The notes under the pieces: generated by a model
Database searches by the model: none
Seen by the model: only the letters and a program-made list of their open reading frames with translations
What the model was told of the DNA's origin: nothing
DNA from: Candidatus Woesearchaeota archaeon
Lineage (GTDB): Archaea > Nanobdellota > Nanobdellia > Woesearchaeales > GW2011-AR4
Direction: 5' to 3'
Assembly (NCBI GenBank): GCA_016784105.1
Contig: JADHVG010000007.1
Coordinates: 1-37,160 of the forward strand
DNA length: 37,160 nt
Part shown: piece by piece, positions 1 through 37,160 of the stretch
Numbering within the stretch: position 1 is the stretch's first letter
Layout of the letters: each line of letters opens with the position of its first letter
Position numbers and translations under genes: made by a program

Positions 1-168
1 TATGTTTACCCCTACATTTTCTGCTTGACCAGTTGCAAAAGTGTAAGTCTGTTCAAAATTAGGCTCGAACTCTATCCTTATAGAATCCGGACTTATTCTA
101 ATTGCAGAAACTGAAAGAGAACTTAAAATAAGAACAAACAATAAAATAAAAAATTTACACCTCTTCAT
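1..168 (-). CDS. Secreted protein, partial (continues beyond left edge of window)
   Basis: Reverse complement from 168 reads MKRCKFFILLFVLILSSLSVSAIRISPDSIRIEFEPNFEQTYTFATGQAENVGVNI...; signal peptide, and start resembles that of the 1229..2440 protein (ISP..I.F.PN.E). Confidence 0.7.
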   Translation of the reverse strand, partial: MKRCKFFILLFVLILSSLSVSAIRISPDSIRIEFEPNFEQTYTFATGQAENVGVNI

Positions 169-216
169 TTCATATAACCTTAATCAAATTTAAAAAAAAA
201 ATAAAAAAGAAAAATT

Positions 217-951
217 TTAGGATGTTGGATTTCTAGTTCCTGTTACCACTATCCCCGCTTCTTTAGCTCCAGCCGGAGCAGAATCAGGTATAGAGATGTT
301 AATGTCTATATTTAATGCATCACTGCTATCCACATACCTCAAATTAGTACATATAATCTTATCATCAATACTTGCGTTTTCAAAAATTGCACCACAAGCG
401 TCATCTGCAGAACCACCACACCTACCATCACTGGTAGTGTTAGGCTCTACTACAAGCATGCTTGTTCCGGAACTATTCACACAACTTCCAGTTTCGTTAA
501 CGGTAACGTTCCACAAGAACTTTGCAGTCTCAGCTCCTATAAAATTAGTAGCAGTCTTGTTTGCTCTTGCAGTTACGGTCAGATTAGTATTACCATCATT
601 TTCTACAGTGAATCCATTAGCAACCTCATTAAAACCATCACATCCGGAATTAGAACCTACAGTGACCCCATGATCGAGAGTACTTAACGTACAATTATCA
701 TACCCTCCACTTGTGTTCACGCTTCCAGATCCAAAAGCTACTGTTCCTTGTGAAAATTTTATGGATGAAGAAGTTGTTATTGTTACGGTGGCTGTCCCAT
801 TAGGAACCAAAGCAAACCCAGTTATTGGTTGCAAACCAACTGAAGTAAGACCGCTATTAACTGCATTAAGGGAAACGAACGTACCCCCCAAAGATATAGC
901 TAGTGTTGCAAAAAGCATTGTTAAAATAGTTTTATTAGATATTTCATTCAT
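217..951 (-). CDS. Putative secreted surface protein (N-terminal hydrophobic segment, beta-rich, Thr/Ser/Asn-rich)
   Basis: 244-aa ORF with N-terminal TM/signal; overlaps next upstream gene by 4 bp; C-terminal half resembles that of the 573-aa surface protein. Confidence 0.75.
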   Translation of the reverse strand: MNEISNKTILTMLFATLAISLGGTFVSLNAVNSGLTSVGLQPITGFALVPNGTATVTITTSSSIKFSQGTVAFGSGSVNTSGGYDNCTLSTLDHGVTVGSNSGCDGFNEVANGFTVENDGNTNLTVTARANKTATNFIGAETAKFLWNVTVNETGSCVNSSGTSMLVVEPNTTSDGRCGGSADDACGAIFENASIDDKIICTNLRYVDSSDALNIDINISIPDSAPAGAKEAGIVVTGTRNPTS

Positions 952-1178
952 TTTTGTCCTCCATCTACTACTTCTAAAGTTAATTCTCCTGAACCTTCAT
1001 CCTTCACTTTCGGCGGTTTTTCCAAAGTTAAAGAAACTTCTCCGCTCGATGGACTTCCAGAACTGTCCACCGTTTTTGTTGTTTGTGGGCTGTTTAAAAG
1101 TCCAAAGGTAACTACTACTGCAACGATTACAGCTAAAAGAATCAGCATAGTGCTATTTTTCTTAGATAAGTCACCCAT
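948..1178 (-). CDS. Small single-TM protein
   Basis: 76-aa ORF with N-terminal TM (TMLILLAVIVAVVVTFGLL), overlapping the start of the 217..951 gene. Confidence 0.6.
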   Translation of the reverse strand: MGDLSKKNSTMLILLAVIVAVVVTFGLLNSPQTTKTVDSSGSPSSGEVSLTLEKPPKVKDEGSGELTLEVVDGGQK

Positions 1179-1228
1179 TTTAATTATTTACTTTTGAATG
1201 ATACTTGTTTAAATACATTTCGTTTTTT

Positions 1229-2440
1229 TTACCGTTTAATTTTTGGTTTTATATTTAAATTTCTTTTTTGTTTGAAGTTGATAAAAGTCCAAATAAAAAT
1301 TAACAATAGTGAAATTATCAAAATAGTTTTTCTTAAGTTCTTTTCTTTAGTTTTTTCTTTAAGTACCATTGTTATTCCTTCTATCTGAAAAAATATATCT
1401 TTTTTTTCTACAATTGTACGTATCTTATATTCTTTAACCTTATCTTCATAACTTAATTCCAAAGTTCCAGAATAAATTCCTTCTTCTGTTTCCTTTGAAT
1501 CCCAGAAAAGTTCTAAAGCATCAACACTTAAAGGAACAATACTTTTAGGATCAGAGGGTATGTTAATGATCTTATCTGAAACGTTATTTCTTAAAACTAT
1601 ATTTGCTTTTGCATCTTTTATTTCCCTATTAGCTAAATTTTCTACATCCAAGTTTATTTTTACTATTTCGCCTAATTCAAAATTACCTGAATAGATTCTT
1701 AATGGCTTCAAGAAAAAGTCTCCAAGCGTAAAAGAAGTTTCTATTGAAGTCTTTAGACCATCATAATTTATGTCTGCTATTGCTGTGTACTCTCCAAACT
1801 TCCCAGTCCATGATGCTTTGAATTCCTCTCTTTTCTGAGGTTCTAGGGTTAGAGCATTGGTATGCAAAACATCAACTATGTCTTTTTTATGGTCCCAGAT
1901 AGTTATTATTGCCCTGGTATCTTCTATTTTTTCACTTCCAAGATTTTTTACTCTAACAAAAAAGTTTGCGACACTTTCTTTAGTGACTATGTTCATATCC
2001 ACTTCCAAGAACTTCCCAGGATAAGGGACATTAACAACAATCTGAGAAGTAAGTGCTATCTTAGCAGAGATTGCAAGAGATCCTGATTCCTGAACTAGCG
2101 GAGTTTCCAGTATAACTATCTCTGCAATATTTTTCCCAGGGTTTAGTGCTTCCGGAAGAGCTAATTTGTAAGGTATCGAGATAGAATCTGTCTCTGAACC
2201 CATAAAAAATTCTTTCTTCTCAAATTCTACAGAATTATTGATAGGGCCTCTTACATGTACTGATAGGCTTAGGTTTCTTTTTTCGTTGTTGAATATTTTT
2301 ATTTTGGATTCTTCTTCTAAGTTTGGTTGGAAGTCTATGTCTTTTGATCCTGGACTGATTCCAAGAGCACTCACATTGCTTGCAATAACAATAAGAATTA
2401 ACAAAGATAATATCCCCACCATAATCTTGTTTTTCTTCAT
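1229..2440 (-). CDS. Secreted/membrane-anchored protein with signal peptide, beta-sandwich (NEW3/CARDB-like) region and C-terminal TM
   Basis: 403-aa ORF; N-terminal signal; C-terminal TILIISLLLIFIWTFINF anchor followed by basic tail. Confidence 0.75.
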   Translation of the reverse strand: MKKNKIMVGILSLLILIVIASNVSALGISPGSKDIDFQPNLEEESKIKIFNNEKRNLSLSVHVRGPINNSVEFEKKEFFMGSETDSISIPYKLALPEALNPGKNIAEIVILETPLVQESGSLAISAKIALTSQIVVNVPYPGKFLEVDMNIVTKESVANFFVRVKNLGSEKIEDTRAIITIWDHKKDIVDVLHTNALTLEPQKREEFKASWTGKFGEYTAIADINYDGLKTSIETSFTLGDFFLKPLRIYSGNFELGEIVKINLDVENLANREIKDAKANIVLRNNVSDKIINIPSDPKSIVPLSVDALELFWDSKETEEGIYSGTLELSYEDKVKEYKIRTIVEKKDIFFQIEGITMVLKEKTKEKNLRKTILIISLLLIFIWTFINFKQKRNLNIKPKIKR

Positions 2441-2460
2441 TGTTTTAGCTCACTGATTGT

Positions 2461-4134
2461 TTATTTTGACCTTTTTGCTTCAAAGGTTATATTTATTCTC
2501 TTTTCTCCAGCAGACTCATCCAGTGGAACATCTAGGTGTAAGTCCACTTCCGCAGAATCTTGAGTATCATGGTAATCAAGATCTATGATTGCTAGTGTGG
2601 AAGTTATAGACAAGTTAGTGAAATCAATTATAGATTCTGACCAGTTGAATGAATTTAATTTTGTTGTTACATTAGCTATCTTAAACTGGAACTTGTCTGT
2701 TGGAGTAGATGCTGATTCCCATAAGTTTCCATCGGCGTATAATGAGATGTTCGTGAACACATTACCATCATTATCTAAGATTAATGGGGCTGGTACATTA
2801 TCAGTGGTATTATCATTTTGTCCTAAGCTCAAGGCTCCAAAGTCAACGGTGTCTGTTAACAAGCTTAAGCTCACATAAGATTCTATGGTTATGTTCCTTA
2901 TTTCAGATTCTGGACCGTGAGATGTGATTCCTGAGCTTGAGTTGTCTATAGCAGTTATGGACCAATTATAATAGAAATTATCATCTCCCAAGTACAATAA
3001 TTCAGATGGAGTGTAATTTAATGTTGTAAGATTAAGGTCTCTACTATCATCTGAGCAACCAACACAAATTATCTTTAGGTTGAAGAGTACTGATTCATTA
3101 TCTATTTCTGTTATGTTATTCCATACAAAGGTCGGAGTTCTGTTGATTGTGAAATTATGAGCTGCAGGAGATACTAAGATTACTTGATCTGGGGGAGTAT
3201 TTGCTACTTCTATCACGTGTGATGATTGGTTTTTATTATTGACAGAATCATTCACAATTATTGTGAAATTAATTACGTTCTCATTACTAAGTCCTATTGT
3301 GAAGTTCTGTGAACATTTATCAGAAGTCCCAGATATAGATTTGTTCAATATACTTAATGATCCATCCGCAGTCCCATTGGTTATGAACTGACAGCTGCTT
3401 AATCCAAAATTATCAGATAGGTTCGCTGAAATGTTGATGATATCATCTCTCTTAGGGGATGTGTTGTTTATGGAAGTGTTTAATGTTGGAGGGATTGTGT
3501 CTACTATCATTGTATAATTTTCCCTAAAGAAAGTTGTGAAAGCAGATTCATTAGCTTTAATGTTCCAGATGTAAATTCCGCCTTCTAAGTTAGTTAGGTT
3601 GAAACCATTTATCTTGTTGGAGATGAACGTACTTGTTTGGTTTTCTTTCCAGGTTCCGGAGAAGTTACCGTATAAGGTTGCAGCTACTGCATTATCTGAG
3701 GAAGCGTTGAAAGTAAAGTTGATACTTGTTGTTTGTACTGAATTGTTCACTGATCCTAGTGAGTTAACTCTAACCGGAACCAAGATATTGTACTTGGTGC
3801 TGTCATAAATATTGCTCTCGTTATCAGTACAGTTAACACTCATGAAATGTATTCCTAAAGGTATTCCTGCTGCTGAGAAGTTCAGAGTTTTGTTGAAAGT
3901 TATCTCTGTTGAATTCTGTTCAAGAGTTCCATTCCGGTACAAGAGACAAGACGTTATGTTTATTGCGTCTGTTGTTTTGTACTTGAACATGATAGGATCT
4001 TCTGTCTTGAATTGAGATGTGTCTTGTGAAGGTATGACTAAGTTGACAGCTCCTGCTATCCCTATGAACATTGCCATCAACATAGCTAATGCTATGAAAA
4101 TCTTCCAGTTTCCTAGATTAGCTTGGTTATTCAT
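2461..4134 (-). CDS. Large surface protein with Ig-like beta domains
   Basis: ORF to 4182; MNNQANLGNWKIF at 4134 is the more likely start (8-bp overlap with upstream stop). Signal/TM, many N-glycosylation-type NxS/T motifs. Confidence 0.75.
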   Translation of the reverse strand: MNNQANLGNWKIFIALAMLMAMFIGIAGAVNLVIPSQDTSQFKTEDPIMFKYKTTDAINITSCLLYRNGTLEQNSTEITFNKTLNFSAAGIPLGIHFMSVNCTDNESNIYDSTKYNILVPVRVNSLGSVNNSVQTTSINFTFNASSDNAVAATLYGNFSGTWKENQTSTFISNKINGFNLTNLEGGIYIWNIKANESAFTTFFRENYTMIVDTIPPTLNTSINNTSPKRDDIINISANLSDNFGLSSCQFITNGTADGSLSILNKSISGTSDKCSQNFTIGLSNENVINFTIIVNDSVNNKNQSSHVIEVANTPPDQVILVSPAAHNFTINRTPTFVWNNITEIDNESVLFNLKIICVGCSDDSRDLNLTTLNYTPSELLYLGDDNFYYNWSITAIDNSSSGITSHGPESEIRNITIESYVSLSLLTDTVDFGALSLGQNDNTTDNVPAPLILDNDGNVFTNISLYADGNLWESASTPTDKFQFKIANVTTKLNSFNWSESIIDFTNLSITSTLAIIDLDYHDTQDSAEVDLHLDVPLDESAGEKRINITFEAKRSK

Positions 4135-5092
4135 CTTTCTCCTTAGCATTCTTGTACGTTGTCCAGACAGTCCGCTCATCACGCTGCATGAGCAGAGCTA
4201 TGTCATGGTACGAGATATTGAGAGAATCTTTGAGGAAAAGGATGATAGAGGAAGACATTCCCAAGTGGGGTTTTAGTGCTGACACTGGGATTAACTTGTC
4301 AGAAGAAAATTCTAGTTTGGAAGCTTTTGAAGAAGAGTAGGAATTCCAAATACTAGCATACTCTTTTTTTAGGAGTGAAGAAATTTTTGAGATGCTTAAT
4401 GAATAATTTTCTTTAAGGAATTTTACAACAGATTTTGTTGTGCTAAGATCTTCCGAGAATATGTCCGCAGGAATGAAATACGAATCTTCTAACTCAGAGA
4501 TTATGGAAACTAAAGGAAATTTCGAAAGTAGAGTATGGAAATTGATGTAGATTTTAGAAATATCGACATAGTTTTTTTCTTGTTGCTTTGTTTCTGCTTT
4601 CTTGTATGTTGTCCAGATAGTTCTCTGGTCTCTTTCCAAGATTCTTGCGATTTCAGAATATTTTAGGTTTAATTCTTCTTTGAGATATTTTACAAGATTC
4701 TCTAGGACACTCAAGTTTTCGTTTCTCAAAATGTAAGAAGGTATGAAGAACTTGGGTTTTTTCTTGAAAATAATTTGTTTCTTTTTGCTTTGATTGTAAG
4801 CATACCAGACATTTTTGTTGGTCTTTCCTAAGACGAGAGAGGCTTCTTTTATTGACAAAGAGCAGTCTTCTATCAAGTATTTAGAAATAGCTTCTAATGC
4901 GGACAGCTTTTTTGAGAAGATGAAATCCGGAAGAAAAAGTTCTTTTTTTTGAAAAATTAGAGAAGGATCAGGATACTTTTTCTTCAGTTCTTCATATTTT
5001 GGCTTTATTCTAGAGAAATAGGTGTTTTTTTGGAGCTTGCGTCTACTTAAAACTAGATTTTTCTCAGTATTTTCACTATTTTTACTGAACAT
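4127..5092 (-). CDS. Protein of four tandem HTH-like repeats (putative DNA-binding regulator)
   Basis: 321-aa ORF; four about 70-aa units each ending in helix pairs such as LVKYLKEELNLKYSEIARILERDQRTIWTTYKKA. Confidence 0.75.
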   Translation of the reverse strand: MFSKNSENTEKNLVLSRRKLQKNTYFSRIKPKYEELKKKYPDPSLIFQKKELFLPDFIFSKKLSALEAISKYLIEDCSLSIKEASLVLGKTNKNVWYAYNQSKKKQIIFKKKPKFFIPSYILRNENLSVLENLVKYLKEELNLKYSEIARILERDQRTIWTTYKKAETKQQEKNYVDISKIYINFHTLLSKFPLVSIISELEDSYFIPADIFSEDLSTTKSVVKFLKENYSLSISKISSLLKKEYASIWNSYSSSKASKLEFSSDKLIPVSALKPHLGMSSSIILFLKDSLNISYHDIALLMQRDERTVWTTYKNAKEKDE

Positions 5093-5114
5093 TTATCTAT
5101 CTAATTGAGTAATA

Positions 5115-5205
5115 TTTCTAGTTATATAAGTAACTCTTTAAATATTTTGTGCAAGAACTAGCAGAAATAAACCATTTTAAGTATTTTTTCTAGTTATATA
5201 AGTAA
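5115..5205. repeat. Two perfect 19-bp direct repeats TTTCTAGTTATATAAGTAA (5115-5133, 5187-5205)
   Basis: Read directly; both contain a TATA-like core upstream of the 4xHTH gene. Confidence 0.8.
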
Positions 5206-5251
5206 TTAGTATAAATAAGTTTCTTTTTATTAGCAATATCTAATTGCAATC

Positions 5252-5650
5252 CTCACTTTAGCTTACTAAACCAGCTATTTGTGGGCATTATCCCCCATAA
5301 CCCACATCCAATCTACTGAAATAGTGAGTTTTTAGGGCTTATATCCTAAAAACAATCTAAAAAGATATGGTGCCTAAACTCACATTTTAGAATAACTTAG
5401 AGTATTTCGGCTTGAACGGCTAGATCCCTTCACTGACCCTCACTTTTAGTTTTTGGAAATAAATTTAGTATAGATTAGCATAAAACTGGCCTTTTTAGTG
5501 TATTTTAGAGAGCTATCAAGATACCTAAAAAATAAGGCTTTTTGTGATCTCATTTTAGCTGAAAATATGCTATTTTTTGATTGTTTTTTGTGATGGGATT
5601 TTTTTATGGTTTTTCTTTTGCTATACTCACTAGTTGAACTCTCACTTTTC
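5252..5650 (-). repeat. Cluster of CTCACTTTT motifs (AAAAGTGAG on minus strand)
   Basis: CTCACTTT(T) at 5252, 5439, 5641; variants CTCACATTTT 5379 and CTCATTTT 5549. TGAACTCTCACTTTTC at 5635-5650 is the exact reverse complement of the 16-mer at 13633 and 13695. Confidence 0.7.
5280..5353. other. Two adjacent hairpins in intergenic DNA
   Basis: TGTGGG(5280-5285)/CCCACA(5301-5306) with inner TTAT/ATAA; GTTTTTAGG(5328-5336)/CCTAAAAAC(5345-5353). Confidence 0.55.
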
Positions 5651-5975
5651 AAAACCCTAATTAATTAATTTCAATATAGAAAAATATAGAAAATAACTAA
5701 ATCATACTTTAATATCTAGGTTTAAAACAGTATTAACTAAAGACTATGATAAAAACTCTTGGTTAAATAATAATTAATAAAAACTATAGGCTATAAACTA
5801 TAAATAATAGAGAAAACCATAAAAAACAATTAAAAAAGATAAATAACTATAATTACTTAAATATTTTAAGATAAACTAATAAAATATAGTTAAATATTAA
5901 TTAAATATTATAATAAAAAACTAATATATTTAATCAATAGAAAAAATTAAAAAACATTAAAAAAATAACGAAAAA

Positions 5976-6407
5976 ATGAGACAAAAATTCTGGATAATTC
6001 TGCTTATTTTCCTGGTTGGTTGCCAAAGCCAGGATAGCATAACAATCGATAATTTTGAGGACAAAATAAAGGTTAAAGTAGAAATAGTGGATGAACCTGA
6101 AGAGCGCATGAAGGGCCTCATGTTCAGAGAAAGTTTAGGAAAACAAGAGGGGATGTTATTCATATTTGAAAGTGAGGATTACTATCCATTCTGGATGAAA
6201 AATACCTTGATTCCATTAGACATGATGTGGATTTCCGATGATAAAACAATAATAGATATACAAACAGCAGTACCCTGTGAAGAAGATCCATGTCCAAGCT
6301 ATTATCCTGTTGGAGATTCAAGATATGTTTTAGAAGTTAATGCAGGTTTTTCAGAAGAAAATAATATAAGGGTTGGAAACAAAATAGACTTAGGCACCAT
6401 AAACTAA
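5976..6407 (+). CDS. DUF192-family lipoprotein
   Basis: Lipobox LVGCQS; EERMKGLMFRESLGKQEGMLFIFE...PFWMKNTLIPLDMMWIS is typical of DUF192. Confidence 0.9.
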   Translation: MRQKFWIILLIFLVGCQSQDSITIDNFEDKIKVKVEIVDEPEERMKGLMFRESLGKQEGMLFIFESEDYYPFWMKNTLIPLDMMWISDDKTIIDIQTAVPCEEDPCPSYYPVGDSRYVLEVNAGFSEENNIRVGNKIDLGTIN

Positions 6408-6440
6408 GATAAGAAAAATAAACAAATTGATGGTTTCAAT

Positions 6441-6794
6441 ATGGTAAAAACAATGAATTTAACATTATTCATTTTTGGTATATTCTTATTATTTGGCTGT
6501 ACTCAAGAACTTCCAGCGAATAAGGATTCAGTCGAGGTTCCCGATGAGAAACCAATTGAAGAACCTGGAACCAAATCCATGACACCGGAATTATGCAATG
6601 CTGCTTATGGACACTGGAATGAGTGCGGAAGTCCTTGTGCTGGAACAGATGCAGAAATATGTGTTGCGATGTGCGCACAACAATGCGAATGTGGAGGCAT
6701 AGCAGGATTTGGCTGTCCAGAAGGCTACAATTGTAGATTAACGGGTAAAATAGCAGACGAGATGGGAGTGTGTGTTAGTTTAAACAAAGAATAA
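6441..6794 (+). CDS. Cys-rich lipoprotein
   Basis: 117 aa; lipobox LLFGCTQ; Cys module CNAAYGHWNECGSPCAGTDAEICVAMCAQQCEC. Confidence 0.75.
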   Translation: MVKTMNLTLFIFGIFLLFGCTQELPANKDSVEVPDEKPIEEPGTKSMTPELCNAAYGHWNECGSPCAGTDAEICVAMCAQQCECGGIAGFGCPEGYNCRLTGKIADEMGVCVSLNKE

Positions 6795-7415
6795 CTCGTT
6801 AAAAGTCCAGTTTCTATCCGTTTTTCCGAACCATCCTTCTCTAACTTCAGTAAGATCATATTGGTCAAATTTAGAGATAACAATATTAGCACCCCTAGCC
6901 ACTGGTTGTTTTCCAACATCTACAGTTCTGGGCTGTTTTAGTTCACTTCTCAAATAGCTTCCAGAAGGCATATCATCTCTTTCATTCTTCCCAACATTAG
7001 CGACGAAATTTTCCCCTACCACCAAAATAGGAGTTTCATATCCATACGTTTCTTGAAGCGCTGTAACAGTATCTCTAGCATATCCCTCATTCAAGTAAGG
7101 AACTATCAGAATTGGATTTTTTTTGGACCATCTTGTGTCTTTTCTTTCTTCTACTGCTTCATCCAGCGATAGATGGTGTAGGTCATAGGTTGTATCTCCG
7201 ATAAGCACCTCGGATTCAGAATGATTGAGCAATTCAGATTCTGGAGGATTCTCATCTAAAGTCGCATACCTATCGATGAAATACAAACTGGGATTTTGTT
7301 TTAATTTTAGTACTCTTCCAGATGGAGAAGAATCGTTTGCCGATGTAGAATGAGGCGTGAGTCTCTCTTCGAGATTCTTTGCTCCGTTTACGTTTGTGCT
7401 TCTGGGTTTAAGCAT
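6780..7415 (-). CDS. Hypothetical protein
   Basis: 211-aa ORF with ordinary composition; convergent with the 6441..6794 gene. Confidence 0.6.
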   Translation of the reverse strand: MLKPRSTNVNGAKNLEERLTPHSTSANDSSPSGRVLKLKQNPSLYFIDRYATLDENPPESELLNHSESEVLIGDTTYDLHHLSLDEAVEERKDTRWSKKNPILIVPYLNEGYARDTVTALQETYGYETPILVVGENFVANVGKNERDDMPSGSYLRSELKQPRTVDVGKQPVARGANIVISKFDQYDLTEVREGWFGKTDRNWTFNELFFV

Positions 7416-7581
7416 GATGTTATTGAAAACACTAGTTTTGAGCTTATTGATTCACTCATTTAAATACTTTTCTATTTTGTATACTGGTATAGTAATTTAG
7501 CTATTCGGTAGTTTGTAGAGGGAACAAAAAGAAAGCTTTTTAAATCAAAGAGATTCCTAGATAGTTATTCTTACGAATTAA

Positions 7582-7611
7582 GGGACGCTACCCAGGTTCT
7601 AACAACGTCCC
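7582..7611 (+). promoter_or_regulatory. Hairpin in putative 5' UTR of the 208-aa gene
   Basis: GGGACG(7582-7587)...CGTCCC(7606-7611) upstream of ATG 7657; TATA-like TTTTTAAAT near 7534. Confidence 0.4.
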
Positions 7612-7656
7612 AAAAAAGAGCGATACTACAAAACAACAAGATTCTGTTATGTAAAA

Positions 7657-8283
7657 ATGGAAATAAGCCACGCAATAAACAGCATGATGCACGTGCTTCC
7701 TGAACAGGGAGAGCTCATAGACCTAGAAGGAAAACTATCATCCTTAAAACAAGTTTATGAAATACTGAAAGACGAAAATAGCGGAGCTTCCTTTGAATTC
7801 AGAGATCCTACCGGGAAGAGATTAGGCTATGCTACTGAGATGAATCCTGGAAAAAGTTATGGTCACGATCTAGTCTATGCGTTCTTGGAAGCAGGAGCTG
7901 AATTAACAGGATATATCACCAAACAAGGTCTTCCTCATGGAATTGACATGGAAGTTGCAAGACTATTCTTATCAGAAACCCAATTTAATCCTGATTCAGG
8001 ACTTGATCCAAAAACTTTTAATGAAGGAATCAGCGCAAAAATCTACGATAAAAAAGATTTATGGCACAATAGAAACTTATGGCAAGACTTTACCAGCACA
8101 TACCTAGATCAAGAAAACAGGATGAATCCTACCCTTTTAGGAAAAGGAATTGTGCTTTTGAATGGCTCACAAGATCTAACCGGAGCATTAAACAAAGCGA
8201 TAACCCAAGCAGGATTTGACCCAAAACAAATCGGAGACTATGATGTTGCTGTTTCCCCAATAAAAAAACAAATTGTTTACTGA
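7657..8283 (+). CDS. Hypothetical protein
   Basis: 208-aa ORF, coding-like composition; no family recognised. Confidence 0.7.
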   Translation: MEISHAINSMMHVLPEQGELIDLEGKLSSLKQVYEILKDENSGASFEFRDPTGKRLGYATEMNPGKSYGHDLVYAFLEAGAELTGYITKQGLPHGIDMEVARLFLSETQFNPDSGLDPKTFNEGISAKIYDKKDLWHNRNLWQDFTSTYLDQENRMNPTLLGKGIVLLNGSQDLTGALNKAITQAGFDPKQIGDYDVAVSPIKKQIVY

Positions 8284-8383
8284 TTATTTCTTCCCAAAAC
8301 TTAATTCTATTACAGTTGTTTCAGAACAAAACACCTGTTTAATGTAAAAACCTCAACATCTTGAATTCTTACCAATGAAAGAA

Positions 8384-8575
8384 GCGAGGGAGTCCAAAAA
8401 GTTCATATAATGCGGAGCTAGGTGACAGAATGGCTCGTCGTCAGGCAACCCTGACAGACGAGACTTTTGCGTAGCAAAAGTTACAGGAGCATTTGGGGGT
8501 TGTGATGCCCAGAAAAGTGGACGCATCTAGCACACATTATACGCAAGCAGGCTTTGATGGACTGCGACTTTTTTT
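8384..8575 (+). ncRNA. Candidate structured non-coding RNA or structured inverted-repeat element
   Basis: Closing stems TATAATG(8406-8412)/CATTATA(8535-8541) and GCTAGGTG(8417-8424)/CATCTAGC(8524-8531); 12-bp stem 8434-8462 (CTCGTCGTCAGG caac CCTGAC a GACGAG); 8-bp stem ACTTTTGC/GCAAAAGT (8463-8481); T7 run at 8569-8575; no ORF. Confidence 0.5.
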
Positions 8576-8700
8576 CTGACCTCAATTATATCACACAAGG
8601 GATTTTTAAGTCGTTGTGCACTCCAAAAAAGAGGCGTTTCTGTACTTTTTAAAGATAAATACGAAGATTTTTATAGGGAGAAGCCACTATTTGATTTACA

Positions 8701-8907
8701 ATGAGCGAAATGTTTGAAAAACAAATAATGGATAAATTGTTGAATTTGGAGCGAGGAATGAACTCTATGAAACAAGAAATTGATCTAATCAAGGAAAGAG
8801 TAGTTGATGATTCTACACTTAGTGATGATGATAAAAAAGCACTTGATGCAGCTTTAAAAGAACATAAAGAAGGAAAACTTTTTACTAAAGATCAAGTTTT
8901 TGATTAA
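8701..8907 (+). CDS. Putative antitoxin of a RelBE-type pair
   Basis: 68 aa, acidic C-terminal KALDAALKEHKEGKLFTKDQVF; 8-bp overlap with the toxin gene. Confidence 0.7.
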   Translation: MSEMFEKQIMDKLLNLERGMNSMKQEIDLIKERVVDDSTLSDDDKKALDAALKEHKEGKLFTKDQVFD

Positions 8908-9175
8908 GATGGTTCAATTTCCTGCAGAATTCTCTTCGAGATCTAGAAAATATATCAAGAAGCTCGATAGCGATACAAAGTTAAGGTTAAGAGATAGAAT
9001 CGATAAACTAGAAGAAGATCCTTTTCCTTCAGAAGTAGAAAGAGTTAAGGATTACAAAGAAGGTAAGGCTTTTCGTGTTCGGGTGGGAGAACAAAGAATT
9101 CTGTATTTAGTTCAATACAATCCAAATAAGATTATTGTGTCCAAAATAGATAAGCGTTCTCGTGTTTACAATTAG
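8900..9175 (+). CDS. RelE/ParE-family toxin
   Basis: 91 aa: FSSRSRKYIKKLDSDTKLRLRDRIDKLEEDPF...VKDYKEGKAFRVRVGEQRILYLV...IIVSKIDKRSRVY, RelE fold signature. Confidence 0.85.
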   Translation: MIKMVQFPAEFSSRSRKYIKKLDSDTKLRLRDRIDKLEEDPFPSEVERVKDYKEGKAFRVRVGEQRILYLVQYNPNKIIVSKIDKRSRVYN

Positions 9176-9208
9176 TATTTCTTGAAAAGTTAGTTGGCGT
9201 GGCTGAAC

Positions 9209-9232
9209 CATATAATGTACACACATTATATG
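9209..9232. repeat. Perfect palindrome CATATAATGT-acac-ACATTATATG
   Basis: 10-bp arms read directly; related to 8404/8535 and 10128-10147. Confidence 0.7.
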
Positions 9233-9349
9233 AAAGAAATGAGGCTAAGTCTGAGGTTGAATTGGGAATTCTTTTTTAGAATATTTAGGGGCATTTAGTA
9301 AACATATTTATATATAACCTAAACTAGAAACTATAGTAGGAAGATTATT

Positions 9350-9907
9350 ATGAAAATTAAAATATTATCATTCGTATTTCTCGTCATTAGTTTGCTTATT
9401 GTTAGCGCTTGTTCAAACCAAGTTGCTAATGAGCCTGCAAAAAAAATTCCAAAGCCGTGCACAGCAGATTGGAATCCTGTCTGCGGAGTTGATGGAGTTA
9501 CATACAGTAATAAGTGCAGTGCAGGAGATATCAAAATTTCTTATGAATGGGAATGCGAAAGCGATAATCAAAATTCATGTGGGGATTTAGGGGGAAATTG
9601 GATTGATGACTCGAATGAATGCGAAGACATTTCGCAGCAAAATTGCGAAGCTTTAGGTGGGGAATTTGATGAGTGTGCTTCAGCATGTAGAAATGACCCA
9701 AATGCAGAAATATGCACCGCACAGTGTGTCCCACTCTGTAAGTTCAAAGAAGCTGCACATGTTTGCACAGAAGAAGAAAAAATGAACCAGATCTGCACAA
9801 GAGAATACATCCCCGTGTGTGGCAGCGATGAGGTTACCTATCCAACAGGATGTACGGCTTGCGCTGCTGGCGTAGATTCTTGGACAGAAGGTGAATGTCC
9901 TAGCTAA
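9350..9907 (+). CDS. Lipoprotein with two Kazal-like domains flanking a Cys-rich module
   Basis: Lipobox VSACSNQ; CTADWNPVCGVDGVTYSNKC and CTREYIPVCGSDEVTYPTGC. Confidence 0.88.
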   Translation: MKIKILSFVFLVISLLIVSACSNQVANEPAKKIPKPCTADWNPVCGVDGVTYSNKCSAGDIKISYEWECESDNQNSCGDLGGNWIDDSNECEDISQQNCEALGGEFDECASACRNDPNAEICTAQCVPLCKFKEAAHVCTEEEKMNQICTREYIPVCGSDEVTYPTGCTACAAGVDSWTEGECPS

Positions 9908-10111
9908 TTTTCTAAAAAGGATACGTGTCCCTTATTAATAATTCTCAATTCAACCCTTGTTTCTCGAAGAATATAGATAGCGAGCAATGTGGCGAGCGTA
10001 ATTGTTGTCGCTTGCGACAGTTTGAATTTTTTTCTTTACAATGGAAATTGTTAGATGATTTCTTGGAGCTTTGTATGTGAAAAGAAACTCTCATCGAGAA
10101 ACTCGTAGAGG

Positions 10112-10147
10112 GTCAGAAAAAAAGGGCGTGTAATGTATATTATACGA
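10112..10147. repeat. GGTCAGAAAAAAAG (inverted copy of 8568-8581) followed by palindrome CGTGTAAT-gtat-ATTATACG
   Basis: Read directly; 14-bp perfect inverted match at 8568-8581. Confidence 0.6.
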
Positions 10148-10181
10148 AGTTTTTTATATTTTGGATGAATTATACTGCAAC

Positions 10182-10496
10182 ATGTTATATGACCCAAAGA
10201 AAATAGGGGTAGAAATCACAGATATAGTCCAAAATGCTATTACAACCGGTTCTGCTCCAGTGGAAATAGGACTGGTTAACTTAAGTAACAGTGGTAGTGT
10301 GATTAAAGATAAATCATCCAACCTTGGATGGGAGATTTATGCAAAACCTGGAGAAGGACCAGAACTTAGAGTGGTTGTTCATTTTTCTGAAGCTTTTAAC
10401 ACATATTCAAAACTTAGAAGTAGATTTAAGGAATGGGGTATTGAAACGCAAAAAGGAAGATACGATTTCATAATGGATATTCCAGAAAATGATTGA
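10182..10496 (+). CDS. Hypothetical protein in operon with recombinase
   Basis: ORF track starts at TTG 10161; ATG 10182 lies about 25 nt after TATA-like TTTATATT (10154-10161). Overlaps the recombinase gene by 8 bp. Confidence 0.65.
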   Translation: MLYDPKKIGVEITDIVQNAITTGSAPVEIGLVNLSNSGSVIKDKSSNLGWEIYAKPGEGPELRVVVHFSEAFNTYSKLRSRFKEWGIETQKGRYDFIMDIPEND

Positions 10497-11304
10497 AAAA
10501 CTGCAAACAGAACTCAAGATAAGAGGATTTAGTAAACAAACAATTAACTCTTATACTTTTCACAATACCAACTTCTTAGAATTTATTGATAAAAAACCGG
10601 AAGATGTGCTGAAAGATGATATCAAAGCATACATGGCCCATCTGATGTCAGAAAGAGGCCTTAAACCAAGTTCAGTAAGCCTAGCAATGAGTTCTTTGCG
10701 TTTTTTGTATGACGAAATGCTCGGGAAAGGTTTATTTGTAGGAATAAAGATGCCAAAACTAGAAAAAAAGCTTCCAATGGTCCTCACCAAAGCAGAAATC
10801 AAGCAACTTATTGAAATTATAGACAACCCTAAACATAAGTTACTGGTAAAAATGTTATATTCTTCTGGATTAAGAGTATCGGAATGTGTAAATCTTAAGG
10901 TAAAACATCTTGATCTGGAAGACAAATTCGGGTTTGTTAAAGCAGGTAAAGGAAACAAAGACCGGAACTTCATAATCTCAGGAGATCTAATACCCACTAT
11001 CAATTCCTACCTTAATGAAAGAAAAAATGAATCGAAATACTTGTTCAATGTTAAAGATAAAGCTCTAAGTACAAGACAAGCCCAAAGAATAGTAGGGGAT
11101 GCAGCCAAGAAGGCAGGAATCAAGAAAAGAGTGTTTTGTCATGCTTTGAGGAGCAGCTTCGCAACACACTTACTGGAATCAGGGACCGATATAAGGATAA
11201 TACAAGAACTGCTAGGGCATGCGAATCTGGCAACTACTCAAAGGTATACACAAGTAAGTAAAGAACAACTACGGAAAGTAAGAAGTCCGCTAGATGATTT
11301 ATAA
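10489..11304 (+). CDS. Tyrosine recombinase, XerA/XerD-like
   Basis: 271 aa with catalytic motifs SGLRVSE, HALRSSFATHLLESG, LGHANLATTQRYTQVS. Confidence 0.93.
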   Translation: MIEKLQTELKIRGFSKQTINSYTFHNTNFLEFIDKKPEDVLKDDIKAYMAHLMSERGLKPSSVSLAMSSLRFLYDEMLGKGLFVGIKMPKLEKKLPMVLTKAEIKQLIEIIDNPKHKLLVKMLYSSGLRVSECVNLKVKHLDLEDKFGFVKAGKGNKDRNFIISGDLIPTINSYLNERKNESKYLFNVKDKALSTRQAQRIVGDAAKKAGIKKRVFCHALRSSFATHLLESGTDIRIIQELLGHANLATTQRYTQVSKEQLRKVRSPLDDL

Positions 11305-11782
11305 AATGGGAGAAGTAGACTACTCTAAACAAGCTCATTGGAATAAAGCTAGTGATAAAAGCAGGGTGAATAGGTTGTATGAGACGGAAAGCGATACGCG
11401 AGATGATCCTTCTATAAATGTAACAAAATTGCTTTTTACTGCAAGATATTCTGCTAATAAGGGAGATTACAAATCTATGGAATCTGATTTAGAAAACTTA
11501 AAAGATAACTCCAACTTGAGTTTCATGAATTCCATAGCAAATAAGGTTAAAGAAATAAAAAAAGTGGGATACAGAACCGCATCAAAGAGTCTTGTTTCGA
11601 GAATAAAAAAGGAATTACGAAGCCAAAATATTTCAAACGCAGATAGCATGTTGGAAGAGCTAAAACTCTGTTGTGAAGCGCTTAAAGAACAAAAATATGA
11701 TACTGAAGCATGCTATCTTGAAGTGGAAATCGATACTTCCAGAGAGTATTTAGCCGGATGGAATTCTTTAAGCAATGGGTAA
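11294..11782 (+). CDS. Hypothetical protein, translationally coupled to recombinase
   Basis: 162-aa ORF overlapping the recombinase 3' end by 11 bp. Confidence 0.65.
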   Translation: MIYKMGEVDYSKQAHWNKASDKSRVNRLYETESDTRDDPSINVTKLLFTARYSANKGDYKSMESDLENLKDNSNLSFMNSIANKVKEIKKVGYRTASKSLVSRIKKELRSQNISNADSMLEELKLCCEALKEQKYDTEACYLEVEIDTSREYLAGWNSLSNG

Positions 11783-11868
11783 CTTATTTTCCATATTGTA
11801 AATTAATAACCCCTATTGATTAAAACTTTTAAGAAATAACTAAAAGAAATAATCAAAAAAGAAAATAG

Positions 11869-11893
11869 AAGTTTTAAGAAATACTTAAAACTT
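11869..11893. terminator. Bidirectional hairpin between convergent genes
   Basis: AAGTTTTAAG-aaata-CTTAAAACTT, 10-bp perfect arms, between 11782(+) and 11894(-). Confidence 0.5.
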
Positions 11894-12463
11894 TTAATTG
11901 AAATTAACGAGCTCTTTTTGCGCAGTATCTATCATCAATATGTTTTCCTTGGCTTGTAACCTCTTAAAATCAGGATTCAATTTCAGATAAGGTGCATTGT
12001 TCACATACCTCCTTATCAAAGGAATTCCTTTACCAACTAACCTGGAAATATACTCACTCACGATATAGCTCGGAAACCCGGTTTTCTTCTCAATGTCTAT
12101 ATGGGAAACAAGACCCTTTTCATCTTCTAAAGCATAAATAACAAGAAAAACATGCTGTTCAGATTTAGTTAAAGGCTCAATGTTAAAGCTTTGCTTCTCG
12201 ACGATAAAATTGCTATTGCTTTGTAGAAATAATTCAACACTTTCCAATCGTTCAGCAATCTTTTCGACCTTGTTGTGCAGTTCATCAACACAGCCATAAT
12301 TGGTCTGGATTTCGTCTGTGTTCTGGTTAATAGCTTCTAAGTGCTCATCCAGTTCGGTTTTAACTGTTTTTAGAGCTTCTTTGAGCTCAAAGTCACTCAT
12401 TTTTGGTTTTTTAGAGAAATAGCGCTTTCTCTCCTTAAAAAAATTGTCAAATATCTTAACCAC
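11894..12463 (-). CDS. Coiled-coil protein with C-terminal winged-HTH-like domain
   Basis: 189 aa; helical N-terminus, LVSHIDIEKKTGFPSYIVSEYISRLVGKGIPLIRRY. Confidence 0.7.
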   Translation of the reverse strand: MVKIFDNFFKERKRYFSKKPKMSDFELKEALKTVKTELDEHLEAINQNTDEIQTNYGCVDELHNKVEKIAERLESVELFLQSNSNFIVEKQSFNIEPLTKSEQHVFLVIYALEDEKGLVSHIDIEKKTGFPSYIVSEYISRLVGKGIPLIRRYVNNAPYLKLNPDFKRLQAKENILMIDTAQKELVNFN

Positions 12464-12525
12464 CCCATTTCTTTGAAATGATACGTGATTTAAATACTTT
12501 TATATTGTAGAAAATATCGATTCTA

Positions 12526-13170
12526 TTAATGCTGTTTCTGATGCTTATAGAGGTAATATTTTTGCTTTCCTCGTCGAGCAATACTTACTTCTGCTTGTTC
12601 TTCAAGCTCCTCCAGAATACGATAAAACGAGCTTTTAGAACACAAACCCTGATCAATAACTACCATTTCTTTGAGTTGTAAAGAGCTTATCTGACCATAT
12701 TTACGTATATAAGAAAATATTAAGTTTTTAACGTAATCCTTGGAATTTCGGGTTACTCTCTTCACAACTTTATCCCTGATTGTTGCTTTCCTTTGCTCTT
12801 CCAGCGTAGAAAGCCTTTTTTCTAACTCATATAGCTCCCGAGGTTTTTCTGCTGATTGAGTAGTCTGAGAAGGCTTTACGTGCATAGTGTCCATACGCTC
12901 ATTAAGCATCTTTATACGCTCCATCATGTTGTCAAAAGAATAATGGCTGTCAATAATTTTACGAATATCTTCAGGTCTTTTTGGAATGTAAGAAAGCTCT
13001 AATTGCAATTGTTTTATTGTATTTTCCTGCTGCATGTTTTTTTGGTACAAAAAATTAAGCCACTGAAAAATATTCTGAGTGTCTTTTTTAACATTTAGAA
13101 ATGACCTTTCAAGAAGCCTATGCAAATTGGATATTTTTTTGTCTGTTTTTGATCTTAATAAAGCGAACAT
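12526..13170 (-). CDS. Coiled-coil protein with C-terminal winged-HTH-like domain
   Basis: 214 aa; ...GQISSLQLKEMVVIDQGLCSKSSFYRILEELEEQAEVSIARRGKQKYYLY. Confidence 0.75.
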   Translation of the reverse strand: MFALLRSKTDKKISNLHRLLERSFLNVKKDTQNIFQWLNFLYQKNMQQENTIKQLQLELSYIPKRPEDIRKIIDSHYSFDNMMERIKMLNERMDTMHVKPSQTTQSAEKPRELYELEKRLSTLEEQRKATIRDKVVKRVTRNSKDYVKNLIFSYIRKYGQISSLQLKEMVVIDQGLCSKSSFYRILEELEEQAEVSIARRGKQKYYLYKHQKQH

Positions 13171-13215
13171 ATCTCAATTATTATTGCCTTTTTATTTAAA
13201 TTTTTTGATTTTTTT

Positions 13216-13348
13216 GGGAATATACTGGGACCAAATTAGGACTATTATGGAATTAATTGGGACTAAGTTATAGACGATAAATTAGATATTCTCAGGACTG
13301 ATCTGGGAATTTTATGGGAATTACTAGGGACAAAAATGGGAATAGAAA
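13216..13348. repeat. Degenerate 11-bp tandem repeat, about 12 units, core GGGA(A/C)T
   Basis: Unit starts 13216, 13227, 13238, 13249, 13259, 13272, 13284, 13294, 13305, 13316, 13327, 13338. Confidence 0.65.
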
Positions 13349-13506
13349 AGTATATTAAGGAAAAGGCAGATAGTAAGAAAAAAGATAAAGAAAATTTAAT
13401 GAAAAAATATAGATCAATAAAAAAAATTGATTCAGAAAAATAAATATCTTAAAAAATTAAACCATAAATTCAAAATATAAATAAAAAAATAGGAGAAATA
13501 TAATCG

Positions 13507-13999
13507 AAAAGTGAGCCAAAAAATTGTTAAAAAACAGACATTTTTAGATCAAAATAGCAGAATATAGGCTAAAAGTGAGAGTTAAAACCAGGTAAAAAAT
13601 AGGATAAATGGTCAAATAGGCCTGAAAAGGACGAAAAGTGAGAGTTCATATTGGAGAAATAGGCCAAAAATGGCTAAAATAGAGGCTAAATGATGAAAAG
13701 TGAGAGTTCAATAAGGTCGAAAAAGGCACTTGAGATGATACTATCTCGGCTTAAGGTGTTCCAAGACCCAAAAGTGAGACTTGAACAGTACCCTACTGAT
13801 CCGGAGATAGCAGCAGAGATACTGTGGAACATGCACATGCGCAAGGATATAGGAAAAGTGAGTGTTGATCTGGGGTGTGGGACTGGGATGTTGGGCATAG
13901 GTATGCTGTTATTAGCAAAAGTGAGAGTTTTCATGATTGATATGGATGAAGACGCACTAAAAGTAGCTAAAGAGAACCTTGCAACAGTGGAAAGTGAGT
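13507..13999 (+). repeat. Array of eight (A)AAAGTGAG motifs extending from non-coding DNA into the downstream gene
   Basis: GTGAG G positions 13511, 13575, 13638, 13700, 13774, 13858, 13921, 13994; extended form GAAAAGTGAGAGTTCA at 13633 and 13695. Confidence 0.8.
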
Positions 14000-14334
14000 A
14001 TACTCTGCTTGGTGAAGCTGTTTTTGAGTGCAAGGATGTTGCTGATTTCGATAAAAAAGTTGATGTTGTCGTCGAGAATCCACCTTTCGGGATTAAAAAA
14101 AAGAACGCAGACAAAGTTTTTTTGGAGAAAGCTTTTTCGCTTTCCGATGTTGTTTATAGCTTCCACATGTCCGAAACCAAAGAGTTTATTGAAAAATTCT
14201 CGTCGAGAAATGGCTTTAAGATAACAGATAGGTGGGATTTTAACTTCCCTCTAAAGGCAACATATTTCTTTCATCGGAAGAAAATTGAAAGAGTTCCGGT
14301 TAGCTGTTTTAGATTTAAGAGAATAAAAGAATAA
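13690..14334 (+). CDS. METTL5-like N6-adenine RNA methyltransferase family protein
   Basis: KVRLEQYPTDPEIAAEILW, VDLGCGTGMLGIG, VVENPPFG. Confidence 0.88.
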   Translation: MMKSESSIRSKKALEMILSRLKVFQDPKVRLEQYPTDPEIAAEILWNMHMRKDIGKVSVDLGCGTGMLGIGMLLLAKVRVFMIDMDEDALKVAKENLATVESEYTLLGEAVFECKDVADFDKKVDVVVENPPFGIKKKNADKVFLEKAFSLSDVVYSFHMSETKEFIEKFSSRNGFKITDRWDFNFPLKATYFFHRKKIERVPVSCFRFKRIKE

Positions 14335-14409
14335 TTCAGATTAAATTTATTTCCGTCGCTGATCTTACAATATTGTTACACAGACAATACATTTTTGATG
14401 GTTGGTATC

Positions 14410-14835
14410 CTATTTTATAAGTTCTTCAACACAATGATTCATTGTGCTTCCAGTTTCAACAACACTGTCATAGATTAAAACACTTCTTGAAATTGAAGGT
14501 TCTCCGATTAATCTTATTGAAGGATTATTGAAAAAATCGTCAAAAGAGGTTACACCTTCGTCGACATCTCCTTCTGAAACTGATTGAACGTATCTTTGTT
14601 GTGCTTGCTCTACTAATGAGGCATCTTTGTATCCTCCACGTTTTACTAAAGGCCAAAAAGATAATACCTGATACTCTGGCTTGATTAAATTATCATGACC
14701 TCTACTAAAAAACGATCTTTTTCCGCTTCTTTGAACTAAAACTATATCAGTCTCTGCTTGAGAAAGTAAGTGATCTTCTACTGTCATTTCTTCGTCTAGA
14801 ACAGCAATTAAGTTCATATCAACAGAGAAACTCAA
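14410..14835 (-). CDS. Phosphoribosyltransferase-like protein
   Basis: PRPP-loop-like VLIYDSVVETGSTM near C-terminus. Confidence 0.55.
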   Translation of the reverse strand: MSFSVDMNLIAVLDEEMTVEDHLLSQAETDIVLVQRSGKRSFFSRGHDNLIKPEYQVLSFWPLVKRGGYKDASLVEQAQQRYVQSVSEGDVDEGVTSFDDFFNNPSIRLIGEPSISRSVLIYDSVVETGSTMNHCVEELIK

Positions 14836-14909
14836 ATCTATTTTAAACTATTCTAATTACCCTAATCTCAATCAAAAGGTTTTTAAAACAAGATATATTC
14901 CAGAACAAT

Positions 14910-15185
14910 ATGGAAATTAGCGTTATAGAAGACAAAAAAAGTAAACTAGTTTTTGAAGTGGACGGTATGGGACATACGTTCATGAATGTTCTTAAGAATG
15001 AACTTTGGCAAGACAAAAGCGTTAAAATTTCTACTTACAGTGCTCGACATCCAATTATAAGCAAGCCTAAACTGATTCTGGAAACAGATGGCAAAGATCC
15101 TAGGGAAGCTCTTAAAGCGGCAGTTTCAAGATTGAAGAAAGAATCAGAAAAATTCAAGAAGGGAATTGCTAAAGAAATAAAATAA
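14910..15185 (+). CDS. rpoL: DNA-directed RNA polymerase subunit L (Rpb11-like)
   Basis: 91 aa; MGHTFMNVLKNELWQDKSVKISTYSARHPIISKPKLILETDGKDPREAL. Confidence 0.88.
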   Translation: MEISVIEDKKSKLVFEVDGMGHTFMNVLKNELWQDKSVKISTYSARHPIISKPKLILETDGKDPREALKAAVSRLKKESEKFKKGIAKEIK

Positions 15186-15315
15186 TACTTTTTCTTAATT
15201 TTAGCATATATTTTGTAAATTAGTGTACAGATTTGGTATTCCTTTGTAAGTCTTGTAATGCCAAAATCCTAAGGTTTTAAGCTTTACAGGAAACGAAAAA
15301 GATATAAACACTATA

Positions 15316-15819
15316 GTGCCTAAAACTACCATGAGTTTTGTCCGAATAAAGAAAATTAACGGTAATGAATACGCTTATTTAGTGGAAAATAAGTGGTACA
15401 AGAACCGCAGCAAAGGAAAGGACAAAGGTCCTAGGCAGAAGGTCTCAAAGTACCTAGGCCGAGTGCACAGCTTTAACAAAACATCAGAACAAAAATTCCA
15501 TGAATACAAAAAAATAGAAGACATGGAACAGTATATAGTGAGTAATACTCAAGATTCTATCATAAAAGATCTAATAAGATGGGAACTAGCTAGGAACAGT
15601 ATAGACACAACCGAATTTAGTGTGAACTTTTCAAGCAAAAAAGTCTTCAAAGGTAAGAAAGAAGTTTCCTTAAGAATGAATGAAGGGTTTTTGAACAGCT
15701 ACACCCTCAGAAGGCTCTTTAACCTAAAAAAAGAAGACAGCTATTATCTAGCAAAAAGCTTTATTGATGCCGGAATAGAAATACCGAAAGAAATCTTTAT
15801 TGGACTTTTTAGCGAATAA
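15316..15819 (+). CDS. Conserved hypothetical protein (N-terminus resembles IS1634-type transposase N-termini)
   Basis: GTG start; FVRIKKINGNEYAYLVENKW...RQKVSKYLGRV. Confidence 0.7.
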   Translation: MPKTTMSFVRIKKINGNEYAYLVENKWYKNRSKGKDKGPRQKVSKYLGRVHSFNKTSEQKFHEYKKIEDMEQYIVSNTQDSIIKDLIRWELARNSIDTTEFSVNFSSKKVFKGKKEVSLRMNEGFLNSYTLRRLFNLKKEDSYYLAKSFIDAGIEIPKEIFIGLFSE

Positions 15820-15820
15820 A

Positions 15821-16435
15821 TCAAAAGCTTTTCTCCCACTCTTTAACTTTTCCTTCATCAATATGAACTTTCTCTTTTTTTGGTTTCTTCTCAGCAAAAT
15901 TTTTCCTATACTTAAACCCTACAAAAATTCCATAAGCCATACCCGCAAGATGTGCTATGTTCGCAGTTCCGGAAGGTGCTAAAATTCCCAATAAATCGCC
16001 TATGCCCCAGATGAATAATGCTACTATCATCGGCATCGGCATCCCATAAACCCACACCATAAGCCTAGGTCTTAACATAGCTAAAGTTCCTATAATACCA
16101 AAAATTGCACCAGAGGCTCCTAAAACTCTTGAATAAAAAGGTATAGAAGCTAAAGAAGCTATTAATCCAGCTATGAAAAATAACTTGAGAAATTTCTTTG
16201 TTCCAATTATATACTCTAAGATAGTTCCGAACAGCGCAAGTCCGAACAAATTATAGAATAAATGCTGGATGTTGCTGTGTAAAAATATAGCAGTTATTAG
16301 TGTCCAAGGCCGGGTAAAGTACAAACTACTATCCAAAATAAAAATATCAGTTATATTATTCAAAATATTCTGCAAGATAAAAATTAAGAAAATAAAGAAT
16401 GAAAGCCATAGTGCTGACCAATAATTATGCCTCAT
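15821..16435 (-). CDS. Rhomboid-family intramembrane serine protease
   Basis: Multi-TM; FLHSNIQHLFYNL, GASGAIFG, AHLAGMAYG. Confidence 0.92.
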   Translation of the reverse strand: MRHNYWSALWLSFFIFLIFILQNILNNITDIFILDSSLYFTRPWTLITAIFLHSNIQHLFYNLFGLALFGTILEYIIGTKKFLKLFFIAGLIASLASIPFYSRVLGASGAIFGIIGTLAMLRPRLMVWVYGMPMPMIVALFIWGIGDLLGILAPSGTANIAHLAGMAYGIFVGFKYRKNFAEKKPKKEKVHIDEGKVKEWEKSF

Positions 16436-16497
16436 CTTTACAATAATGCCCTATTTTATTATAAATTTTTATAAACCATCACTAGATTCTAAGCAGA

Positions 16498-17196
16498 ATG
16501 AGAAACAAAGGACTACATGTCGCTATCATACTAGATGGAAACAGAAGATATGCAAAAAAATTAGGAAAAGAAGCATGGAAAGGACATGAATTCGGAGTCA
16601 AAAAAGTAGAAAAACTTCTGGAATGGTCCAAGGACCTTGGAGTTAGAGAATTAACCTTGTATTCGTTCTCCATGGACAACTTTGATAGACCAGAAATTGA
16701 AAAAAAAGCGCTATTCTCTTTGTTCAAAAAAAACATTAGCAGATTGGAAAAGGATGAAAATCTAAAGAAACACCAAATCAGGGTTAAGTTTATTGGAAAA
16801 CTGGAAAAATTTCCTGAAGACATACAAAAAGAAATGGAAAAAGTAATGGAAATGACAAAAGACAACACTCCCTTCAAACTAAACTTCGCAATGGCATATT
16901 CAAGTAAAGCAGAAATAGTAGATTCTGTGAAAAGAATAATCACTAAAATAAACAATAATGAAATAAAAATTGGAGATGTTAATGAATCTGCTGTTGAAGA
17001 AAACTTATATCTTTCTAGTTCTCCAGACATCTTCATTAGACCAGGAAAAGAAAAAAGGATGAGTGACTTCTTATTATGGCAAAGTGCTTACTCCGAACTA
17101 TTTTTTATAGACAAATTATGGCCTGAATTCGAAAAAGAAGACCTTGCAGCAATAATTGAAGAATTTAAATCAAGAGAAAGACGATTTGGAAGATAA
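16498..17196 (+). CDS. uppS: Polyprenyl diphosphate synthase (cis-prenyltransferase)
   Basis: HVAIILDGNRRYAKK, LTLYSFSMDNFDRP, DIFIRPGKEKRMSDFLLWQSAYSELFF. Confidence 0.93.
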   Translation: MRNKGLHVAIILDGNRRYAKKLGKEAWKGHEFGVKKVEKLLEWSKDLGVRELTLYSFSMDNFDRPEIEKKALFSLFKKNISRLEKDENLKKHQIRVKFIGKLEKFPEDIQKEMEKVMEMTKDNTPFKLNFAMAYSSKAEIVDSVKRIITKINNNEIKIGDVNESAVEENLYLSSSPDIFIRPGKEKRMSDFLLWQSAYSELFFIDKLWPEFEKEDLAAIIEEFKSRERRFGR

Positions 17197-17247
17197 TAAT
17201 CAAATCCAAAACTATATAAACAATCTTCTTCCCAAAAAATACTGAAA

Positions 17248-18663
17248 ATGGATTCTTATGAGCTATTAAAAAAAGATATTTTGAAAGCTGTTGAACAATT
17301 CCACAAAATACCCAAAGACGAAGTTATAAGGGTAATCAGCCATTTAGATGCGGATGGTATAAGCGCAGCTTCCTTAATCGTAAAACTACTAAATACTGAG
17401 GATAGGAAGTACTCACTCTCAATAGTGCAGCAAATAAAACCAGATACTCTGGCAAATTTAGCAAAAGAACCCTACGATTTCTTTATTTTTACTGATCTAG
17501 GATCCGGAGCACTATCCACAATAGAAAAAGAATTTGCAGGGAAAAAAGTGATTATTCTTGACCATCACGATCCAGAAAAAAAAGGAGTAGAAAGTAAAGA
17601 CATAAGTTTTGTTAACCCCCACAAATTTGGGATAGATGGTGGAAAAGAAGTAGCTGGAGCAGGAATGGCATACCTATTCGCAAGTGCAGCCGATAAGAGA
17701 ATGGAAGAGTTTGCGCACGTAGCGATAATAGGTGCTATGGGAGACATGCAGGAAAAAGGCAGTTTTGAAAGAATCAACAAAGAAATACTTGAAAAAGCAA
17801 TTGAGAAAAAAAAAATAAAAGTTATTAGGGGTCTAAGAATGTTTGGAGCACAAACAAGGCCATTATACAAAATATTGGAGTATACAACTGATCCTTACAT
17901 ACCCGGAGTTTCTGGTTCGGAATCTGGTTCCATACAATTTTTGCAACAAGTAGGAATCAACCCAAAAAATGGAACAGGATGGAAGAAAGTAAAGGATTTA
18001 ACAAAAGAAGAAATGCAGAAGCTGGTTACGGGAGTGATACTAACTAGGTTTAACGAAGAAAACCCTGAAGATGTTCTGGGAAATGTTTACTTGCTTGAAG
18101 AAGAAAATGAAGGAAGTCCTACACGAGATGCAAAAGAATTTGCAACTTTATTAAATGCATGTGGGCGCATGGACAAAGCCTCACTAGGGATAGGAGCCTG
18201 TCTCGGAGATATAAAACTCAAAAAGAAAGCAATAGCCACGATGGGACACTACCGAAAAGAGATAGTAAGCTCATTAAGATGGTATGAAGCAAATGCAGAT
18301 AGCGAACTTATAATTCAAGGAGACAGCTATATGATAATAAATGCACAAGACAGTATAAGGCCTACAATCATAGGAACTTTAGCTTCCATATTATCTAAAT
18401 CAAATAACTTCACCAAACAATTCATAATGTCCCTAGCACAACTAGCAGATGGAACAACAAAAGTATCCTTAAGAATGCAAGGCATACACAAAGATATAGA
18501 CCTAAAAGATCTCATGATGAAAATGACAACCGGAATAGAAGACTGTGAAGCTGGCGGACATGCCAACGCAGCAGGAGCCCTAATGCCAACAGATGTGGAA
18601 CAAAAATTCATAGAAAACGCTAAATTAGTTCTAGCAAAAGCATCAATGGAAGAAATAGTTTAG
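17248..18663 (+). CDS. DHH-family RecJ-like/GAN-like single-strand exonuclease
   Basis: ISHLDADGISAA, IILDHHDPE, GGHANAAGA. Confidence 0.88.
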   Translation: MDSYELLKKDILKAVEQFHKIPKDEVIRVISHLDADGISAASLIVKLLNTEDRKYSLSIVQQIKPDTLANLAKEPYDFFIFTDLGSGALSTIEKEFAGKKVIILDHHDPEKKGVESKDISFVNPHKFGIDGGKEVAGAGMAYLFASAADKRMEEFAHVAIIGAMGDMQEKGSFERINKEILEKAIEKKKIKVIRGLRMFGAQTRPLYKILEYTTDPYIPGVSGSESGSIQFLQQVGINPKNGTGWKKVKDLTKEEMQKLVTGVILTRFNEENPEDVLGNVYLLEEENEGSPTRDAKEFATLLNACGRMDKASLGIGACLGDIKLKKKAIATMGHYRKEIVSSLRWYEANADSELIIQGDSYMIINAQDSIRPTIIGTLASILSKSNNFTKQFIMSLAQLADGTTKVSLRMQGIHKDIDLKDLMMKMTTGIEDCEAGGHANAAGALMPTDVEQKFIENAKLVLAKASMEEIV

Positions 18664-18680
18664 AAAAATAAAAAATAGGA

Positions 18681-18953
18681 TTAATTAAGATTCATTCTTA
18701 TTCCATCAATATGGTCTGCAATCTCAGAACCGTTCTTGGTAAGAGTAAGAAGTTTTAATCTTCCTTGTTTTTCAAAATTAACAAGACCTGATTTCTCCAT
18801 TTCCTGAAGAATTTTAACAACATGAGAATACGTACAGTCAACCGTTTTTGCAAGTGAAGAAGCGTACATGTCTGCTTTTGCGTTTTTCATGTGCACCAGC
18901 ATCATAGCAGGTTTCTCACGAAAAAAGACGTTGAAAATTGCTTTATTATCCAT
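18681..18953 (-). CDS. Winged-HTH transcriptional regulator
   Basis: 90 aa; KTVDCTYSHVVKILQEMEKSGLVNFEKQGRLKLLTLTKNG. Confidence 0.85.
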   Translation of the reverse strand: MDNKAIFNVFFREKPAMMLVHMKNAKADMYASSLAKTVDCTYSHVVKILQEMEKSGLVNFEKQGRLKLLTLTKNGSEIADHIDGIRMNLN

Positions 18954-19151
18954 AAAAATTCCCCCAAAATATTAATCCAAAAAATCATATTCTCTCTAAA
19001 GTCCCGATTTTGGAATATACTTTGGAGTATATACTCACTATTTAAAGGTTTCTAAAAAAAATAAAAACCCGTCGGGAAAACAATAAAAATAACACAATAT
19101 AAAAAAAACTTTTCAACAAAACTTATAAAACAAATTACTTTCACTTCTTCA

Positions 19152-21029
19152 ATGCCTGAAAAAATCGATGAAATGCTGTTCCCGCATGACAAAGTAAGAA
19201 AGACCCAAGATTTAGTTATAGATGATGTCCATAACTCACTAAAAGAGAAAAAAAACATACTTTTTCATGCTCCAACAGGAATAGGAAAAACAGTATCTGC
19301 ACTTGCACCAGCTCTAAGTTTTGCAATAAAAAATAATCTAACAATATTCTTCTTGACTTCTCGCCACACTCAACACAAGATAGCAGTTGATACACTTAAA
19401 GCAATAAAGAAAAAGCACGGAAACAATTTTAGCATTGTAGATTTAATCGGGAAAAAATTCATGTGCTTACAAGAAGTTGATGCCCTGTACAATTCTGATT
19501 TTCTAGATTACTGCAAAAGCTTACGGGAAAAGAACGAATGTGAATTCTACGAAAATGTTAGGAAAAAATCAAGGACAGTAACAGTTGAGGCAGAAGTTAA
19601 GCTAAAAGAACTTCAAGACGTTGGGCCGTTGCACGTACAGGAATTGGTTGAGTGCTGTAAAAAACCGAAGATGTGCCCTTACGAGATGGCTTCATTAATG
19701 TCCAAAAATGCTTCTGTTATAATTGCTGATTACAATTACATATTTAACTCTCCAATAAGAGAAAGCTTGCTTGCCCGTGCAGACAAGAAACTGGAAGAGT
19801 GCATAATAATAGTAGATGAAGGCCACAACCTTCCTGGAAGAGCAAGAGACATGCTAACAGCAAAGCTTTCCACGTTCATGATAGAACGAGCGATAAAAGA
19901 ATTAAACAAGTTCAAATTCTTCGATGCACTCGTAAAAGTAAAAAAACTTCAAGACATATTTGAAGAACTTTCATCAAATCTCAACTTTAACACAGAAGAA
20001 AAACTGATAAGGAAATATGAGTTAATGGACAGAATAAATGAAGAAATGAAATACGACGAGTTAATATCAGACCTAACATTCATAGGAGATGACATCAAAG
20101 AAAAACAAAAACAAAGCTATGTATCATCAATAGCAAAGTTTCTGGAAGTTTGGATAGGAGATGATAACGGGTTTGCGAGAATCTTAAGCAAGAGTGAAGA
20201 TAAGGACATAATAACACTAAACTACCAATGCCTAGACCCTTCTCTGTTAACAAGAGATGTTATTGATAAATCTTACTCAACAATCCTGATGTCTGGTACC
20301 TTGACACCAACCCACATGTATGCAGACATTTTAGGATTTTCAAATACTTTAGAAAAAGAATACGGAAATCCATTTCCAAAAGAAAACAGGTTGAGTTTGA
20401 TAATACCCGAAACAACAACAAAATATTCCAGAAGAAGTGAATCAGAGTATAAGAAAATAGCAGAAACTTGCAATAGAATTGTAAACAAGGTACCCGGAAA
20501 TGTTGCTTTGTTTTTTCCAAGCTACTTTTTGCGCGATAGAGTGTATAAGTACTTCTACGAAATATGTAAAAAAGAAAAAATTCTGGAAAAGCAAGCATTG
20601 AGCAATAAAGAAAAGCACGACATGCTGGAAAGATTCAAAAGCCACAAAGATGAAGGAGCAGTATTACTGGCTGCATCCGCAGGAAGTTTCGGGGAAGGTA
20701 TAGACTTACCGGGAGACTTCCTAAAAGCAGTGGTCATAATCGGATTACCACTAGAAAAACCAAACCTGGAAACCAAAGAACTAATAGATTACTACCAGGA
20801 AAAATACGGAAAAGGAATGGAATATGGGTACATCTTCCCAGCTATCACCAAATGTTTGCAAAATGCCGGAAGATGTATACGCTCAGAAAACGACAAAGGA
20901 GTAATTGTGTTATTAGACGAAAGATTTGCATGGAAAAACTACTATGATTGTTTTCCGGAAAACATGAACTTTAAAATAAGCAAAGTTTACGAAGAAAGAA
21001 TAGAAAGGTTTTTTGGAAACAGCTTATAA
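19152..21029 (+). CDS. XPD/Rad3-like DNA helicase (Fe-S type)
   Basis: Walker A HAPTGIGKTVSAL; VDEGHNLP; Cys set C..C..CC...C between motifs; GIDLPGDFLKAVVIIGLPL, QNAGRCIRSENDKG. Confidence 0.92.
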   Translation: MPEKIDEMLFPHDKVRKTQDLVIDDVHNSLKEKKNILFHAPTGIGKTVSALAPALSFAIKNNLTIFFLTSRHTQHKIAVDTLKAIKKKHGNNFSIVDLIGKKFMCLQEVDALYNSDFLDYCKSLREKNECEFYENVRKKSRTVTVEAEVKLKELQDVGPLHVQELVECCKKPKMCPYEMASLMSKNASVIIADYNYIFNSPIRESLLARADKKLEECIIIVDEGHNLPGRARDMLTAKLSTFMIERAIKELNKFKFFDALVKVKKLQDIFEELSSNLNFNTEEKLIRKYELMDRINEEMKYDELISDLTFIGDDIKEKQKQSYVSSIAKFLEVWIGDDNGFARILSKSEDKDIITLNYQCLDPSLLTRDVIDKSYSTILMSGTLTPTHMYADILGFSNTLEKEYGNPFPKENRLSLIIPETTTKYSRRSESEYKKIAETCNRIVNKVPGNVALFFPSYFLRDRVYKYFYEICKKEKILEKQALSNKEKHDMLERFKSHKDEGAVLLAASAGSFGEGIDLPGDFLKAVVIIGLPLEKPNLETKELIDYYQEKYGKGMEYGYIFPAITKCLQNAGRCIRSENDKGVIVLLDERFAWKNYYDCFPENMNFKISKVYEERIERFFGNSL

Positions 21030-22373
21030 CTTCTTAATCAATTGTTTAGTCATTATTATTTCTTTAAACAAATCTTTAGAATGTTTTAAAGCTAGTTCTG
21101 CTGCCTGCTTGTTTGGAATGTTTTTGGAAAATCCCATCTTTTTTGCATCATTCAAGATTTCATCAGAAACCGTCCTTTTGTTCTTGAGCATTTTTTCCAA
21201 CGGCTCTATTAAAGGCAAACGCTCTTTAGGAACACACTGCTTTCCCAGTTTAAGAAGACCCCTACAATAATTTAAAACATCATTGTTACTTAGGCCTTCA
21301 TACGCAGCCCTAGGTTGCAGTTCAAAACGTACATGAGTGTGAGGAGGAATGTAAATTATATTACCTTCTTTCTTGAACGGTTCAGTTAAACCAATATCTG
21401 AAGGAAGTATCTGCACAAAATTTTCCTGAACGTCCCTTGTTATGTACTCAATCAATGTAGCAACAGCAATTATGATGCGGGGATGATTAACATCCATGCC
21501 TCGCTGTTCTAGTGTACCATGCGAAGAAATCTTAACAGGATTCCAAGTTGTATCTAAAATAGAACCGTGCTTCATAAAAGCTTTCAAGCTAATGTTCACT
21601 TTCTTAAGAATATCGTTCCAGCTATCAAACCTATGATTTATAATTTGCAATAAATCTGTTCCAGTAACCTTGTAAGGCTGCAACATACCAAAATCTTGAT
21701 GATTAGTGTACAAACCGGCAGGATACTTCAAGACATCTCCCCCCCTATACACAATAACCCTTGAATCCTTTCCCAAAAAATTTCCCTGATAAAACGGAGA
21801 ACTTTGAGCAAAAGTTGTTAGAGCTGGATCCATCGCAATAAAAAGGTTGTAAGTATTAACCATACTCTGTTTGTTTTTAGAATTCACAAGATGCTTGATA
21901 ACTTTTTTAGTGTAATCAAAGACACCCCACGGCAGCGAGTAATGACAATGTAAACCCAGACATCTTGCCGCTATGGAAAAACGGTTTTTTCCAAAAATTT
22001 GTTCCTTCATCTTATAACCCTTTTCTCTTGAGAACTCCGGAGAAAAAGTACCAGGATAGGTTCCATAAGGATACAAAACAATCCCTTCCTTTTCAGCACT
22101 ATGCAAAACAGACTCAAAATCATCCATAGCCTTAAACAGGATATCAGGAATATTATTGTGCGGAAAAGTCTTAATCTCAATCATATTCTTTCCGCATTCC
22201 TTCACAATATCTATACTTGGAGAAGCAGCCTTAACACGCTTAATGAGTTTCTCACCAGCATTAGTCATCCTGCCCTCTTCATCTAAAGTAAAGAGCTCAA
22301 ATTCCATTCCGAATTTCATGCCTTTCCGGATGGCTTCTTGTTTTGCATTAGTTTTTTTAGCTGCCATATTCAA
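21024..22373 (-). CDS. Glutamate-cysteine ligase family 2 (GCS2/YbdK-like carboxylate-amine ligase)
   Basis: GMEFELFTLDEEGR, GLHCHYSLP, HGTLEQRGMDVN, HVRFELQPRAAYEG. Confidence 0.75.
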   Translation of the reverse strand: MNMAAKKTNAKQEAIRKGMKFGMEFELFTLDEEGRMTNAGEKLIKRVKAASPSIDIVKECGKNMIEIKTFPHNNIPDILFKAMDDFESVLHSAEKEGIVLYPYGTYPGTFSPEFSREKGYKMKEQIFGKNRFSIAARCLGLHCHYSLPWGVFDYTKKVIKHLVNSKNKQSMVNTYNLFIAMDPALTTFAQSSPFYQGNFLGKDSRVIVYRGGDVLKYPAGLYTNHQDFGMLQPYKVTGTDLLQIINHRFDSWNDILKKVNISLKAFMKHGSILDTTWNPVKISSHGTLEQRGMDVNHPRIIIAVATLIEYITRDVQENFVQILPSDIGLTEPFKKEGNIIYIPPHTHVRFELQPRAAYEGLSNNDVLNYCRGLLKLGKQCVPKERLPLIEPLEKMLKNKRTVSDEILNDAKKMGFSKNIPNKQAAELALKHSKDLFKEIIMTKQLIKKL

Positions 22374-22442
22374 AAAAATTTATGATAAAAAAAAAAGATA
22401 TTACCCCTAAAAATAGCTATATTTTGCTATTTAAAAAAGTAG

Positions 22443-23561
22443 CTATAATTCGTCTTCAATGTCAAATATTTGAGTTATGTTCTTAGATAAGGTATCAAGT
22501 TTCTTTGGCAAAACCTTTTTACGATTTTTAGTCATGTAAAGTTTTTTGTTTACTTCCATAGAACAAATAAATATGTCAGGAAATTGGTTGTTGAGCCATT
22601 CTAAGATGTAACCTCCACCATACGGAACATTTAATGAAACTGGATGGTACTCCATGTTCGCAAGCTTGCGTTGCATACTCCTAACTATAGGCATGTAGAA
22701 CTTTGAGATGTACTTTGTGCCAAAACTCAGTTCAGGCCGTCCAGAAGCGTCTTTCATGGAATGTCCATCAAAAATAATATTGAAACGATATGTTTCGATC
22801 AACCTAGACAAAGTAAAGTAAAACTCATGATACCCCTCTAATAACCAACGTCTTTGGAATTCTGACAGGTCTCCTTTCCAGATCTTATCAATCCATTTTT
22901 CCTGTTTATTAGAGTAAATTGCGCGTCCCGGATCTCTGTTGTAATCACATGCAAACCTTGAAGACTTGTTATCTATCCAGATACCTCCTTTTTCCAAAAC
23001 AAGATTAGAATATATCTTATGAGTATCTATGTCCTCTTCCAATAACCTTTTTTCATGAGTAAGAGTTTGTTTGTCTTGTATGTCTTTACGCATCCAAGTA
23101 CCAGAATGGATAGTTGTTAATAAAACATTGAAATTATTTTTTTGATAATTATCATAAACAATAACTCCTCTTTTGGTTATTGTCATTTTCATATCTTTCT
23201 TTCTTTGTTCTAAGTCTTTGGTCTTTTCATGCTTATGGTAAACCCATTCAAGATCAGTTTTTACCAGCTCATACAATTTTCTGTCAATAAAAAAATTTTT
23301 GAAGTATAATTTGTTCCTATCTCTATGAAGCTCATATAAAGTTCCAGTAAGAAACTTTCCAAGAACCTTGTAGTTCTTTAGTACAGACACAAAATTAAGG
23401 TAAGGGTCGTCCTCAATTCTTTTTGTTAGTTTTTCAAGAATCTGAAATATCAAGAATCTTTTGGACAAAGATACCGTTATCGAAGTCCCTTTCGGACTTA
23501 TCATGACAGGAGAGAGCTGAGAAAATAGTTTCCTAAAAGTAAATTTTTCTGGTTTTGGCAT
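22443..23561 (-). CDS. N-formylglutamate amidohydrolase family protein
   Basis: LLTTIHSGTWM, EEDIDTHKIY, CDYNRDPGRAIY, IIFDGHSMKD. Confidence 0.8.
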   Translation of the reverse strand: MPKPEKFTFRKLFSQLSPVMISPKGTSITVSLSKRFLIFQILEKLTKRIEDDPYLNFVSVLKNYKVLGKFLTGTLYELHRDRNKLYFKNFFIDRKLYELVKTDLEWVYHKHEKTKDLEQRKKDMKMTITKRGVIVYDNYQKNNFNVLLTTIHSGTWMRKDIQDKQTLTHEKRLLEEDIDTHKIYSNLVLEKGGIWIDNKSSRFACDYNRDPGRAIYSNKQEKWIDKIWKGDLSEFQRRWLLEGYHEFYFTLSRLIETYRFNIIFDGHSMKDASGRPELSFGTKYISKFYMPIVRSMQRKLANMEYHPVSLNVPYGGGYILEWLNNQFPDIFICSMEVNKKLYMTKNRKKVLPKKLDTLSKNITQIFDIEDEL

Positions 23562-23641
23562 AATAGTTCTTTGAAGAAATAGGATTTAAAGGTTTCTGTA
23601 TGGGCTAAATAATGATTTTACTTATACTACTAAAAGCTAAA

Positions 23642-23674
23642 CTAGTATACAAAATAGTAATATTTATATACTAG
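23642..23674. promoter_or_regulatory. Inverted repeat overlapping promoter of the 134-aa regulator
   Basis: CTAGTATA(23642-23649)...TATACTAG(23667-23674), flanking/overlapping TATA-like TTTATATA. Confidence 0.5.
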
Positions 23675-23694
23675 CTAGTCTCTATGCTATTATT

Positions 23695-24099
23695 ATGGTC
23701 GTATTATTTGACAGATTTAACCTACCGGAAGACATTTATGAGGTCGTTTTTGCAACAAAACAACAGATAATAGTAGCTAAGCTTCTGGTAGAAATGATAA
23801 AAGAGAACAATAGCGAGATAAACAAAACCGAAATGTCACTTTTTGCTACCAAATTACACGATGGAGAACTAATAACAGACATCATCGATGAAGAACCATA
23901 CAAAGGCAAAAAAGTCAAAGTTTCCTATAACAAAAGACAATTTTATGATAGAATTTTAACACCGATGAAGAGCATGGGATTAATTGATTACGACCTTTAC
24001 AAAAAAACATACAAACTAACAGACAGATTCAACAAAGAAATGATAGGTATAGGTCTTATGTGGCTCCAAGAAATGAGAAAACCACCCAAACAAACTTAA
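23695..24099 (+). CDS. Small wHTH-like protein
   Basis: 134-aa ORF with strong TATA promoter; C-terminal RILTPMKSMGLIDYDLYKKTYKLTDRF wHTH-like. Confidence 0.7.
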   Translation: MVVLFDRFNLPEDIYEVVFATKQQIIVAKLLVEMIKENNSEINKTEMSLFATKLHDGELITDIIDEEPYKGKKVKVSYNKRQFYDRILTPMKSMGLIDYDLYKKTYKLTDRFNKEMIGIGLMWLQEMRKPPKQT

Positions 24100-24106
24100 T
24101 GCTTAC

Positions 24107-24163
24107 TGGCTCCCTTAACAGAATTCTTTCCAAACCACCCCCACGAATCAACGAAGGGAGCCA
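24107..24163 (+). other. 10-bp perfect stem with 37-nt loop
   Basis: TGGCTCCCTT(24107-24116)/AAGGGAGCCA(24154-24163). Confidence 0.5.
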
Positions 24164-24412
24164 TCCTACTCAAAAAGAGGACAAATACTTCACAGAAAAC
24201 AAAAAACATACATTTTACACAAACAAGAAGGCCCAAGCCAAAAACACGGGAATAAAGCAAGCCCGCAACCAAAAAACACGGGAATTCACAGGGAAAAAGA
24301 GGTGAGATTGGGGGGAACTGATCTATTCTCAGATTGCCATTATAGAAAATTCGTTAATTTACCTATAAGGTATAAAAAACTTTAAATATAATCTTATTAG
24401 GAAGTTACCATT

Positions 24413-27400
24413 ATGGAAGAGCAAGTGCAAGTGACGGTTCCAGCATCAAAGGGAACAAAAATAAACAAGATAGTGATGAATGGCTTCAAAAGCTTTGCAA
24501 AACACACAGAACTACTTCTCAATGATTCATTCAATTGTGTTTTAGGACCAAACGGTTCTGGAAAGAGCAACGTGATGGACGCACTGTGTTTCGTTCTAGG
24601 GAAAAGTTCTGCAAAATCACTAAGAGCAGAAAAAAGTTCTAATCTGATTTATAATGGCGGGAAAGCAAAAAAACCTGCAAAACATGGAGAAGTCTCAATC
24701 TATTTTGATAACACAACAAAAATATTCCCCACAGAAGATGCAGAAGTAAAAATCTCAAGAATTGTTCGTCAATCTGGCCAATCAGTATACAAAATAAATG
24801 ATGAAACAAGAACAAGACAAGAAATACTTGAACTACTAGGAATTGCGCGCATAAACCCAGATGCTTACAACATAATTCTTCAAGGAGACATCGTAAAATT
24901 AGTGGAAATGAACCCTAACGATAGAAGAGAACTAATAGGAGAAATAGCAGGAATTTCCATCTATGAAGAAAAAAGAGATAAAGCAATAAAAGAACTAGGA
25001 AAAGTTGATGAAAGACTCAAGGAAACAGAAATAGTTCTAGCGGAAAGAAATACCTACCTAAAAGAATTGCGAAAAGATAGAGATCAAGCTCTAAAGTACA
25101 AAGAGATGAATGAGAAAGTAAAAATAAACAAGGCTTCCCACCTAAAGCTGCAGATAGACAGAAAAACAAAAGAGAGAAATAATTTACAAGAAAAACTTAA
25201 TTCTTCCAAAAGCGAACTTGAAAAAGTAAACAACAAGATAGAAGAAATACGAACTGATAACAAGAAAAAAAGAGAAGAAATAGACAACATAACTCACGAG
25301 ATAGAAGAGAAAGGAGAAGTTGAACAAGTAAAGCTAAACAAAGAAGTGGAGCATCTGAAGATAGAACTTACCAAAAAAAACTCTAGGACGGAAGCGTTAA
25401 GGAATGAACTCTCCAAAATTCAACAAAGACAAAATGACCTAAAAGAAGGGACAAAAGAAGTTCAAGAAAAAATAGATGAACTTGAAAAAGAAAAAAAAGC
25501 GATGCAGGAAGAAATAACAGAAAAGAAAAAAGAAAAAGAATTCACAAGCCAAAAAATATCACAATTCAAAGAAAAAAATAAGTTAGGAGATCTAGGCGGA
25601 ATAGAAAAAGAAATAGAAGAAATAGACCAAAAATCAGAAACACTTGAAAAAGAAGTCTTACAAGTACGAGAACAGCAACACAACCTCATAAGAGAAAAAG
25701 ACAAGATAGGCCATGATCTTTCCAACATAGATTCACAGATGGAAAAAGTTCTTGAAGTTGAAAAAGAACACAAAAAACAACTAGAAGAACTCAATAACAA
25801 TAGGGGAAACTTCAAAAATTCTACTCTGGACCTAAACAAAAAGATTGATGAAGATTCCAGCTTAGCTGCACAACTAGGAACTGCAAGAAGAAGAATAACA
25901 GACAAAGCAGAAGAACTAAGCAAATTACAAGCAAGACACGTTTCTACTCGTGAACTGAATTATGCAGACATAGCAATAAAAAGAGTGATGGACCTAAAGA
26001 AAAACAATCCCAATATTTACGGGACAGTATCAGAGTTAGGAAACGTTGAATCAAAATACTCACTTGCTCTGGAAATTGCAGCAGGACCAAAAATAAAGAG
26101 TATAGTTGTGGAAGATGATAAAACAGCATCAGAATGCATCAAATACCTCAAAAACAATAAATTAGGAGTTGTTACTTTTATTCCCTTGAACAAAATAAAA
26201 ACAAGACCTGCTGATGCTTCTACAAAAAAGTTCACTAATGAAGAAGGATGTCATGGCTTGGCAATAGATCTCGTAAGTTTTGATACTAAGTTCAAGAAAG
26301 CCTTTGAATTTGCCTTATCTGACACCATAGTTGTGGATAACATAGAAACCGCTCGCAAGTTTGGAATAGGCAGTGCAAAATTTGTAACTTTAGACGGAGA
26401 CCTATCCGGAAGAAGCGGAACCATGCAAGGAGGTTACAGACTAAAAAGAAAACAAAGCATGGGCTTCAAAGAAAAAGATATCACAGAAGGAATTGAAAAA
26501 CTTGAAGCAGAAATATCAGAATTAAAAAACACAATAAACGTGCTGGAAACAAGGAAACTGGAAAATGAAGAAGGCATAGTAAAATTAAGAACATTCAAAG
26601 CAAACCTAGAAGGAGAAATAATCAAAATGGAAAAATCCCTCCATTTGGATGATTCGGATCTGGAAGCATCTAAAGAGAAAAAAGGAAGTCTAGAATCATC
26701 CGGAAAAGCAATGGATGAAAAAATAAATCTTATTCAAGAAAAAATTTCAACATTAAATCAGGAACTTGCTCTTGTAAAAACAGAAAAACAAAAACTAAGA
26801 TCTTCAATTGCACAGTTGCGAAATCCTGCTTTACTGGCAGAACTAAATGCTTTTGAAGAAAAATTAAGACAATTAAATGAAGATCTGTTAAAAACTGATT
26901 CTGAAATAAAATTACGAGATACTCAATCCGAAAGCATATACAAAAATGAATTGGAAAAAACAGACAAAATAATAAAACAACTACAAAAAGATGAACAAGA
27001 ATTTTCCGAGGAGCTCAAAGGTTTAGAGCATAGCATAAAAGAAAATGAGAAAGAACTTGATGAAAAAGAAGTGCTTGCACAAGAGTTTTATGCCAAGTTC
27101 AAAGGACTATTCCAAAAAAGATCAGAAATAGACAAAGCAATCCAAGAAAATGATAACAAGATAGCAAAAGAACAGGAAGACAGCAGAGAAACGGAAATAA
27201 AAGCAAATACATTATCATTAAAACATGCAGAAATACAAGCGATAATAGCAGGATTAGAACAAGAATTCTCACAGTATGAAGGAGTAAAACTGGACTTAGA
27301 CAGGACAGAAGAACAACTGAGAAATGATATTCGTAAATTTGAAAGAATGAGAGAACAAATAGGCAGTGTTAACATGCGGGCTTTAGAAATCTATGAAGAT

Positions 27401-27952
27401 GTTGAGAAGGAATACAACAACTTAATGGAGAAAAAAGAACTTCTAGGAACAGAAAAAGAAGAAGTCATGAAAATGATGGAAGAAATAGAAGGAAAGAAAA
27501 AAGAACTATTTTTACAAGTATTTGAGGTTGTAAATGAAAATTTCCAGAAATTCTTCACCAGCTTAACAACCAAAGGCTCACAAGCAACGCTAGTCGTAGA
27601 GGATCCAGAAAATCCGTTTGAAGCCGGAGTCAGGATAAATGTTAAAATAACCGGGAGCAAATTCCTAGACATCAGAAGTTTATCTGGAGGAGAAAAAACC
27701 ATGACCGCACTAGCTTTCATCTTCGCAATACAAGAACATGAACCGGCATCTTTCTATGTGTTAGATGAAGTGGATGCCGCACTAGATAAACACAACTCAG
27801 AAAAATTTGCAAAACTTATAAGACAATACTCAGACAAAGCACAATACCTTATAATAAGTCATAACGATTCCGTTATCTCAGAAGCAGATACACTCTACGG
27901 TGTTAGCATGAACGAACATGGAATGTCACAAGTAGTAAGCTTGAAGATTTAA
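24413..27952 (+). CDS. smc: Chromosome segregation protein SMC
   Basis: 1179 aa; MNGFKSFAKHTEL, GPNGSGKSNVMDA, long coiled coils, hinge, LSGGEKTMTALAFIFAI, DEVDAALD. Confidence 0.97.
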   Translation: MEEQVQVTVPASKGTKINKIVMNGFKSFAKHTELLLNDSFNCVLGPNGSGKSNVMDALCFVLGKSSAKSLRAEKSSNLIYNGGKAKKPAKHGEVSIYFDNTTKIFPTEDAEVKISRIVRQSGQSVYKINDETRTRQEILELLGIARINPDAYNIILQGDIVKLVEMNPNDRRELIGEIAGISIYEEKRDKAIKELGKVDERLKETEIVLAERNTYLKELRKDRDQALKYKEMNEKVKINKASHLKLQIDRKTKERNNLQEKLNSSKSELEKVNNKIEEIRTDNKKKREEIDNITHEIEEKGEVEQVKLNKEVEHLKIELTKKNSRTEALRNELSKIQQRQNDLKEGTKEVQEKIDELEKEKKAMQEEITEKKKEKEFTSQKISQFKEKNKLGDLGGIEKEIEEIDQKSETLEKEVLQVREQQHNLIREKDKIGHDLSNIDSQMEKVLEVEKEHKKQLEELNNNRGNFKNSTLDLNKKIDEDSSLAAQLGTARRRITDKAEELSKLQARHVSTRELNYADIAIKRVMDLKKNNPNIYGTVSELGNVESKYSLALEIAAGPKIKSIVVEDDKTASECIKYLKNNKLGVVTFIPLNKIKTRPADASTKKFTNEEGCHGLAIDLVSFDTKFKKAFEFALSDTIVVDNIETARKFGIGSAKFVTLDGDLSGRSGTMQGGYRLKRKQSMGFKEKDITEGIEKLEAEISELKNTINVLETRKLENEEGIVKLRTFKANLEGEIIKMEKSLHLDDSDLEASKEKKGSLESSGKAMDEKINLIQEKISTLNQELALVKTEKQKLRSSIAQLRNPALLAELNAFEEKLRQLNEDLLKTDSEIKLRDTQSESIYKNELEKTDKIIKQLQKDEQEFSEELKGLEHSIKENEKELDEKEVLAQEFYAKFKGLFQKRSEIDKAIQENDNKIAKEQEDSRETEIKANTLSLKHAEIQAIIAGLEQEFSQYEGVKLDLDRTEEQLRNDIRKFERMREQIGSVNMRALEIYEDVEKEYNNLMEKKELLGTEKEEVMKMMEEIEGKKKELFLQVFEVVNENFQKFFTSLTTKGSQATLVVEDPENPFEAGVRINVKITGSKFLDIRSLSGGEKTMTALAFIFAIQEHEPASFYVLDEVDAALDKHNSEKFAKLIRQYSDKAQYLIISHNDSVISEADTLYGVSMNEHGMSQVVSLKI

Positions 27953-28452
27953 ATTTGAGTTTCAAAATTCCCTTTCATCGCTATGATTGATTCATCTGTC
28001 TGTTGAAATCTCTTCAAAAATTCATGCTCTTCGTCCATGATTTCCATCATAAGGGCATGAAATGTTGAGTTTAACGCTTGCAATAAATCAATAATTTCCT
28101 TTGCTGAAGAAAAAAACTCGTTGAACTTTTCTTGACTTTCTTGTTTTGATTCTTTTTCACTTCTTACAACTACATTTTCTAAAGTTTGGATTAGTCTATA
28201 CAACGTTTGCAATTCTTCATTTTTGTCAAAAGGTCTCCGGGATTCTTTCCCAGTTAAACTCTTAAGTAAAGATATAGATCTTTCAATTAGTTCTAAGAAT
28301 GTTTTATACTGCTCCACATTGACAAAAAGCTCTGCAATTTCTTTTTTATGAGAGATTGCTTTTATTTTAATTAAAATACCAAGAAATTCATCTGCTGTTT
28401 GTAAATTAAGCCTAGTTGACATAGTTTTTATTTTTTTATTTCCGAAAATCAT
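27949..28452 (-). CDS. Hypothetical helical protein
   Basis: 167-aa ORF, convergent with smc, coiled-coil-like. Confidence 0.65.
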   Translation of the reverse strand: MIFGNKKIKTMSTRLNLQTADEFLGILIKIKAISHKKEIAELFVNVEQYKTFLELIERSISLLKSLTGKESRRPFDKNEELQTLYRLIQTLENVVVRSEKESKQESQEKFNEFFSSAKEIIDLLQALNSTFHALMMEIMDEEHEFLKRFQQTDESIIAMKGNFETQI

Positions 28453-28480
28453 TCTATTTTTTTTATTGGAACTTTTGTTT

Positions 28481-29536
28481 TTATTCTTTTCTATTTTTTA
28501 CTAGTTTACTTATGGTTTTATCTATCAGCTTGAAAGCTTCAGCATTATTGTATCTCCCATATTTTTGTAGATTTTTCTTATATTCTGGAATCAAATGAAT
28601 AAAATCTTCTATGTCCTTTTCGGAAGTTTTCTTGGAAAACATACCATAACCAGACATATCAAGATGGATAGCGTTGATTATTTGCTCAAACTGCTTTTCT
28701 ACTGGAATGGACAAAACTGGTTTTTTTAAGTACAAAGCTTCAGTTATCAGGGAAAAACCCCCATTGGTAATCACTGCCTTACAATCTCTTAAATCTTTAA
28801 AAAAATCTTTTTCGTTGTTTTTTTTGAGAATTACATTTTTTGTTTTTTTATTTTTATGGAAACCATAAACAATAAATTTCTGATTTACCTTACTTAACTC
28901 CCTAACAAGGTCTTTGTTGCTTGTAGAAGTCTGATACACCAGAATATGGTTTTTGTCCTTTGGTTTCATCCTTAATATTTCTTTTCTCAATAAAGGTTTG
29001 ATTATGTTGACATCTTCACCTATCCCCTGTGCTGGAAGGAAAGAAAGAATAAACATCTTATCAACTCTGAGAATAAAAGTATCAATTATAAACTTAGTAA
29101 GAAAAGAAGTTAACCTATACTGTTTCGTTATTTGTGAATGGTCTGCACTCGTGATAAGATGTTGATTGTCCACAGAAACACAAGGAATCTTTTTTATGGT
29201 TGCATAATAGTTGGTTATAGGTTCAAAATCAGTTAAGATGATTTCTGGCTTAAACTTTTTTATTATCCTTCCAACTTTAAGACCTTTGTAAAAAATAATC
29301 GGGAATCTTAAGAGGTTGTTTAATAACGTCAATAAGTTTGCAGCTTTATTGTTTCTATAAAGTATCTTAAAATATCCTATTTTTTCTGCATCAGAAAACT
29401 TTGAAAGATACTTGAAAGACCTATGAGCAGAAACAACCTTTACTTTGTGTTTTTTTTGTAGATGCTCAATAAGAACTTTGCTTCTGACAGCATGACCCAT
29501 CCCTTCTCCTGCAACACCATAAAGAATTTTTGCCAT
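28481..29536 (-). CDS. Glycosyltransferase (GT28/MurG-like fold)
   Basis: LYGVAGEGMGHAVRS, CKAVITNGGFSLITEALYLKKPVLSIPVEKQFEQIINA. Confidence 0.85.
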   Translation of the reverse strand: MAKILYGVAGEGMGHAVRSKVLIEHLQKKHKVKVVSAHRSFKYLSKFSDAEKIGYFKILYRNNKAANLLTLLNNLLRFPIIFYKGLKVGRIIKKFKPEIILTDFEPITNYYATIKKIPCVSVDNQHLITSADHSQITKQYRLTSFLTKFIIDTFILRVDKMFILSFLPAQGIGEDVNIIKPLLRKEILRMKPKDKNHILVYQTSTSNKDLVRELSKVNQKFIVYGFHKNKKTKNVILKKNNEKDFFKDLRDCKAVITNGGFSLITEALYLKKPVLSIPVEKQFEQIINAIHLDMSGYGMFSKKTSEKDIEDFIHLIPEYKKNLQKYGRYNNAEAFKLIDKTISKLVKNRKE

Positions 29537-29580
29537 ACTATCAAAAGTAAAAAGATTATTTATAAATTTATAGAAAAGGA

Positions 29581-29651
29581 TGCGCCGGCTGGGGTTCGAA
29601 CCCAGATCAAAGGCTTGGAAGGCCCTTATACTACCATTATACTACCGGCGC
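29581..29651 (-). tRNA. tRNA-Gly (anticodon TCC)
   Basis: GCGCCGG...CCTTCCAAGCC...GGTTCGAACCC...CCGGCGCA cloverleaf; no encoded CCA. Confidence 0.95.
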
Positions 29652-29749
29652 ATGAATATCGAGATTAATATTTTCTTTATAAATTTAATTATTTTCCTCG
29701 AATTATCGAAATAATTAAATAGCAATCTAACGAAAATAAGGGTATTGAG

Positions 29750-30274
29750 GTGGTTTACATGGAATTTGATGCAAGTCCAGTATATAAGAACCTTATTTCT
29801 CCATTAGATGTCAATAGAAGTGTTAATGCTATAGAACACTTTAGCTTTGAAAGCATAGAAGAAGATGCACGCTTTCTGGAGTTCCTAGAAGATATGCAAC
29901 ACAATAACGATTCAATAGAACTCAACCTAATAAAAAATAATGCGTACAAGGAATCGGTCATGATATCTTTACACATAAACGAATCAGACAAAGAAACCTT
30001 GATGAACTTGATGCGAGATGAACAAAAAACTTTTGGCGGAAGCAAATTATTTTACATTAACGAACAAGGAGACAAAATTTCGATAGTTGCCGTTCCAGGA
30101 AGCGTTGACGGCAAAGTAAACATGGTGATAAGCAGACTCAGTAAAATAAATGAAAAAATTCATAGAATGAACACAAAAATAAAGAAAGAAAATACTGAAA
30201 TGTTCATGAAAAGAAACAGCAAAGACAAAAAAGACAAAATCATCAATATGATCAACAAGAATCTGAAAGTTTGA
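29750..30274 (+). CDS. Hypothetical protein
   Basis: 174-aa ORF (or start at ATG 29759), coding-like. Confidence 0.65.
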   Translation: MVYMEFDASPVYKNLISPLDVNRSVNAIEHFSFESIEEDARFLEFLEDMQHNNDSIELNLIKNNAYKESVMISLHINESDKETLMNLMRDEQKTFGGSKLFYINEQGDKISIVAVPGSVDGKVNMVISRLSKINEKIHRMNTKIKKENTEMFMKRNSKDKKDKIINMINKNLKV

Positions 30275-30280
30275 TTTTTA

Positions 30281-31309
30281 TTATTCTATTTTTTTCCTTA
30301 TCCTATCCAAGAACTCATTAAAATCTACTTCTTTTATGCTACAACCACAAGCATGCTCATGACCACCACCATAACCTTCCAGTCCGTTAAGCGCTTCCTC
30401 TAAGATTGGCGGAATTATAACATCTCTTCCTCGCAAACTCATCCGAACATCCCCATCCTTTTTCCTGCCAACAATTATCATCTTATCAGGGAACCTGTAC
30501 AATAGTTCATTGGAAAGGTCACCAGTAAAACTTGTTTTATCAGATTCGTAAGTGAAAACAAGTAAATTAGAATCATCCGCTGAATCAATGGCATTTTTTA
30601 ACAACCCCTCATAAATTACCTTAGCTTTCTCATACTTTTTATGTAGGAACTTTCCACGCGCAGTTTCCTTATTAAGAATTTCATACGGAGAATCTATTCT
30701 TGTGAGAATCTTGACATTTCTCATGACATCAGAAGCCTTACCCTTAAGACAAAAAGAGAATATCTTTATGAGTTCTCCAAGAGGAGTATCAAAATACATA
30801 TCCCCCACAGTTTTCTTGTCCCCTATTAAATCAGGATATTGTTCGCGAAATTCTTCTATAAAAGGAGGCATAAAATAATCAGCGATGCATCCCAAAGTAG
30901 CAATCCATAAGTCTTGACGAACAACATCATAACATAAGTTGGTTGTAGGAATATTATCTTCTTGGTTTGAAACTCGAGGGTTGAAGTACTGCACATTATT
31001 ACGCTCATAAGGTCCGTGATGGTCTATCCAGATGACCTTCGCAGAAGAAGCATCAATGAACTCTTGCTCAACATCCGCAACATCTAGCACAAAAACCTTA
31101 TCGGCATGATTCTCTTCAATTTTTCTTGCAAATTCTGCTGTTAATTTAGGATGGGTTTTTGCAATAACCCCATAACCTTCATTTTTATATCGATAAAAAA
31201 GCAAGAAAGAACACAAACCATCAGCATCAGAATCAAAGAAAATAAGCGGATTTTGAGAAGTATCAAGCTCTTCCCTTATCTTATCATACTGTTTTTCTGT
31301 TAATGCCAT
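30281..31309 (-). CDS. DHH-family phosphoesterase
   Basis: IFFDSDADGLCSFLL, VIWIDHHGPYE, GYGGGHEHACGCSIK. Confidence 0.87.
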   Translation of the reverse strand: MALTEKQYDKIREELDTSQNPLIFFDSDADGLCSFLLFYRYKNEGYGVIAKTHPKLTAEFARKIEENHADKVFVLDVADVEQEFIDASSAKVIWIDHHGPYERNNVQYFNPRVSNQEDNIPTTNLCYDVVRQDLWIATLGCIADYFMPPFIEEFREQYPDLIGDKKTVGDMYFDTPLGELIKIFSFCLKGKASDVMRNVKILTRIDSPYEILNKETARGKFLHKKYEKAKVIYEGLLKNAIDSADDSNLLVFTYESDKTSFTGDLSNELLYRFPDKMIIVGRKKDGDVRMSLRGRDVIIPPILEEALNGLEGYGGGHEHACGCSIKEVDFNEFLDRIRKKIE

Positions 31310-31392
31310 AGTTTTTGGAAATTTAATTGTTATATAAATGTATTTAAACTAAAAACAAAAATTTTATATCGTCTTTTTCAAATTTAACAGGT

Positions 31393-32604
31393 ATGCAACT
31401 CCCAAAATACGATTCTAAAAATCATCCATTATTCAATTGCGGAGATGTTAATTGTGCGATATGTGCAAAGGCTTATTCTCAAATGAAACTGAAGAAAAAG
31501 GAAGTGAAAGAAAATTTTAGTTCAGAAATGGTTGCGCCTTTTGTAGGCAGGTACAACTATCCAAACTTAAACCTTGGGATGATGGCACCTCCTGAAGAGA
31601 CGGAAGATGCGTGGTTGTATGATGCACCAAAATATTGGGCTTATGAACGCATGCAAATACCAAAAATTATTGAGTTTAGAAGTTCATTGATAAATTCTAG
31701 AACAAACTTGAACATAAAAAAAAGAGACAGGTTTTTGTTTCTGAATCAAGAAGCATCACTGGCAAGCGCTCCAGTAGATGTTGACATTTCTCTCAAAAAG
31801 AAACCCAGCTTCAGGATGAACTATGACAATTACATGGCTCCTACTGGGATGCTGGCAGAACTAAAAAGAGCGAAATTAACAGAAAATGCACAAATACATA
31901 CCAAAGTCCAGAAAGTGCATTATGATGATGACCTTAAGGCATCGGATGCCCTCACCTACCTTTATGACAATAAATTTGATGAAAACTTTCTTTCTCGAAT
32001 ATTGAGCGTAGGTACATTAGGAATTGGCAAAGATCGAAAATTAGTACCCACAAGATGGAGCATAACAGCAACGGATGATACTCTGGGAAAACATCTAATG
32101 AATAAAGTAAAAAAACACAATGAAATAAATTACAAAGCATTCTTCGGAGGCTACTTAGGAAATTACTATCTTGTCCTGTGTTTTCCAAATGTATGGAACT
32201 ATGAATTATTTGAGATGAGTGTTGCAAATCCTTCATACTATAAAACAGACCACGAATCTTATTCAGGAAGAAAAAATTACGCTTCTAATACCTCCGGAGG
32301 ATATTACACCGTAAAACTAGCAATCTTAGAAAAATTAAACCAGCTTAAAAGACAAGGAAGCTGCATAGCCTTAAGGTTCATAACGGGAGATTATACGTTA
32401 CCCTTAGGAGTATGGGTTACTAGAGAAGCAACAAGAAAAGCTTTAGAAGGTACCGGAATAGAATTTTCCTCAAAAGAACTCATGCTTGAATATGCAAATA
32501 AACTTGTAAAAAGAAAATTTGGATGTGGAATAGAACTATACCTCAAGGATAGCAAATTACTTAGAGAAATAAACAATCAATCAAAATTAAGTAAGTTTAT
32601 TTAG
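31393..32604 (+). CDS. nreA: NreA-like archaeal DNA repair protein
   Basis: N-terminal CGDVNCAICAK zinc motif; PFVGRYNYPNLNLGMMAPPEE typical of Nre family. Confidence 0.82.
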   Translation: MQLPKYDSKNHPLFNCGDVNCAICAKAYSQMKLKKKEVKENFSSEMVAPFVGRYNYPNLNLGMMAPPEETEDAWLYDAPKYWAYERMQIPKIIEFRSSLINSRTNLNIKKRDRFLFLNQEASLASAPVDVDISLKKKPSFRMNYDNYMAPTGMLAELKRAKLTENAQIHTKVQKVHYDDDLKASDALTYLYDNKFDENFLSRILSVGTLGIGKDRKLVPTRWSITATDDTLGKHLMNKVKKHNEINYKAFFGGYLGNYYLVLCFPNVWNYELFEMSVANPSYYKTDHESYSGRKNYASNTSGGYYTVKLAILEKLNQLKRQGSCIALRFITGDYTLPLGVWVTREATRKALEGTGIEFSSKELMLEYANKLVKRKFGCGIELYLKDSKLLREINNQSKLSKFI

Positions 32605-32609
32605 AAATG

Positions 32610-32617
32610 TTTAAATA
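32610..32617 (+). promoter_or_regulatory. TATA box of the leu leader
   Basis: TTTAAATA centred about 26 nt before the ATG at 32640, consistent with a leaderless transcript. Confidence 0.6.
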
Positions 32618-32639
32618 GAATATAAAGAAACTAAGTTGT

Positions 32640-32711
32640 ATGGCTAACACAAATAAAATAAATTCTTTGAACTTGTTAGCTCTAAATCTCTTACTTCTGC
32701 TGCGGTTATAA
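32640..32711 (+). CDS. Putative leucine-rich leader peptide MANTNKINSLNLLALNLLLLLRL
   Basis: ATG GCT AAC ACA AAT AAA ATA AAT TCT TTG AAC TTG TTA GCT CTA AAT CTC TTA CTT CTG CTG CGG TTA TAA; 10/23 Leu, located directly upstream of a LeuA-family gene. Confidence 0.75.
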   Translation: MANTNKINSLNLLALNLLLLLRL

Positions 32712-32780
32712 GGTCCAAACATTTTGGCATATTCTGCAAGGACCTTTCATCGTTTTAAAAAAAAAAATTCTAGAGTATGC
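32710..32780 (+). promoter_or_regulatory. Alternative RNA structures (candidate attenuator)
   Basis: Stem AAGGTCC(32710-32716)/GGACCTT(32740-32746) versus GCATATTCT(32727-32735)/AGAGTATGC(32772-32780). Confidence 0.55.
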
Positions 32781-32812
32781 TATAAACTAAACATGATGAG
32801 GAAATAAAAAAA

Positions 32813-34423
32813 ATGGAACATCAAAGAGATAAAAACCAAGTGTATATTTTTGATACCACCAACAGAGATGGTGAACAAGCAACAGAAGGAGCAAAACATG
32901 GGATACCTTCTAAACTAGAAATAGTTGCCGCACTTGAAAATGCACACGTTGATAGAATAGAAGCAGGATTCCCCATATCATCAGACCAAGATTTTGAAGC
33001 TGTCCAAAGCATTGCACAAAGTTCCAGAGAATCAATGATATTCGGTTTAGCAAGAGTCCCTATAGAAAAAACAGGAAAAATAATATATGATGATATTGAT
33101 ACTGCATTTGGCGCAGTTAGAGATGCTAACTTTAGAGGGATACACACATTTTCTGTTAATTTTGATGATTCAAGTCTTGAGCACTACGGATATTCCAGAG
33201 AAGAAGTCTTACAAGGAGCTGTTAGAGGGGTTGCTCATGCCAGGAAACTTTTAGGAGACCAAGGTCAGGTGGAATTTTCTTTTCAATGTGCAACAATAGC
33301 TCCTCTTGATGAAGTTGTTAAAGGATACCTAACAGTAATTGAAGCAGGAGCTAACGTAATCAATGTTCCAGATACTATTGGATACAGCCATCCAGATGAA
33401 ATAAGCTTGTTAATAACAACTTTAAGAAGAGAAGTCCCTGAAGATGTTATGATAAGCATACACTGTCACAACGATCTAGGTCTTGCGGTAGCAAATTCTT
33501 TAGCAGCAGTAAAAGCTGGAGCAGATATTATAGAATGTACTGTCAACGGAATAGGAGAAAGAGCAGGAAACGCTGCTTTAGAAGAAGTAGTGATGAACAT
33601 CAAAACCCGACCAGATTTGTTTGGAGGAAGAACTGTGGGAGTAGATACTTCCAAACTTAATGAGCTAAGTGCATTAGTGAGTCATCACTATGAAATGCCA
33701 GTGCAACAAAATAAAGCCATCGTTGGAGAAAATGCATTTAGACACAGATCAGGAATCCATCAAGATGGGATGATTAAAGGAGGAAGATATGAAATAATGA
33801 ATCCTGAAGAAGTTGGATGGTCCGGAGAAGGATACAGTTTAACTGCAAGATCAGGATATGCAGGAGTAGGACTAAGGCTTAGAAGATTAGGCTATAATAT
33901 TTCTGATGAGGATGTAAAAAAAATCATAATGCCTAATTTCAAGAACTTGGCAGATGAAAAAAGAAGTATAGGAGATACAGATCTAGTCTACCTTATGGAC
34001 TCTCGAAACACAGAACAAGATTACCGCTTAGAGTTTGTTGATTTAGGATCTGTTTCCAAGATTGAAGGTTCTGAAGATTATTTTGCATCGGTCGTTATTA
34101 ATGTAGATGGAAACGAAATGTCTTCAAAAGATGTATCTGGAAACGGAAAACACCATGAAGGATCTATTGATGCAATCTTTAGTGCTATAGACCAAGTAGT
34201 TGATAGGAGGGAAGGACTTCATCTAGTTCATTACGACCCCATAAATCTAGGAACTGGGAGAGAGGCTATAGCAGAAGTGACAGTCATATTAAGTGAGAAT
34301 GAAAAGTTTGATGGAAAAATAAGACCCTTTAAAGGGATGTATGTCGGAATAGGAACACATCAAGACACACTAAGAGCTTCTGCAATGGCGTATGTTGATG
34401 CTCTGAACAAAGCAATGAAATAG
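32813..34423 (+). CDS. leuA: 2-isopropylmalate synthase family protein (LeuA-like; citramalate or homocitrate synthase not excluded)
   Basis: FDTTNRDGEQATEG, HCHNDLGLAVANSLAAVKAGADIIECTVNGIGERAGNAALEEV, AFRHRSGIHQDG; C-terminal allosteric-type domain. Confidence 0.87.
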   Translation: MEHQRDKNQVYIFDTTNRDGEQATEGAKHGIPSKLEIVAALENAHVDRIEAGFPISSDQDFEAVQSIAQSSRESMIFGLARVPIEKTGKIIYDDIDTAFGAVRDANFRGIHTFSVNFDDSSLEHYGYSREEVLQGAVRGVAHARKLLGDQGQVEFSFQCATIAPLDEVVKGYLTVIEAGANVINVPDTIGYSHPDEISLLITTLRREVPEDVMISIHCHNDLGLAVANSLAAVKAGADIIECTVNGIGERAGNAALEEVVMNIKTRPDLFGGRTVGVDTSKLNELSALVSHHYEMPVQQNKAIVGENAFRHRSGIHQDGMIKGGRYEIMNPEEVGWSGEGYSLTARSGYAGVGLRLRRLGYNISDEDVKKIIMPNFKNLADEKRSIGDTDLVYLMDSRNTEQDYRLEFVDLGSVSKIEGSEDYFASVVINVDGNEMSSKDVSGNGKHHEGSIDAIFSAIDQVVDRREGLHLVHYDPINLGTGREAIAEVTVILSENEKFDGKIRPFKGMYVGIGTHQDTLRASAMAYVDALNKAMK

Positions 34424-34568
34424 CTACTTAAAATTTTCAACATCCTTCAGAAACCTTTGAATAGTTTTTGTTTAGGTTTTAGTGTACTCTTTCCTAGAAC
34501 TTTTAGGTTACTACTAATGAGTAATTCTTTTAGAAAAACTTATAAATCATGCGATATGCTCCCCTTCC

Positions 34569-35942
34569 ATGACAGATAGAACCTTAACAGCAGTACAAAC
34601 CTCTGGGGGAATGGGAACTAGAGCCAGACCCATAAACCTCTATTCTGAAAGTTCAATGATTCCAAAAGGACTAATAAGAGTGATGGGAACTCCAATAGCA
34701 GAACTACAAATCAGGCAATTTGTAGAAGCAGAAATAAATGATCTTTACGTTGTGACCCAGCACCTAGAAAATAGAGAACATCTTTCAAATAGATTTGGAG
34801 ATGGCAGGAATTTTGGTTTAGATATCCACTACTCTGACCCACAAGATGATTGGACAAACAACGGAAGCGGAGATGCTATACTATCTAACATCCAAAGCAG
34901 AAACCTAACTGGAGATAGCATAATACTTCCAAATGACAACCTATTTGAATTTGATCTAAGTCGAATTATCCAACAACATAGAAAGACTGATGCGGTTATC
35001 TCTGTCCTGACCATAGACATGCAACCAATAGACACTCTTGATACTTATGGACTAATCAATGCTGATGACTCAAATAAAGTTGTGGAGCTGGCAGAAAAGC
35101 CAGAGAGTATAGAAGACCTTGTGCTAGCCCTGAGGCTTGATTCTGCCAAGGACCTAAGCAAGAAAAAAGTTCCGGTCAACACCGCAGGATACATAACTGA
35201 CAATGACTCTCTGATGCAGATATTATCCGAAGATTGGGTAAGAAACGGAAGGGAAAGTGAATCTGGATTTGATATGGCTGGAGACCTGATAACAGGTCTA
35301 CTAAAACACGGACATCCGGTTAACGTAACACCGATTGACTCTTGGGGAGATTTTGGTTCAACAGACTACATATTAAGCACAATACAACAAGCATTGGCAG
35401 GAAATTTTCCTTCCGTACATGGTTCTCTGGGGAAAAATTATTATCATGACCCCATAAAAAATATATGGATCCACAAAGAAACTTTGAAAAGAGAATACCG
35501 GGGAAAAACTCTCCAAGAAAGAATGAAATCGGGAGATGTGAATATAGGATCAAACACATTCATAGGAAGAAGAGTCATAATAGAGGACGGAGCAGAAATA
35601 AGGTATTCAAACATAGAAAAGTATGTGAAAGTCGGAAAGGGAGTTCAGATAGACCACTCCTACCTGTTGCCGAATTCAATAATAGGGCCTTATGCAGAAA
35701 TATCCCACTCAGCTCTTGGATTACAGATAAAAGTAAATTCCTCAGAAGAAACCCCTACCAGGATAAAAGCAGGGTCAGCAATAGGCCCAAAGATAACAAT
35801 ACCGGAAGGAACAGCATTAATAGGCGTTTCAGTTTATCCAGGATTCAATTTCGAGGGATCAGGAGAGTATAGCCACACCGATCTAACACCAAGTAAGGAG
35901 CACGTTATGCGTGCAGCCATAGTGTATGGTCCTCCAAAATAA
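34569..35942 (+). CDS. Sugar-phosphate nucleotidyltransferase with C-terminal left-handed beta-helix
   Basis: GGMGTRARPINLYSESSMIPKGLIRVMGTPIAE; hexapeptide-like C-terminus. Confidence 0.87.
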   Translation: MTDRTLTAVQTSGGMGTRARPINLYSESSMIPKGLIRVMGTPIAELQIRQFVEAEINDLYVVTQHLENREHLSNRFGDGRNFGLDIHYSDPQDDWTNNGSGDAILSNIQSRNLTGDSIILPNDNLFEFDLSRIIQQHRKTDAVISVLTIDMQPIDTLDTYGLINADDSNKVVELAEKPESIEDLVLALRLDSAKDLSKKKVPVNTAGYITDNDSLMQILSEDWVRNGRESESGFDMAGDLITGLLKHGHPVNVTPIDSWGDFGSTDYILSTIQQALAGNFPSVHGSLGKNYYHDPIKNIWIHKETLKREYRGKTLQERMKSGDVNIGSNTFIGRRVIIEDGAEIRYSNIEKYVKVGKGVQIDHSYLLPNSIIGPYAEISHSALGLQIKVNSSEETPTRIKAGSAIGPKITIPEGTALIGVSVYPGFNFEGSGEYSHTDLTPSKEHVMRAAIVYGPPK

Positions 35943-35949
35943 TAAACAG

Positions 35950-37160
35950 TCAATTCTTGAAATCTTTTAAGTCTCTAAGAAATCTGTTTACAGTCTTTAT
36001 AATGTGCTCAGGTTGAGTTTTCAGAATTTTGACTAATTCTGAGAGAACATCTCCTTCAAACTTTTCTTTACTTTTTAATTTAATATCCTCTTCCGAAAGT
36101 TCTTGCTTTTTCTTTGCGGCTTTCCTTGCTTTCTTCCAAACCTGAAAAAGTTCTTCAACTCTAGCCGGAAGCTCATCAATCTCAACACCTAAAATCTTTG
36201 ATGATTCTTCCAAAATATCTTCTTTGCTGCTTACCTCAGACTCAGCTGCTTTACCAGCAGTAAACTCAATCCTAACAATACTATCAGAAATTTTAGTAGA
36301 TTTAAGAATATGAATGTTTCCAGCTTCTTTTGTGTTGTCTAAGTGTGTACCTCCACAGGCCTGCACATCAATACCTTCTATTTCAACTATCCTCAACCTT
36401 TTACCGGGAACAGCCCCACCTTGATATATAGCCATGCCAAATTTTTGCTCAGCTTCTGTTCTAGGGTAGAATTTCTTGAGAACTTTGGTTTTTGAATTCA
36501 CTATGTTATTAGCTTCAAGTTCTATCTTCTTTATCTCTTCATCAGACAAAGACTGATAATGAGAAATGTCCAAAGTGGCTTTACTTTGAGTCTTTCTTGC
36601 TCCGGCCTGATTGATATGCTTTCCTAAGACTCTTTTAGCTGCAAGCCCAACAATATGAGTTGCAGTATGGTGCTGAGCCAGCTGCTTTCTCCTTTCAACA
36701 TCTACCTTAACAGTTACCACCTCTCCTTCCTTGAACTTAGGAACATCAGAAAGAACATGAACAATAACAGAACCTTGTTTCACTATATCCTTTATCTCTT
36801 CGCCATTTATGGTTCCAATGTCGTGTAACTGCCCGCCTGAAGTAGGATACGCAACAGTCTTATCAAGAATAACATTACCATCTATTATCTTCAGAACCTT
36901 TGCCTTGTTTTCTGTTTTTAGATAATCATCAAAGTACAAAGCTTCTGTTTCCTTAACTCCTTCCAACGGAAGTTTCTCTTCTCTTCTTGTTGCATGTTCC
37001 TGTTCTTTCTTCTCATGAAGTTCCGCAACTTTCGCATAAAAATCATCCGGAACATTGACCTCTTTTCCAGACTTGTTAGCTTCTTCTTTGACAAGCTCCG
37101 GAGAAATACCCTGATTGTCATACAACCTTAACAGTTTATTTTCATCAAACTTTTCTTGCA
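35950..37160 (-). CDS. alaS: Alanyl-tRNA synthetase, C-terminal part (5' end beyond window)
   Basis: VAYPTSGGQLHDIGTI, QHHTATHIVGLAAKRVLG, VQACGGTHLDNTKEAG; reading frame stays open to the window edge. Confidence 0.93.
   Translation of the reverse strand, partial: QEKFDENKLLRLYDNQGISPELVKEEANKSGKEVNVPDDFYAKVAELHEKKEQEHATRREEKLPLEGVKETEALYFDDYLKTENKAKVLKIIDGNVILDKTVAYPTSGGQLHDIGTINGEEIKDIVKQGSVIVHVLSDVPKFKEGEVVTVKVDVERRKQLAQHHTATHIVGLAAKRVLGKHINQAGARKTQSKATLDISHYQSLSDEEIKKIELEANNIVNSKTKVLKKFYPRTEAEQKFGMAIYQGGAVPGKRLRIVEIEGIDVQACGGTHLDNTKEAGNIHILKSTKISDSIVRIEFTAGKAAESEVSSKEDILEESSKILGVEIDELPARVEELFQVWKKARKAAKKKQELSEEDIKLKSKEKFEGDVLSELVKILKTQPEHIIKTVNRFLRDLKDFKN

Follow-up and report, generated by a model that had tools for sequence, protein, structure and literature searches.

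A helically phased array of oriented motifs follows a winged-helix gene in Woesearchaeota and looks like a protein-loading site

The window analysed here, a 37,160-nt stretch of contig JADHVG010000007.1 from a Candidatus Woesearchaeota genome, holds two adjoining minus-strand genes, here called wHTH-A (12526–13170) and wHTH-B (11894–12463), which encode proteins predicted to combine a coiled coil with a winged helix, N-terminal and C-terminal respectively in wHTH-A. To their left lies a plus-strand gene for an Xer-type tyrosine recombinase (10489–11304), and to their right a plus-strand gene for a METTL5-like methyltransferase (13690–14334). An array of eight short motifs (M1) runs through the non-coding DNA upstream of METTL5 and on into the gene itself. 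The host assembly (G000) comprises 1.19 Mb in 71 contigs and is 83% complete; gene calls in the window and its relatives were mechanical, and genome-wide counts come from pattern searches and retrieved stretches of sequence. A gene for an SMC protein with SMC_N and SMC hinge domains is found at 24413–27952, about 10 kb from the array, a proximity that is not conserved because the two are about 110 kb apart in a related genome (G012). The window also encodes, at 9350–9907 of this archaeal genome, a protein with Kazal-type protease-inhibitor domains.

All eight M1 sites lie on the plus strand, with the first G of GTGAG at 13511, 13575, 13638, 13700, 13774, 13858, 13921 and 13994 and consecutive spacings of 64, 63, 62, 74, 84, 63 and 73 bp; positions, spacings and the single orientation are as given in the original prediction, which was made from the sequence alone. 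That prediction treated them as eight copies of one motif, which holds for seven exact copies of AAAAGTGAG, the eighth (13990–13998) being GAAAGTGAG. It also counted three or four copies as non-coding: three are upstream of METTL5 (13507–13515, AAAAGTGAG; 13571–13579 and 13634–13642, both AAAAGTGAGAGTT), and the fourth (13696–13704) starts 6 nt inside the reading frame that opens with the ATG at 13690. METTL5 hosts five sites, of which three have the predicted K-V-R/S reading (PKVR at 13770–13778, GKVS at 13854–13862 and AKVR at 13917–13925). The fourth and eighth are read in another codon phase, as K-S-E-S and E-S-E, which argues against a protein-level repeat.

The eight-site array is far beyond chance. 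Exact copies of AAAAGTGAG number 30 in the host genome, nine of them in the window, against nine for the reversed control, and AAAAGTGAGAGTT occurs five times, always within the window (four times in the array and once on the minus strand at 5637–5649). The proposed genome-wide scan found no other clustering of the motif in the host genome, as the prediction requires. Across the window, matches to the 9-mer with one mismatch showed no excess (23 versus 22.3 expected), so the signal is one of clustering, not of abundance.

The interval that separates the array from wHTH-A holds a second repeat family, the M2 tract (13215–13343, plus strand), made up of TGGGAAT/TGGGAC repeats that start at 13215, 13226, 13258, 13304, 13315 and 13337, several of them 11 or 22 bp apart. 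Relatives keep M2 at most wHTH-A loci as an 11-bp iteron array of TGGGA(C/A)T, with at least one 11-bp pair in 65 of 77 loci. Across loci the repeats were strongly enriched (AGTCCCA 164 versus 4 expected; ATTCCCA 256 versus 13 expected), and the 499 consecutive spacings of 6–120 bp peaked at 11 and 22 bp, 242 of them being exactly 11 bp. The wHTH-A loci of G048, G051, G039 and G037 carry AAGTGAG sites and no 11-bp pair, so the M1 and M2 families are separable. The same intergenic core holds a degenerate copy (13270–13282) of a palindrome, TTATCG(A/T)CGATAA, that was found about 80–390 bp upstream of wHTH-A in relatives (loci L172, L151, L147, L153, L188 and others). We also observed that TCGACGATAA recurs within nearby coding genes, namely RpoL, METTL5, wHTH-A and wHTH-B.

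A second M1 array (5252–5649, minus strand) lies in non-coding DNA upstream of a gene for a 4xHTH protein and consists of AAAAGTGAGAGTT (5637–5649), AAAAGTGAG (5439–5447) and TAAAGTGAG (5252–5260). Its orientation is opposite to that of the main array, and the two point outwards. Equivalents occur in many relatives, +2 to +6.6 kb from wHTH-A, with two to four forward motifs each and 98 of 114 sites in non-coding DNA; these right-hand clusters often include reverse-strand copies as well, and several are antisense to a flanking PAC2 gene. The 4xHTH protein had been put forward as a binding partner, but it has no match in 76 related loci and thus drops out as a general one. The second array, the intervening 11-bp tract and the association with wHTH-A described below all go beyond the original prediction.

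A scan of GTDB species genomes yielded 76 wHTH-A loci. Their contig titles name Woesearchaeota, Nanoarchaeota or related archaea in nearly all cases, with Patescibacteria and Aenigmatarchaeota appearing once each (titles as given, misbinning being possible). wHTH-B adjoins wHTH-A in all 76, METTL5 is near wHTH-A in 56, and an Xer-type recombinase gene lies within about 6 kb in 48. In several lineages wHTH-B is followed by a conserved gene of about 165 codons (7197–7691, minus strand, in locus L148 and equivalents) with no Pfam match. Among the 70 loci whose left flank spans 1.5 kb or more, the window included, the interval from −1700 to −250 of wHTH-A held at least three AAGTGAG copies on the strand opposite wHTH-A in 65 and at least two in 68. 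Polarity in this interval was nearly absolute, with 339 sites opposite wHTH-A versus two on the other strand. Density on the opposite strand rose to 6.5 per kb in the −1000 to −500 interval and was mostly 0–0.1 per kb beyond −2500. Motif pairs with a gap of 46–76 bp, searched in 60 related genomes, totalled 35, of which 26 were at the array locus and nine elsewhere, versus eight for the reversed control.

The array follows wHTH-A, not METTL5. The pair search also recovered arrays in three genomes in which METTL5 lies elsewhere or was not found (G044, G045 and G048), and all three adjoin genes for coiled-coil winged-helix homologues of wHTH-A. G048 is a natural experiment that separates the two genes: METTL5 and wHTH-B on its contig 4 are accompanied by a single stray reverse-strand copy (L049), and the distant wHTH-A locus on contig 2 carries the array. 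In the closed genome G044 the array sits between convergent genes for wHTH-A and a PPDK-domain protein; in G045 it partly covers an Nre gene on the antisense strand; and G043, G037 and G039 have sites 3′ of wHTH-A. G038 and G057 have weak wHTH-A homologues with no array there, so at long distance the linkage does not always hold. Autoregulation through METTL5 mRNA is rejected as a general case because arrays are kept without METTL5. Separately, the METTL5 protein had no relative in the viral contigs searched, and a viral origin was set aside.

Some loci without METTL5 have an RsmE-type neighbour instead (Pfam Methyltrans_RNA and PUA_4), and there the array lies in and beside the RsmE gene. Examples of RsmE-like genes in the place that METTL5 takes in other lineages were observed at 4497–5258 (minus strand) in L148, where the gene is between RpoL and the array, and at 4541–5293 (minus strand) in L146. 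METTL5 and RsmE are methyltransferases that act on neighbouring 16S rRNA positions, so a functional link is conceivable.

Inside METTL5 the motif is maintained at the nucleic acid level, as had been predicted. Codon-preserving shuffling of the window gene gave a mean of 0.50 motifs against the five observed, and none of 5000 shuffles reached five. In the 56 METTL5 genes near wHTH-A, 149 motifs were found in 34.5 kb versus a mean of 22 (maximum 30) after the same shuffling, the loci here being related and unthinned, so that counts are not independent. Both K-V-[RS] and [KEQ]-S-E contexts host sites: K-V-[RS] was spelled AA-GTG-AG in 63 of 71 cases, with GTG making up only 36% of valine codons, and [KEQ]-S-E was spelled A-AGT-GAG in 82 of 97 cases, where codon use predicts a fraction of 0.13. 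METTL5 orthologues in other genomes of the same family and order, at about 50–62% identity, have AAGTGAG upstream and at recurring internal positions, in differing codon phases and differing combinations of presence and absence, with few copies in their 1.5-kb flanks. The comparison of relatives called for earlier agrees, with gene and motifs kept together where wHTH-A adjoins and motifs lost where no clear wHTH-A does: METTL5 at 12 such loci had one motif in 8.1 kb, 'no clear wHTH-A' meaning no clear tblastn homologue beside METTL5 in genomes of which some are incomplete and several have a weak homologue elsewhere. The codon-use and shuffle results, together with this loss, indicate that selection acts on the nucleic acid. 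Chance, or amino-acid constraint on METTL5 combined with A-rich composition, would account for the one-mismatch 9-mer count at chance level in the window, but is refuted by the codon-shuffle controls, the motif loss without an adjoining wHTH-A, the non-coding copies and the strand polarity, and we give it practically no weight. Judged from sequence comparison, the locus appears to be a clear case of a helix-phased DNA architecture overriding the codon choice, and even the residues, of its host gene.

Helical phasing is evident in the spacings. Across the 70 loci, the distances between successive sites fall on a ladder of about 51, 62–64, 73–75, 84–85, 93–95, 104–105 and 115–117 bp, with near-empty gaps at 55–60, 77–80 and 88–91 bp. 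At a period of 10.5 bp the mean resultant length was 0.57 for all spacings (n = 168) and 0.51 for non-coding ones (n = 70, the coding split being based on ORFs of 110 codons or more), values that none of 20,000 simulations reached. When a single locus was kept for each wHTH-A cluster (45% identity, 17 clusters), non-coding spacings gave 0.47 (n = 38, simulated p = 0.00025). The distinct non-coding spacings alone, unweighted, showed weak phasing (p about 0.08). The best-fitting period was 10.7–11.05 bp, so 10.5 bp is not uniquely favoured. The same-face order first proposed for the window therefore extends over 70 loci, to non-coding sites alone and to the thinned clusters, and this phasing supports a double-stranded DNA target with protein–protein contacts along one face.

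Such phasing has no reason in RNA, and it weighs against a reading in which AAGUGAG repeats serve as binding or processing sites in the 5′ leader of METTL5, its coding RNA and flanking non-coding RNAs. Motifs that are sense within METTL5 and RsmE, and right-hand arrays in long non-coding stretches, would suit an RNA element; the frequent reverse-strand copies of those right-hand clusters, several antisense to PAC2, and the G045 sites antisense to Nre would not. No Rfam model matched at the array, which argues against a known RNA gene, and overall we regard an RNA-level element as very improbable.

Gene regulation is the main rival to a centromere-like or organising role. On this account, wHTH-A bound to the array would control its own divergent promoter together with the METTL5 or RsmE–RpoL operon. 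The array does lie upstream of wHTH-A and along the METTL5 or RsmE operon in most loci, it is co-directional with METTL5 or RsmE in most lineages and could include promoter elements, and the neighbouring 16S rRNA positions methylated by METTL5 and RsmE count in its favour. A promoter placement of sites is possible in many loci, but many sites are deep in coding sequence, with a reach of about 300 nt into METTL5 here and as much as about 590 nt among relatives. The array between convergent genes in G044, the antisense overlap with Nre in G045, the sites 3′ of wHTH-A in three genomes and a second array kilobases away also speak against an operator, and we consider an autoregulatory or operon operator somewhat unlikely. 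One cluster per genome, independence of the neighbouring gene, deep coding reach and phasing fit a nucleoprotein loading site and are more than a promoter operator usually needs.

The two winged-helix proteins are candidates for loading such a site. In the predicted structures, wHTH-A has a long helix at its N-terminus and a confidently modelled winged helix at its C-terminus, the part in between being less certain, and wHTH-B is a long coiled coil with a winged helix. Pfam returned no convincing curated family for either, and a PDB sequence search with their profiles found only coiled-coil and generic HTH matches. Foldseek listed many winged helices with weak, generic E-values, among them AspA for wHTH-B (E 0.003) as one of many. 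These fold matches may hint at a working mode, not at a family.

Several characterised partition systems share parts of this layout. AspA of the Sulfolobus plasmid pNOB8 is a winged-helix centromere-binding protein that has its site upstream of its own gene and spreads on DNA (PMC5120986). wHTH-A and wHTH-B resemble AspA-ParBA in pairing a winged-helix protein with a site upstream of its own gene, but AspA binds one 23-bp palindrome, whereas the sites here are asymmetric direct repeats; the aspA-parB-parA cassette was not found at the loci examined, and no ParB or ParA was recognised alongside. SegB of Sulfolobales has sites that cluster near its own gene and are mostly intragenic (PMC12284271). 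SegAB is thus alike in site layout, with a chromosomal archaeal DNA-binding protein whose sites are near its own gene and mostly inside genes, but SegB sites, unlike the direct repeats of M1 at one locus, are palindromes dispersed across the chromosome; among the wHTH-A/B neighbours examined there was no segA or ParA-like ATPase gene. TubR has a winged-helix fold, and in type III systems there is also TubY, a protein with an HTH and a long coiled coil (PMC5016525). TubZRC and ParMRC (tubC, and parC of R1) likewise place direct-repeat iterons beside the gene for a small DNA-binding protein, and M1 and M2 repeats adjoin wHTH-A, a DNA-binding candidate, in most loci. The 11-bp period of M2 resembles parC of R1. 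Unlike TubZRC and ParMRC, the M1/M2 locus is chromosomal, extends into coding genes, has a long array at 50–105 bp spacing besides the 11-bp tract, and has no recognised cytomotive NTPase alongside. KOPS of the FtsK-Xer system are also short, asymmetric, oriented motifs, and an Xer recombinase gene is nearby in many loci, but M1 motifs form clusters at a single locus, directed outwards, and are not spread along chromosome arms. No ParA-, ParM- or TubZ-like motor was recognised adjoining the array loci, where the neighbours are wHTH-B, Xer, and METTL5 or RsmE; the host assembly had no match to ParA-like AAA_31 at its 83% completeness, and some relatives have ParA-like genes.

An iteron or WhiP-like replication origin, acting beside or instead of a cdc6 origin, would likewise fit the iteron-like repeats of 11 bp, the AT-rich spacers and the presence of winged-helix proteins, and cdc6 shares a contig with the locus in G039 (about 33 kb away) and G048 (about 132 kb away). 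In closed G044, however, cumulative GC skew has its minimum around 700 kb, close to cdc6 at 765 kb; the array, at 438 kb in this one genome, is at neither the skew minimum nor the maximum, and G012 contig 4 shows no clear skew turn at the locus. Neither the place of cdc6 nor GC skew supports a primary replication origin, and an origin of this kind seems improbable. Chromosomal centromeres need not sit at the origin itself.

The reading we favour, at about even odds (roughly 50%), is a nucleoprotein site loaded by wHTH-A with a centromere-like or chromosome-organising role. The AAAAGTGAG copies would be double-stranded DNA sites for one sequence-specific complex, most likely of wHTH-A, and their shared orientation and spacing by whole helical turns would place bound subunits on one face, where they could oligomerise, bridge or wrap DNA. 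The array begins near the wHTH-A gene and extends outwards into METTL5, RsmE or non-coding DNA, with codons adapted to it. The array, its outward-facing counterpart and the 11-bp TGGGA(C/A)T tract would together form one large nucleoprotein site per chromosome, whose most likely role is that of a centromere-like loading and anchoring point for chromosome organisation or segregation. More tentatively, and short of an even chance, this could be the chromosomal centromere of Woesearchaeota, a partition or SMC-loading site in which two outward, helically phased arrays and an 11-bp iteron tract, served by a coiled-coil winged-helix pair outside curated families, overwrite the codons of an adjoining gene.

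In sum, two winged-helix genes that have not been studied adjoin what looks like a so far unrecognised site for loading protein onto the chromosome, possibly a centromere. Lineages without an adjoining wHTH-A gene provide built-in controls for the codon override. A literature search found nothing on chromosome segregation or organisation in Woesearchaeota, and for DPANN archaea, in which these processes are apparently undescribed, the locus supplies a defined DNA site and candidate proteins.

Follow-up and report, generated by a model that had tools for sequence, protein, structure and literature searches.

A leucine-rich leader peptide and interleaved RNA stems upstream of leuA point to amino-acid-specific attenuation in DPANN archaea

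Introduction

In bacteria, ribosome-mediated attenuation is textbook knowledge: in the enterobacterial leu, ilvGMEDA and ilvB leaders, for example, RNA structure follows a short ORF containing a series of codons for the product amino acid. The actinobacterial LEU element, found before leuA, likewise consists of a Leu-run ORF with a candidate pseudoknot, and its Leu codons pair with the leuA Shine-Dalgarno (SD) sequence; mutation of these codons did not, however, give classical attenuation behaviour (PMC1262725), a result that also counts against an attenuator reading of the comparable archaeal element described below. In Corynebacterium glutamicum, the ilvBNC attenuator has a leaderless leader with Ile, Val and Leu codons, the transcript of which starts one nucleotide from the start codon, and a bacterial three-hairpin transcription-terminator model applies (PMC11857589). 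For archaea, coupling of transcription and translation has been described (French et al. 2007, cited in PMC7858274). Our literature search, which left most subscription journals and all preprints outside its scope, found no archaeal ribosome-mediated attenuation.

The element described here lies upstream of leuA in a 37,160-nucleotide stretch of archaeal DNA, which is hereafter called the window. It resembles the bacterial leu and ilv attenuators in that RNA structure follows a short ORF rich in codons for the product, Leu-only leaders precede leu genes and mixed Leu/Val/Ile leaders precede ilv genes, but differs from them in its TATA promoter, its apparently leaderless leader, the lack of a clear U-run terminator, the interleaving of its stems without shared bases and the absence of a match in Rfam. 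With the LEU element it has in common the Leu-run ORF and the candidate pseudoknot upstream of leuA. In contrast to that element, where the Leu codons pair with the SD sequence, the first archaeal stem (stem A) has its start at the stop codon of the leader (LEU element: PMC1262725), and the residue enriched in the archaeal leader changes with the pathway. The leaderless position of the leader is shared with C. glutamicum ilvBNC, whereas the three-hairpin terminator model of that system is not (PMC11857589).

We regard it as highly likely that the archaeal element is an amino-acid-specific attenuator acting via its leader peptide, with ribosome stalling and regulation inferred in the absence of expression or ribosome data. 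This reading is based on an ORF in leaderless position behind a TATA box, selection on that ORF as coding sequence, codons matched to the downstream pathway and two covarying stems after the stop codon.

Results and discussion

The window corresponds to contig C65 of genome G000, the sole representative of its genus among the compared genomes, and its genes are archaeal, including NreA, an archaeal AlaRS and an archaeal-type SMC. A first-pass annotation of the same DNA had proposed a Leu-rich leader peptide behind a TATA-like box at this locus, and both features were confirmed (Table 1). The 23 codons of the ORF include ten for Leu, five of them consecutive, with all six Leu codons in use, and the TATA box, 30 nt 5' of the ATG, would set the transcript start at or beside that codon. 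Placement of the box was conserved, with a match of at least 7/8 positions between -37 and -26 relative to the leader ATG in 41 of 44 relatives (peak at -29 to -32), compared to a mean of 9.8 and a maximum of 17 in the shuffled control, and the RNA start is therefore predicted to fall on the leader ATG.

Table 1. Positions of the leader, RNA stems and flanking signals at the leuA locus of the window
Feature	Position	Strand	Basis
Archaeal TATA box TTTAAATA	32610..32617	+	Sequence; spacing in relatives
Leu leader peptide gene, product MANTNKINSLNLLALNLLLLLRL, probably leaderless	32640..32711	+	Leaders of relatives; synonymous bias
Stem A, AAGGTCC (32710-32716) with GGACCTT (32740-32746), overlapping the leader stop codon	32710..32746	+	Shuffles; compensatory variants
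Stem B, TGGCATATTCTG (32725-32736) with TAGAGTATGCTA (32771-32782), 12 bp including G-U	32725..32782	+	Covariation; model R1
CATCGTT, conserved CAT[TC][GC]T motif just 3' of stem A	32748..32754	+	13/43 loci versus 2.0 (maximum 6) in shuffles
Probable Shine-Dalgarno sequence GAGG of leuA	32798..32801	+	Sequence; paired in one predicted fold of the locus
leuA, 2-isopropylmalate synthase family (HMGL-like, HCS_D2, LeuA_dimer)	32813..34423	+	Domain matches

Elsewhere in the archaeal order and class to which the window belongs, similar short leaders were present 5' of leuA and cimA genes. The closest homologue of its LeuA (61% identity, from a different family of the order) is preceded by MAETKLSGSSSLSLTATGLLLLLLLL approximately 100 nt before the gene, again with a TATA box upstream, and a scan of archaeal LeuA-family loci revealed such ORFs in most of them. 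When a fixed criterion was applied (ATG start, 15-40 codons, end 20-200 nt upstream of the gene, nine or more Leu, Ile or Val among the 14 C-terminal residues), leaders were detected in 38 of 60 LeuA/CimA-family loci, compared to a mean of 0.17 and a maximum of 2 in dinucleotide shuffles, while none of 315 unrelated control genes from the same genomes had a leader meeting it. The 60 loci include HMGL paralogues, where no leader is expected; no convincing leader was seen at ten of these (L062-L067, L070, L073, L076 and L078), nor at L048, L054 and L043. Trp leaders were also sought before TrpE-like genes, and none were found. The first-pass proposal would have been refuted had orthologous loci lacked a Leu-rich ORF or had the ORF shown no conservation at the codon level and the stems no covariation, and it withstood both checks: the orthologues do have the ORF, the stems covary as described below, and in an aligned block of 16 related leaders 75% of the codon differences were synonymous, compared to an expectation of 31% if single changes were random. 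The varied use of Leu codons noticed in the original reading also proved to be conserved (TTG TTA GCN CTA ... CTA TTG CTT CTG CTG). Selection on the leader ORF as a coding sequence is thereby supported, with translation itself being inferred from this bias and the leaderless promoter spacing, as no Ribo-seq data are available.

Variants of this arrangement were observed at individual loci. At L017 (contig G021:C74) the attenuator is duplicated in tandem, part of the Leu run included, and at L060 two Leu-rich ORFs occur in succession upstream of one leuA-like gene. Short ORFs ending in CIHCH, CLHCE, CIHHR or CIHHQEQ precede HisG-like genes at L087, L090, L091, L093 and L094 and are possible His leaders; at L090, L091 and L094, inspection by eye placed a gene resembling tRNA-His and containing an intron-like insert between the short ORF and the HisG-like gene.

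The composition of the leaders followed the biosynthetic pathway of the downstream genes. Behind Ile-rich leaders, the best NCBIfam match was citramalate synthase in nine of nine tested genes (TIGR00977; NF042433 for L074), and behind Leu or Leu/Val leaders it was 2-isopropylmalate synthase in 11 of 11. Furthermore, at least two Val residues were found among the last 14 leader residues in all 13 operons with ilvB downstream of leuA, compared to none of ten operons without it (Fisher 9e-7). Two criteria for membership among ribosome-mediated attenuators are thus fulfilled, namely an upstream ORF that is short and rich in codons for the product, and correspondence between regulatory codons and pathway product, the latter for Leu with 2-isopropylmalate synthase, Ile with citramalate synthase and Leu plus Val with ilvB operons. 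Such a three-way match is what codon-reading regulation would predict, and it is hard to explain otherwise. The Leu-tRNA-dependent stalling put forward in the first-pass annotation is supported chiefly by this tracking of the pathway, the regulation itself being inferred and not measured.

The hairpin proposed to follow the leader was likewise recovered as stem A. In all but two of 44 loci it starts no more than 8 nt from the leader stop codon (the outliers being at +12 and +30), and over the 44 loci it outperformed shuffles with a Fisher p of about 1e-21, a combined value that is inflated by the kinship of the sequences, which are not independent. Compensatory variants of the stem occurred among loci matched by the covariance model R1 introduced below (GGUCC:GGACC, GACCC:GGGUC and GGCUCC:GGAGCC). 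With stem A near the stop codon, a further criterion, that of a conserved RNA structure placed where it could sense the ribosome, was also fulfilled. For the window alone the evidence is modest, 7 of 200 shuffles of 32700-32760 folding as well as the native sequence, and the case consequently rests on the cross-genome comparison.

The alternative pairing proposed to compete with this hairpin is present as stem B, with 12 bp instead of 9 bp, but the supposed conflict did not hold up, since the two stems have no nucleotides in common. Stem B joins the loop of stem A to the RNA before leuA and gives the pair an H-type pseudoknot geometry, so that both stems may coexist as a pseudoknot instead of excluding one another. 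The classical criterion, that two pairings exclude each other by competing for a common segment, is therefore not fulfilled by the interleaved stems, and we class the element as working like a classical two-state attenuator, not as being one.

Both stems covaried, as the original proposal required. The structure comparison used alignment A2 together with hand-aligned arms. In alignment A2, 94.4% of the stem B cells paired, compared to 30-55% when the arms were slid, and in 11 loci of the window's family the outer positions paired in 45 of 55 cells, compared to 35 with permuted 3' arms (p 5e-5). Across 30 loci in alignment A3, which was fitted to model R1, 28 double-changed cells were counted versus 9.3 in shuffles. 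R1 was built from nine loci, describes stem B only, begins at the leader stop codon and contains no leader sequence. It matched 29 places in 23 of the 36 genomes of the window's family, nine of these places being the building set, and directly upstream of each of the 20 matches outside that set lay an ORF rich in Leu or Ile that ended at the model edge. The window, which belongs to the building set, was matched at 32709-32782 with 55.2 bits; a weak match at 18997-19036 (15.7 bits, E 0.57) was taken as chance. When 353 genomes of the order were searched, matches outside the family at E 0.001 were confined to two genomes, both with Leu leaders (MKIAKDAESGYAVSLGLLLLLL in G103 and MANKRSSSNSEFILLVLSLLLL in G325), and most leader loci of other families gave no match to R1. 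Stem B thus characterizes the window's family and a small number of others rather than the order as a whole; loci of other families keep the leader and stem A, and a significant stem B is mostly absent from them. Searches against Rfam, with its bacterial amino-acid leader and T-box families, gave nothing for 32600-32830 up to E=1 and nothing at eight related leader loci, with only a tRNA found in the whole window.

The pseudoknot-like geometry and the conserved motif 3' of stem A would also fit an RNA site at which a regulatory protein or metabolite binds, with the leader ORF a mere vehicle or remnant, and the actinobacterial LEU element is a proposed precedent (PMC1262725). We consider this improbable. 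A binding site does not require leader residues that switch between Leu, Leu plus Val and Ile with the operon, nor does it need conserved synonymous codons, and the retention of leader and stem A, mostly without a significant stem B, in other families also speaks against it.

If the element is an attenuator, plentiful charged Leu-tRNA would allow the ribosome to complete the leader and depart, after which stem A, together with stem B in the window's family, would fold and leuA would be turned down. With uncharged Leu-tRNA, the ribosome would instead stall in the terminal Leu run, where its footprint is of a size taken to mask the 5' arm of stem A, so that the stem would be blocked and leuA switched on; stalling at Ile or Val codons would likewise keep stem A unformed and switch the gene on. 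The off state could be a transcription stop or a translation block, and both outputs are possible if it varies by lineage. The first-pass annotation had left room for either, and neither a terminator nor an SD-sequestering element could be demonstrated as a general output across the loci, a gap that counts against the attenuator reading. No clean U-run terminator follows stem A, U being moderately enriched (0.47-0.56 at +6 to +11) in an interrupted stretch. Sequestration of the SD sequence or start codon as a general off state found no support, either in a test of pairing between the region after stem A and the SD sequence (Fisher 0.88) or in accessibility (0.59 versus 0.61). One predicted fold of the window's RNA does pair the GAGG of leuA.

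At some loci at the class level (L061, L059, L057 and L069), stem A ends only 1-13 nt from the start codon. This closeness, like the conserved terminal Leu runs, could be accommodated by nascent-peptide arrest or simple translational coupling, in which the leader ribosome affects leuA without any sensing of tRNA charging; arrest peptides, however, require specific side chains, while here Leu, Ile and Leu/Val interchange by operon, leaving this explanation with very little probability. Equally little can be said for the ORF being a small hydrophobic membrane protein with a function of its own, as its hydrophobic tail and synonymous conservation might suggest, since its composition tracks the biosynthetic pathway rather than a protein fold, the N-terminal halves of the leaders diverge freely from family to family and stem A stays linked to the stop codon.

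Besides leuA and cimA, many of the genes behind places matched by R1 encode small proteins of 85-170 residues. Four of these (L160, L178, L166 and L169) are standalone LeuA_dimer domains, whereas five others tested gave no Pfam match. The four appear as standalone LeuA allosteric proteins of about 120-135 residues with the same leader and RNA element upstream. In G004:C67, two attenuators (L166 and L179) are situated approximately 600 bases apart, one being nearly Leu-only and the other containing Val and Ile (LSVVVIILVLLL).

A separate observation concerns the pathway itself. No aconitase-family (LeuC) protein was detectable in G000 (the window's genome), G006, G027, G270 or G325, and all five have a Leu leader at leuA (loci L001, L019, L025, L030 and L050). 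Because leuA is thus apparently under Leu control in the absence of LeuC, the LeuA of these genomes, the window's included, may have a role outside the usual leucine pathway, a point that weighs against the attenuator reading.

Conclusions

To judge from comparative sequence evidence, these DPANN archaea very probably use an attenuation logic known from bacteria. A wider picture, which we favour with considerably less certainty, is that archaeal attenuation has its own pseudoknot-based switch and is DPANN-wide for Leu, Ile and Leu/Val, with an additional small-protein regulon that includes the standalone, leucine-binding LeuA_dimer domains. The unknown small proteins behind the element are probably leucine-responsive. 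If attenuation is confirmed, it would show how archaea with reduced genomes might use the ribosome itself as their amino-acid sensor, and archaeal transcription-translation coupling would become directly testable.
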